From Thelonectria olida (lineage: Eukaryota; Ascomycota; Sordariomycetes; Hypocreales; Nectriaceae), in assembly GCA_020736575.1 (NCBI GenBank), contig JAGPYM010000005.1:558001-622000 (forward strand): a DNA stretch of 64,000 nt, read 5' to 3'. Below are positions 1-64,000 of this stretch, piece after piece (positions within the stretch are counted from its first letter, which is position 1; each line of letters opens with the position of its first letter). The notes beneath the pieces were generated by a model that was given only the letters and a program-made list of their open reading frames with translations, was not told where the DNA came from and did not search any database. The position numbers were made by a program, and so were the translations under genes.

Positions 1-1015
1 CACTTGACTCAGACTGCGTCCCGAAGAAAACCTAAGGGTTCATCATGATACGTACCCTGTTCGCTCTCCTCCTCATACGGACCGCTGCCGCGGCCGAGAG
101 AGCGACTTCGGAGGGGCTGCTGCGTGAGGTACCTGCGACCACGGTCTAGACTCACCTCGAAGCGAACGAGCCAATGACGGCGCGAGCCGCGCTGGGCTCT
201 GGGCGCTCAGGCCGATCAGAGCCAGCACCGCGGTGCCACTCTCGGCAAAGTAAGTAGACAGTACTTGTTTCATCAGAGTCATGCAAGTACTCACCCTGAT
301 CCGCACAGCATCTCATTGGAGAAAACGCGGGGTCCTGGGGGCTGGTCGTCATGAGAACGAATCTAAGGGGGCTCCGAGGGCTCGGCAGATATTGCGCAGG
401 GAGTGGGTGGGTAGCTCATGGAAGCTCGCCCAAGCTCTCATCGGTGCGGGGAAGCTCTGGTCATCTCAAACAATTGGCAAGACTTCCATTTTTTCCCTAT
501 CTCTTCGCTCTCTGCGATCCTTCACCACACCGCTCAAAACGCCCGCAACCCAGTGACACACACTCACATTCATTGTCGCCTCCCCATGATCAAGACGTCG
601 CCAATTGCTCTCCTCACGCCGAGGAGCCCGGTCACATGATCGGTACTTCCAACCGGCAAGGGAACTCACTCTGAATGGGGAAGGTTGGTGTTTTAGAGGC
701 TTCGGCAGAATCCTCCGAAGGTACAAGTTAGAAAAGACTCCCCAAAGGTGACTGCTCAAGGTCCGGCCAGACTCGGATGAGACGATTCGCAATTCTGCAT
801 GTACCTTCGTTTGGATAATAATGACGAAATCAGAGCCACATCCTTGTCAATTGATGCAGCAATGCTTGTCCATGTTTCCTCGAGTCTTGTGCCGCAAGCA
901 GAAGCAGTCCGATTGACCAAATCGCGAGAGATGTTGAGACGAATGAAGGGCTCAAAAACATTGTATTTTTTTCCATCAGACAGATTATTACTTTTATAGA
1001 CCCAGCGAATAGCTC
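1..1015. other. Intergenic, no gene seen
   Basis: This stretch holds only short overlapping open frames without domains, plausible splice sites or a credible start. The part nearest 1015 lies just downstream of the serine hydroxymethyltransferase stop and is probably its 3' untranslated region. Confidence 0.5.
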
Positions 1016-2710
1016 CTAGCCCTGCAGCCAAGGCTGGGGGAACTCCCCAACCCACTCCTCGACCTCCTTGCGAAGAGCTCCAATCTCAGGCACCTCGGCT
1101 CCGTCGCCCAGGTGAGCCAGGAACGCCTTCACCGTCGCCGGGTTCTTGACGCCCTTGGCCTTGGCCGCCTCCTTGGCCTGCTTGTCCACCGTCAGCGTGA
1201 TGGCGACGGCCCGGTCCACAATCTCGGCCACCCGCTCAAAGTCGTTGGCCCCGAACCCGCGCGTCGTCATGGCGGGCGTGCCCAGGCGAAGGCCGCCGGG
1301 CTTCAGCGCCGACACGTCGCCCGGCACCGTGTTCTTGTTGGATGCCACGCCGCACAGCTCCAGCACGCGCTCGACCCGCGCGCCGTCGATGCCCTTCGGC
1401 TTAAGGTCGACCAGCACGAGGTGGTTGTCCGTGCCGCCCGACACCAGCTTGTAGCCGAGGCCGCCGCCCAGCCGGCTAGCGAAGGCTTGCGCGTTGGACA
1501 GCACGCTCTCCTGGTACTGCTTGAACTCGGCCGACTGCGCCTGGCGCAGCGCCACGGCCAGCGCCGTGATGGTGTGGTTGTGGGGGCCGCCCTGGTGACC
1601 GGGGAAGACGCTCGCGTTGATGGGGCCTTCAAGATCGTACAGGATTTCCTTCCCCTTCTTGTCGACGCTGCGCACGCCCTTGCGGAAGAAGATCATGGCG
1701 CCTCGGGGGCCGCGGAGGGACTTGTGGGTGGTGGTGGTGACGACGTCGCTGAATTCGAAAGGCGACGGGATGACGCCCGCGGCGACGAGGCCCGAGATGT
1801 GAGCCATGTCGGCGAGCAGGTATGCGCCCGTCTCATTGGCGATGGCTCGCATGCGCTCGTAGTCGATGAGGCGGGAGTAGGCCGAGGTGCCGGCGATGAT
1901 GATCTTGGGGCGGTAGAGCAGAGCGTTCTCGCGGAGCTTGTCGTAGTCAATGAGACCTGTCTCCTCGGACAGACGGTAGGGGAACGTCTCAAAGTACTTT
2001 GAGACCATGGAGATCTTCTTGTGGGGGAGCTGGTAGCCGTGGGAGAGATGGCCACCGTGGGGGAGGTCGAGACCCATGATGCGCTCGTGGGTGTTGAGGA
2101 GCGCCGAGTACGCGCAGAGGTTGGCAGGAGAGCCCGAGAGAGCTGCACATGAGCTGTCAGTTGCATGATGAGGCCAGAGGTTGTTGAGGGTGAGCACTCA
2201 CGTTGAACGTTGACGCCCCATTGCTCGGGGTCGAGGCGGAAGGCCTCGAGAGCTCTCTTTTGGCACAATCGCTCGGCTTCATCGATGTGTTCGTTTCCGC
2301 CATAGTAACGGGCGCCGGGATAGCCCTCGGAGTACTTGTTCTGCATCACACTGCCCAACGCATCGAGAACAGAGCGAGAAGTGAAGTTTTCCGAGGGAAT
2401 CAGGTTGATGAAGTGGTTCTGGCGAGTCTCCTCCTGCAATTGGGGTCAACAAGAAGGCCAGGTTACAAGGTCAGTTGCAGCCATTGGAACGTACACGCTT
2501 GAGAATGGCATGGATTTCCGGATCGCCATTTTGGAGTGTAGAGCCCAGCAGCTGGAAAGAGGTCAGTTATTCGATGGTCCAACTCAGTGTCGGTCATGGC
2601 AGCTTCGTTCTTACGTTGGCATGAGGGGCGTATGAGCTAACAGCCCTGACGGAAGCCAGCTTCCCTCGGAGGCACTGCCCAGACTGACGAAGAGCTCGTG
2701 AGGACAACAT
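1016..2710 (-). CDS. SHM1: Serine hydroxymethyltransferase, mitochondrial
   Basis: PLP enzyme that interconverts serine plus tetrahydrofolate with glycine plus 5,10-methylene-tetrahydrofolate. Four exons fit: 2710-2615, 2551-2495, 2433-2202 and 2142-1016, giving 503 residues, a normal length for the family. The first exon reads as a mitochondrial presequence ([12 protein letters not shown], rich in Arg and Ser, no acids), so this is the organellar isozyme, corresponding to yeast Shm1. Family signatures follow in order: [49 protein letters not shown] across the exon 3/4 join, and [15 protein letters not shown] with the PLP lysine near residue 269. The start is chosen because only this ATG supplies the presequence and splices in frame to the second exon. 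A long open frame on the opposite strand (1112-2002) is a composition shadow. It is divergent from the Zn2Cys6 gene at 3609, with about 900 bp between them. The yeast symbol is by homology only. Confidence 0.95.
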
Positions 2711-3608
2711 TGTGGGAGATGCAACAGACACACGAGATGGCAAGCAAGACGTCGAGCTGGCAAGAAAAAGAGGGCCAAGTGATCTAATAAGTGAACGGAA
2801 CTGAAGCCATGTGCGCAATGCCGGGGTCCACAAGGTACCGAAGCTACTTCATAGCCGTAGTCATGCTGTCGATTGCCGCCCTCGGGCTTCGGGGCAGCGT
2901 CCGAGGGGGAGGATCTGGACAAGGGGAGGCGGATCCACCAGCTTGAGATGGATCATGATGGATGCAAGATGTCGGTACTACTCTCTAGCTATTTGCAGTT
3001 AACAGCCCTGTTGCGTTCCCCGGCCAAGTCACCAAGGTTCTAACGAAGAAGACTGCTTTAGTGAATTGGCGCAGGCGCGTTGCTTGGATCTAGAACCGCG
3101 TTAGAAGGCGCGGGCTGTCGGGCGGGAATGAAGCAGACGGCGGCTCTAGGGTAGTCTGCTTGGAACATGCGCCTCTCCATCGCCATCAGTCGGTCGATCT
3201 CCCTCTCCAACGCGGAGAAGGCAAATATCCCTGTCTTACCTGATGAAGGGAGCCTGCAAACATTCTCCACTCCCACTTATCTTTGTGATTTGTCTCCCCA
3301 AGGCTGATGAGCAGTTCGTTTGTTCCCCCACTATCTTCGTCGTCCTCCACTCATCGACCGACCCCCCCGTTTGGTTTCATTATTTCCTTGCCGTGCCCTT
3401 GTTCCCATCGTCGTCGAGTCTCTCTGCCGCGTCTCTTTTTACCCGCGCGACCCAGCATAAGGCCATCGGCGTCCAGGTCCCAGCCGACAGGTTGTGGTCG
3501 CCCCCCGCGGCAATTACTCACCACTGGCACTGGTTTGGCAGCAGTTTGACGAGACGGAACTGTGCCTGACCGTCTGTGCCCTGCGTGCCCTATTCGTCTC
3601 GTCGCGGA
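2711..3608. other. Divergent intergenic region
   Basis: This is the shared upstream region of the serine hydroxymethyltransferase gene (-) and the Zn2Cys6 factor (+). The part nearest 3609 is pyrimidine-rich (3330-3480), as is common in fungal 5' leaders. No further gene is seen. Confidence 0.5.
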
Positions 3609-5530
3609 ATGAGGCCCATGCCCATCATCCGGAGCAGGACAGGTTGCTTCACCTGCCGCCGTCGTAAGAAGAAGTGCAACGAGGAGAAGCCCGTTTGCAG
3701 CGGCTGCAAGCGCAACAAGCTCGACTGCAACTGGCCTCCGGATGTCTCCGCCTCGTCAAATAACCCTCAGCCTCAGAAGCGTGCTGGCGCCGGCGCTGTC
3801 GCAGTCGCTGCCTCGGCCTCGGGCGGCGTGACGAAGCCCCAGTCTTCAAGACCATCGTCTACATCCTTGGTCGCCACCGCACCACACACGGGTCTTAAGC
3901 GGCAGCAGCAGCAGTATCGGGATGACGAGAAGCGGCAGCATACGGGGCGGCCAGACACTGACCTACCGGATGCCCAGCCAAGCATTGTGGTGGTGTCCGG
4001 GCAGCCCCGAACGGCCCCATCGCCTTTAGATATGGCCGGGGACGACTCCTCCACCCCCGGACCGGCCTCCGAGGACACGGACATGGCCGAGGCCGACGAA
4101 CAGTCCATCGTGCCGTCGCCTTCCCCGTCGTCCAGTCACTCGTCGGCCGGCTCAGCCGATTCCTTGTCGGCCGCCCCGCCCGTCTTCGACTATGACCAGG
4201 ACGCCCTTGATGCCTTGGCCCTCACCGTCGCACCCCCACCGCTCTCCGATGCCGAACGGTCTCCGTTCCTGAGCTCCTCCGGCGTCACCGCCCCCATGAG
4301 CCTGATGCCCGAGCACAGTCACCAGTCGTATGAGCTGCTCAGCTATTACCTGTCACGCACTGCGAACAGCATGGGCAACGGCTCCACCGACGTCAACCCC
4401 TTCATCGCCAAGCTGATACCGCTTGGCTTCTCCAACCCTCTCGTGCTGCAGCTTCTTCTTGCCCAGAGTGCAGCTCACCGCCAAGCAGCAGACGTTGTTG
4501 CACCACACCCGTCTAACCAGGTTGCTCAGCGGTACTATACCGACTCGCTGCGCATGTTTAGAAATGTAGTCGACGAATATGTCTCTGGAAAGGATGAGAA
4601 CACGCTCGTCCTGACCGTCGGAAGTCTCATCTTGTGCCTCACAGAGGTATGTTTCAGCGGTAGATTGCGCAAGCCGGCACAGCTGACAACATCCAGGTTG
4701 CTCGAGGAGACATCCATGGCACCGTCTTTGACCATCTCACAGCGTCCAAGTCGTTGCTTACTATGCTTCTGACTAGGCCCAAGTCAGAGCAGTTTGACGA
4801 CTTACCCGACTTCCTTGTCGAGTACTACATGCACATCTCAGCCTCAAGCATGATCTCGATCGATCCGCATTACAACTATCAGCCTCTCCTTAGTCCTGAT
4901 ATCGAGCAGTTGGCGCGGGGGCTAGTGGAGAGGAAGTATGTCGGACAATTGTGCGGATGCTGGCTTGAGCTGCTGGTGATTATCCCACAGGTCTTCCATC
5001 TCGGGCAGAGCATGATGGCCACGGTGGATGGTCAACCAGTACCTCCCTCTCCAGACAACATCGTTACGTTTGGTTTGTTACAGGCTCAAGCCATGGCGTT
5101 CTTCCCCGACGCATCAGTCACCCCGTATGCAAGGCTTGCCGGTCTCGTCTTCAAGCAGGCCGTCCTGCTGTATCTCTGGACCATCCTAGGCACCCCCCAT
5201 CAACAGTCTGAAAATACTTCTCACAAAGCCATCATGGATGCCGCTGTATCTGATGCGGTGACCTTGATGAGCCAGCTCCCTGCCACTGTCAGAGTCAACA
5301 CGAGTCTCTGCTGGCCGCTCGCTGTTATCGGCTGTTGTACGGCAGACCCGGAGATACAACAGATTCTGCGGATGCGGCTGCAGACAATGGTTGATACAAT
5401 AGGTCTTGGAAACATGAGAGAGACACTAGTGCTGTTGGAGCATGTCTGGAGACAGCCTCTGGACGAGATCAGTCCATGGACATTGTGCAAGGCGATGCGA
5501 GATCATCAGATATGGATATCTTTTGCGTGA
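3609..5530 (+). CDS. Zn2Cys6 transcription factor with fungal-specific domain
   Basis: Nuclear regulator of the Gal4 class; the target genes cannot be read from sequence. Two exons (3609-4646 and 4697-5530) with a 50-nt GTATGT...CAG intron give 623 residues. A binuclear zinc cluster lies at residues 13-40 with spacing C-x2-C-x6-C-x6-C-x2-C-x6-C (CFTCRRRKKKC...CSGCKRNKLDC), right at the N-terminus and flanked by basic residues. Residues about 45-220 are low-complexity, rich in Ser, Pro, Ala and acidic residues, followed by a helical region (YYLSRTANSMGNG, then QLLLAQSAAHR) typical of the fungal transcription factor domain (Fungal_trans_2 type). The ATG at 3609 is used because no ATG lies further upstream in frame. 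The protein resembles a free-standing regulator; no metabolic cluster surrounds it. Confidence 0.9.
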
Positions 5531-6475
5531 GGCATCGCGAGTCGGATCCGCAGCCTATTGCTATTGGCCATCTAGATCTTTGATCAGCTCGGAGAATCCT
5601 CCGAGTCAAGGAGGCAATGGACGAGGCGTTCGACCATTCGAGGCATTCCTCATCATTCGGAAGAGCTGCTGCCTCTGTTGCATACTTTCGGATTGAGGCA
5701 TATGGCCGTCATCAGCTGGAAGCCACTGCAAAAGCGAGGACGAAATACGAAAGGATGTGAGGGAGTAATACACGAGTCCCTCGGACGATCGCGGCAATGG
5801 CCTCGGAGAGTCACATGACAGAGTGGCAGCCTCAAAGATGCAACATACCAGAAGCGGGTGCTCACCAACACCATCCTACTCAATGTTGAAGCCAAAGTGA
5901 GACCTAGGTACTGCCTAGGTTGGCGGCTTGACTCTCTGAGGCTTTAAGGGTGCCGGTTGACCCGCTATACTGAGTGAAATTATCGCCGGGACACCAAAAT
6001 GCCATGATCCAGCATATGAGTTGTCATTCCTGCTTGTCGGCCACGCTGTAACATCTCACGAGGACGCCTGCATCTGCTGACTGGCTGTTTCTGCTTTAAA
6101 TTTGAGTTGGCGTGAAGGGTACTTGGGGGTTGACTTTTGGATTGCTTGTGCTCTTGGAAATATTGCTTTCCAAACTCGGGAGCCTATACTTTGATGACTT
6201 TGTATGATCATTTGAGAATGTTTAAAGAACTAATATACCCTAACCTGACCTGAGGATCAGGTTCTTCGTTCTGTCAACAACAAGAGCTTTATTCCATTCG
6301 TCTGCGACTTTGGTTCATTCTGTGTGACGACTAATATGGGCGTACGATAGGATGGGGTTCGCTTGACGGTCATAACTCCCATATCACGACTTACTTTGGC
6401 TGCAAGGCGCAAATTTGTTCTTGGCTTGATGCCAAGTCTCTATCATTGGTCTGTTGGTATCTATTCGCTGTCTAT
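5531..6475. other. Convergent intergenic region
   Basis: This region holds the 3' ends of the Zn2Cys6 gene (+) and the amidotransferase gene (-). It is moderately AT-rich near 6150-6330. No coding exon or RNA gene is recognised. Confidence 0.5.
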
Positions 6476-7335
6476 CTACGCCAACAAAAAGTTCCAAATG
6501 GCCGTCGACACCAGAACTCCGTCATGGTGCTTGGGCGCCCTCTCCATCGCATCCTCAAACATGGCGTCGTTGAAGATCTTCTGCTCGTGTCTCATTTTAA
6601 GAATATTTGTCATGATGAACTCATCAAACTCGGGGTGTGCTTGGAAGGAGATGTAGCGACCCTCCTGGTAGAGTCCTTGGATTTGACAGCTGGGACTGCT
6701 TCCTAGCAATACGGCTCCTTCGGGGACCTCCAAGACTGCGTCCCTGTGCATTTGGTGTAGCGACTAGAACGGGGGTATCAGTGGTGTGCCTGGGACAAAC
6801 TGGAATCTGGAAATCTCTTACAATTGTTGAAGTTCCTAGCAGTTTCTGCCCGTGCTCGTTGAGGTCGATCTTGTCGACCGAGACCTCCCAGCCTCCAGGG
6901 CTTACACCGACCTTGACGCCCAGTGCGCGACCGATGATCTGGTGGCCGAAGCAGATTCCTACGACGGGGACCTTTGTGGTGGTGAGAACCTTCTTGACAT
7001 AGTCGACCAGGACGAGAATCCAAGCATCATCGGCGAAGGAAGTGTGCTCTAGACAGAAAAGGTCAGCGGATTGTTCGCGGAACGGCGTGACGAGCTAACG
7101 TACTGCTTCCGCTTATCCACAGCCCATCAATGTCCTCGACGTTGGGGTACTCCAGCGCCGTGACAACATCCCACTTTGTGATTTGCAACTCGACCTCTTC
7201 GCCCTTGGCCCCCAAGCCTTCCTTTCCCTTTGTTAAGAGGGTTCGAAAGACCTCGCCATATGTGCCGCGGGCCTCCTTGACAGCCGGAACGGGCGTGTCG
7301 CATTCCAAGACGGCGAGACGAAACGTGCGAGTCAT
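6476..7335 (-). CDS. Class I glutamine amidotransferase-like protein
   Basis: Free-standing GATase1-fold protein of the GMP-synthase-like type found in fungi. It is expected to hydrolyse a gamma-glutamyl amide, substrate unknown. Three exons (7335-7104, 7048-6822, 6763-6476) give 248 residues. Seen in the sequence: nucleophile elbow GICFGHQ with Cys about 110, and the catalytic His-x-Glu in AHPEF at about 196-198, so the full triad is present; QQMHRD-like QMHRDAV lies between them, as in this family. The first junction restores Lys (SGSKHTSF), a conserved position. It stands head-to-head with the glutamine-synthetase-like gene at 8118. In bacterial polyamine degradation (PuuA/PuuD) a GS-like ligase and a class I amidohydrolase act in one pathway, so a shared gamma-glutamyl intermediate is a reasonable but unproved idea. 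Confidence 0.88.
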
Positions 7336-8117
7336 TTTTGCTGGCTGGTGTTTGAAGACTGAGAAGATAAGTAAGCGAGTGAGTGTGTGAACGGATTTGG
7401 CAACTCGATAACGGAGGTTTGCGAGGAAGTTGGAACTATGCGACGACCCTTGGCTGCAATCAAGATATGACCCCTTGCGCGTCCCTATATGCCAAGTGAG
7501 ATCAACTCGGCCGATTCCGATGAACGGGTTGTCACTCCCACCACCAGCAAAGAGCAGCGGTCCTCGGTCCCCCCCCTCACAATGTGGGAGAGCGCGATGG
7601 CGGAAACGAAGCTCATTGGGTTAGACCAGTCTCTCTGCGCCGGTCCGCGGTGCAGCGACTCCACAGAGTCCATCACATCTCACTAAGCGATAACGAGTTC
7701 CCCTTCACTCATCCTCGTGACTTATCCACGCTTATCCGCGAGGCTGGTGCGCCGTGAACCGTGGTGTTTTAGTTTGCGGGGGATGAACGACTACCCTCAA
7801 GATTGCCCCGATAGAGCCCTTTGGGTCAAACTATCCATCTTGGCGAGGCTTACATGCGAACCGCGCGGCAATTGACATGACGACAGGAATCGAGGTGCCG
7901 CTTACCGGTGTCTCACGTGGAAAATGGGAGAATTCAATGTTCGATATCTCGCTTTATGGTCAGGTTATAATGCCGTCTTACGACTCTTATCTGGGACTCG
8001 TTTGTCTCATGTTGTAGAATATCAGATATACCAGCAAGCCTTTGACTCTCATTTTCAACGTCGTTGTCTTTATCCCCACCAATTACCCCTTGTCAGCTTC
8101 TCGCTTGCTCTTATACC
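7336..8117. promoter_or_regulatory. Bidirectional promoter rich in GATA sites
   Basis: This is the shared upstream region of the amidotransferase (-) and the GS-like ligase (+). GATA-type core sites of the kind bound by AreA/NIT2 nitrogen regulators are seen at 7366-7371 (GATAAG), 7407-7412 (GATAAC), 7689-7694 (GATAAC), and on the minus strand at 7721-7726, 7731-7736 and 7986-7991 (all GATAAG). The two at 7721 and 7731 form a direct pair one helical turn apart. Nitrogen control of both genes is an inference from these sites and the enzyme types. Confidence 0.5.
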
Positions 8118-9780
8118 ATGTTAGTCATGACACCGATCACAGCAGAAAACGTCGCCGAGCTGCTCAAAGATGACATCAAAGTCAAGGTGGCCGGCGTCGA
8201 CGCCGATGGCATCCTGCGCGGAAAGATCATGGCCAAGGAAAAGTTCCTCGCCAGTGTCAAGTCTGGCTTTGGTTTCAGCTCAGCCATCTTCGGCTGGGAC
8301 ATGCACGACTCTGTCTACACGCATTGCCCGGGGATGTCCTCGGAAAGCGGCGGCGGTTACCCAGACTTCACTGCGGTCCCAGACTTGGCCAGCTTCCGCA
8401 GGGTGCCCTGGGAGAATAATATTCCTTTTTTCCTCCTGCATTTCTTTGCTGGTGGAAAGCCTGTCGTTGCCTGTCCTCGAGGAATGACGCAAGCCATTTC
8501 AAAGAAGTTGAGTGAAGCCAAGTTCAAGGCCTTTGCCGGAGGTAAGACCTTATTTCCCGTGAACATTGTCCCTATACTTACTAATCCAAATAGTTGAACT
8601 TGAGTTTGTCAACTTTCAGACTCCCTCTGAAGATGGGTACAGCCCAGAAGGCAGCCGGCCAAATCTAGCCAAATTCCTGGTCAAGAACTCACCCAAGGCT
8701 CTAAGACCTCTCACTGAAGGAATGTTCGGATATAGTCTCACTAAGCCACTTGCCTCGAAGGATTACTTCCATGATGTGTTTGACCAGAGCGTCGACTTTG
8801 GGTGCAACGTCGAGGGATGGCACACCGAGAGTGGTGGAGGTGTTTTTGAAGCTGTAAGACCCCCATTGAAAGACCGAGAGAATGTTTGAGGGCTCACAGA
8901 TGTCATAGGCCTTGATTGTCCGCGAGTTTGCCGAGATGGCTGATCGAGCGAGTCTTTTCAAGTAAGAATGTCCACAAATCCTTTAGAATCTTGACTCTGA
9001 CAGAAATTCTTTAGGCTATTGACAAAATCAGTTGGCATTGGTCACAGCGTCACGCCCTGTTTCATGGCAAAACCTCTCCATGGCATGCCCGGAAACTCGG
9101 GTCATATCCACGTCTCGCTGACGGATGAGAACGGCAAGAACATGTTTGCTCGAGAGGAGAGAAACTCTTCTGCCCAGTGGCCTGACCTCGAATACTTGTC
9201 TGATACCGGGTGTCACTTTCTTGCTGGCGTATTAGATGCTCTTCCAGACATCATGCCTCTGCTCGCCCCAACCGTCAACTCCTATAAGCGGTTCGTTGAA
9301 AACTTCTGGGCGCCGGTTGCCATTACCTGGGGAAACGAAGACCGACTGTCTTCCATCCGTCTCATCACGCCTCCCGTGTGCAAGCCCAGCGCCGTGCGGC
9401 TCGAAATTCGCATTCCCGGCGCTGATTTGCACCCGCACTATGCTCTCAGCGCCATCTTTGGTGCAGGTCTACGTGGCATCGAGAAGAAGCTTGCAATCAC
9501 CGTTCCCCCGTCTTCAGCGAGGAAGCCCGAAGATGGCAAGCCGACTCTATTAGCGAACAGCCTGGACAAGGCCGTGGAGAGGTTTGCGGCTCCGAACAGT
9601 GTGGCTCGGGAGATATTCGAGTCAGACTTTGTGGACTTTTATGCTGCGTCGAGAGAACATGAGCTTCGGGTTTGGAGAGAAGCAGTAACTGACTGGTAAG
9701 TCGTGCCATTCTAACATCTCTCATTAAAGTACTGACTGGATCCGTTTAGGGAGTTTAATCGATACATCGAAACTGTATAA
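8118..9780 (+). CDS. Glutamine synthetase family ligase (gamma-glutamyl-amine synthetase-like)
   Basis: ATP-dependent glutamate-amine ligase of the GS-I/FluG-C type, not the housekeeping eukaryotic GS-II enzyme. Five exons (8118-8541, 8594-8853, 8909-8961, 9015-9695, 9750-9780) give 482 residues. In order: beta-grasp N-domain (VAGVDADGILRGK near the start), VELEFVNF (GS Glu metal-ligand region), GCNVEGWHTESGGGVFE, then PGNSGHIHVSL (catalytic-domain His) and the NSYKRF...RLEIRIPGADLHPHYALSA block with active-site Arg. All recognisable GS blocks are present. The substrate amine is not evident; bacterial relatives (PuuA, GlnA3/4) use putrescine, polyamines or ethanolamine. Neighbouring divergent amidotransferase and GATA sites suggest a role in use of an amine as nitrogen source (inference). 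The initiating ATG at 8118 is followed by another in-frame ATG four codons on; either could be used. Confidence 0.9.
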
Positions 9781-10193
9781 TTGGCCGACTTGTGGCCTGG
9801 GAAATATGATGGAATTCATCTTCTCGTCTCTATTCACTCATGTTCATTTGTACTTGTTACGATCACTTGTCTCTCAAATAGTATTTAGACTTGAACACTG
9901 AGAAAAGGAACATAACAGGGGAGAATAATGCATATTCTGAGATGAATGCTAGCAAGTTGTTCATCATCACAAAATCCACAAGGACTTGCGTTCGTAATGA
10001 TACCTTAAGGCTCAAGATCAAATTTGACAACAAATAAAGGAATTATTTAGAAACCTGTTCTTGAACAAAAAGAGGAGATTGTTGCTTATATAAAGCCAGA
10101 ATCGTTAAAATATTCATATTCGTATGCAACACTCGCTCCAAAAGTTCCATCACTAAAGACCCCAGAAGTTCGAATACTCGTCTCGCTTTCACC
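9781..10193. other. AT-rich intergenic region
   Basis: AT-rich spacer between the GS-like gene and the next gene on the same strand. Apart from the TATA element annotated separately, nothing is recognised. Confidence 0.5.
10087..10094 (+). promoter_or_regulatory. TATA box
   Basis: TATATAAA lies 100 nt upstream of the ATG at 10194, a typical distance with a short leader. It supports the reality of the downstream gene. Confidence 0.5.
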
Positions 10194-11051
10194 ATGGCGA
10201 CCAAAATGCAAGCCTCATTTATTCCTCGAGAGGTGCCGCTTTGCCTGGAACATTTCCTATCATTCGCAGAGAAGTATCATGCCAGCCGTGAGCCACTTGC
10301 CTCCCAGTTCGAGCCCTTGAATCTCAGCCAGGACGATAGCTCGAGTGGCTGCAGTTGCAACGAGTCGAGCAACACTCCGAGTCCTCGTCAGCCAACTCGA
10401 GTTCAGCCCAAACGCCAAGCGAAGCGAAAGTATGTGGAGGCTAAGATGATGGCTGAGCGAAACAGCAAGAAGCGCAAGCTCAGCTCGGACACCAGCGAGC
10501 GCAAAAATAAGAAACGTCGATGCTGCAACGCTAACAACGAACAGAGTGTCCAGACAGCCAACGAGGCCCTCCCGCCATGGCCTCAGGCGATAATTCAACT
10601 GCAGGACATGATTTACAAAGCCGTTCACCACAACGCGGAAACACGCACGTGTCTCTCCGGAGCCGATGTGTGGACGTGCCAAGAGTGCAAGCTCGAGCGT
10701 GCTCGCGAAGTCGCGGGGCTGAGAGCTGGCTGGGACGCGGTCTGGGCTGTCCCCGGGCGAAAGAAGGCTCCCATTGCCGACATGCAACCTATTGGTGAGG
10801 TCTTCCCCAAGGCACCGTACGCGAGTATGGATCCTATCGGGAAGGCTCCATATGCGACAATGGATCATGTTGATGAAATTTACAATCTTCTTGGATTGAA
10901 GGCCCCAGTTGCGAGCATGGAACCCACCGGAGAGTTCCTCTATGTTTCTTGTTCTGGGCCATTAGAGGTTCGCGAGGAGGACAAGGTACAGTGGGCGGGA
11001 TTGACCTTTGTTGTTGAATCGTGTATCACACCAATGATCTTGATCGTCTAA
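10194..11051 (+). CDS. Unknown lysine-rich protein with internal KAP repeats
   Basis: Function not recognised. A single exon of 285 codons opens at an ATG in excellent context (CACCATGGCG). Residues about 65-110 are strongly basic with several nuclear-localisation-like patches (KRQAKRKY, NSKKRKL, KNKKRR). A CQEC pair follows at about residue 161-164. From about residue 185 come four degenerate copies of a short motif of the form K-A-P-x-A-x-M-x-P-x-G-E (KAPIADMQPIGE, KAPYASMDPIG, KAPYATMDHVDE, KAPVASMEPTGE), spaced irregularly. A hydrophobic C-terminal tail ends in ITPMILIV. No signal peptide or enzyme motif is seen. The last part could instead be read after a missed intron. Likely a lineage-restricted nuclear protein (inference). 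Confidence 0.6.
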   Translation: MATKMQASFIPREVPLCLEHFLSFAEKYHASREPLASQFEPLNLSQDDSSSGCSCNESSNTPSPRQPTRVQPKRQAKRKYVEAKMMAERNSKKRKLSSDTSERKNKKRRCCNANNEQSVQTANEALPPWPQAIIQLQDMIYKAVHHNAETRTCLSGADVWTCQECKLERAREVAGLRAGWDAVWAVPGRKKAPIADMQPIGEVFPKAPYASMDPIGKAPYATMDHVDEIYNLLGLKAPVASMEPTGEFLYVSCSGPLEVREEDKVQWAGLTFVVESCITPMILIV

Positions 11052-11366
11052 GAGAGACGATATGGCTGTTCGTAAAGTTTCTTTGTTTATTTGCACTAAT
11101 CATGACCAGCATCTTAAATACAAACATCACACTGTTCATTCACGAATAGTCCTTCGTCTGGTCCTGATTCCCGCATTATTACTGCAATTCCGTCAAACAG
11201 GTCTCATCGCAATTTCACTTATAAACATCCAAAGTGAACATTCTTTAACCCTGGAGTCGTTCAAAACGTCATAGAGCTTCCTTTCTCCCACTCAAGCTTC
11301 ACCGCGCCGATGATTGCGAAAGTCCACGTTGGTGATGTCCCAGTAGCCTCTCAATCCGCGAGGACA

Positions 11367-11675
11367 TTATGATTCTCGAGACTGGGTAGGGAATATGAGG
11401 GTTGTAATTCCCAGAGGAATGGGAAGAGGAAACGGTAAAGGGTTGACAGGATTGGCGATGAGAACGTGTGCGAAGGCTTGCTTCATTTGCTGGCGTGCGG
11501 CAGGATCATGGATTTCCTGGGCATGTCGTTCCGGGGCTGAGGTGGTGTTGGCTCTCGGATTCGTCGTGGACGAGCCAAATCTGCGCGGCCTTTTGTTTCT
11601 ATTGCTGCCACGGTGCTGCCGAGCTTGATTGCCCCGGTTGGAGGAGCCAAAAGCGCTGTTGGATGAATTGTTCAT
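11367..11675 (-). CDS. Small hypothetical basic protein
   Basis: A 102-codon frame opening at ATG 11675 encodes a hydrophilic N-terminal half rich in Asn, Ser and Arg (SNRGNQARQH, RNKRPRRF) and a Pro-rich, hydrophobic C-terminus (NPLPFPLPIPLG). There is no recognised domain. It is convergent with the repeat protein at 10194-11051. The composition is more protein-like than the surrounding noise, but a chance frame cannot be excluded. Confidence 0.3.
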   Translation of the reverse strand: MNNSSNSAFGSSNRGNQARQHRGSNRNKRPRRFGSSTTNPRANTTSAPERHAQEIHDPAARQQMKQAFAHVLIANPVNPLPFPLPIPLGITTLIFPTQSRES

Positions 11676-13067
11676 GATGTGCGTTTGAGGGTATATTGGC
11701 ATAGAAGCAGTGAAGAAGGTTATTAATTTTACCGTCCTTTCGAGGATAACTGAAGCCCTTTTTGTAATGAGATCATTGATGATCATCACAGCGCAGTGTC
11801 TCAGCTCATGTCTCGTCGCTGTTCCATGTCTTGAGTTGGAGGCGTTTCATCTGGTCACAAAGTGTCAAGTTTGAGGCTACGAGGTTTGTTATCGAACGAT
11901 TTTTTGATGGCCTCATGATGATATAAATGTACTTTTATTAAATGGGACTGATTTAACCATGTAGTATGTCTGGTTTCATTTTTTGCGGTGATGAGTAGCT
12001 GGTGTCGCCAACACTTGTGATCTATCTGGCTTTTGCCGGACTTGGAGTGAGATTTACCAGAGTATTTCAATTTTATGCATATTGACAAGGACAGTTCATG
12101 TCTCGCTAAAAACGAGTTCGCATCTCGTGGTGAGAAAGATGAAGAATTGAGTGAGGAAGTTGATGATGTAGATGCTCCCAGTTACCTGGAGATAGTGACA
12201 AGCGGGGTGTGACGTATTGACAAGGGACAAGCGCAGCTCCGTCTCGCTGTGACATCATGGCGTCGAAGGCGAAGACGGAAGATGGATCGAGGAGAATAAA
12301 GTTGGATTTCCAGGCACAAAAGACGCAATCCAAATTCAGGAACAAGCCCGTCTCGTCTCGTGTCGTCCCCCCGAGTTCCGAGCGTATCGGAATCGCCACG
12401 AAAGGAGTATTTGTTGCCCCTCCCGATCACGAGAGATGGAGTGGGATTGGCGGGGTTTTTGTTTGTCTGGACCCAACGGTGTGGTTTTTGCGTCGGCGGC
12501 AACCTCGTCAACATGAACAAGGGGACCCTTTGACCCTCTTATTGCAGGGAATGGAGGTGCTTCCGTCATGGCCAATTACTAATTGTGGTTCGGATCAGTG
12601 GCAAACCCCCATCTACCGATGCATCGTCACCTGGGAACTAGACTAGGACATTGAGGGGAGGGGTAGTCTAACTTGGAAGTCATCGAGTCCAGTACTCTGC
12701 AACTAACCACTGCATAGGAGTGGTAGACTGGCACTGTAGCATCAGCTGTAAGCTAAGCTTACACATGGCCTGTTCGGCAGTTGACGGCAACACTGCGTGT
12801 CATCCTCACAGAAACTTCCAGGCGGATCAAGGCCGATCCGTTATCTCGAACCATCTCGTACCACCGCCCGTCCACCCACGTTGAGTGTCCACTGCTCGGG
12901 CATCATGCGGAGCATCGCAGGACGCCTGAAGCTAGCCAAAACCACTCAAACCCGTAGGTACCTTCTGCGTAGTCCGTACTGATGGTGTGGTGGGGGGGCA
13001 TCTGACTTGCAACGCACAAAACCCGCATCCAAGCACAAAGCCCGCTTTCCTCCGACCCGGCTTCGTC
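11676..13067. other. Intergenic region upstream of metallothionein
   Basis: AT-rich to about 12150, then more GC-balanced. A 129-codon frame at 12257-12646 has no domain and is probably chance. No RNA gene is recognised. Confidence 0.45.
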
Positions 13068-13074
13068 TATATAA
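13068..13074 (+). promoter_or_regulatory. TATA box of metallothionein gene
   Basis: TATATAA lies 133 nt upstream of the metallothionein ATG, in GTCTATATAAGGCGGGG. A strong TATA element suits a sharply inducible gene. Confidence 0.6.
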
Positions 13075-13200
13075 GGCGGGGTATCATCCTGCAAGTAGGC
13101 GCCTTTTCTTTTTCTTCAGCAGAGATTCGTCTTGAAACAATACCTCCTTCAAACACACCTTCTTCTTCTCACCTATCCACCCCTTTTACAAACAATCACA

Positions 13201-13337
13201 ATGGCTGGCGACTGTGGCTGCTCTGGCTCTTCTAGCTGCAACTGCGGCTCTTCCTGTGAGTTCTTCCATTGCCCTCACGCAAGGGAACATTGCTGACTCT
13301 CCGTCTCTCTCCAGGCTCTTGCTCCGGCTGCAAATAA
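13201..13337 (+). CDS. Copper-type metallothionein, 25 residues
   Basis: Tiny cysteine-rich metal-binding protein of the Neurospora/Agaricus copper metallothionein type; it binds Cu(I) in a cytosolic cluster. Two exons, 13201-13255 and 13315-13337, are separated by a 59-nt GTGAGT...CAG intron that splits a Cys codon (T|GC). The product begins MAGDCGCSG and ends CSCSGCK. Seven cysteines at residues 5, 7, 13, 15, 19, 21 and 24 follow C-x-C-x5-C-x-C-x3-C-x-C-x2-C, the same spacing as the Neurospora protein. All non-Cys residues are small (Gly, Ser, Ala, Asn, Asp) except the final Lys. The ATG context (CACAATGG) and the TATA box 133 nt upstream fit a short, inducible mRNA. It is too short for most gene finders. 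Confidence 0.93.
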
Positions 13338-14025
13338 GCGGCTTGTCCGTTCCTTTCTCTCAAACACGACAATATGACCACCAATCATTTTTTGAGATAC
13401 CTTCCCTGTGGCACTTGTCACTCTTCTTCTTCTTCCTCGCTCTGAGAAGTTGTTGGTCGTTCTTGGGCGAATTTACGAAAATTTACGAAAACACGATGAT
13501 GAGTCTTGCTGGTGGGAACATTTTTTTGGAGTTTTTACTAGCTTTCAGTCCATCCTTGGAATAAAACTCTCTTTTGTAAAATCAGATACTGTCCATTTCT
13601 TCTTCTCTTCGTAATGTGAATATGTTCGTAAATAGATAGCACTGGGGGCGCTGAAAGACGCTGTGCTTTGGTTACTCAACAAGCCTTCCAGTCGGCACAA
13701 GATGGCTTAATGAATCTCGACTCAAGTCATTCTTTCCAGATTGTATAGAAACAATTCACTTCCCGTGCCAAGTTATTGGTAACTGGCCAGGTGGAGAAGG
13801 ACTCCACGTCTGTCCAGTTCCAAGAGAGGAGAAAGACTGTAGTGGAGATGGAGACAAACTCCCTCCTCTCGGGCGTCGGGTTATCTCTGTCCACCTCGCC
13901 CATACACGCTTCTTTCAAATCAAAATTCTGGTACACGGGTCTTTCCATTCCTCAGAACGTTCATATCACCATCTATAGTCTCCCAAAACACGCGTGATCG
14001 AGAAAGAACTCCCCTCCTCTTCACC
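13338..14025. other. Intergenic region
   Basis: This holds the metallothionein 3' untranslated region and the promoter of the acetyltransferase gene on the same strand. No further gene is seen. Confidence 0.5.
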
Positions 14026-14775
14026 ATGGCCCACAACCCCTCAGATCTCCGCATCGAGATCATCACAAGCCTCCGCGATGTACTCCCCGCGTTCATCTGC
14101 ACCCGGAATACCTTTGGCAACCAAACCCACGACGGAATTTGGCTTGCAATGAACCCAGAATGCGACACTCCAGAGGGCATCTCCCGCGGCGCCCAGCGAA
14201 TGACTAAGCGATGGCTTGAGGCTGTGAAGGCTCGCAACAACGACGGCAACCTAAACACCATATTCCTCAAGGCGACTGTGCCAGACCCCGAGAAGCCCGG
14301 AGAACACAGGCTGGTGGGCATCGCAATATGGGTCCAGGCTTCCGCAGTCGAGGGCCACGGAGATGTGCCCGCCGAAGACCTCAGCGCCGTCCTCGATCTC
14401 GAGGCTCTCTATCCTGGCAACAAGACAGAGCAGCGCTACTTGGTGCAGCTTGACCGCTCACTGCACCGAAAACGCATCGAAGTCGTCAAAGAAAAGGCAA
14501 CAGCGTCTCCTCCTGCCGTCATGGTGCTGGACCTGTGCGCCGTCGACCCGGCGTACCAGGGGAAGGGAATCGCGAAGAAGCTGGTGCAGTGGGGTCTTGA
14601 CGAGGCGTCGCGCCGGGGAGGGCTCGAGGCCATCACGGAGGCGTCGAGCATGGGGAGACATGTGTATGCTAAGCTGGGCTTCAAGCCAGACGAGACGGAG
14701 ATTGTGTATGATGTTGATGCTGAGTTTGCGGGTCGTGAGAGACCGTCGAATTTGTTTATGAGGACAGGACCATAG
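14026..14775 (+). CDS. GNAT-family N-acetyltransferase
   Basis: Transfers acetyl from acetyl-CoA to an amine; substrate unknown. A single exon encodes 249 residues and starts at the first ATG, in good context (CACCATGGCC). The conserved GNAT core is at about residues 165-215: a beta-strand VMVLDLCAVDP, the acetyl-CoA pyrophosphate loop QGKGIAKKL (Q-x-x-G-x-G/A pattern), the following helix and GRHVYAKLGF near the C-terminus. The N-terminal 100 residues match the type seen in many fungal GNAT proteins of about 230-250 residues that are often annotated as acetyltransferases of small metabolites. No signal peptide is seen, so it is probably cytosolic. Neighbours give no clue to substrate. Confidence 0.85.
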   Translation: MAHNPSDLRIEIITSLRDVLPAFICTRNTFGNQTHDGIWLAMNPECDTPEGISRGAQRMTKRWLEAVKARNNDGNLNTIFLKATVPDPEKPGEHRLVGIAIWVQASAVEGHGDVPAEDLSAVLDLEALYPGNKTEQRYLVQLDRSLHRKRIEVVKEKATASPPAVMVLDLCAVDPAYQGKGIAKKLVQWGLDEASRRGGLEAITEASSMGRHVYAKLGFKPDETEIVYDVDAEFAGRERPSNLFMRTGP

Positions 14776-15056
14776 GTTGCTGCATTTGTATAGAATTCAG
14801 TTAAATACGATGCTATTTAAGCCTGCGCCACGTATTCGAGAAATAACCGAATGTATAATTTGGCTGCACTGTTCATCCTGATCAGTTGAGTTGCTTCATT
14901 TGTCCTTGCTATCTCCATCTCCCTGGAGTCTCTATTCTCTGTATGATCCATTTTTGCTTCTAGCTCAAGACGATTGATTCTGATTTCGATACGATATAGA
15001 ACCATCGATTCCATATCTTCTGTAAAACCTGGCAAATTTTCCTACGGGATCGTGTC

Positions 15057-16332
15057 TCAAGCCGCGTCGCCCCGGCCGTTATGGTAAGACTCATACCAAG
15101 GTCCAATTGTCCCGTACGACATCTGCCGCGCCTCACGACCTCGGAACAACATCATCCTCTCCTCGTCAAACTCAGCCTCGACCTTCCAGACGATGGCGGC
15201 CCTCACAAAGCCAAATACTGCCAACCCCCACATCAAGACATTGCACCCCATTAGCACACCTTTGACGGCACTGCTGTACTCTTCAATGCATCGGATCCAT
15301 AGGATGGCACTAGCTATCGTGGTGAGGAACAGGATGGCGGATTGGAGGTAGAGGAGGACGACGGAAGAGAGAATCTTGATCTCGTGGGCGAGGAGCGTTG
15401 CGGAACAGACGAGGAGGATGCCCACGAGGGATGGCTCGGCAAACATCCACAACCTATACAGACCGTTAGCATCCAAAACAGATCCTGCCAAAATCAAAAG
15501 GTAGAAATTTGACATAGGCTACGTACCATTCCCAAAACTCGACATCCTCATCGCCCTTTTGCCAGACAGCTACCCATATCAAGGCGCTAAACACAACCAA
15601 AGTCACGATAAACTGCATCGCCAGCAGTAACCCATGAATAACAGAGCTAAGGATCCATCTGTTCTCCATCCCAATGAGAGACAGCTCATGGAGTCGAGCA
15701 CCGCGTCCACCACTGCCATATTGCCGGTGAGCACCGTTGTGATTCCCACCCTGCCAGCGTGGCGATGGGTACTCACCCTCCAGATTGCCGTCCCATGGCG
15801 GAAAGGGAATCAGAGGCACCTCGGACTGGACGCTCCGTGGCCGTGTCGGCCCTCGTACCGTCTCCGCGGATGCGCTGCGCGGAGTACCCAGTCCTGATCT
15901 GGTAGACGGCGGTTCGCATGTCGTCTGGGAGCCGTCGAAGCTCGTAGCCATCGAGTCCGGGGTATATATGACAGTGCTTGAGCGCTCACGAGTTGATCCC
16001 CCCAGCAGCGGCCGAGTTTCGTGCAAGAGCTGCGGCGGGGGAGAAGGGCCTGACCCTACCACCGAGGAAGATCGCCGAGTCGGCTCGTCGAGGAGCGACT
16101 GGTCAGTGGTATCGTTGAGCGACAGCCCCAAGGGAGGCGCATTATGCCGAGATCGGTTTCTTCGGGAGCCACGATAGTGATGTCGGGTGTGTTGTTGTTG
16201 TTGTTGTTGTTGCTGTTGTCTTGGCTGGGAAGGAGTCATGGTCAAGCTAGGTGCGAAGTCGAGGGAGCGAGAGGTTTCGCGGGAGCCTCGTCGAGGAGGT
16301 TGATGATCGTGATATGCAGGAAACGAACTCAT
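15057..16332 (-). CDS. Polytopic membrane protein with polyglutamine N-terminus
   Basis: Function not recognised. Two exons, 16332-15527 and 15453-15057, with a 73-nt GTACGT...TAG intron that completes a Trp codon, give 400 residues. The N-terminal 215 residues are hydrophilic, Ser/Arg/Pro-rich and likely disordered. They include a run of nine glutamines near residue 45, encoded by a CAA microsatellite at about 16190-16222. The C-terminal half has about four or five membrane segments (around residues 230-255, 270-290, 297-325 and 335-360), the last followed by a charged tail (EFDEERMML). This architecture, a disordered cytosolic head on a small helical bundle, occurs in many fungal membrane proteins of unknown role. 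The repeat length may vary between strains. Confidence 0.75.
16190..16222. repeat. TTG/CAA trinucleotide microsatellite (coding polyQ)
   Basis: A near-perfect run of TTG triplets (plus strand), with one CTG interruption, lies inside the first exon of the membrane-protein gene and encodes its polyglutamine tract on the minus strand. Confidence 0.85.
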
Positions 16333-17100
16333 GACTTGTTTTAAACTCGGGGGGAAATTGGGCCAATTGTATCTTCACGAAACTTCCCTACGTCTGTGAT
16401 TCGACTACCTAGTTGTACCTAGGCTTAAAGCAAAAAAAAAAAAAAAAAGATGAGGAACAGAATCAACCCAAGGCTGATTCTCCTACATCTCATCACAGCA
16501 GGAAATGGTCAGCGTCAAGCGAATATATGCTACTCGAAGAGGGAACAAACCTCGAACAACTGCCGCTAGGTCGGTCTCGCTGCCCAAGAGTACCACGTTG
16601 ATATCTGTGTAGCCATTCCTTCGACCACAGTCACACGGCGGCATGTTCCTTTGTTCCCAGGCCGGACGAACAGTTGTCAACTGGTATCATGTTACACCAC
16701 TGCACCGCTGGATGATCATGAGTTCTCTCTGTACCTTGATAACGAGGGCAAGTAGTAAACCGACAACAAAAATATCCCACGAATCTTTGTTCCGCGAACC
16801 AATCGCTGAATATATTCTCTCCTTGAAGGTTTAGTTCCCGTAGTCTTACACGCCCGCCTTGTGTCAGGCTCTGTGCGCCCAATGCCAATATTCCTTCCCA
16901 CCCATTCATTGTTCTCCCTCCAAGAAGTCGTCATCATTGCGAGTCCCATTGCCAGTGCCGGCTTGTGACCCAATAGTACCTACTCAATACACGCATCCAA
17001 GAGCATTGTAAAATAACAACATCAAACGCCAGTGACCCAAGACCAGGGTATTTGATGCACGTTTCGTCACTTCAGTCCAAGACGACGTGTATGCAACGCA
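16333..17100. other. Intergenic region
   Basis: Upstream of the membrane-protein gene (-) and downstream of the peroxin (-). It contains an uninterrupted A run of about 17 nt at 16432-16448. No gene is recognised. Confidence 0.5.
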
Positions 17101-19027
17101 TTACTCGAGATTCATCCTTGCTTCGTCGCCAATCCCCCAGGTCCCACCGTCTTTACCTTGCTTCTGGATCTCCAGGGTGAGTTCTGCACCCAAGCTGCTG
17201 CTAACATCATCTTCGCGACGGACGTCGCTGGTCCTCCTAGTACGCTCTTTATCCATGTTGGATCGGTCAGTTTGTCGTTTCCGCATCAAGGGCGACCTGA
17301 AGAATGATCTTGAGGATGTCGAAGTTACTGACAGGGCATCGTCTGCTGCTCGGGAGCTCGCTTCGTCGGTGCTGAGGTCCTCGGCAATGCTATGGATAGC
17401 ATGGGGTATGCCTGGCGACATGGGAACCATCTTTTCGTCGCTGGACCTGTATGCTTGCGTGGCAATTGCTGTCGGGGTTCCATCACGCTCTTGAGCCAAC
17501 TTGGTTTCGTCAACTTCGGCCAATTCGGCATCACGATACCATTTGCGTCGCCTAGTCCATCGACTCCAACCGTCCTGGCCTCGTTGACCGTTTTGCCACT
17601 ATAGAGTTTTGTTAATATTTCCCTCGCCGGTCTGGAGTTTTCGCGAGTTTTCATACCTTATTGTCGTAAAATATCCATCCATTCTTGGCTTCATCTCCCT
17701 CATAGTCTATGGGCGCTTGCTCATCTTGAACTCCGTCTACTCTCCAACGGCCTCCCTCAACCCACCGCCATCGCATACGACTGCCGTCCTCAACTTCAGG
17801 CAATTCAAATTCGTCTTTGGTTGGAACCGCGTTACTATGCTCATCGGTCCAAGCTGGGCGTTCATACGCAAACAAACTGTTTGTCCACCCCAGGCCGAGC
17901 CAACGCCTTTGGTTCTCGTAGATAATAAAGGTAAACTTGACGCCGGCGGTTTTATTGGTGCTTGCGGATCTCCGGTGAGTTGCGGAAAGACTGCCAGGCT
18001 GTCGTAGAGCCTTTGTAAGCTCAGACTCGACCCGATCCGGACCCTTCTTGGAGGCTTCTTGTATGTGGATCTCGGGAGTTTTGTCGGTCGCTTCAAAGTA
18101 CAAACCAGTAATTCCAGCAGCGAGTCGTCTAACTGTCATGCTTCTCCAGAGAATTGCCCTAGCAACCCTCATAGGTCGGGCGTGCCAAGTCAAAGCAATG
18201 GTGCCCGCTACCAAGATAACACGACGAGTGGTAATGACTCGCCATGGGGGAACTGTCAATGCGATCCAGATGGGCGTAATGATCAACAACCGCATGAAGA
18301 TAACGGTAAGGGCCGGTCTCGTCGTGGCACTGGTGGGCGTCTGCTGGGTGCTGAGGAAATCCGTCATCTCTAAAAGGGGTTCGAGAAGGACATTGCACCT
18401 TCCGGTAAATTCCTTGAGCGTCTCGACAATCTCATCGAGCGTCTTCTGGTGCTTGGTATTTGTGATTTCGGAGTCTCCCCTCTTGTGCTTAGCTGCCTGT
18501 TTCTTATCGATATTGGTGGCTTTGGAGGCTTTTGCCTGACTGCTATCGGCACCAGCTTTCTTGCCTGTGAAGTCTCGAAACAGGCTTCGGGGTTCAACCC
18601 AACCACTGGTACTTAGGGGGCTGTATCTTCGACCGTACATGCCGGCGATGAGGGCCATGCCGATCACGACAGGCCCTGCCCAAGTCACCACTACATCTCC
18701 GTATAAAGCGATGGCCCAGAAGGCGCAAACGAGGAGGAAGCTCTCCCATGGATCGCCAGTACTCCAAGTGAGCAGCCCCACGAAGGAATTCAACGGCAGC
18801 AGGAACGGATGGCTATAGGCAAGGGCGCGTGTGATCTGAGGAGGTGTGGCGAGGAGGAGCGGACTCTTTTGATGGACGAGGATGGTCGATGTGCGAGAGG
18901 ATTTGGAAGGAGTATTGCCGTGCAGGGTCACGGGAGAGAATGTCGCAAAGGTCGGAGGAGCGCCGGTGGGAGGAGCGTCGAATGTGGGAGGAGAAGCGCC
19001 CAAGGACGCATCGTCGCGTGAAGACAT
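17101..19027 (-). CDS. Peroxisomal/ER membrane peroxin, PEX23/PEX30 family (Pex24p-dysferlin domain)
   Basis: Integral membrane protein of the Pex23/Pex30-31-32 family, which shapes ER domains from which peroxisomes arise and controls peroxisome size and number. Two exons, 19027-17657 and 17598-17101, give 622 residues, a normal size for filamentous fungi. After a Pro/Thr-rich N-terminus come hydrophobic hairpins at about 80-135 (HPFLLPLNSFVGLL onward) and 255-300, a reticulon-like arrangement. The dysferlin module follows: DysF-N around FIIYENQRRWLGLGWT (about residue 385) and DysF-C with WRWVEGG..W and, across the intron, IFYDNK-W..WSRWTRRRKWYRDAEL. The remaining 130 residues are a Ser/Arg-rich tail, likely phosphorylated. 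The intron falls inside the DysF-C motif, and the correct join restores its Trp, which supports the model. Confidence 0.88.
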
Positions 19028-20735
19028 GGGCGAGGAGAGGTGCGATACCCAAGGAGTGTCCTATCCGACAAGAAAAGATGGAAGTTAGTGACTGAGGTAT
19101 GGAAAGAGATATGGTGGCGTTATATGCAACGATCGGGCGTGCGCAGGCGGCGCGATGACACGCGGAGCAGCGAGCTAAGGAAGGTTGGACGAAGCATAAG
19201 TAGCAGCCTGAAAACTACTCTTTAAGAGGGAGTGAGATGCCTGGCTCGCGCGGGTGTAGTGTGCAGTGGGGAATATGTGTTCACTTGAGTTTCGTTCGTT
19301 CGTGCCAGCCGCTGTGATCGACCTTGCAGCCTCGTCGTAGGGAGGAAACGGACAACTCAGGCGGGATAGGTCAGCAGGCAGAGACAAGCGCTGGCTCGGA
19401 GACCGGATGAGACGGGGATAGGACAGCTATGTCATTGCGGGACGCCACGTTTTTTCTTCGGTTGGCGGTACGTCGTAAATGAATTACGATGGGAGTGGGG
19501 TGTTGGGCGCGAAGGGTATAATAATGGTTAAAAAGAAGGAAAGACGGGGAAAACAGAGTCTGAAGCTATACGCATCATGAAGTGCGCAAATGATGACATG
19601 ATAAAACAGCTGGCCCTCCGGGGCGAGAATGAAACAGTAGACACTCACCAAAGCCGCCATCGATGACCAACTGCCAGCGCCTGTCACGCCCCCAGTCTCG
19701 ACGTCATTGGTGTTGGGTCTGTGCCCCGCGGTCACTGTCTCCATGCAACTGCCCTGTCGAAGGGCGCCTACCGAGTGTAGATTGATTTGCTAGGTAGAAG
19801 CAGGGTCGTTCGAATACATCATGAGAGAGTTTAACAGAGGAAAGAAATAGAAATGGAGGAAAGGCAGATCTGACTCGACGGAACCCCCCTCTTGGATGAA
19901 AGGGAAGGAGCACCAAAGCGGTCTTTCTTCCGGAAGTCTTGGGTCTGTCATGTTTCCCACGTGAGCCATCAGCCAGACTTCGTCGGCAATCACATGCCAA
20001 AATCTCGGCCACTTCCAGCGCGTGAACTCGTTGCTAGTTCTTGGAGCAGTAGGTAAGCCGAAAGAACACGACTTGACTGGTCTCTAGTTGACTTTTCAAT
20101 AAGCTAGCAAGTCATGAGCATCGTTTGCGCTGTCCAGAAAAGGGGTCCTAAGCCATGGTTTGAGCTTCATTTTTCATCGTGTGCTTTCACTCAGAAATCG
20201 ACAGACCCCAATTACACCAGCTTCCCCGGATTTGCTGCGTTAGCGGCTGACAGGACCTTCAACTCCTAAAAAACACCATTAATTCCATCTGAACAGGAAA
20301 TAGTTGTGATACAAGCTTCCATTCCTTGTGATCGAGGATCAGATAACACCCCCCAAAAAGGGACCTAATCAACCATGCTATATCATAACTATTCTACTTA
20401 TCAAGTGAAATCAGCATCAAGTTGAATCCACCGCTTCTCCATGCGTTCGGATCACATCCGAATCGATCCCAACTCCACATGCCAATTAACGAACAACATC
20501 CACCTGGAGAAAACATGTGAGCGAGCCAGTTAAATAGTGACCCATCAAGGTAGAATCCTTACACAGAATCCGATAAGTTAACTGCATACTTCAAGGCACA
20601 TATGATTCGATCTTATTGATGTACCGTATTTCATTCACATGCTACTAGTAGCGAACAACCTCATCATTCGTGACGATCGGTATCTAGGTCCTCCTGTCCA
20701 AGCAAGCCCCGTTTTCGAATATCCTCCAACTTCCT
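19028..20735. other. Intergenic region, 1.7 kb
   Basis: Upstream region of the peroxin gene (-) and downstream of homogentisate dioxygenase (-). Only short frames without domains are seen; AT-rich in 20160-20700. No RNA gene is recognised. Confidence 0.5.
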
Positions 20736-22229
20736 TCACTCAACCAAATGCGACTTCACCTTAGCTCCCTCAGGCAACTTCCAATGTGTCTTGACCCCTC
20801 CCCAACTCTCCTCATTGTATCCCTCCTGAACCTTCTGGCACGTACGCAGTCCCCACTCCGTAACACCAACCATCAAGCAGCTCTCAAACATGAACGCACA
20901 GCTTCCCGTGCCGACCTTGGCCGGCTTCAGTTCCGCATCTCGCGCCGCCTCGCAGCTCTCTGCATCGGGGCCGTGGCCGCTCATCACATTGTGCAGACTT
21001 GCGCCTCCGGGGACGAAGCCTCCGGCACCCCCGCGCTTGGCGTCGTACCCGCCCTGGATCAAGCCCATGAACTCGCTCATGGTGTTGCGGTGGTACCACG
21101 GGGGGCGGAACGTATCTTCTCCGACCAGCCACCGCGGAGGGAAGATGACGAAATCAGCAGTCGCAGTACCGGGTACCGAGGATGGCGCAGAGAGAACGGT
21201 GAAGATGGACGGATCGGGGTGGTCAAACGAGATGGTACCAATGGTGTTAAAGCGGCCGAGATCATACTTGTAAGGGTAGTAATTGCCATGCCAGGCGACA
21301 ACATCAAATGGAGTATGCGGCTGAACCGTCTTGAAGAGCGAGTTGTTGAACTTGACAGTCACCGTGTAAGAGTCATTCCCGTCCGACGCCGTAGCCCCGA
21401 AGCCCTCACTGTAGCAGGCCACAGGCGACTGGAAATCGCGAGCATTAGCCAATCCGTTGGATCCAATAGGACCAAGTTCGGGAAGATTAAAGTGGCCTTG
21501 ATACAGCTCAAGGGCGTAGCCACGAACGGGACCTGTTGGGAGAGAGACCTGGAACTTGACACCGCGAGGGATGACACAGATTTCCATGGGTCGGACGAGA
21601 AGCCAGCCAAACTCGGTGCGGATATCAAGTGCGCCCTCCTGGGCTACAATCAAAATGTCTCCGTCGGCTGAGTAAAAAGCAGCACGCTCGTCCATGTTTT
21701 TACCCGCAGCATAGATATACATGCCGAGTCCCTCCTTCAGTGTAGGGTCTCCGGCACCGGCAACGAGTCTCAACCCAGAGACAAAGTCGAGATGTTTCGC
21801 CTCGTCGATGTCGAAGGGGTCCCAACGGAGCTGATTGGGGATATAGTGCAGAGCGCCATCCTTTGTGCCTCGAATCGTTCCATGGACGTCGTTCTCGCCG
21901 TTTTTGGGTTCCGCCTCGGCATCGGCCTGGTAGGGAGGATGGGCGCAGGACGGCAGGACGCGATACAGCCAAGTCTGCTTATTCTCGTGTCGCGGCGCAG
22001 TAAAGGCCGTTCCCGAAAGCTTCTCGGCGTAAAGCCCGTGAGGAGGTTTCTGGGGGGAGTTGTGGCCAACGGGCAGAGCACCCTCGACTGCTTCTGATCT
22101 TCCTCGAGCATCAGCACCCAAATACAACTCAAGATGCAACACCAATTGAACCATGACTTACTCTAGGTAGCAGTTGAAGCCATTCTGATAGCGATATTTC
22201 TCTTTGACGTCGAATTGAGCAACGGGCAT
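20736..22229 (-). CDS. hmgA: Homogentisate 1,2-dioxygenase
   Basis: Fe(II) ring-cleavage enzyme of phenylalanine/tyrosine catabolism that opens homogentisate to maleylacetoacetate in the cytosol. Two exons, 22229-22162 and 22098-20736, give 476 residues. The first encodes only [12 protein letters not shown] and the next ten residues; the intron ends in AAG rather than the usual CAG/TAG, the only acceptor that keeps the frame and yields [17 protein letters not shown]. Family blocks follow: [59 protein letters not shown]. Iron ligands by homology are His about 359 and Glu about 365 (YHRNTMSEF) and His about 398 (MSGHGPDAE). In Aspergillus hmgA is clustered with fahA and maiA; no such partners are seen beside it here. 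The 307-codon frame on the other strand is a shadow. Confidence 0.95.
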
Positions 22230-23123
22230 GGTAACAAAGCTTTCACACTCGAGAAAAACGGCAAGCTAGCTCTGGACTGTCTGATGATGAGCCCAGAAAG
22301 CCACCTTCGGAGAGCGTCGGCACCCCATCTTTTAAACTGCGCCCGGAATGGATTCTCACGGAATGACGTCCAGCGGCAGAGGTGAGCCGTGACTTGTGGT
22401 TGTACCGTTCCGCGTTGGAGACGAGTTGCGATCGTAAGCGGCCCGACAATAGCCGTGCCATCACTTTCCGAATGCGATTCCGCTGGTGATGGTTGGAAAA
22501 GGCATAAGCGGGGGATGCCGTCCTAACTCCAATATGCAGAGAGGGCGGGCAAATCTGTTATGACCTTATCAATATCTTCCCCTCTCATCAAAACGTGTAT
22601 TTGTCATGAACTGGCAGGATTCCGCAAAACCCCTATTGACAGATGTTTTTGATGCGTTGCTTGATGCAATTATGCCCTAATATGGAACAGACGAGAACAG
22701 CATTCGTCAAATCTTGAACACCACCTGGCTATGCCATCCTCCAATGCCGTTGAGGTGGGCCAAACGTCAGCAAGCGGAGTCAGGCAGCGCAGTGGGTTCA
22801 CCACGCTTATTTTCAACTACATCACTACAACGATAGAATGACAGTCACTTTGAACATTGTCGATGGCACTGAGGGGTATTTGAGAGGAAATCTCTGTATT
22901 AATCAGGGAACCATATCGTGGAACCTTGAGGCCAGCCGAGACCAGCCAGAAATGGAGTAAGACAAGTACACCGGCGACGCTCCCAGCAGTCGCACAGGAT
23001 ATGATCCGGCCCAAGAATATCTAATCGCAATATCCCGAGCGCCTATCGCAACGAATCCAGCGAAGCGAATATGAAGAATTGAAGGAACTATTGGAACAGA
23101 TAATCAGGGTTGGCGGAGGGCAT
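22230..23123. other. Intergenic region
   Basis: Upstream of homogentisate dioxygenase (-) and downstream of the DUF6699-like gene (-). No gene or repeat is recognised. Confidence 0.5.
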
Positions 23124-23836
23124 CTATTCCTTGTTCTTCTTCTTCTTCTTGCCGCCAGCGGCCGCACCAAATGTCGTCTGGGTTGGCTGCGACTGGGTGT
23201 GCACAACCAATCGAGTCCAGGACTCCTCCTTGTCCCACTCGAATCCCTTCAGGTATGGGTTGTCGAGCTCGTCATCAGCTCTTTTCTTGTAGGCCTTGTA
23301 GATGGCGTCAAGGGCGTCCTTGATTGTTACGCCCTTCATGTTTCGGGCTGTTACCTCCTTCCCTAGGGGGAAGTGGAGGTCAATCTTCTTGACGAGGGGT
23401 TTCGTTAGGGGCAGCTTGAGGATGGCAGGGTCTTCTACCGAGTTGGGACTCGTGTTGAGTTTCCTGTATAGGGATCCAAGTCAGCTAACTGAAAGTGCAC
23501 TGACATCCAGGTTGAGGTGTGAGAGTGGACTTACCATCCCGTCTTCTGGGTCTCGGGGGCAAGGGTCAGATCAATTCCCTTCTCCTCTATCAATGTGTGT
23601 TAGTAGTTGTTCGTCATGTCAAGTCATGATCCCAGGGTAAGCCCGGTCCGACATCGGGACCGAGATGAGGGGTTGGGTCATGATGCAAGGAAGAATGCTG
23701 ACTTACCCAGTTCGTTGACGTTCAACACGTCCGGCGAGGTTGAGCTCTGCCTTCGTCCCTTCTTAAGGTCATCTTTGGGGGGAGAAGAGGACAAGCCTTG
23801 GACGGCAGAATCGACCTTGGTGAGTGGTTCCGACAT
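23124..23836 (-). CDS. Small protein, possibly DUF6699 domain
   Basis: Function unknown. Three exons (23836-23707, 23586-23535, 23463-23124) give 173 residues; both short introns (GTAAGT donors) join in frame. The N-terminal 45 residues are disordered and Ser/Lys-rich. A compact domain spans about residues 65-150: strands with KLPLTKPLVKKIDL, then EVTARNMKGVTIKDALDAIY, where an Ile-x-x-x-x-Leu-x-x-Ile helix start resembles the fungal DUF6699 fold, and a final strand WTRLVVHTQ. The protein ends in a lysine cluster (GGKKKKKNKE) that could bind nucleic acid or membranes. The family assignment comes from pattern resemblance only. Confidence 0.75.
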
Positions 23837-26800
23837 GACGGTGGTTGTTGTTGTGTTGGGGTGACCTGTTAGGATCAGGTGATAGCTTGAGGGGTGTAAG
23901 TCAGTATATAAACACAGTCGGACAAGTGGCAACGATGCTTAGGAGACGGGGTGACAAATGGACAGATTGGAGAGATGACGAACACACCTTTTTGAGGGGA
24001 AAGCAGGTGATTGCAGACAAGCGATGATGTTGTTGGTGGATGGAGAGAGGAGAGGGAAGAAGAGAAACGGAGGGGGAAGGAGGCTTGTTTATTGCACAGC
24101 ACCTTCGGCCGGCCGTGGCAGCCATGGTCCGTCTCACACGCACCAGACGCACTCGTCAGACCGGGCGGGCGGGGTAGGCGCACCTTGCACCAGTTGCCTC
24201 CGCCTGCCTGCGCCGCCTTCCGAAGGCACGTTGAATGGCGAGGATGAGGTGTTGGTGGTGGTGGTGCGGCGTCATTGGGACTGTGAGGAGGTACCAGGGA
24301 CGATCGCGTGACATTGACCTGACGGAAGGCGTGACGCCCCTTGCGCCTGCGCTCAGGCGACCTCGATTTTCTGCCGCTTCCGGACTAGCTCCGGGGGCCA
24401 TTGAGACGAGAAAAACGAGGATGCAGTCGCAGCGCGCAGGACCGAGTGGTCTGCTCGAGCAATCATTCACTGATCACTTGCCTTTGGTGGGCTTGCGGAT
24501 GGTCACAGTGGTCACTTGCATCCCTCCTGAGTCCACCGTGAGACGGCACGTTTAGAGGGCTCCACTTAGTCCTTTGTCGCCGGGGCGCAAATCCGGGGAA
24601 AGCTTGCAGAGGCTCCACTGCGATCGGGCTTGGTGGCGTCTGGAGGTTGAAGCTACGGCAGTGCGGGTGATGAGGAGTTGAGGGGTAAAGGGGCCGTAAT
24701 TGAAGCTCGACGACGGTGCATTGAGGTTCATGAAAAATTCCAGAGCAAAAGGCGGGAGATTTGGTGCAGAGGACAAGCTCAGGACGGCAGCTCACGCGAG
24801 GGATGGAGGGGTTGAGGGGCAAGGGGAAACGAGGGTGTGGTTGCGTTACTCTGGGTTGCGTGTTTGCTGGTGGAATGGTAGAAGTGGCGGCAGTACCGAC
24901 AAGGTCTCCGGTACCGTACACTGTCCGCGATACTGTTGGGCTGGGCGGCAGACGTGCGTGGGAGACACTGTGGCCGATCACCAATGACGCGGGATCGTCA
25001 GGTATGGTGCCCCCTCCCCGGAGGCTTCGGCTACGGATTCGTCCTTGTTCGTGCTCACCTGATGACCTGTCCCACGCCCCGACAGGCGCCGTGTGAAACC
25101 TTGTGACGAGATGGAGGGTATCTTGTTTTGTCTTGTCGCTCAGGGGGGGCATTGGCTGGCGATATGCTGGATGCGTTGGCTGGATGTCTTGTCTTGTTTC
25201 CCCTCCTCATGCCTCGCTTTCAAGCTATCCCAACTCGGCGTGTATTCGCGCGCATCGACTATCGCAATGGCCTAGCAATTCGCAGCTACGTTGACTAGCA
25301 CTTCTTTGAGTTTGTCCGTGCCAATTGATAGCGCTACCCATCACAATCCTCAGGTTCTCCCTCTGTCCGCATCTAGTCATGGTATGCTGAAGGTTTGCAT
25401 CGCTCAAGCCTCTGTTGATCGACATGGCACCAACATCAGAGCATCAGGCATGGCAACTGCCAGAAGGTGCTCCCATGACCCCCATGACCCCCCCATGGAG
25501 CTCCCTTGGCTTGTCCCTTGTGACAGTTGATCCATGCCATTCGGTACCTACTTCTGTTCCTGTGCCTGGTTTCGTGGCCCAGCTTGCAGCGTCGGCGTGT
25601 TCCCCTCGTTGAAACCCCAAGCCGGCCACCCATTGTATAAGACTGTCCCTCTGCATCTCTGCCACACCCTCCATTGTCTCTCTGATTCTTCAGATTGCAT
25701 CTCTAATCTGCCATGTCGTTACGCCCAGCGTCAATCGCCCTTATTGACTGATGCACCTTCTCCTTCTCCACCCTCTCTCCTCCTCCCTTGTCTTACTCCT
25801 ACTCTTACATCACGAACGTCAACATGCGATGGTGGGGCCGGGAACAGGCGACCTCGCGTGTGGAGCCTCCTCGAATGGATCCCCTGGACTGGAATTGTCC
25901 GCCGTCAGCTCACCAGCATCCCACCTTCGATCGATCTCTCCGGCACCGGTCTACACCGACGACGAGACATTGCTTTTGCACTGATCACGAGTGAATCAAG
26001 AAAAATGCTATAATGGAGCCCTAGGAAACCTAGAACGACGCCGATCGCCATGATTGTATTAATTGCCGCCAGCCGTCCCCAGCAGTGACGTCCACGGGCC
26101 TCCGTCTCCGCCTCAGCCATTCATTGATGCCACCTCACGTGAACCTCCAGCCGCCGTCCAGGGTCCGATGGCCATGCTTGCCCCCCATACAGTACAAGCG
26201 AATAGATTGAATAGCTTCTCGACACCGACTTTCGAGCACGGTTGCGACATCTCCAAAACCGGAATGCAAACGAGCCACCTTTAAATGACATGGCATGCGC
26301 CACGAGACCAGCTACCAGCATCCAGATTCAAGGAACATCAGCCAAGAAACAGCCATCTAACAAGCCCTTATGAACTAGGAATGGTATGTGTCAAGCCTAC
26401 AGGCCGTAAACTGACGAGGTCTATGTCCTCACTGCAGGTCGGTCCAATCTCGTCACGTAACAGTTGCTCCCAACCTCAAGATACCCTCGTCGTCTTCCCA
26501 ACCACTTCCACGCCTCGTGCGACCAGAACGAACCATGTTTCGATAGACCCTTTTCCAGTACCTCCGGTCCGAGTCCCTGTGATTAATTGGTCAATTTCAT
26601 CTACATTCAATTCAACATCCGATATCGTTGGCGGCGGCCACTTCGTATATACGAGACTATAAGGCGGGTTCCGAAAACGGCACAGCATTGCAGCGTATAC
26701 ATACAAACATGTACAATATCAAGGCACGGAGAGATACCAGGGCAGAAACGGGAGAGGAGGATCCGAGCATACTCTTGTACGACTCCACATCATGTCAATC

Positions 26801-26932
26801 TATCATGTACGAATATTCGTCGGAAGGAATGGACAGGGCAATGGATGAAACGGCAGATGCTATTGAGACGGATGGTCATGTACTTTGAGGCCTATCAAAG
26901 CCGAATACCTATTCCCCCACTCCGAAACAGAC
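23837..26932. other. Gene-poor region, 3.1 kb
   Basis: No convincing gene. A 229-codon frame with an ATG at 25152 (-) down to 24463 is Pro/Ser/Arg-rich without any domain and lies in GC-rich sequence where long chance frames are expected. The part near 26932 is the 3' untranslated region of the P-type ATPase. No tRNA is recognised. Confidence 0.4.
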
Positions 26933-29900
26933 CTACCAAGCTATGCGAGCCAAGATCCCGTTCGGCCATGTCCTCACACAATACTTCCTTGCCTCATCTA
27001 GGAGCAGGAGCCCCATTCCAAATGCCATTGGCAGGAACCAGTGCTCGACAGGCACGGGCGCCGTTTGCAACACCCGCTGAAAGACATGAGGGTACAGCCA
27101 GAACAAAGCCATGGCCAGAGCAAACAGAATCGCCGGGAAGAGATACCAGTTCTGAGTCTGCTTGTTGAACAGCGGAGGATGTTGAATGATGGACAGACGA
27201 CGTGTCCGAACGCTTAGAAGATTGAACCATTGCCTGCATTCGCGTCAGAAACCATCCTGCGCCAAGGAACAAAAACAACGTCCGATCTCGGTGACGACTT
27301 ACATGACGACCAAGTTCACAAAGTAAATGGAGCTCGCCTCATACAGCTTCTGGCTGTAGTAGTCCGGATCAATCGAATCGGGAATCTTGCCAAACTTGAA
27401 CCAGATATCATTGAAGGGAATGCCGCTGCGCTCGAGGTACCAGTACGACATGGCAAACGACGCCGTCGTCTCAATCATGCCGACCACGCCGTACGCCTGC
27501 AAGATGAGCTGCCAGTCGACCAGACGGTCTTTGCCCGGAACTCTCGGCTTCCGAAGCAGCACGTCGGCTTCGGGGGCTTCATATGCGAGAGCGATGGCGG
27601 CGATTGCATCGGTGAACAGGCTAGATGGATGCATGTATTAGTTGGATTCGATTTCCACTGCCTGCTGCTTGGCCGACACTTACCAGATAATAATCATGAG
27701 GAAACTGCTCAAGATCTGGGGGATTCCGAATGCGACATTTGTCATGACAGGCCAGAACTCGCTGAAGCTGCCGGCTGGGAGCAGATACGCCACCGTCTTC
27801 TTCAGGTTGTCAAACATCATGCGACCATAGCGCAGAGCCTCGACTACACTCGAGAACGACTCGAGGAGCACCATGTCGGCAGCCTCAATGGCGATGTCAC
27901 TACCCGAACCAACGGCGATGCCGACATCAGCAGCGCGCAGCGAAGGGGCGTCGTTTACTCCGTCGCCCGTCATGCCAACAATCTGGTCGCGTGCCTGGAA
28001 CTCTCGCACGATGCGAAGCTTGTGCTCGGGAGTCGTGCGGGCGAAGACGATTTCGTTGTACATGCAGAGCTGATCCCATTGGCTTTCGTTGAGAGTGATG
28101 AGCTCGGGGCCGCTGAGAACGATGGCCTGGCGAGGCAATTCTACTTCGCGTAGGCCCTCGACGACGCGGATTGAAGGGTCGATTGTCGTGGTACGATGTA
28201 ACGCGTTGATCGTGTCGACCACCTTGCTCGTCACGATGTTGCATTCCCTTGCAATAGACGTAGCTGTGAGTGCAAAATCACCAGTGACCTATTACACATC
28301 AGTACTGAGCCGTCTTCGCCAAAAGGAAAGCATCTTACCATGAAGATGCGGATACCAGCTCCTCGGAGCGTATCAATCACATCCGGAATCTCAGGACGAG
28401 GAGGATCGACGATGCCAACCAGACCAACCAGCGTCAATCCCGAGGAAGCTTGCTTTTGCATCTCCGACTCCAATGCCAGTGAAGACATGCCGACGGGGAA
28501 CACAGAACTCGACAATGCCTTTCGCGCCAGCAGGAGAACTCGTCTTCCCTGAGAAGCCCAGCTATTCTTGATTTCTTCCATGCGCTTGCGAGTGACATCA
28601 TCCAGGTGTGTAGTGACGCCAGATGGGTTGACATAGGAGCTGACCTTGTCGAGCAGGATCTCAGGAGCACCCTTGATCGTCAACAACCTATTCAGGATTA
28701 ATATCGCGAACCAAAGCAATGGCATCGAATGCAACTTACACGTCTCCAGGACCGAACACAGAGGCAGTATCAGACGGCAAAGCAAGAGACACGCCGCTCT
28801 GATGAGCCAAGGTGAAAGCCTTGATCATGTACTTATTCTTGCTGTTGAAAGCGAGCTCGTACTTGGTGTTCCACCAGCGTCGAAGCTCGGCCACTTCGCC
28901 AAGGCTTTCCGAAAAGCGAAGAATAGCTTGGTCGGTCGCATCGCCATGAATGATACGTTCATTTAGAGGGAGGTTCATCGTGGAAGCATCAAAGGAACCG
29001 GCATTGCAAAGTCCTGCAAGCGCGCGGAGCTGGCTGATGGAGTTGTTCTTGGGGTTACTCTGCTTGTTGGCAGCCATGACTTCCTTGGCTTGCTCCGTAG
29101 TCATGTCCCGTTCACCGATAGCGCACTCAGTGACTAACATTTTGTTCTTGATGCTATTAGCAGGTAGTCATAATTGATCTTGGATGAGTCGCAAACGTAC
29201 CTGTGTCAACGTGCCAGTCTTGTCAGAGCAAATCACGGAGACAGATCCGAGAGTCTCTACCGTCTTGAGGGACTTGCAGAGGATCTTATGCTTTCGCATC
29301 ATGTTGGCACTGATGGTCATGCTTGCCGTCAGAGCGACCGGTAGACCCTCGGGAATGAATGCAACGGCAACTGAGACGCAAGAGATGATGAGGTTGGGGA
29401 CGTTGATCCAGTCAGGGTACTTTTTGTGAAGCCAAGTTGCCCTAATATTGTTAGTACGTAAGATAAGCAATACGATCCGTCAACGTACCAGATAATGACC
29501 ACAATGATGATCATGAGAACCATGATAGAACAGATCACCATGACAAAGTTGAAGACTTCACGTTCTAGGGTTGAGAGGCCCTTCTTTGGCTCGTTTGTAA
29601 GCTGCGCGATTCTGCCAAATACTGTGGTGTCTCCAGTTGACACGACGACTCCGGTGCATGTGCCAGAGATACAGTGGGTGCCTTGAAGTCCAATATTCTT
29701 GGTCTCGAGGTAGTTCTCATCTGTGTTGTTCACAGTCGCCGGCAGGGGAACAGATTCACCTGTCACGGGTTAGATGCGACTTTGTCGTGGTACACTTCGA
29801 GTTGAATGTGTGCTTACCAGTCAGGATGGAGCGGTCAAACTTGGCATCTGAGGACGTCTTGATGAAGCGCACATCAGCAGGCAACTTGTTGCCTGCCTTG

Positions 29901-30741
29901 ATGAGAAGGATGTCTCCAGGGACCATGTTCTCGGCGAGCAGGGAGATTTCTTGCTCATTACGAACAGCCTGGCAGTATTCAGGAAGCATGTTCTTAATGG
30001 ACGCCATGACCCGCGACGACGACCAGTCCTGCCACATGTTAAATGCGGCTTGGATGACGAAGACTGCGAACAGAACAATGGCCAGCGCGAGGTTCGCATC
30101 AGCGGGAGGCTTTCCTAGAGGGCGCCAGGCGATGAAGACCAAGATGGAAGCTACAAAGAGAATAGAGCCGAAGCCCTTGAAGAAGTATCCAAAATACTTC
30201 TTCGTGTTATGTGTCGGGGCGGGCGAGGGGGCATTCTTGCCGTAGTGGGCGACGCGACGTTCGACTTGGGCGGTAGAGAGGCCTTCCTTCTCCGAGGTAG
30301 AGAGACGACGAAGGACCTCTTCGACGGTGTTGGTGTGCCATTCGAGCTTGGCAAGGTCTAGGGAATCAGGGGCATCAGATCATCATCCGCCAACATGTGT
30401 GGCATTGGCACGGGCATGCGTACCTGTTGCAGCTTCGTTGGTGTTCTGGGAGAATCCGGCTTTCTTGTTGTAATCTTCAATGTCCATAGACCTAATAATG
30501 GAAATCATCTCAGGGGCAATCCTCGTCCATTGTGACGACTTCATGCTTACACTGTACGATACTGGATGGGCAGGGCGGTAGCAGCATCAATGGAGCTGCG
30601 CCTGGACGTTATGGAATGGATTCCCATCGAGTCCGTGGACAAGCCACGCCTCAAGGCCGGTCTTGCCTTGGTCCCGGCCTCCTCATCATCCTGCCAACGG
30701 ATGCGTTCAGGGGCCGGGACTTTGGGCTCAGGTTCGTCCAT
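26933..30741 (-). CDS. P-type cation ATPase, type IIC (Na,K-ATPase alpha-like)
   Basis: Membrane cation pump. Ten exons fit (30741-30551, 30491-30424, 30357-29818, 29759-29489, 29441-29201, 29146-28740, 28687-28339, 28288-27684, 27620-27303, 27233-26933), giving 1096 residues. All P-type signatures are intact: LTGESVPLP (actuator), ICSDKTGTLTQ with the phosphorylated Asp near 430, TIKGAPEILL (nucleotide domain), MVTGDFALTA and GDGVNDAPSL (hinge). The C-terminal membrane half is of the Na,K/H,K class: LFTDAIAAIALAYE in M6 and VVMQWFNLLSVRTRRLS in M7-M8. Cation-site residues differ, however. Around M5 the animal S-N-I-P-E is replaced by A-G-S-F-S-E, and the first M6 Asp is Cys, while the second Asp and the M4 Pro-Glu-Gly-Leu remain. 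The ion carried is therefore uncertain. No beta subunit is seen nearby. One acceptor (exon 6) is CAAG. The 70-residue N-terminus is disordered. Confidence 0.93.
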
Positions 30742-33700
30742 GAGGAATGATGGGAGCAGAAGGACACCAGAATTGGTCACAGTAGTATGGCACCAGGTTT
30801 CTGGTTGAGAAGGCAAGAGAGTAGAAGGAATTGAGTGTGGGCTTGAGTAACCGGCTGATGGCCAGGGCCTCCTTTATACTGTTCATGGTCCACGATGACT
30901 ACAGGACGTAAAGATTCCAGACCAGTCGAAGGCTGTGCAAAAGCCCTGGGTGTGACGAAATTGCGCATACTTTCACGAGATACGGCAAGGCGTGAAGAGA
31001 GAAGAAGGTCAGCTCGTCTCGCAGTCGAGGGCATTCGCACGGCGGCAAGCAAACGGGGGTGGGAGAGGAACGGGCACGGCGGGGAGAGGGCATCACAGTG
31101 CGAACCATCTCTTCCTCAACTATGTAATATCCGACAAGACTGCTCGCTTGAGAGAAACGTTTCCTCGACCTGCAGCAGGCGCTGACGGTTGGGGAAAATC
31201 GCTCATAGCCAGACGAATGGACGAGTTTTGGTTTGTCGTGGGCACGAAGTCTTTGACAGCCAGCAACTAAGTATTTTCTCCGCGATGCCAAGCTTTGCGG
31301 GAACAAGCGAGATACAACCAATGAAAGTTCCATCCTATTAGACCTCTCAGACCTGGCTGTGCCTCTGACCAGAGACTGGTGGAGATGCAGTTTCGGTATC
31401 CCCAAGTGAGTCTAGGTGAAACGACATCTCAGATGCTCCAGAGCGCAAGAAGTTAGGCAGGCCCCGTATAAGTCTCCGCGCAAATGGAAGCCCTGAGTTC
31501 GTAGAAGGAGAGGAGATGAAAAAAAAACAGGGAAAACGTCACCGCTCCCGGGTCCCGAGCGAGGCGATGCAGGCGCTCAGCAACCGTCACAGCAAGCCAT
31601 GTCTTTTTCGGACTGGTCCTTTGGTGAGGAGTTGGTCCCTCATACTGTTGCGAAGCACTGGTATGGAGTCATGAACATCCAATAATTTCCGCTGCAAAAA
31701 CACATGCCCATGCCGATCTATGCTATCTGAGGGGTAGGCGGCCTCCCGTCCCATGACAGTCACAGCACGAGACCCCCTCGTGTAAGTTGCGAGAATTCTT
31801 GCAGCTTCGGCTGTTCTTTTCTTTCTTGTCTTCATCTGGGCAAAGTCGAGCATATTTTTAGGCGATTGCGGAAAGTTCCTTTCCTCTCTTCAAGTGAGGG
31901 TCTCGTGGCGTCTCGCTCTTTGAGGCATTCCACCTTTGTTCGAGCGGAAGGGATGAAGGTGGCTCTGGAACTCGCAGTTCGGAACCACGCTGAGTGTTGG
32001 AAGGCGAACACCACACAGCCACACATCCCATCTCACTCTCCCTGCAAGCCCTCACCCTCACCGCTGACCTCCTCCGATCTGCACCAATCACACAGGCAAT
32101 AATTCGCATTTAAGCATAACATGGATGTTGGACAGAAAAACACGACTAGAGGCGGCAGGAGAATGACCGGGTCTTGCATCCCGGTTCCCACCCACGAGGG
32201 AAAACCCACGCAACACCGGGCCATGGATGGTGGTGCATTCGATCCCCATACTTGTTCTCCTTCGCCAAGAGATGTGAGCCCTAGTTTGCTTAGCTAGCTT
32301 GTGTCACGAAGCTTGTCCAGACATCCGTGCTCAAGCTCCCCCGATGAGGTATGAAGACGTCTAGATGTTGGTGCTGTTGGTGTTGTTGTCTCTCTTCTCA
32401 TCGTCAAAGCAACACTCATCCGCAACCGGACCGGTTTCGTGTGCGAATCCCAGTAATGGCCCGGGCCGGCGATGCAGCATGTCTCTCAATTCCGCGTTGG
32501 TGTGTTGGCAAACAAGCTACCCCAGCTGTCTTTGTTCCTTTATCTTTTGCGCAAATCGCGAGCAGCTTACCTCTCCTATGGATGTCAATTAGCTATCCAT
32601 GAGTGACCTGCCTTAGGACAAACAGGGCTGAATTGCACAAGTGAATTCGTGGTCGTCAATGTGGATTACGTTGCATCCCAAGGCTGGGACGGACCAGAGA
32701 TGGTGACATGCAACAGGTGAAAATGCTGAACCAGGCGAAGGTGCTTCTACGGCACGGATGCTTGTCAAATGCTCACATGGATGCTTGAGCGCATAATGAA
32801 CAGTTTGTGTTTGGTGAGCGTGGGGGTTGTCTGTTCCCAAGAAGGCATTCCGGGTGTCATTAGGTGAGAGAAGAGGCTAGCGAAGGCCGAACACTCGAAA
32901 GGCGCAGCAGCTGAGCTCCTTCCTCCGTCGAATTGAAACGACGTCATTGACATGGGTGCTCGGTAAGTGGGCATGACCTGGAGAGTTCTCACACGCTTCA
33001 CAAGTCAACTACCCTAGACACCTACACGGAGAACATGCTGGCGCCCAGATAGAGCGAGTAGAATAACTAGAACGAGACTTTATGATGAATGAGGTTTTTT
33101 TTTTTTAATATTCGAAATGGAGCGGAAATATTTAAAGAAACGCTTTGAGCAGTCGCTGCCAACAAGTTGATGGTGATCTGTTCAGATACATTCGTTTAAC
33201 CGTTGTAAGAAGGGTCCAGCAAACGGGTGAGATTGTGGAGGCCACCATCAGGACTCCGTTCGCTACTCGGCAAAATTCCCCGTAAATATTCGTATAGGTA
33301 GTCTAAATGACTCGGAAACCAGTCATTCAATGTCCTAATTATTATTTCCCGCATTTATTTTAAACAGTTCACTTCTTGTGTAAGGTAGGGTTCGGCTGCT
33401 GGCGGCGGTTTGTGACGCATTTGGAAACGCCGAGATTTGAACATATGGAGCCCGTCACATGCTGCCGGTGATGATAACTTGAAGGATTGGCGCCGCTGAC
33501 GCTCAAAATCTAAATAAATGGTCCATTTCTCGGCGAGGAGTTGCCGAAAGCATCTGAAGAAGTTACGAGGGAGAAAGAACTTCTGTCGAGTGGCGTGGAG
33601 AGAAATGAAATGAGGGTATTCGTAACCGTCTGTTGGTTTTGGATATCCCCGTCGATGATCTGTCGCAAATCGACCCTGAATCAGAGATTGTGGAGCTTGA

Positions 33701-34788
33701 TTGCCTCGCGTAACCACTGCTCTGGATTCGTTACAGAGTGCGGCTGTTGGACGAGGTGAACCGATGAGGACATGTCGTTGATAGACGCTCTCGGTCAGCA
33801 AGCGACTGGCTGCACTGCCTCAACGGATTACCTAGGCATGGAAGAGAAGGGTAGTCCCCTGGTTTTCTACTTTATTAACCACCGACTGGACTTCCTTCTC
33901 TACCCGTAAGCTTTGCTCTTCTCCCATTCTCTCTTCCATCGCATCCGAACAAACGCGTCACATGAAACCTAATCACTGACGAAAAGAAGCTTTTCGCTGG
34001 CCTTGGCGAGAGTAAATACGAATTCGGACGCGCGCCTCTTTTCGGGTCAATCTGGCGTATCAAGTGTGCTCCTCCTCCCTTTATCGGCCAAACCACCACG
34101 GCTAGAGCCTCGTCTCCGAACAAACGTGGTCGTCGGTTTTCTCCCCAGCTCAAGCGAGTGCGACGTTAAAAGAAAAGCCAAAAAAACTTCAAGCTTAGCA
34201 TCGAAGCTCATCCGTATCAAGATTCCCCCAGCAAGTGCTCATGAAGGTCCAGGGACGCGTGGATCAACCATGGCCCCATCCATGGCCATGACGCGGCCTC
34301 CCCCTGGAAATCTTGAGGTGAAGGTGACTTACAGTGAAGCCCATCGACGACGCGAAAAAGAGTCAGCAAAGGATCGGCTTGGAGAGACGTTGACGCAAGA
34401 AATTCCGCGTCCGACATGAGAATCTCGACGATGGATGCCTGGCTGACTTCATATATAATTACAAGTCTTCATCTTCCTTCCATTCTCTCTTCCAAATTTA
34501 CATTCGCACCTTCTTCATCTCCCTTCTCTCGGGTGGCGTCATCCACATCCGACTAATTAATGGTCTTGCCCCGTTTGTCAGCGGGACGCGCAATGCTTTG
34601 CAACGTCAGCTCTCTAACATAACTGCCCGCACACAAGAACTCACGACTTGGTTTTCTACTTCTCTCGTTATTTACGGAGTGGTCATGAATGTTGCTGCTC
34701 CGACGGCTTGCCTCCCGACGTCTTAGCTGTCCCCGTCTCCATTGCTGCTTGCCCGCCGAGGCTCGCCGGTCTCCAGCCATGCCTAGAC
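30742..34788. other. Gene-poor region, 4 kb
   Basis: Lies upstream of both the ATPase (-) and the unknown gene at 34789 (+). Several frames of 80-170 codons occur, none with a domain. One minus-strand frame (33773-33510) looks protein-like but has an internal UGA. Poly-A/T tracts lie at about 31518 and 33096. A long divergent promoter or a noncoding RNA is possible. Confidence 0.4.
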
Positions 34789-36156
34789 ATGAACCCTACA
34801 CCGTCCACCACCCATGAGTCTACCGCCCATGTAGATGTCACTCTGCTGGCCATCAAGCCTCCTCTGCCCAACCGTCGCCCTCGCACCGCCCAGGACACCA
34901 ACAATGCCGAAGTCCAGGTGCCTCCTCTAATCGCCGGCGCCCTCGTCGCCGCCTTTGCTACCGCTCTGGCTGATGGCCTCGACAACGAGCTCCTCACCCA
35001 CTATTACTTGCCCGAGCAACGAGTTCGCGTCAACATTGACCGTGTGCTGGACCGCCTCCTGTCTGACTTTACCAACGAGCTCTGGGACGAGCTTTGGCAG
35101 TTTTATAGTGACTCGAACCCCGACTCGGCAAGTCAGGTCCGCCGCCTGTTCGATGGTCCCGTGTGCCAGCTGTTTCTTATTCTCCAAGGCCCCGAGACGC
35201 CGCGATGTGTCTTGGACAAGCTGGGCCCGGGCATCTCACGACGGGGCATAACATGGTCGTCCACCGCCACAGGCATTGACCTTCCCGTCGCCCTCCAGCT
35301 TCTCTGCAGCTACTGGGACCGCCAATTCCCTGCACGTTCGCCAAGAGGCTCACCCGAGGAGATTGCCCGTTCATTGCACAATTACATCACCACCGGGACA
35401 TCGGCCAAGAATCTCATCGCTAGGATCCGTGAAGTTCTCATTTCCCCTCATTATGTGCAGATGCATCTCATGGAGTCTGCCGTTTGGGACATACTTCTGA
35501 AACGGCGATTTATACCGCCCAAAGACGGATTCCACATTATTCAATTCAAGTTCGAGTGCCAATTATTCGGTCCCCTGGAAGGCATTGGCGATCCACAACT
35601 GGTCAGTATGGGATCCCTGCCCGCCATTACAGGAACAGCAAACGACTGCATATACACCACCGTATCCGAATACACCTGGAGACAATGGCCCGAATGCGGG
35701 CCTTTACTGCTCGGCTGCATCGAAGAGGCGGTTCAGCAGGCCTCGACATCGTGCCGCGAAGGCAACTCATTCACGGGCATGTCGCTCTGGGATGGCTCAG
35801 ACGGCAAAGGGGCCGACTGTCCGAGTCTTCGACTGTTGCATCTCGAAATCGAGGATGGCTCAATCAGGTTGAGCGTGTCGGCGTGGACGCATACCATGAT
35901 TGAGATTCTTCAGCAAATGGCTTGGACCTGCGCCGCGCTGAGCGCTTCGCCGTTCCCGGGCATATCAGAGTGCGCCGTCGAGCTGTCGGATTGGACATAC
36001 CAAGACGACTCTATTTATGTCGATTGCAGTTTATCGCATCGACCAGTTCCAGAAGGCGACGGAGCCGACTGGCTAAAGCAGCTACAAGGGGCTGCCATTG
36101 CAAGCGGCTTCCCCTTCTCACACCACCGCCAGCAACAACCGAGACATATATCATGA
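34789..36156 (+). CDS. Conserved-looking protein of unknown function
   Basis: Not recognised. One exon of 455 residues from the first in-frame ATG at 34789; the open frame itself extends 47 codons further upstream but without an ATG, so a 5' exon is possible. It is soluble and mostly globular: no signal peptide, with hydrophobic and helical segments such as LIAGALVAAFATALADGLDNELL (spanning residues about 45-67) and a Trp/Cys-rich C-terminal half (SEYTWRQWPECGPLLLGCIEEA, RLSVSAWTHTMIEILQQMAW, each shorter than a full domain). The N-terminal 40 residues are Pro/Thr-rich. Codon use is GC-rich at third positions like its neighbours, which argues for a real gene. It is convergent with the M24B peptidase gene, whose stop is only 105 nt away. 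Confidence 0.75.
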   Translation: MNPTPSTTHESTAHVDVTLLAIKPPLPNRRPRTAQDTNNAEVQVPPLIAGALVAAFATALADGLDNELLTHYYLPEQRVRVNIDRVLDRLLSDFTNELWDELWQFYSDSNPDSASQVRRLFDGPVCQLFLILQGPETPRCVLDKLGPGISRRGITWSSTATGIDLPVALQLLCSYWDRQFPARSPRGSPEEIARSLHNYITTGTSAKNLIARIREVLISPHYVQMHLMESAVWDILLKRRFIPPKDGFHIIQFKFECQLFGPLEGIGDPQLVSMGSLPAITGTANDCIYTTVSEYTWRQWPECGPLLLGCIEEAVQQASTSCREGNSFTGMSLWDGSDGKGADCPSLRLLHLEIEDGSIRLSVSAWTHTMIEILQQMAWTCAALSASPFPGISECAVELSDWTYQDDSIYVDCSLSHRPVPEGDGADWLKQLQGAAIASGFPFSHHRQQQPRHIS

Positions 36157-36260
36157 TAATACTGCTAATTGGACGTGGATTGTTTTAGCACGGCTAAGAA
36201 CAAGATTTCTTATGCTGTTATGAGATAGTACATTTAATAAAAAAAAAAGTCTGATACCCA

Positions 36261-37793
36261 TCATGGCTCGCGAAGTCCCTTTGCCCTCTGCTTTGTGAGC
36301 AACTCTGCATCTCCGTCCTCCTTGACCAGATAGATGTCCTCGTGTCGTACACCAAACTTGCCTTCCAAGTAGATGCCCGGTTCGTTGGTAAAGGTCATGC
36401 CCGGCTGGAGAAGGACGCCCTTGTTCCACTTGTTCAAATACGGCGACTCGTGAGCCTTGATGCCAATGCCGTGGCCCAGTCTGTGGGTGAAGCCGTAGCC
36501 GTACCCAGCATATTCGATGACGGTTCGCGCCGCAATGTCGACGCTCGCAGCCGTGTTGTTGGGCTTGAACGCTTGCGCAGCAGCAGTCTGCGCCTCGAAA
36601 ACGATCTGCCAGACCTTTTCCTTTTCCTCGCGCAGCGGATCGGGACCATGGTCATGGGCCCCCTCGGGCCGGTCGATGAGAAAGCTTCGGCAGATGTCTG
36701 ACGAATATCCTAAATAATGCGCCCCTACGTCGATAACCACCATGCTGTCGTACGTGAGCTTCTTGCCGCCCGTGACAAACCCGCCGTGCGGCAGAGCGCC
36801 GTGCTCCTCAAACAGCACAATGTCGAAGAACAGGCTGAAGCCAATGGCCAGCATGGAGTTGTCGAGAATGGCCGTCACTTGGTCCTCGGTCAGCCCGGGC
36901 ACCAGACACGGGCGCATGGCGCGCACGGCGGCGACGGTGCCCGTGTTGACGGCGCGGAGCAGCTCCACCTCGGCGGGACTCTTGCGCTGGCGGACGAGCT
37001 CGGCCTCCGGGGTGAGGCCGACCGTCTTGAAGCCGACGGAGGCGAGGCCGCGCACGATGTAGTCGCGCATCTCCTCGTCGGCCATGAGCGTGGGGGGTTT
37101 GCTGCGGCCCGCGAAGAGGCGCGAGTTGAGCAGCGTTTCGTACGGGTTCCAGTGCTCCTCCCAGATGACAATGTCGAGGTCTTCCTCGCGGGAGGGAATG
37201 CCGAGCATGCGCACGCGGCCTTCTTCGAAGTGAGGCGAGAGATAGGCTGTTTTGGCTGAGACGGTGCCGTTAGAGGCCGTCTCGGGCATGATGAGCATCA
37301 GGAAGGGACGCTCTTCTGGCTCCCAGGGCTCCCAATCGACCTGAGAGGTGTTCCCATAATATCTGACGCGTATTAGTCAATTTTGGTCCTTTTCTATTCA
37401 AGGCGAAATAGGGGGACTGCTTTACTGGAAAGTGTAGCCCGGCTCAAGAACAAAGGCATCGACGCCATTGACGGCCAAGGCTTGCGCGAGGCGATCGCGG
37501 CGGTGGATGAATTCCTGGGCGCCAATTGGCACGGCGTCGTCTAGAAACGAGAGGTCGGCTCTGAGGTTGTCGATTGAGCATTGCTGGACTTTGGCTACGT
37601 CGATAACGTGAGAATGCGCACAGCGGTGTTGGCCGAAGTACTGGTGACGCCGAGAGCCGCCAAACCACAGTGTCGCTGTTAGGAAGACTGCTGTTGCTGC
37701 GACTGCGGCATATCGCCATGGTGATTTGTTTGGCCGAGTAGCCGATCGAGGCTGCGTGTGCAGCAATTGGCCCTTTTTGGCGCTGTCGAACAT
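36261..37793 (-). CDS. Membrane-anchored M24B (Xaa-Pro peptidase-like) metalloprotease
   Basis: Pita-bread-fold dimetal peptidase of the aminopeptidase P/prolidase family. Two exons, 37793-37426 and 37362-36261, give 489 residues. A single hydrophobic segment at about 27-46 (RYAAVAATAVFLTATLWF) after a basic, short N-terminus predicts a type II anchor with the enzyme facing a lumen or the outside, unusual for fungal prolidases, which are mostly cytosolic. All five metal ligands are seen: Asp about 334 (VVIDVGAHY), Asp about 345 (SSDICRS), His about 420 (RLGHGIGI), Glu about 450 (TNEPGIYLE) and Glu about 464 (VRHEDIYLV). The N-terminal creatinase-like domain spans about 85-280. The substrate is likely small peptides with proline in second position (family knowledge). 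Confidence 0.9.
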
Positions 37794-38420
37794 GGTGTTG
37801 AGCTGGTGTGGTGTAGGTCTCTACCATGGATGGGTAAGGCATGGAAAACGAGAGGGAGAAACAACAGCGGCTTTCTTGAACAAGAAAAGGCATTCCTCCC
37901 GAGACAATCACACCCACCCTCGCAGCAACAACCTTGCGGAACAGTGGAGTCTCATTCTCTCGTTGGCCGCGAAGATCGTCATTGAGAGGGCCACTCACGC
38001 GGGGGACAGAAAAAGCTCCGTCGTCTCTCCGCACGACTTCTTGCCCATCGGCCGCATAATTTGTCCACCGCAGACGAGAAGAGTGGGCTCGAACTTGTTC
38101 GTCCGGGGAGAGATAGTGAAACCTCCCCCATCGCTCCATACAACCGCCCTTGTCCAGTGGAGAAGCACAAGTCTTGGTGTCGTGTTAGCCATGCAGATAT
38201 CGCTTGAACTTGCCCCGAATTCCCTGCCGTATCGTTGTATTCGAGCTTTGCCGATGGCTTATCCTTGGGGGAGGATAGGCAAACCTAGCCTCGGATCCTA
38301 GGAAGCAACTCTCCTCGTGTGGGTTCTCGTGCTACGACACAATAGCCAATGACTTGATACAAGTTCGTTGTTGTTCCCCTCTCGGTGCTTCCTGCAACTT
38401 CTCATGCAACTCTGCAGAAC
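37794..38420. other. Divergent intergenic region
   Basis: This is the shared upstream region of the M24B peptidase (-) and the MFS transporter (+), with overlapping short frames only. No further gene is seen. Confidence 0.5.
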
Positions 38421-40122
38421 ATGGCTGCAGCTACGGATACCAGCCTGGCGATTGAGCCCAAGGAAACGGCCCCAAATATCCCCTCGGATGTGGTCAAGCA
38501 AGATGAAACTGACGTGAAGGGAAAGACGATGAATGAGAAGAATGATGTCGAGGTCGAAACGGGTAGTGTTGACGACGCTGGCAAGAGTTACTACAGCAAA
38601 CTCTCCGTTTGGTTGATGATTCTGTTCTCAGGTCTGGCCATCGGCTCCGATGGATAGTAAGAACTTCCTTATTCATTCTTCTTCTCCCTGGCTTCCAGTT
38701 ACACCGCTTACCAGTCCAACAGCAATGCTGCCGTGATTGGAAACGTGGAATTGCTGCTGGCCATTCTGTACCCAGACGCCCTCACCAGCTCCATCTACAC
38801 CCGTCTGAGCAATGCCTTTCTCATCGGCATGATCATCGGCATGCTCTTCTTCGGCGTTGTCGTCGACCAGCTCGGCCGCAAGACGGGCGCCGTGTGCACC
38901 ACCGTCCTCCTGGTCGTCGGCATCGCCATGTCCACAGCCGCCCACGGTACCTCCGCCACGGGCATGTTCTGGATGCTCATCATCGCCCGCGGCGTAGCGG
39001 GCGTGGGCGCCGGCGGTGAATACCCCGTCTCCGGCGCCGGAGCCGTCGAGGCCACCGACGAAAGCCACGCGTACCGCAAGCACCGCGGCTTCATGTTCGC
39101 TATGCTCGCCGACCTTTCGGCGTCGCTGGGCTACGTATGGGGCGGCCTGGTCCCGCTGCTCCTGCTTCTCTGCGTGGGCCAGAAGCAGGACAAGTACAAG
39201 ATTGTCTGGCGCACGTCGTTCGCCCTCGGCGCGATCCCGCCGCTGGTCATCTTCTGGTTCAGACTGCGCATGGCCGTAGCCACGGCGTACCGCAAGTCGG
39301 CGATGCGCAAGCAGCGAACGCCGTACTGGCTGGCCCTGAAGCGCTACTACCGACCCTTGATCGGCGTGGCTTCGTGCTGGTTTCTGTACAACTGGATCTC
39401 GATTCCCTTTGGCATTTTCAGCTCGACCATCATGTCGCGCGCCAACGTCGATGACAGCTTGGTCAAGAACTTGGGCTGGGGCACGTTGATCAACTGCTTC
39501 TACATCCCCGGTCCCTTTGTCGGAGGATACTTGTCCGACAAGATCGGGCGGCGCAAGACGATGGCTCTTGGCTTTTCTCTGCAAGCTATTCTCGGCTTCG
39601 TCCTCGGAGGAGCCATGGGGCCGATCCAGGACATCTTTCCGCTCTTTGTTGTCCTGTACGGCATTTTCCTGACCCTGGGCGAAGTTGGCCCAGGAAGGCA
39701 AGTCTTTCTTCATGGTGAACAGATCTAGGGAGAAGCAAATATCTAACAAATGATACAGCACCGTTGTTTTGCTCGCATCCGAGTGTTTCCCAACCTCGAT
39801 CCGTGGCCAGATGCTTGGCTTCATCGCGGCGTGGTCCAAAGCAGGAGCCGCCATCGGCACGCAAGTCTTCACAGCGATTCTCAACTCGTACGACGAGGAG
39901 CACGCTGCCAAGGGAAACCAGACGGCGTTCCTCATCGGGTCGGCGTTTGCTGTGCTGGGGGCTCTGGTTGCCTGGTTCGTCATCCCTGACGTGTCGAGGA
40001 AGCTGGAAGATGACGATGCGGCGTGGAAGGTCTACCTGGCTGATCATGGCTGGAACGCGACCTGGGGAGATTCGGAGACGAAGGACCCTCAGGGTGTTAT
40101 CATGGATCGTTCGGGTAACTAG
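38421..40122 (+). CDS. MFS transporter, GIT1-like (glycerophosphodiester/phosphate family)
   Basis: Twelve-helix major facilitator of the plasma membrane. Similarity to yeast Git1, a glycerophosphoinositol/glycerophosphocholine proton symporter, is the best family guess. Three exons (38421-38656, 38699-39697, 39759-40122) give 532 residues. A hydrophilic acidic N-terminus of about 60 residues precedes TM1 (WLMILFSGLAIGSDG-YYTAYQSN). The MFS signature between TM2 and TM3 reads GVVVDQLGRKTG, and the equivalent in the second half reads GYLSDKIGRRKT. A long TM6-TM7 loop carries RKSAMRKQRTPYW. The second intron begins with GC (AG|GCAAGT) rather than GT; this is the only donor that keeps the frame into STVVLLASECFPTSIRG. 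The C-terminal tail is cytosolic and acidic. Confidence 0.9.
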
Positions 40123-40787
40123 TCAGTCACGAGGAGGGTTCGAGTCACTTGTGTGCGAAGTTGCGCGTAGGAGTTCCTGATAGGATAGGTGGCCAGTCTA
40201 TCTACGATATCCAAACTAGCCCGGGCATAATGAATGATAAGAGTGGAATATCAAGAATTCTAGTAATCTTTAATTCTCACCTAGAATATAATGGCTGGTT
40301 CCTCTTAACCTCACTCTTAATGGGCTGCCCGTTCTAACATGGCCAACTTGGGTACCTAGACTGTATGTTTGCGCACAGCCTATTTGTTCTCGTTCTCACC
40401 TCTCGTCTTCTCCTCTCATCAGCCTCTCTCATTGTCTTCTCTTCGGTTTAGTGCCTCTCATCAATCAACTTCAACGCCCCCCAAAGCCGCAAGGGGAAGC
40501 TCGGTCAAGCCTCGCATCAGGAGTGGCACAACTTGATACCTTCGCTATGCATTCAGGGGCCAAGGAAGAGGGGAAATGATTTGACTCATGCATAAACACA
40601 AGCTCGGTCAAAAGACCAGTCTTAGTTACACATGTTTACGCCGAGCTATTCTTTTAGAATCCATCTCCTGTCTTGCCAGCTCCTTGAACGCCAATACCCA
40701 TTATTCCCAATCGTAAGCTCATACTTGTCTTTCACCGATTCCCCTATCGCTCCGTTCTCTCTAGTAAAACAACGCGATCATCGTCTT
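40123..40787. other. Convergent intergenic region
   Basis: This holds the 3' regions of the MFS transporter (+) and the coiled-coil gene (-). AT-rich near 40230-40330 and pyrimidine-rich near 40390-40450. No gene is seen. Confidence 0.5.
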
Positions 40788-41989
40788 CTACGGGTGCGGG
40801 TTGTTTGCAAGCCCAGAGCTCGCAGCGCTTTCACCAACCTTGACTTCTTCCTCTGGGACACCAACGCCTACACTACCTGCCACGCTAGCCAGGCTCTGTG
40901 TTGTCATTCCTCGCTCGCGCACCTCTGGTCGAATCGGGATGCCCTCACGTGGTCCCGCAATGCTTGCACCACCAGTCGGAGCAACGCTCATGCTGGCCGT
41001 CGTACTGACACTCTCACTCCTGGGTCTGCTGACATCGCTGGCTCTGCGCTGCCTAACCTGCCTCTCCAGCTCTCGAATGCGTCGCTTCAGAGTTTCATTC
41101 TCCCTCTTTGCCGTTTCTAGTTCCTGCCTAAAAAAAGCCGTTTCCTCGTATCTCATGGTTGCCGGCATCAGGCCCGGGCTCAGCTGTTGTTCGCTAATGC
41201 TTCCACTTCCAGGGGTAGCTCCAACCGAACTCATCGGGACAGATGTTGGGGGGATCCTCTGGTGCTGGAAATAGGTCGAAGGATCCAGAGAATGCTGGGG
41301 ACCTGGAGAGTTTGTCTGGCTTCGACGCGAGGCAGAGCTGTTTTGCCTAGAAAGAGGGATGGCTTGCATCGGGCGTGGGGCGTGGATTCGTGCTTCGTAG
41401 GACGAGGAAAGCGGGGGTTGACCGTACCCCTGAGATGTCGTAGACGAGGTGCGGTTATGCTGACGAGCCGTAGGAATAGAAAAGCCGGACCCAGAGAGGA
41501 GGGTTTCGGATGCAGGTTCGTGAGTTGAGTTGGCGATCGAGGTTGACGAAGTGTTGGATACAACTGAGGCATTCTGGGCTGCTCGAAGCATGGACAATTC
41601 GCGGGTTAGACGGTTGACCTAAGAGTTCTGTTAGAGGATGGCTGATAGACGGGTAGAACAAAGGCAGAGCTACTCACCACCGCCTCTTGTTCCTTCTCGA
41701 GCTGGGAATGGAGCTCTGCGGCCGTCAAAGGCCGAGGGTGCCTCAACGGCCCAGGGCCAGGCCCAACTCCAGGCTCGGCGGTCACGTTGTGAAGGGGTTG
41801 AGAAGCCGTCAACTGCGGCGATGGTAGAGACGGACTCTGCGACTGGTTCACGGCAGTCTGATTACTGGGAAGAATGTTGAGGGATGGCGAAGCTGGCGTA
41901 GGGGGTACGGAAGCCATTTGGTTCGTCGACTGTCTGCGAGATGCAGCGAGGGGATGCGGCGATGGAGGAACCGAGTTTAGGTCTGGCAT
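40788..41989 (-). CDS. Coiled-coil protein, unknown role
   Basis: Function not recognised. Two exons, 41989-41678 and 41618-40788, give 380 residues. A Pro/Ser/Gln-rich disordered N-terminus of about 85 residues leads to a first coiled coil across the intron (AAELHSQLEKEQEAVVNRLT, then RELSMLRAAQ; about residues 88-120). A Ser/Thr/Gln-rich linker follows, then a second coiled coil at about 255-300 (FFRQELETAKRENETLKRRI, then RELERQVRQRRAS) with heptad leucines. It lacks the Asn-x-x-Ala-x-x-x-x-x-Arg of bZIP basic regions, so it should not be called a bZIP factor, although the second coil with basic flank is superficially similar. Proteins of this layout are widespread in filamentous ascomycetes (recollection, not a search). 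Confidence 0.82.
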
Positions 41990-43437
41990 GGTTGCAGACG
42001 GCGGTTTAAATGGATACTTCTTTGTAATAGAAAAATGCGGAATGGGTGAGTTGGTTTATGCAGGTCGAAGGGAAAGGGTGTTGCTTGGATCGGGTATGAA
42101 TTGTGCCCCCTTTGTCCTTGTCCAGTGACTGACGGAGGAACCTGGATCGAAATGCGCGTGCTGGGCGCGTTGTCGGGGCTCAGCGGATGTGCGGGGTTCA
42201 GTTGAGCACCTCCTACGTAGTAGTCCACCACTCCACTGGCCTCCACTGCAACGGAAGGAACGGGCTCGGGCACTAAGAACGAGCCGCGGGACTGTCTCCC
42301 ACCCCCTGTCATCACCTTGTCACACAGCGTGTCTGCAGGAGCATGGCATGAATGAGAGCCTCCTATCAATGTCGACTTGTGACCGTGATCCTCATCATGG
42401 TGCCAACTGTAGTCACAAGCGGCAAGTGAAAGGATAACAACCCATCTTCAGTCAACCAAGAAACACAAACGCCAAAGGCAGCACATCCCTTCCAGATTAC
42501 TCCTGCATGATGGGATCGTGTTGCATAAAGACCAACCAAGTTGGCTACGCGCATTGTTTATTTTGAGGCATAAAGGAACGAAATGAGCTTGCACTCGATG
42601 CTAGAAGCGAAATGAAGTTATGTTCTACAACATGCTTCTGGGGTTGAGTTCTTCTGGCAAGATTTTGGCAGCTATTATGGTGCTAGGCCATTGCCTAAGG
42701 AAGAGGACATGACACAGAAATGCATTCTCAGCCAGGTAGCCTAGTTACTGTATGTGTGTTGCTTACATAGATACCTACTGGAGTATTCTATGTCAATGTT
42801 TGGTCATGGCAGTCACGACAATTGATTAAGTACCCAGTTTGGCGATGAAAGAGGAAGTTTGGTCAGAAGTTGACAGGGACTCGAAGAAGTAAAGAAAATA
42901 AATAGCCTCATTTCTCAACACAAGTTCATCATGCCTGTCAACTTGTTTCGCAGTCATGATGTGTCAGCGAGCAGGAGCGACTTCATCCTCAGTGTTTCCC
43001 ACGCCAAAAAACCAAGTCTTCTTGATCCTAACACGTCGACATCCTGACCTTCAAAGACCCTCGCCCGTAGACATTTATGGCAATACTTCTGCTGCAGCAA
43101 AAATGCAGCGTACAACTTGTATCTTTTGATCCAATTTACGTCCAGTACTTGAAGATAGCGCCCCCAAGAACGGCGAGTGCTCCGACTCCGACGGTTGATC
43201 CAATGATGTAACCTCTCCTATGACGGCATCGACTCTCAACTGCAACGTCAACGCACCGTCATATTCAGGGTAGTCCGTTTATCTGTTAGAAACACTATTT
43301 AACGTCAATATTCGTTGAATATCTGTCAATTCTCGACATCAACATCATCCTCATATTTCATACTGGCTTTTGCTCAATAGGCACTAAAAACTACGAAAAT
43401 TCACCCACATCACCACTTCAACCACAACATCGACATC
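41990..43437. other. Intergenic region, 1.4 kb
   Basis: No full gene. On the minus strand 43242-43136 reads as a short glycine/alanine-rich hydrophobic stretch followed by FKYWT and a stop, preceded by a possible GCAG acceptor. It could be the last exon of a small membrane protein, but no upstream exon with an ATG was found. Confidence 0.35.
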
Positions 43438-43703
43438 ATGCCTGAGGGTAGAGAATCTCCATCTCCATCGCGCCAGTCCGGCAAGCAGATCCACGATCCT
43501 CCCGCTTCAGGTCACGGTATCAACAAGACTGATACCTCCAATCCCGAGGCTCAACTTGAAGTACGTCCTTCCTAGTCGGCCTCCCAGCTCTCCCGCATGT
43601 CTAACATAATGGGATCTAGCACCTCGAGTCAAACCCGAACCCGCACATCATGGACCATGCACGAGAGAAGATGTTTGCCAAGACCGAGCGAGAAAACAAG
43701 TAA
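43438..43703 (+). CDS. Small hydrophilic protein, 68 residues
   Basis: Function unknown. Two exons, 43438-43560 and 43620-43703, with a 59-nt GTACGT...TAG intron, encode 68 residues starting MPEGRESPSPSRQ and ending EKMFAKTERENK. It is highly charged and polar with no hydrophobic core: Ser/Pro-rich start, SGHGINKTDTSNPEAQLE-H in the middle, LESNPNPHI, then a basic helix. It is likely intrinsically disordered. The gene has a proper leader (AC-rich with CATC repeats directly before the ATG), a consensus intron and coding on both sides, which together make chance unlikely. Small proteins with a similar Gly-Asn-Asp-Thr centre and L-E-x-N-P motif occur in other filamentous ascomycetes, to my recollection; no role is known to me. 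Confidence 0.75.
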
Positions 43704-43964
43704 TTACTGGGGGATTGGGACTAGGTCAGGGAACATGGTGTAGATGTCACACAATAGCATGAGATGATAATTGTACTGAATGAACACGATACGCTAGGAT
43801 TTGGAGAATCAACCTATTGTCCTAACTAATCCGCAACCGTAAAAGTGCTTAACGCGTGAATTTCGTGACGAGTCATAACGTAACCTACAACAGCCCCATC
43901 AATTTCAAGGCATTAACTTCCCGTTTCAACACCCACGCCTCATTGCCAGTCTCTCAAATCAACT

Positions 43965-44866
43965 TTAAACAGCCTTCTCTTCAGTGGGCTTGACAGCCGG
44001 GGTAGCCTCAACAGGCTCAGTAGTAGCGGGTGCACTGGGAGGAGGAGCTGTAGTCGAATCGCTTCCGGCGGCCTTCTCGCCCTCGGTGTGCTCTTTCTCC
44101 TTGCCGAAAACCTTCTCCAGGCCAGCAGCCTTGTACGCGCTACCGCCGGCAGCCTCCTTCTTCAGGTCCGCCAACCGGCGAGCCTCGGCGTGCACCTCCT
44201 GCACCTGTCGGCTGCCCTCGCTGTAGAACTGCACGAGCTTCTTGCCCGTGGGGAGGCTAGCAGCTTTCTCAAAGTACGAGTTCAGGCCGAGCCAAAGGCT
44301 GTTGGCACGCGTGGAAATGCCGTAGCTCTGGTCGGTGGCTCGGGCGCGGTCGGTGGCATGGTACTTCTGGTCGAGGTTGTTGAGTGTAGTGACGAAGCGG
44401 TTGGAAACCTTGTGCGTAGTGTCGAGCTCGATGGCGCGCTGGATGGCGGCGTCGCCAATGACGTAGCCATGGGCGAGGTATTCTGCGAGGATGCGAGCGC
44501 GAGGCTTCTCCTCTTGCGTGATTTCGTCGGAATCGCGGTCAGCGTTCTTCTGGTAGTGGGCAGAGTCGTCCTCAGTATCAGCACCGGTGCTGGTGACGGA
44601 GAGCTGGTTGGAACCAAGCTGGGTGTTATGAAGTAGGAGAGCCGTCTTCTTGGCCGTCTCCTTCTCGAAGATGACTTCGGCCGACTTGGTCTCGCCTTCG
44701 GTAGTGACCTGGAGGTCGGAGATCTTGCCACTGTGTGATGATTAGCAACGGACGAGACGGATGGAAATTTGGATAAAACATACCAGAAGCTGAAGAAATC
44801 CCGGATCTCGCTGTCGCTGGTCGCAGGCGCGATGTTCTTGACGGTGACAGAGGTGTTGGAAGCCAT
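43965..44866 (-). CDS. vip1: VIP1-like RRM protein
   Basis: Fungal RNA-recognition-motif protein of the Vip1 family (named for fission yeast vip1). It has been annotated as actin-cytoskeleton related, but the biochemical role is unclear. Two exons, 44866-44784 and 44730-43965, give 282 residues. The RRM starts at residue 7 (TVKNIAPATSDSEIRDFFSF, then C-GKISDLQV across the intron) with RNP2-like VKNIAP and a weak RNP1 region (AEVIFEKETAKKTALLL). A helical middle includes ILAEYLAHGYVIGDAAIQ and a long charged helix. The C-terminal 70 residues are Pro/Ala/Glu/Thr-rich. The leader (minus-strand positions 44867-45010) is pyrimidine/purine skewed as in highly expressed fungal genes. Confidence 0.88.
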
Positions 44867-46842
44867 GATGTCTGTGTGGAGGGGTCGAATGATGTGATTG
44901 TGGTAGGAAGTAGCTTGGTAGAGGTAGAGAGAGAATGAGATATGGAGGAGTTTGGAGATGAATTTACAAGACGAGCAAAAGGTGGAACAAAGAACAGGGG
45001 GCGCGACTTGTTTTATAGGAACCTTGGTTGATTGCGTCGTCGTCAGGCTTGACCACGCACTTGGCCCCCTCAACAGACCTGGAGGGAGCTAGTGCGGGGC
45101 ATTGGGCGACGTCATCGACAGCGGGTGGCGTGATTGGCTGTGCAACCTGTGGCTGTGCTGCAGAATGCTAATGCATTGCTTGTGCATTGCTTGTGCAGAG
45201 TGCAGATAAGACGGTACACGCCACTCACCGCGTGTTCACCGGTTGTCGTAAAGTACCGCACAAACACCGTCTCGAGAACGCTCTGAGACACACGAGGACT
45301 CGAGACAAGTGCCTAGAATTTAGTGTGGATGCATCATTGCTGGATTGGGCGAAGGTCTTCAGGAACGCCTACGTAAATGTGTGGCGAAGGCAGACGTTGC
45401 TATAGAAAATTGGCATGTGAAGACGATATCGCCATTATCATGTCTTATCGAACTGGTTTTTGCGATGCTTGGATGCTTTCTTCCGAGACTTCCACATGCC
45501 GTAAAGATGCTGCCTGCGCTTGTCAATGTCACACGCCGTTGACACACGACGACGTTCCAGAGAATCGTCTGGCGCAACGACCGCGTAAGCCATCACTCGA
45601 TCGCTAGTTGTGTGGCTTCTGGCTTTGCGTTCCTTTGCTCGGATGTTCCTGCGTTGATATGCAAGGTCTCTGGGTGGATAGATTAGCCTGCTTTCGTCGA
45701 GGAAGGGATTTCAACGTCACTTGGGCGACAAGGCCAATTGTGCGGACAGAGTGACAATTGGGGTGAAGAAGATGGGAGCTGATGCCTTTCCATTCTAGGT
45801 AACCGGAACAACTCATCGTTTCTCGTCCTTTCGTGCCCGTCCGTCTCGGGCACAATTCCAGAGAATCGGAACGTCGAAGCCATCTCCCAGCCCCCTCGTC
45901 ATGGTGGCTTGCACTAAGCAGTCTGACAAGAAAGACCCATCACCACAACGCTGCCGAAGACCGCAAAGGGCCCACACGATCCATGCCCATGTCAACATGG
46001 ATCTTTTCAGTCTTCACCGATCATGTGCCGGCTCATCGCTCGCGCCCCTGCTCACGCGATTGTTTCCTCATCAGGCCAGGCTCCGGGCTAAAACATGGCC
46101 CATTCCGTGCCCACGTCCCTGAAAAGGCCAAAGGTCGAGCGGTTGGGGCCATAGAGGCAAAAAAGGTCAGCCTGACAAGCGACAGGCGAGGAAGAAAATG
46201 CCGTTGCATCGTGGGATCACCAGGGTTGCCGTCCAATCCCAGCCTCATCTGACGGGCTTAATGCAAGCTACCAAGTCCCAACAAGCATGAGGCCATAACC
46301 ACTTTGCCCCCAACGCTAAATGAAACCCATCATTTCCTTGCATTGAAGACCTTATTGCGGTCTGAACCATCCATCACGGTTCGCCATGCGGTCAAAGCCT
46401 CTGGCCCTCGGGCCTCCCCGCACGGCATCGATCCACAGCCTGGCAACCTATTAATACCTGGAGAGCACACCATGGGCCCCCTTGTCTTTGCATTGCATTT
46501 CTCGTAGCCCTCCTCCGCGAGGTGACGGTAGTTGCTGAGATCTTCTTCACCGTCTCCCGAAATTCTAATATTGTTCCTGTCCTTGTGCCAACCCTCCCCC
46601 TCCGTGCCTCCCTCCTTGAATGCTTGATAAAGTCGGCCGGACCGATTGAGCTGCAAGGTAAGAACAATTGTCCTGTACTGCCTCGCCTTCTGGCTCTCTG
46701 CGTGGGTCACGTTGCCCTAATACGAGAAGCGACGAAATGGCGGGCTGGCACCGACTTCAATGACTTGAACCCATTCTGACTCCTGTTCCCAGAACATGCT
46801 CGCCAGTTGTCTACATCCTACCAGCTCTATTAACCAAACAGG
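44867..46842. other. Intergenic region, 2 kb
   Basis: Upstream of VIP1. A small direct repeat of GCATTGCTTGT occurs at about 45172-45195. No convincing gene; several frames of 70-140 codons have no domain. Confidence 0.4.
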
Positions 46843-47037
46843 ATGATAATATTACTGGGACAGGTCCGCGAGTTGCGGCACCTTCGCGAAGAGACCATTC
46901 TCAACATCGTCTGGATCGGTCTCCTCAGCGTCCAAGCCTTGATGATCATTGGCCTCGCCATAATGGGCGCCATTCGGAGGATGAAAGCAAAGCGCATGTT
47001 CAAGGACATGCAATACATGAAGCCTCAACTATTATAA
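46843..47037 (+). CDS. Possible small single-pass membrane protein
   Basis: A 64-codon frame, from an ATG preceded by CAGG, encodes an amphipathic start (MIILLGQVRELRHLREE), one clear membrane helix (about residues 19-43, IVWIGLLSVQALMIIGLAIM) and a basic tail (RRMKAKRMFKDMQYMK). The helix with positive-inside tail is protein-like. The preceding AACAG could instead be a splice acceptor, making this the last exon of a larger gene whose 5' part was not found. Confidence 0.35.
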   Translation: MIILLGQVRELRHLREETILNIVWIGLLSVQALMIIGLAIMGAIRRMKAKRMFKDMQYMKPQLL

Positions 47038-47559
47038 CCGACATATAAGCATTACTCTGGTGGTGCTGAGAAAAACTTACTCACCGCCACCGTGCTGTCT
47101 CCGCAACGGCTTTCGCTTTGGGAGCCTCACTCCGCATAACATGATACAACAATTCCGAGAAAAGGAAAAGGAACACAGAACCGAACGAGGATGGATGCCC
47201 TGCTGAAGCAGGCTGCTCTCCGGTCAGTGGGAAGAACTGCAGGGGGATTGTGCCGTTAACAGCCTGCGTGCTGGCGGCCAGTTGTCGAGCACTTGGTGCT
47301 AACAGTAGCAAACATTAATGATTTTACGAACACTCTTCTTCTTATATTTTGTTCGAGCCAACAAAAGTGAAGTTACATGCCCGCTAACCGTTGCCTGACC
47401 CTTTGCTTTCTACAACTCTAACCCAGCCTTCTCGAAACCTCGCATCACAACATCACCTCAACAACTTTCATCTATCGACAGCATCAACATACTCGGCACT
47501 TCACAGCACGGTTTTGATATTCTTATTAGGGATTTATCGTCATATCAGCAGCCGTAACG

Positions 47560-49836
47560 ATGCCTGCCGCCTGGCCAAGCCAGTATGAGCCTCGTCGACC
47601 GGACGAGTCCCCAGCTCGGCGACGAAAGGTTACCATGCAACAGCATGCAGCCCAAGAGGAACCAGCCCAGGACTTCCAAGCTCAAGAGCGCGAAGCACTC
47701 CCTGCGTCAGCTTTCGATATCTCTGCCAACGACCCAAGGGACAGGTTCCGACCCGAACACTGTCCGTCCTGTGGCATACACAAAAGCGGTGCCTAGCAGG
47801 CCGGCTACTTGTGCCCTGGATGTCTTGTCACAACCAACGAAGATACTAAAGTAGCTTTCCAAGGAGCTGCACTTGGTCTCTGCGGAGGCATCGGCTGTGA
47901 AACAGTTCTGACTGACGAAGAACGTTTGGCTCAGATTTACATCTGCAAGCCATGCTCAGGCGGCCACAACCGCGAAGTGCAACACATCGCCGATGGTCGA
48001 GCGGTGTGCCTCGTTCGCCGGGGCGAATTTCGAAAGTCCAACCTTGCATTCGACGAAAAGGTCGCTCAACTTCTGTTCGTCCAAGGGCGATGCTCGGTCT
48101 CTTTGTGCGGCAAGAAGATGGAGTTGCTCGACTACTACGACCACAACATCGTTGTCCCCCATCGGTACATCTTCTGTGAGACATGCCGTGGCAGCCTTCT
48201 CCAAGCAGGACATGCGCCAGAAGCTGTTCTGGTCACAGCCACTTCAGTTATTCCGCCCAATTTCTGGGTTCCGGCCACGCCTAGATTGGTTCGAGGACAG
48301 CCTCGTACAGCTGAGGATCAAGGATCTCTTGAGATCTCGCCTCTTATGCTAGACAGCTCCTCGGCTCGCCAAACTTCCAGTTCTTCTGAAAAGCCGCCTC
48401 AGGATCCCGACAGCCAGGAAGACAACCAGGAAGACAACCAACATGACTCTCAGGAGAGCCCTGAAGTCCCCTCATCTCCTCCTGGCCCTTCTCACCACAA
48501 GACTCGGAACCAAGACGATCCAAATGAATTCTTGTACGCAGCGCCATCCGTTTTCGACAACGTCCGAACTTGGGCTACCGACCAAATTCGTGGCCGCCAA
48601 CCCGGTAACGGATTCGTCGAATATCGCACAGTCGAATGGGCTGATGAAAACCAGGGAAATTGCTCTTTCGGATCCTAGGACGGTTGGACAGACGTGATAG
48701 ACTACCCTGAAGACCCTGACGACAACGCTACTCCCATCCCGTCTACCCTGCGCCCTGGTGCAGTTGGCGACAAGTTTACGGTCTATGTCGACGATGATGC
48801 TTTAGATAGATACGTTTTGAGTACCGGTCCCCCAGAGGCCGCCTCCCCTGGAATCCTTGGTGATGTGACGGCCGAACATGGCGGCGACCCGAACGATGAG
48901 CATGGCATGGTTGGAAGCGGCGAAGAAGTAAACAACAACGCAACTATTCCAGACGATGAAACTGTTTCCGAATACGACAATTCAGGCACATACGAACTGC
49001 CAGTTCTCCCCCGAGAGAATGAAAGGTCCTACTTCGACATGGATGGGGATGAAGAGATGGTGGACGCCAATGCCACCTTTCCTAATGATGAACCCGTGGC
49101 CAATTATGGTCACGCTAGGCCATCTCATCGCAGAGCCCAATTCTTCGACGACGATGAAGTGATGAAGGATGCGGATGCTCCTAGGTCATCCCCTTGGGCC
49201 GACTATCATGACGAGCTGTACGAGTTCCTAGGTCCACTATCCGACGAAATCAAGCCCATGCAAGATGGCGACAACGATGAGAATATGATTGATGCCGCCA
49301 ACTTTCCTAATCACCGATCCTCGAGCCAGAACGCGCACCCGGTTCGGTCTTTCAACAAGGAGAACTTGCCTCCATCGTCGGCCTCGCCTCCGATCGAGAT
49401 CCCGTCCGACCTTCCCGATTATGTTGACGATAGCTCATCGAACTACGGCCCTGGCGACTACGGAGTAGAGGATGTTTCTCGAAACCACGACTTCCCGATC
49501 CGCCTCGACGATGATGTTGAGATGGAGGATGCTCCCAACGACACCGCCATTCTTTCCGCCCTCGACCATGTGTCTGAGGGTATGACATCCATTCTTCAAG
49601 ATGTCTCTCACCTCTACGAGAACTCAATCGTCAGCCAAACCAACGAAGCTGTTGGCGGGGACGTGGATCTAGAGGGAAACAATGCCGATGACGGCCCTGG
49701 CGAAGTCTCATTCCGAGGTCTTCGAACCATTACCAATCTGCTCGATGATTCTGACAACGAATCGGCCGACATCAGCTACTATGAGACTCTTGCAAACCAG
49801 GAAAATCAAGACCTGGAGGAGGGCGAGATTGAATAA
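47560..49836 (+). CDS. Cys-rich/acidic protein frame interrupted by two in-frame UAG codons
   Basis: One reading frame of 758 sense-or-UAG codons plus UAA runs from ATG 47560 to 49836, broken only at 47794-47796 and 48676-48678, both UAG. After each UAG no ATG lies near the start of the open part, so neither downstream piece looks like an independent gene. The N-terminal region (about residues 60-215) has paired cysteines of zinc-ribbon type: CPSCGIHKSGA-[UAG]-QAGYLCPGC, CGGIGC, CKPC, CSVSLC and CETC. The first UAG is inside the first ribbon. The C-terminal 380 residues are very acidic with degenerate repeats of the form N-A-T-x-P-x-D-E-x-V-x-x-Y. No intron of normal size removes either UAG. 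Either the UAGs are recoded (A-to-I editing to UGG, Trp, is known for premature UAGs in Fusarium and Neurospora perithecia), or read through, or the gene is a young pseudogene. Function unknown. Confidence 0.7.
47794..47796 (+). other. In-frame UAG no. 1, candidate recoding site
   Basis: Context GCC-TAG-CAG. It falls between the two CxxC halves of a zinc ribbon, codon 79 of the frame. A to I at the middle base would give UGG (Trp). A C-to-T change from CAG (Gln) in CpA context, as RIP produces, is the alternative history. Confidence 0.5.
48676..48678 (+). other. In-frame UAG no. 2, candidate recoding site
   Basis: Context TCC-TAG-GAC, codon 373 of the frame, followed in frame by GAC GGT TGG ACA. 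Same base context on both sides of the A (U before, G after) as the first site, which matches the neighbour preference described for fungal A-to-I editing. Confidence 0.5.
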
Positions 49837-51458
49837 TCCTATCGTCCAACAGTGCTTCTTATGAAGCCGGATTCCTTACTTCCTGGAACCACCACAACTT
49901 TTCTTTCTTCTTTCTAGACTCAAACAATGAGCCTTTTTTTTTTAATGATAATTATTTTCGCCCCTAGGGGACTCGTCTCACTCAACGATACAGACTAGGC
50001 AAACGGAATCATCTCATAATACCGCTCAATGCTTGACATTCGGAGCACCACTTTGCACTGTCGGCTGCGTTTGACACGCAGATCGACTTGAACAAACTCG
50101 AATTTACGAGAGCACTACTACCTCAACGACACCTCATGCCTCGGGGATTTCTAGTTTTCTTCTGGGTTTCTTCCTTTTTTCCTTTGTAATTTGTGGCACA
50201 ACAAAGGCGCGTTTCAGCATGAACGACCTTACATACATCACCTCCGACAACTTTGTGGGAGCGCAATAATTCGACGATGCGCTGATACCTACATGGGTCC
50301 CAGCTTTTACGGTTTTCTTCTGGCATGGCTATTATGCATGAGACCGATAGTCAGACTTTGAATGACTGAGCGAGGCCACCTATGAGATACTCGCCAACGC
50401 CTTTGCAGTTGGCGTGAATCATCAGCCCGACAACGGAGATTTTGACGAGCCGGGCTTTTCAGGAAACATCACAGCAAGATTATCCTGCCTATCCGCGATT
50501 ATGGACGAGACCTACAGTCAGAGAATGAATGATACCTAAGCGATGCAACCCCTGAGATACTAGCCAACGGCTGTCTCAATCATCGACTCAACGACGGAGA
50601 ATTCAACGACGGCGGCTTTTCAGGACATGTCGCTTCGTGAGCCCACTTGGAGGTCTTTTGAAGATACGAATGTGCTGGGAGATGGTAGTTTGTTGGACGA
50701 GGCTGAGAATACGGTGTTTGAGGAGATGCACTGGAAGATTCAGATTTCAGGGTGATTCGTGTGTGTACGAATAGCAGTGGTAATAAAACACTTTTTGGGG
50801 GGTTTTCGGTGCATTAGGATATATTCTTTGTGACTAAGATCTCTCATCGCTCTATTTCCATTGTAGAGTTGTGATATAAGCCGGTGTCGGTGGTAGAATT
50901 CGGCGTGCAAGTCCAATTGGCACTTTGGCCCCTGTAGAAGGAATGAGTAACAACAGTAGAATTTGGGGGCTCTGATCATCTGCATGACGGCGCCGCACTG
51001 AACAAATCGGATGGCAGGAATCAAGCCTGGCCTCAGAGTCATGGCGTTGGTGGTGATGATGGTTTCTAGGCTGCAGTCCGCTAAGGCTCAATCTCACCAT
51101 CATGCCGAGTGAGTCAGGATGTCAGTGAGACGGCCGAAGACAAAAACCAACTACAAATACCGTGCAGAAGCAGCATTTAGTCACACTCAGAATTACTCGT
51201 TCATTGTTCCCTTTCGTATTCTTCTACGAATGCTCGGCTGAATTCCCCTTGATCTGTCCATCTCACGCTCCTCAATGCCAGACGCCCTCTTACACGCGAC
51301 ATCCTCAATACCGGCGAATTATGCACAAAGCGTACCGTAAAAGTCATCTTGAAACCTTTACCCTTCAATTATCCCTCGGCTTCGTCCAATTCATCTCCCA
51401 TCTACGTTGAGTGGAACATCGCGACCCGCCGCCGCGAGTCGTTCCCCAAACCGAAGCC
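49837..51458. other. Region with decayed coding copies, then spacer
   Basis: After the interrupted gene come a T run (49936-49945), a tandem pair of decayed coding-like units (50331-50640, annotated separately) and an ordinary spacer up to the F-box gene. Confidence 0.45.
50331..50757 (+). pseudogene. Two tandem decayed copies resembling the C-terminus of the upstream gene
   Basis: Two units with a 167-bp period begin at 50331 and 50498 (ATTATG...GAGACC.A.AGTCAGA) and run to GGCTTTTCAGGA at about 50464 and 50625. Translated, both read S-x-x-E-stop-x-L-S-x-A-T-x-E-I-L-A-N, then N-H-x-x-x-x-x-G-x-F-x-x-x-G-F-S-G. The last residues of the upstream gene read SDNESADISYYETLANQ, matching the S-D-x-E...Y-E-x-L-A-N core. 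A frame continuing at about 50626-50757 (MSLREPTWRSFED onward, ending in a UGA) also looks coding. I infer duplicated and degenerated 3' exon material. The resemblance is short and was judged by eye. Confidence 0.4.
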
Positions 51459-52550
51459 ATGGCTTCTCACAACAAACATCGCCTCTTTGAGGCCCTGCCG
51501 TTCGATATCCATTTCGAAGTAGCCAAATACCTCGACTTCATCAGCGCATTGCACCTTGCCTCGACGAATCGATATTTCCATCAGGCCATCAACCCGCGAA
51601 CCAACGTCCCCAAGGACGAAGTCAGCAACTTCGTGCTCCAGCGAGACGTGGCAGACGTGAACACGACCCAAGCCCTCTTCGCCTGCTACAAGTGCTTCCG
51701 CTTTCTCCCGCAAGAAAAGTTTGCAAAAAAGGCAACAACCGATAGGAAATCAAAGAGGGGAGCCGCATTCACCAACAAGCGCGAGCGAACTTGCTTTGAC
51801 TGCGCGGGCAAGCATCGCGTATATGAGCATTTGCACCCCATCTCCAACGGAAAGCTACGATATTACTTTTGCCACAATTGCGGACAGCACAAGACCAAAT
51901 CCGTCCAGTGTCAAGGGCCTCGTCAAGACACCGACTCGGGGATTGCTGGGGTCCTCGATATGTGTGACGTAAAGGCACCGAAACGACGGACAGGGTTGGA
52001 GGCGCTTCCCACTCATATCCTGAAGAACATTACATCTCACCTTGGATTCCACGACGCTATCGTTTTGGCTACGGTCAGCCACGTCCTCCGGGACACAATC
52101 AAGCCTCTCAAATGGGTTCCCTTTCACACCCGCTACCGCTTCGTCCACGACAAGTGGCACGGAGACGTGCTTGACGACGCCGCCGAAGCGCACAAGACAT
52201 ATCCGTGCTACACTTGCTGTCAAATCCGCCCGAAAGCCAAGTTCACCAAGATCCAGGTCAATAAATTCCACAAATACCCGGAAACCGCGTGGAAGATGCG
52301 GTGTCAGTCGTGTATCCAGCGCATGTACCGCGGCCAGAAGAACCTAATGAGGCTCGATCATAAGCGGCGCTACATGTGCGAGATTTGCAAGTGCATCAAG
52401 ATTGGCGGTAAGACATGCGGTGGGTGCTTGGAGCTCTATGTAAAGGGAGGCATTGATCGGAGAACCATGTACCCGGTGAAACAGATGGACACTGCCGACT
52501 ATGGGGATTTGATCAACGAGTATGATGGTATCTTTCTTGGCGAGGAGTAA
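51459..52550 (+). CDS. Twin F-box, cysteine-rich protein
   Basis: Predicted substrate adaptor of SCF ubiquitin ligases; target unknown. A single exon from ATG 51459 gives 363 residues. Two F-box-like helices sets are seen: residues about 8-50 (LFEALPFDIHFEVAKYLDF) and about 180-222 (LEALPTHILKNITSHLGFHD), both with the Leu-Pro...Ile/Leu-x-x-x-Ile pattern. Each is followed by a cysteine module of CxxC pairs (CYKC, CFDC, CHNC after the first; CYTCC, CQSC, CEIC, CGGC after the second). The protein thus looks like an internal duplication of F-box plus zinc-binding unit. Basic residues are frequent between cysteine pairs. Such one-exon F-box proteins are numerous and fast-evolving in Sordariomycetes. 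The ATG is preceded by GAAGCC, an acceptable context. Confidence 0.82.
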   Translation: MASHNKHRLFEALPFDIHFEVAKYLDFISALHLASTNRYFHQAINPRTNVPKDEVSNFVLQRDVADVNTTQALFACYKCFRFLPQEKFAKKATTDRKSKRGAAFTNKRERTCFDCAGKHRVYEHLHPISNGKLRYYFCHNCGQHKTKSVQCQGPRQDTDSGIAGVLDMCDVKAPKRRTGLEALPTHILKNITSHLGFHDAIVLATVSHVLRDTIKPLKWVPFHTRYRFVHDKWHGDVLDDAAEAHKTYPCYTCCQIRPKAKFTKIQVNKFHKYPETAWKMRCQSCIQRMYRGQKNLMRLDHKRRYMCEICKCIKIGGKTCGGCLELYVKGGIDRRTMYPVKQMDTADYGDLINEYDGIFLGEE

Positions 52551-52688
52551 TTGGGCGGTCACTGGAGTTTAGGTTCTCAGCATCAGGTTAAAGAAACAAA
52601 CCCTGGAGCATTCATTATATTTAGGAAGCTTTTTATTATGTACTATATTTATACCCTGACAAACATTCTGTAGGTCCAGGCGTATCGT

Positions 52689-54089
52689 TTAGTACAATGG
52701 CATCGTGCCTTCAGTCTCCTTAAAAGCCTGCTCCAACACCGCCAGTCCCTCCTCGAGCTGAGCCTCCGTAATGGTAATGGGCGGCGCAATTCGGAACGCA
52801 CCTCCAAAGCTGGGATGACTACTCAAGTTTGCCCAAACTCCAAGCTCGTATGCACGATCTCCGATCCTCTTGGCTAGCTCAAGGGCAGGCTTCTTAGAGA
52901 CCCGGTCGCTAACAACCTCGACACCTGCCATCAAGCCTCGTCCGCGGACGTCGCCAATGCAGCCATAGCGGGATTGAAGCTTCTTGAGGCCGTTGTGAAG
53001 AACTTGGCCACATTTGCGAGACTTGGCGACGAGGTCGTCTCGCATCACAATCTCGAGGACTTTGTCTCCGACGGCGGCGGGGAGAGGATCGTTGACATGG
53101 GTGGTGTAGAAGCAGTAGTCTCGCTCGATGCAAACGCGCTCAATCTCCTCGCTAGTAACAACAGCACTCAGAGGTAGGCCGTTGCCGAGAGTCTTTGACA
53201 AGGTGAGGATATCAGGAATGACGTCCTCGTGGTTGATTGCCATGAAGTCGCCGCATCTACCCACGCCCGTCTGAGCCTCATCGACGATGAGGAGCATGCC
53301 TCGTGCTTCGCAGTGCTTCTTCAAGGCCTTGAGATAGCCGGGAGGAAGAACATGCATACCAGCAGAGCTCTGAATGCATTCGACTATGCAGGCTGCCAAA
53401 GATCCGCAGGATTGCATGTCAATCATCCTCCATCCATACTCAAGTTCGGCTTCCCAGTCATATGACCCATCCGCGTTTCGAAATACAGATCGGTAGGCAT
53501 TTGGGGCGGGAAGCATGAGCATACCCGGCATGAGAGGGCCTTGTCCCTTTCGACCGAAATGGTATTGAGCGCCAAGAGCCTGTGCAGTGACGCCATGCCA
53601 GGATGCTCCAAGGCCAACAATCTCAAACTTGCCGGTGTAGACTTTTGCCATCTTGATAGCAGCTTCGTTGCTCTCACCACCGGTAGATAGGAAGAAAGCC
53701 TTTTCTAAACCAGCGGGAAGCGCCTCGCAAAGTCGCTCTCCCAGGGAGATAACGGGGGGAGAAACCATGCCCGAAAACAGATGATCGAGGTCCAAGGCAT
53801 GGTCACTGATAACCTTGACGATTTCGTCATGACCGTGTCCTAGCAAACAAGACATTTGGCCTGATGTCCAATCAAGGACCTTGTGGCCAGAAGCCGTGTA
53901 GACATATAAGCCGCGGGCGCCGGTGATGATGTCCTTGTGGAACTTGGTGCCATAGTTGAGGAGGTATTTTTCAGACTTCTTCTGGTATTCTTCCTGGCTG
54001 ATCCCTTTATATAGAGTTGGTGTTTCCTTTCCCTTGTTCGCAAGCATCGGAGATGAGTTGCTCTCCTCTGTGACTGCTCCGGGTGCCAT
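52689..54089 (-). CDS. Class III aminotransferase, 2,2-dialkylglycine decarboxylase-like
   Basis: PLP enzyme. Bacterial 2,2-dialkylglycine decarboxylase decarboxylates 2-aminoisobutyrate with pyruvate as amino acceptor, giving acetone, CO2 and alanine. One exon, 466 residues from ATG 54089. Markers: DWTSGQMSCLLGHGH (substrate-site Gln region), STGGESNEAAIKMAK (phosphate site), GASWHGVTAQA (ring-stacking Trp), LLIVDEAQTGVGR (pyridine-N Asp about 270), ILTLSKTLGNGLPLSA (PLP Lys about 299) and AFRIAPPITI (carboxylate Arg). These favour the decarboxylase branch over ornithine or GABA aminotransferases. 2-Aminoisobutyrate is a peptaibol residue in some Hypocreales, so the enzyme could serve its catabolism (inference). 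The stop lies 138 nt from the convergent F-box gene's stop; the Zn2Cys6 gene upstream is in the same orientation. Confidence 0.9.
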   Translation of the reverse strand: MAPGAVTEESNSSPMLANKGKETPTLYKGISQEEYQKKSEKYLLNYGTKFHKDIITGARGLYVYTASGHKVLDWTSGQMSCLLGHGHDEIVKVISDHALDLDHLFSGMVSPPVISLGERLCEALPAGLEKAFFLSTGGESNEAAIKMAKVYTGKFEIVGLGASWHGVTAQALGAQYHFGRKGQGPLMPGMLMLPAPNAYRSVFRNADGSYDWEAELEYGWRMIDMQSCGSLAACIVECIQSSAGMHVLPPGYLKALKKHCEARGMLLIVDEAQTGVGRCGDFMAINHEDVIPDILTLSKTLGNGLPLSAVVTSEEIERVCIERDYCFYTTHVNDPLPAAVGDKVLEIVMRDDLVAKSRKCGQVLHNGLKKLQSRYGCIGDVRGRGLMAGVEVVSDRVSKKPALELAKRIGDRAYELGVWANLSSHPSFGGAFRIAPPITITEAQLEEGLAVLEQAFKETEGTMPLY

Positions 54090-54313
54090 GGTCGTGGATG
54101 CTTTCCGTTGGTATCGTGGTGAGTATAATAAAGACGACGGCTTAGCCAAAGCTGTGACAAGGAACCAATCCAGTACGTAAGGAAGGGTTGAAGAGGATGA
54201 TAAGGAACTTTTCTGAGGCGTATTCTGGAGTCTTTATACATCTTCGAAGTATAATGTCACTTGGCCGGTGACGTTTTTCCCGCGGGAACCCACAAGTCTT
54301 ATCTCCTCCACCT

Positions 54314-56409
54314 TCACCAAGCACTTTGCAAGGGATCCCATAGGCTAGGAAAGAACTGATCAATAACAGATACATCCGGCATGGTAAAGTCTTGTAAGTC
54401 TAAAGTCCCATCAGGGCCGGGATCCTCGGCGGGTACCATGGCCACGAGTTTCTCGACTATCTCGGCGTGCTGCGCAAGGCAGATATCGCCCAGATCCCAA
54501 GCATTCTTATTTTTGTGCAAACGCAGAGCGGATATAAGGTCGCTGGCAATTCGGAGCGAGTTACTTTGCGCGAGACCTGACGGTGAGTTCTCTGTTTCTA
54601 GAGCACATCGTAACAAGAAGCTCACGGTAGCAGGGAATGAGAAGGCACTACTTGGGAGCCAGAAGTCGGCGAGGTGCTCAGGCTGCAGTTCCTGTGTGAG
54701 GATGAGTATCTCTTCCGAGGTCCGTCGTGCTTGGATATATCGGTTGAGCAATCGGTTGTCTTGGGCATCGTATAGTTGCTTGTCCTCTTCGAGTACGATG
54801 CGCTCGAGGAGAAGCCGGATGGTGAGATACGCGAGGCGTAGATTGGCGGCGCCCGCGATATCCAAGTTGGTTCCTCTGATGATGATTCGTCGCACATTAT
54901 CGTCCAAGCACTCAACCCAGCTGTTTAGCGCAAGCTCGATGTGTGTCGTATTTCTTAACTTGCCCGGCTCGAAATGGTATATATGGCGGAGGTTCAAGTC
55001 CAAGACATCGGTGAGCTCGACGAGAGCAATAAAGATGGAAGCTTTTTGGGTGTTGGCCCTGGGGGAACCCGATTCGCACAGACATTCAATGGTCGGTTTC
55101 GGAACATTGAAGCTTGTTCTTGAGATGTGAGGAGGCGTTCCATGAGCAAGGCTCGTCCTAGCGAAGTTCGTTCAGTATTTTTGAACGAGCGGGAGCAGGC
55201 TGCGAAGACTTACCACTTATCATGGATCCAGAGAGCCCACCATATTTTGAGCCTAAGATTCTTCTCGGATTCTGGAATCTCCCACTGCATCGGATTGTGA
55301 TGAAGGCCAAGCGAATGCGACATGGCCACGGCTGAACCCAGAAGGACGCCATTGCCAATGAGTGACGTGGTGGGACGGCCGCCCACATTCAGGAGAATGG
55401 CTTCAATGATCGACATGCCCGGCGACACATAGAGTTCCGAGTAGATGGCCTCATTCGCTAGGTTCCAGATGAATCGCTTGTCCGGGCATCGCTGCTGAGA
55501 CAAGATTGGTGAACTCTCCCAAAAGGCAATGGAATGTGCATACAAGGAAGAAATCAATGCAGGCGATATGCGATCTTTATGTTCCTGGAACTGCCTGCGG
55601 AACGAAGATTCGTCGAGGAGAGGAAAAGAAACATTGACTTTGTTGAAATACCTGAGAGATATCAGTCTGCTGTTCGAGTTGTTCAATAGGGGTACTTGCA
55701 GGTCAATTACATCGTTTTCGAATGGCTCTATAAGCCTTTCTATCATTTCTAGTTTCTCTGCAGAAGGACTCCGGTTGACAGCCAAACCCAATGGACGTTT
55801 CTGAACCATAGTAAACAAGACAGGCTTGGATCGGTTTCCGGGCACAGGAATGATCAATCTTGATCCCCGAGTTGCTCCTGGCATGGAAGATAGATAATCT
55901 GATAATACTTGGTTGTCCGACGTGACTGCTGGTCCGACGATGTGTAGATTGTGTTGCTGGTCGTCCGCAGAGCCCAAAGCTAGCGGTGACTCCTCCTCCG
56001 AGGCACCTTGGTCTTGCACCGGCCACCCTGAAGGCCGTGATGCTGCCGTCGACACATTGGGACTCGGTCCTAAGATCGGGATCGGGTCAGTGCCTAGCCC
56101 CGGGGGTCCGAGAATTGAATCGTCGGCTCCGGCTATGGGGTCGGGTATGGTTGCCCGAACACGACGACCTGGGGTGGCAGTTCCAGATGAAGACCGAGTC
56201 TGACGCCGACGCCGAGCAGAATCGGGGGTTCTGTTGAGGCTAGCAGATGGTCCGCTGGGATACACGCAATCTGTGCAGTGTGCCCGGCACATCAAACAAA
56301 TCTCGGACGAGGCCTCGGACTGACACCGCGACTTGCGCCGGCGGCATGGTAGACACGCTGGTCGCAGATGGGACCGGTAGGGCCGTTCATTGAAGGCATG
56401 TTGCTGCAT
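54314..56409 (-). CDS. Zn2Cys6 transcription factor with fungal-specific domain
   Basis: Nuclear regulator. Two exons, 56409-55214 and 55157-54314, give 679 residues; the 56-nt GTAAGT...TAG intron completes the Trp of the conserved WIHDKW-TSLAHGTPPHI block. The zinc cluster is at about residues 17-48 (ACLPCRRRKSRC...CLMCRAHCTDC, spacing C-x2-C-x6-C-x8-C-x2-C-x6-C), with an extra Cys inside the last loop. A Ser/Pro-rich linker follows, then the middle homology region from about 255 (VNVSFPLLDESSFRRQF) including MSHSLGLHHNPMQW. This type often regulates a neighbouring catabolic gene. The dialkylglycine-decarboxylase-like gene lies 224 nt downstream on the same strand, so it is the obvious candidate target (inference). 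Confidence 0.9.
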
Positions 56410-59400
56410 GTCGTCTCGGGGCTCTTGGCACTTGCTCCGTGCTTGATGATCAGCAGACAATCGTCGTCACTGGCCGCGGAATCGGTTAAGTATAAAGAAG
56501 GAGGGCATTCTGAAGGCATTCTGACGGCCTTCTCCGCGGGGAGGGGTGGTTAAGCCGCAGGCACAGTCTGTGGACAGTGCCCGGATAACTGTGCTTGTCA
56601 TGGCGATAACGATGCGAGAAAGCCACATCAGGCGAAAAGACGAAGAAGACAGGGAGATTCCATAAGAGAAAGAGATAAGGGGAAAGAAAGAGTAGAGTTT
56701 TAGCGGGTTCCCTCGTGATTTATCCAATTTCATGACCGAGTGTGGAAGGCGGGAAGTATTGATTCTGTGCCGCACCGAGATCTCGCCCAGAGATCACGTA
56801 CGAATAGTAGCGAGGAGATCAGAAGATCATCCACTAAAAAGCACGGCACAGATGAGATGGATTGGCTAGGTATCTATTTATCGTGTCAACCTGATCTACA
56901 AATGGAGATTTACGAAAAATACTGCACTTCGGTACCGAGCAAATATCTCGACTTTCCGGCTTGTCGAATGGGCCTTTGTTTCGTGCTCTCCTCTGCAGGG
57001 TAAGCCACCACAGAGGTATCAACTCACTCACTAACTCACTTCAAAGATATGGAGTTCATTTTTGTGCTCATGATTAGGACCAGGTACAGAAAACGACTGA
57101 GACGGTTCCAGAAACGTTCGATTCGAGACCACGCCCTCGGGTTTGGAAGCTTTAGTTCAACTACGCTGTGTTAAGAGAGAAAACTACAACACGACAACAA
57201 CACCAGCACGAAGCACGAAAAGCAAAGGTTTGTTGTTTCAAAGACCAGCTCAGCTTCATCCTGGACTTATGAGAAAATTCTTCTGCAGGCAAGTCTGGCC
57301 ATCGCGTAAAAGAGTGGAGTGCTCGTACATGTCGGTCCTGTCCTGGCATGTTGGATGTTTAGGAGGAAGACTGGGGACATGGTGCGACAAATCCTTGTGG
57401 AGGACTTCGACAGACTCAACGTACGTAAAAACGGGGAAACGATTTTTTCGCTCATCTAATTGCTAATCTATGGAGAGGGGTTTTCTCGATCATCTCTCGT
57501 TACTCATTGCTCAGGCAACAGGGCATTCGGGTTCCCCCGCCGTGGATAACTTGGTAGATAGGGGCGCGGCATTCGTGATACGAATCAACTTTGATGCGCA
57601 GGAAGAACAGACTTTATTAGCATGGATTTCGGATATCATGATCCACTTGATAATTCAAACCCAGAACAATTACCCCGGTTCTCGAAGGCAACGGAGAAAG
57701 AAAAAAGGAAATAAAACGAAGCGAGAGTCTAGAACACGGCCGTCAAGGAACCTCTTGAAATCCCAGCTTTCCGGTCTCACCAACCAGAGGAGCGAGATGG
57801 CTGTTCGTAGTTCTCTTCATCGCCCTGCCAAGCAAGCCACCTGCGCAGTTTGCAGCATCTCTCAGGGGTCGCTCCATCGACTTGGCTTCTTCTGCCATGT
57901 TTCGAAGCTTTTGGCCACGCGAACTTCATTTGCACGAACCAACACGCCCCTCGGCCTGCAAAATTTGAACGCAAGGTACGGCGGCCGACACGAATACATC
58001 CTACAGTAGCTTCAGCAAGCATCTATAGTGGCTGCCTGGAAACGAAGTTCCTCTGACCTACCCGAAGAGGAGAGGAGACATGTTGGCGGGAAGTGGTGCT
58101 TCGGCTTGTGTCCTGACATCGGGCCACACGCATCTCTCCTCGCTACGCCCGCCGGCATCATCATGCGGTTTCGGCAGTGTCGCCATTCACACCACTCTTT
58201 TCGCGTCTCGACTGCTCGGCACAGGGATGACGACGGCATCAAGCGACCCTCAGACGATGTGCCGCACTCCCACTCTCCCCTGGCGGACAGGGCGTTGTTC
58301 AGTCTGGCCGCAACTGCAACGTAGCCAGCAAGAGATGGCCCTAGATCCCGGCTGCATGGTACAAGGGTGACAATCCATGCTCCGTTGGAACGGCTGTTGG
58401 TGGCGTCGGGCAGAGTGTGCGTTGGTTCCTCACAGATCGAATTAATAACGACCAGACAAAGCCGAACAGAAAAAGCCCCGATGCGTTAATGTACGGTATT
58501 CCTTTTTGCAGATCAACTACCATCTCAGGTATCAAGAGCGAAAAAGGCACAGAATTGCATCGAGTTTCACACAGTAGTGGATCTGATTTCTTAGCTGTTA
58601 ATCTTCCCCTCAGCGGACTGATCTTTGGCGGAGAGAGCGGGCCGATGAGATGGGATCCTCCTGACTACCAGCAGCCCGTCGATCCCCGAGCGGAGCTGCT
58701 CGTCTGCCCATGGGGGATCTGAGCCTGGAGTTGGAACAATAGCAAAATACGAATTTACTATTATGCAGGTGCTCTTTTTTCTTATCAGCTTGTCTGCGAA
58801 TAGCCGCTCCGCTCCTCGACCCATCATCACCGCAGTCTTCGGCCACCACCTAATGCACCCGCCACGAACCGACGTCGCCGATTTGGGGGTCAGTCCCGTC
58901 GTGTTGGATCATACACACCCGCTGTAGGTGCCGGCGATATGGGCGACTGACGCGGGAGTAAAGAGCCGTTTCAGGGGCACGGGTCAGGCATTGGCTGCGA
59001 AACGGATGGCCGAACTCTCTCCCACTTTGGCGAGACATGGGTTTACGTACTTGAAGGATCAGGGATCATGGATGGCTCAGAGCCTTGCGAGTTCGCGTAG
59101 ACGCATGGAATGTCCACGGCCACCGAGAGCAGGGCTGATGATTGTGGCTTGCGCAGAACCAACACAACGTCGCCTTTGCCAAGTTCGCTTGGATATCAAC
59201 CCCGACAGGCTAGCTACGAAGTAGGTCCTTGGCCCCGGATCCTGCTCGGAATTGCCGCGCCCTCGTCGTCCTTGGCATGCGTTAATGATTCACTGGGTCG
59301 CTCGTTCATGGGCTGGAGAGAGGTTGAGAGAGGCCAGTTCCGCCTTTGACCTGAGACTTGTCGTCTAGCACACCACCTCAAGCCACAAGTCTAATGACAA

Positions 59401-60522
59401 TGTCGGGTCCGTCAAGGCGCCTATCACTTAGTTAGTCATCGGACAATATTGATCCCAGTGACAGCACTAGGCCCTTCAAAATCGTATGTGGCTTTCCGCG
59501 TCACACGGGCCAGACACGACAGCGTCATGTCGAATCGGTGCACGACAGGAATCGACATGGATTATGACTCGACTTTTCGACACACACGAGGCATGCACCA
59601 TCGGCGGCTGATTGGGTTGCCCGACAAATGGGAAGGGGTTTTCGCATTGCAACGGGAAGGGATCATCCCCTCATCCTGGACCTCAGGTGTAGGGATGCAA
59701 GCCAACATGCCTCAACCAACAAAGTCGACTTTGCAGTCCATTCATACCGCCATGTTCTGGAATACCGAAATGAAGCAGAAACCGCTCCCTCCAAGCACCG
59801 GGTACTCTGAAGCGCGTTTCCCCAGGGTTCGGCTTGATAACAGAGTTTACCGGTCTATGGCACTAGGTAGGGCATAGTTTTCCTCGACTCAGTTTCTCCT
59901 CCAGACAATCGCATAGCGAGAAGGAGTCGGCAGTGGAGAGTCTCGCGTTTCTCATACAGGCTAAGACCTAGTTCTCCAGGCTCTTGGTCCCATCACCAGG
60001 CGAGGGTCCTTTAGCATCCTCTTCGGCTCCGTTCCCCGGTTCCATCTCCAGCGTATGATCGTTCCGGAATGATAGAACCATCCCGGGATCATGCTAGGCC
60101 GACATGCTTGGCCTCAATCCGCTTCCCGCCGTCGCCTTGCTAACGAAGCATTCAGCGTGTCGAGGCGCCCATTTCAGGGCTTCGAGTGACCCAAGACCCC
60201 ATTTCCCCAGCTTCTTCAGCTGTCCCCTAGTCCTATAGTCCGTTTGATTTAGTCTCCAATGATGCCATGTAGCGAAGCGATGTGAGTTCTTCTTTTCGTC
60301 TCTTACCACCTGCCGTACGTCGAGGAACCTTGTCGAGTGGTGTCGTTCGTGCCAAGTTCACCCCCTAGACCTGACTTGGATATGCGAGAGAGTGTGTCTC
60401 CTTTCTCTTAAGACGCATTCGACGCCGAGTCGAATGTCTGAGCCAAAAAGTTTGTCGAAAAGAAGCGAAACGAAAGAAGCGAAGGGCTCTTGATCCTCCA
60501 ACACTTGCGGCACCAACGCGCA
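56410..60522. other. Gene-poor region, 4.1 kb
   Basis: No convincing gene, RNA or transposon remnant. Frames up to 180 codons (for example 57470-58009 on plus) lack domains and have erratic composition. Base composition is balanced, not the AT-rich state of RIP-mutated repeats. Confidence 0.4.
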
Positions 60523-62116
60523 ATGGCGAGCGACTTGTCCGGGGCGCTTCTGGCGTCCTCGGTCGTCATCATATGTCTCACGACGCTGGCGATCGGCATG
60601 CGACTATGGATCAGACACAATCTCAAGACTACCGGTGTAGATGACTGTACGCCATGCCCCGATGGTGCCTCACGGTCCAACATGAAGAAGCAACGCTGAC
60701 GATGCCAAACAGACTTGATCACAGCCGCTTGGGTACGCTGAGCCTCGGACCCCCTGGATATGGGCAATCTTGCCCTGAACCTGACCTGGACTAATGCCAA
60801 ACCAACAGGCTTTCTTGATGGCACTATGCATAGCGACGCTGTTGGGTGAGCATCTGTGCCCGACCATCGAAGAGGCTGTCATCATCTAATACAAACAATA
60901 GCTAGCAGGGTTGGCTTTGGCAAGCACAAGAAATACGTTGCCGATGACGACTACGAGAAGTTCTTGAGGGTTAGTTTTGGTGTTTACGTGATGTGGACTT
61001 CAGTCGGCCGCTGACCATTGCCATGTCTAGTACACGACGGTCTGCTCGTCGACCTTTAGCATCGGCATTTCCCTAGCAAAGTCGTCCTTCGCCGTCCTCT
61101 ACCTGAGAATCCAACCCAGCAAGGCGCTCCGAATCGCGAATCAATTGCTGGTTGTGTTCTTGGCATGCCAGGCCATCGAGGAGGCATGCATTGTCATCTT
61201 CAAGTGCAAACCAGTCGCCGCATCATGGGATATGGAACTCATGGCGACGGCCCAGTGCCTTGACCTTCACGTATTATGGTGGAGCACGGTAAGGAATATC
61301 GCGGCTGGTTCCTTGCACCAAGAGCTGACCGAGGTGTGATAGTTTGTCTTTAACATGTCGACCGATCTGTTCCTATTCATTCAGCCTATTCCTGCCATGT
61401 GGAAGCTGCAGCTGCCCCTGACGAAAAGAATCGGACTGATTTGCATGCTTTCCCTTGGTCTCTTGTAAGTTGCCATGCTGAGCTGATCAGGAAGAAAGAC
61501 TTGATACTGAACGTCGCAGGGTTTGCGTTACCTCGATTATTCGAATCGTCTTCGTCACTCGCATCGGTCCCGACGACACCTGTAAGCCTCGATATCTATC
61601 CCCAAACTGCACTCACCCTAACCCGTTGTTCTAAAAGATGAATTCGCCGAACCGATGATCTGGTCCGAAGTTGAGCTTGCCTCGCTCGTTATCTGCTCCA
61701 CGATTCCCTGCTTGCGACAAGTCGTTCAGAAGGTGCCCTGGCTCAATCGCGCCCTCGGTCTATCCAGCAACAAGACGTCTCAGAACTACTATGGACAGTC
61801 TGGGTCCAGGTCCAAGAAGAACGGTTCCATCCCCCTCAAGAGCTTCAACCAAAGCCACAAGGACTACCTGCAGAGCCAGACCAAATCGAAGAAGGATCCA
61901 TACTCGAGGGACTACGGTCTGACCAGCCAGGCCGTGGGAGGCCAGCACACGAAAAACGACAGCACCGAGGAGATCTTCCCGCACAAGACAGACGGGAACG
62001 GCGCCATCATGGTCACACACGAGGTCGTCCGAGACGTCGAGTCACATACCACGTCGTCAACGGCGGGGTCGGTGAGACAAGACCAATATTACGAGTCAAC
62101 GGATAGACGCACATAG
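60523..62116 (+). CDS. SAT4-type rhodopsin-like integral membrane protein
   Basis: Fungal seven-helix membrane protein of the SAT4/rhodopsin-domain family; function mostly unknown, some members being Pth11-related. Eight short-intron exons fit (60523-60646, 60713-60732, 60809-60845, 60902-60969, 61031-61288, 61343-61464, 61520-61581, 61638-62116), giving 389 residues. Family marks in order: TM1 with LWIRHNLKTTGVDD-YLITAAW (the D-D-x-L-I motif after TM1), VGFGKHKKYV, FSIGISLAKSSFAVLYLRI, CKPVAASWD, QCLDLHVLWWST-FVFNMSTDLFLFIQPIPA (the family's N/D-x-x-x-D-x-x-L...P block), and PMIWSEVELASLVICSTIPCLRQVVQKV in the last helix. The C-terminal 110 residues are a cytosolic Ser/Lys-rich tail. Exon 2 is only 20 nt. 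The last intron ends in AAG. Confidence 0.85.
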
Positions 62117-62513
62117 TCATGATGGAACAGAAATTCCAGCAGTGTAATAATTGAAAGGCCGATGTGTATATTCGATGGGGCCGGCCAGAGAAGGAAGGAT
62201 ATTGTAGGTTACTCTAGATGCAGATCAAGTCCCCGTCTGATGGACATGTATATATGTAATACACAACGTGATATAGCTTATTTACGAGTGTCTGGTCCAT
62301 GATCTACGAGCAAAAGGAAGACGTTATTATGTAAATGACCTGTTGAACGCGCATCTAGACGGGGCGCAAATCTTGGTATTAGCCAACACCAAGGCATTCA
62401 GTCACATGAGGATGTGATAGTCTTCAGATTACGACGTAGATCGAAAAATAATGGAGCTTATCAGAATTCATACTTTTATCTAATATGAGGAAGAGCCTTC
62501 AAACAATCCATCT
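62117..62513. other. Convergent intergenic region
   Basis: 3' regions of the rhodopsin-like gene (+) and the unknown gene (-), AT-rich. Nothing else seen. Confidence 0.5.
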
Positions 62514-63290
62514 TCATTCAGCCAATGCATTAGCACCCACGGCTGAGATCGAGTCCATCAACATCTCCATAGCCATGTTTAGCTCATTCTCCGCCTCTGC
62601 CATCTCGGGAATCGAAGTCATCTGCAAGTTAGAAGAAAAATCAACCGAATTTGCGCAATCCAGGAGGACAAGCCACCTCCTGGCCTTGAAATCCATCACC
62701 TGCTTTCGAAGGGTGGCTTCAGCCCGCCATACCCTGGCCTCCATTGCCGCCACCAAGTTCAAATCCGTGTTGAGAAGGCGGTTCGGAGACCTGCAGCCTC
62801 TCTCCGTGTGTCTGATAGAATGCACGCTGCGTAGCATAGACACAGACCATGACAGCCGCGACAAAACGTCCAGGCTGTCTACAATCTCTCGACCAATCTC
62901 GATGGACTCAAACAGGGACTCCCGCGCTGTCGCGCCCAACTCACAAAATTGAGGCAGGCCATTGGGGAAAATGTGCTTATCAATCGTTTCCATCCAATGC
63001 CACTTCAGCAGTTCTTGTTGGTGGCTCGTTGGCGGCGGGCTGGCCTGATAATAGCGATGCACGCTGGTTAGCATCTCGCAGGTTCCGACGTCGGGACACG
63101 GGCGCACCTCGTCCATGACCATGCAGCACTTGTGGTTCTCACAAGGCATGAGAGGGAATACGTTGGACTGCTGCTGCTCACAACTGCACTTCATGGGGCT
63201 CGCGAAGGAATCGACGAAGAACTGCTCGCCGTCCGAGACGACTGGGCGGACATCGCAGCTGAGGGTGTGGAAGAAGACGCGGTAACACAT
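62514..63290 (-). CDS. Protein of unknown function, 258 residues
   Basis: Function not recognised. One exon from ATG 63290. The N-terminal 75 residues are cysteine-rich (CSC, MPCENHKCCMV, RPCPDVGTC), possibly metal binding or disulfide-rich, though there is no signal peptide. The rest is helical and charged, with WRAEATLRKQVMDFKARRW and a C-terminal helix of alternating Met, Glu and Leu (MAEAENELNMAMEMLMD), likely amphipathic. The cysteine head with helical tail resembles the C-terminal part of AflR-like Zn2Cys6 regulators (residues after the DNA-binding domain, with a C-C-x-V region). If so, the DNA-binding first exon would be missing upstream, where none was found. I leave it as unknown. 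Confidence 0.65.
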   Translation of the reverse strand: MCYRVFFHTLSCDVRPVVSDGEQFFVDSFASPMKCSCEQQQSNVFPLMPCENHKCCMVMDEVRPCPDVGTCEMLTSVHRYYQASPPPTSHQQELLKWHWMETIDKHIFPNGLPQFCELGATARESLFESIEIGREIVDSLDVLSRLSWSVSMLRSVHSIRHTERGCRSPNRLLNTDLNLVAAMEARVWRAEATLRKQVMDFKARRWLVLLDCANSVDFSSNLQMTSIPEMAEAENELNMAMEMLMDSISAVGANALAE

Positions 63291-63773
63291 GATGAGGGAT
63301 GTGTGTAAGCGCGGTAGTTGGAAGCAATGTCAAGGTATTATAGGACTGGAGTTCTCAGTAAGTGACCCGGGCGAAGGCGTAGATGTTTTGAGGTTGTGTG
63401 AAGCTGAATCGTTTGAACTTGGAAGGGATGGCTGAGGATACGTCTAACTCGACATCGTGCACTACAACATTATATATCATAATCGCAAGGTGTGTTCCTT
63501 ATGCCGGTGTCCTTGTGTCTTGCGATTGTTCTAGGAGCCATTGTATAATTGAACAAGCTACCAGTCGGAACAGCATATCTCAATCGAACAAAGAAAAAGA
63601 CACTGTCGACTTGAAGTTGCGTTGTCATTCGTTAGTTCATCAGAACACACGGAATCGCACTGTAAAATAAGAAGCCTGCCCTCGATCAACTCTGGAACAA
63701 TGAGGGAGGGAGATCAGCGAGCCGGAGCAACTGGGTATCCCATTAAGGGCGAAGATTCGTCGTGGGAAACGGC
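63291..63773. other. Intergenic region
   Basis: Spacer between the unknown gene's start and the tRNA terminator. No gene is recognised. Confidence 0.5.
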
Positions 63774-63780
63774 AAAAAAA
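63774..63780 (-). terminator. RNA polymerase III terminator
   Basis: Seven T residues on the minus strand, 6 nt after the last tRNA nucleotide at 63787. A run of four or more T is the Pol III stop signal, so the interrupted tRNA gene retains normal termination. Confidence 0.8.
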
Positions 63781-63786
63781 GACGAT

Positions 63787-63917
63787 TGCGGTTTATGTGG
63801 ATCGAACACATGACCTTCAGATCTTCAGTCTGACGCTCTCTGTCAGTGAAGGTTAGTGATATGCTTCAAATGAGGCATTTGTTTGTTCGAAACGTACCCC
63901 AACTGAGCTAAACCCGC
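63787..63917 (-). tRNA. tRNA-Phe (GAA) with intron-like insert in the D-loop
   Basis: Read on the minus strand, 63917-63898 gives tRNA positions 1-20 (GCGGGTTTAGCTCAGTTGGG) and 63839-63787 gives positions 21-73. Together they make a complete 73-nt tRNA: D stem GCTC/GAGC, anticodon stem TCAGA/TCTGA with loop CTGAAGA (anticodon GAA), five-base variable loop, T stem ATGTG/CACAT with TTCGATC loop, acceptor stem with one G5-A68 mismatch, discriminator A. Between positions 20 and 21 sit 58 extra bases (63897-63840). The usual eukaryotic tRNA intron site (after position 37) is empty. Both internal Pol III promoter boxes are intact (A box TAGCTCAGTTGG, positions 8-19; B box GTTCGATCC) and a T7 terminator follows, so the gene should be transcribed. 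CCA is not encoded, as normal. Confidence 0.9.
63840..63897 (-). other. Spliceosomal-type intron inside the tRNA D-loop
   Basis: 58 nt, starting GTACGTTTCG and ending CACTGACAG. Donor GTACGT is a common donor of protein genes in this window. A perfect fungal branch-point ACTAAC lies at 63857-63852 with its A 13 nt before the acceptor CAG. Removing exactly GT to AG restores the tRNA with no missing or extra base. It lies at tRNA position 20/21, far from the site cut by the tRNA splicing endonuclease. Confidence 0.75.
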
Positions 63918-64000
63918 TCTTGGTTGGAGGAGTGAGTTCTTGTAGCAGTATGAGTATGCGCGAGATTAACGATCGTGTCTCTGATAATTGGCATCCAATG
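63918..64000. other. tRNA upstream flank
   Basis: Flank 5' of the tRNA-Phe gene on the minus strand, up to the window edge. No further feature is recognised. Confidence 0.4.

Follow-up and report, generated by a model that had tools for sequence, protein, structure and literature searches.

Can a spliceosomal intron reside in a tRNA gene and leave that gene in working order? This question is raised by a tRNA-Phe(GAA) locus of Thelonectria olida, in the window analysed here (the whole stretch of 64,000 nucleotides), where 58 nt with the splice signals of an mRNA intron separate tRNA positions 20 and 21. The reading that we favour, at a probability of roughly 0.86, is that this tRNA-Phe gene works and belongs to a set of five found in the genome (four for tRNA-Phe and one for tRNA-Pro) with U2-type introns in the D-loop that the spliceosome would remove from Pol III precursors. 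What we weigh in reaching it are the anatomy of the gene, the exact recurrence of the insert position, the identity of the exons against the divergence of the introns, the Fusarium-like splice signals and the presence, in the same genome, of a U6 gene that is also interrupted. The parts of the window gene are as follows.

63787-63917, minus strand: interrupted tRNA-Phe(GAA) gene (sequence, and ARAGORN on the joined exons)
63898-63917, minus strand: exon 1, tRNA-Phe(GAA) positions 1-20, 20 nt, containing the A box (sequence, and ARAGORN on the joined exons)
63899-63910, minus strand: A box (sequence)
63840-63897, minus strand: spliceosomal-type (U2-type) intron at 20/21, 58 nt (sequence; same site in four of seven tRNA-Phe genes)
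63892-63897, minus strand: 5' splice site GTACGT (sequence)
63852-63858, minus strand: branch-site motif CACTAAC, probable branch A at 63853 (sequence; compare CTRAY of Fusarium, PMC5677156)
63842-63851, minus strand: CTTCACTGAC, complementary to the exon 2 anticodon arm (present in three of four tRNA-Phe introns, with one A/G difference)
63840-63842, minus strand: 3' splice site CAG, next base A, as in YAG followed by R (sequence)
63787-63839, minus strand: exon 2, tRNA-Phe positions 21-73, 53 nt, without an intron at 37/38 (sequence)
63824-63826, minus strand: anticodon GAA (within exon 2)
63799-63807, minus strand: B box (within exon 2)
63774-63780, minus strand: T7 run, Pol III terminator (sequence)

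Taking out the 58-nt insert restores a 73-nt tRNA, which ARAGORN called tRNA-Phe(gaa) when given the joined exons. The initial annotation had described just this arrangement (a 58-nt insert at 20/21, a GTACGT donor, ACTAAC 13 nt before the CAG end and a 73-nt tRNA-Phe on removal), and we read the same in the sequence, with the probable branch A lying 13 nt upstream of the last intron base. The Pol III signals, as signals, are intact (A box, B box and T run) and there is no intron at 37/38; these had been claimed without a strand, and all could be located on the minus strand. Pairing in the stems is 4/4 in the D, 5/5 in the anticodon, 5/5 in the T and 6/7 in the acceptor stem. The acceptor-stem mismatch, G5:A68, has the same letters in all seven tRNA-Phe genes of the genome, interrupted and uninterrupted. 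ARAGORN by itself did not single out one 3' junction: the two AGs that follow, at +2 and +4 nt, were also accepted in each of the four interrupted tRNA-Phe genes, giving a shorter tRNA-Phe, and only the first AG yielded the length of the uninterrupted genes.

When a 28-base piece of exon 2 was searched for in the 52.5-Mb genome with up to three mismatches allowed, it was found at seven places, all exact. Counting the tRNA-Phe genes had been proposed along with the original claim, and the count is seven: three are intact and four carry an insert at exactly 20/21.

C111 (the window gene): interrupted tRNA-Phe, insert of 58 nt
C35: interrupted tRNA-Phe, insert of 53 nt
C79: interrupted tRNA-Phe, insert of 54 nt
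C86: interrupted tRNA-Phe, insert of 54 nt
C75 (one gene) and C79 (two genes): uninterrupted tRNA-Phe

Three of these genes form a tandem trio at C79:495886-496343, in which the middle copy is interrupted and the outer two are not. The four inserts begin with GTACGT, GTACGT, GTATGT and GTGAGT, and each has CTAAC and a CAG end. T runs of 6-7 are present at all four genes. A search of the genome with the first 31 bases of the window intron, allowing up to three mismatches, gave a single match.

Comparison of the four interrupted genes revealed that all 73 of 73 exon bases are identical, and that intron identity is 51-69%, compared to 49-52% for shuffled sequence; identity of the flanks is 47-53% over 100 nt upstream and 45-59% over 60 nt downstream. 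Such exon identity points to selection on the sequences, and gene conversion among the four copies could be a partial cause. The T-loop letters read TTCGAT in all four interrupted genes and TTCAAT in all three uninterrupted ones, the exon differences between both groups being confined to the T arm. Judged by these letters, the two groups appear to be separate lineages in that part, and the fixed difference counts against free exchange between them there. The same letters would serve as a natural mark for telling apart RNA of the two groups.

With three intronless tRNA-Phe genes present, the interrupted ones are not necessarily required by the cell, and the inserted copies might be dead or kept only as docking sites for Pol III while the intronless genes do all the work. 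Short D- or T-arm insertions in eukaryotic tRNA genes are usually supposed to mark pseudogenes, according to a review (PMC4090602), and a truncated tRNA-Pro relic (described below) lies 10 kb from an intact gene. The initial annotation had itself left open that the copy is dead. We now hold this to be improbable, since four paralogues keep the insert position and 73/73 exon bases while their introns and flanks have diverged mostly to near the shuffled level; GT, CTAAC and AG are kept in 4/4 tRNA-Phe genes as well, and for docking the A and B boxes alone would suffice.

A screen of the genome for further interrupted tRNA genes used six patterns of an A box plus GTRNGT, which gave 14, 27, 82, 37, 34 and 10 matches and, after overlaps, 195 distinct loci; each was joined in silico from its donor to AGs lying 25-169 nt away, and the products were passed to ARAGORN. 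Its reach was GTRNGT donors in the D-loop; 154 of the 195 loci were 201-231 nt long, so that any inserts above about 100 nt would be missed there, and three-base spacing before GG was left out for the TAGC and TGGC A boxes. A credible tRNA came from 5/195 loci, namely the four tRNA-Phe genes and one tRNA-Pro(CGG) gene.

C100:958840-959070 (L084), minus strand: tRNA-Pro(CGG) with two inserts (in-silico splicing and ARAGORN)

Its D-loop insert is 51 nt long (GTAAGT...CTCTAAC...TAG) and sits at 21/22, a position read by eye; the second intron, of 26 nt, is at 37/38, and a T6 run follows the gene. According to the tRNAscan-SE 2.0 paper, eukaryotic tRNA genes have no more than one intron (PMC8450103), and nucleomorph genes are exceptions to that limit (PMC4090602). 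Put aside as poor calls were L084 as tRNA-Gly (with another acceptor) or, unspliced, as tRNA-His with a 72-nt insert, and L019 as tRNA-SeC; L037 has a B-box-like motif and gave no tRNA after in-silico splicing. A search with 28 bases from the 3' part of tRNA-Pro gave three matches: the intact gene, a truncated relic and a third that was judged by eye to be another tRNA. The relic (L204; C100:948895-948922, minus strand) is 5'-truncated and, as read by eye, retains the end of the 37/38 intron together with the last exon and a T6 run. The first report had the interrupted gene right and took it for a single odd gene; four tRNA-Phe genes and one tRNA-Pro gene have been found. ARAGORN (bacterial code setting) and Rfam at the gathering threshold each returned nothing for the whole window, and the 61 tRNA matches of the genome search (63 of 1484 candidates scored) include none of the five genes, so interrupted genes of this kind escape simple annotation.

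Elsewhere in the window, at 52689-54149 on the minus strand, lies a class-III aminotransferase gene whose product is 92% identical to a "2,2-dialkylglycine decarboxylase" of Neonectria ditissima. Among the best 120 of 8000 matches, the closest are from N. ditissima and N. punicea (92%), followed by Ilyonectria, Mariannaea and Dactylonectria (88-91%). Neonectria, Ilyonectria, Mariannaea, Dactylonectria and Fusarium are all Nectriaceae.

The donors of all five tRNA introns are of the usual fungal GT type (GTACGT twice, GTATGT, GTGAGT and GTAAGT), GTRNGT having been part of the screen that yielded the tRNA-Pro gene and the branch motif not. CTAAC is present 8-10 nt ahead of the final AG in 5/5, the acceptors are CAG in four and TAG in one, a B-box motif is found in every gene, and ARAGORN recognised the joined exons as a tRNA in all five. 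Introns of four Fusarium species have a median length of 57 nt, a CTRAY branch motif in 91% and YAG followed by R in 94% (PMC5677156); with lengths of 51-58 nt, the tRNA inserts fit Fusarium introns in both size and signals.

As a control for chance, in-silico splicing was applied to 322 GTRNGT...YAG junctions of 40-89 nt, taken from both strands of 103,604 bases except for the ends of each stretch. ARAGORN called a tRNA spanning the junction in only 4/322, and these four are the interrupted tRNA-Phe genes; a fifth ARAGORN call was an uninterrupted neighbour gene. Scanning the same 103,604 bases for GTRNGT-CTRAC-YAG gave 26 matches (four of them the tRNA-Phe introns) compared to 28 in a reversed control. 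Intron-like motifs are thus not rare as such, and what carries the case is the position of the inserts, their recurrence and the identity of the exons. Against an assembly artefact or a chance insertion stand the junction count and the fact that the five loci lie on five contigs and differ in their inserts and flanks, and we regard either as very improbable.

The inserts might instead be non-canonical introns, excised by the Sen endonuclease with tRNA ligase sealing the exons, in the manner of archaea and of some red algae, in which 20/21 is a known site. One of the positions at which archaeal non-canonical introns lie is indeed 20/21 (PMC4090602), and permuted tRNA genes include a junction type at 20/21 (PMC3978253). 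When 18 other tRNA genes of T. olida were checked by ARAGORN, 13 had an insert, which in 10 started at offset 37-40; ordinary Sen introns thus seem to be present, suggesting that the Sen pathway operates too. The looser half of a bulge-helix-bulge (BHB) motif, with a 4-bp middle helix and at least one flanking helix of at least 3 bp, can be drawn for 4/5 interrupted genes, the C86 gene lacking even this, and the strict BHB was found in 0/5. Sen has no need of a GTRNGT donor, of CTAAC 8-10 nt ahead of the closing AG or of a YAG end, and yet each of the five inserts has all three, at D-loop sites (20/21 and 21/22) rather than 37/38. We therefore give cutting by Sen about as little chance as dead or docking copies. 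As for self-splicing, Rfam gave no group I or group II match at the gathering threshold in the window, and the inserts of all five genes, at 51-58 nt, are too short for such ribozymes.

One U6 snRNA gene was detected in the genome (47 of 2792 candidates scored), and it too is interrupted.

C122:777140-777309 (L058), minus strand: U6 snRNA gene with a 71-nt mRNA-type insert

The insert, directly after AGAGAAGAT, has a GTCAGT donor, GCTAAC and a CACAG end, with a B-box-like GTTCGAACC inside. Introns of fungal U6 genes (Schizosaccharomyces and others) resemble the tRNA inserts in being spliceosomal introns of a Pol III small RNA, and differ in that U6 is itself part of the spliceosome, whereas the hosts here are tRNAs of two isotypes. 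A tRNA host also needs tRNA end processing and, in the one case of tRNA-Pro, Sen. The U6 donor is less typical owing to C at +3, a base found there in 4% of Fusarium introns (PMC5677156). Maturation of fission-yeast U6 includes splicing of an mRNA-type intron, thought to stem from reverse splicing (PMC10484740), and the insert in T. olida U6 would presumably be spliced as well. With such an insert in U6, a spliceosomal-type insert in a Pol III transcript is not foreign to this cell.

Introns of fungal U3 snoRNA are a second parallel: the host is a small structured RNA, the donors are GTRWGT, the branch sites RCTRAC and the acceptors YAG (PMC5832005); the abstract of that paper terms U3 a Pol III product. 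There the host is a snoRNA and here the hosts are tRNAs. According to the same paper, of 2017, no small structured RNAs other than U3 and U6 were known to carry an intron often. The tRNA introns of archaea, Cyanidioschyzon and nucleomorphs are similar in lying outside 37/38, including at 20/21, and sometimes in being joined by a second intron (PMC4090602). The inserts described here lack the strict BHB and have spliceosomal signals, whereas for those of the other introns with a known mechanism the splicing endonuclease makes the cuts, usually at a BHB; for the nucleomorph cases, the review states that splicing is not understood (PMC4090602). Canonical Sen introns at 37/38 apparently occur in other tRNA genes of this genome and in the same tRNA-Pro gene, and they differ from the D-loop inserts at 20/21 or 21/22, with their GT-AG and branch signals. 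Among the papers listed by a literature search that took in few subscription papers and did not extend to bioRxiv, none dealt with spliceosomal introns of tRNA genes, an absence that is not proof. Exact-pattern scans of viral and prokaryote contigs gave no match, which, these being non-fungal collections, has no bearing on distribution.

The introns of the C111, C35 and C79 genes are related through their 3' ends (0/1000 shuffles each): ACTAACCTTCACTGRCAG is common to the three, and their interiors are at the shuffled level. This sharing could reflect either common descent with constraint or a conversion tract that entered from exon 2. The common block is able to pair with the exon 2 anticodon arm, which it replaces in the predicted folds. 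The duplex energies were no better than those of shuffles (P 0.37, 0.57, 0.61 and 0.10). In the precursor, the native anticodon arm had a probability of 0.000-0.053, compared to means of 0.33-0.66 with shuffled introns (P 0.045, 0.33, 0.07 and 0.01, values that are not independent, three of the four introns being related). The mature tRNA itself scored only 0.21, so the folding model is weak here and the predicted interference of the intron with the anticodon arm is suggestive only.

Another resemblance links the remaining tRNA-Phe intron to other Pol III genes. CTAACAAYCTC, a motif chosen after it had been seen, is found at the branch site of the U6, tRNA-Pro and C86 tRNA-Phe introns and, in the sequence searched, at one other distinct place, inside an ORF of the window. 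Pairwise similarity gave P values of 0.01 (Pro-U6), 0.057 (C86-Pro) and 0.056 (C86-U6), which over 15 pairs are not significant after correction. The introns may have originated by reverse splicing, as the initial annotation proposed. A more speculative extension, which we consider rather doubtful, is that Pol III genes swapped introns, those of U6 or mRNA origin having been reverse-spliced into tRNAs and fixed, that tRNA-Pro matures by the spliceosome and then Sen, and that the introns may keep the anticodon arm open until splicing.

Returning to the reading that we favour, we infer the following course for transcription, spliceosomal removal, the order of steps and use in translation. Pol III would use the intact A and B boxes to transcribe the interrupted gene as far as the T run, and the spliceosome would recognise GTRNGT, CTAAC and YAG in the uncapped nuclear precursor. 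A lariat would form and position 20 would be joined to 21 in tRNA-Phe, or 21 to 22 in tRNA-Pro, with end trimming, CCA addition and modification coming next; the 37/38 intron of tRNA-Pro would then be taken out by the Sen endonuclease and ligase. The central proposal of the initial annotation, an mRNA-type intron in a tRNA gene of Pol III, holds on the evidence of the sequence.

Splicing of tRNA and splicing of mRNA are treated as separate systems. If RNA data confirm the reading given here, tRNA genes would be a new kind of host for mRNA-type introns. Should these introns be spliced as proposed, the spliceosome of T. olida would process tRNA precursors and the supply of tRNA would be tied to spliceosome activity, with one tRNA-Pro requiring both machines. 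The differing introns and positions would make intron gain testable in short and highly constrained RNAs, and more interrupted tRNA genes of this kind may hide in fungal genomes.
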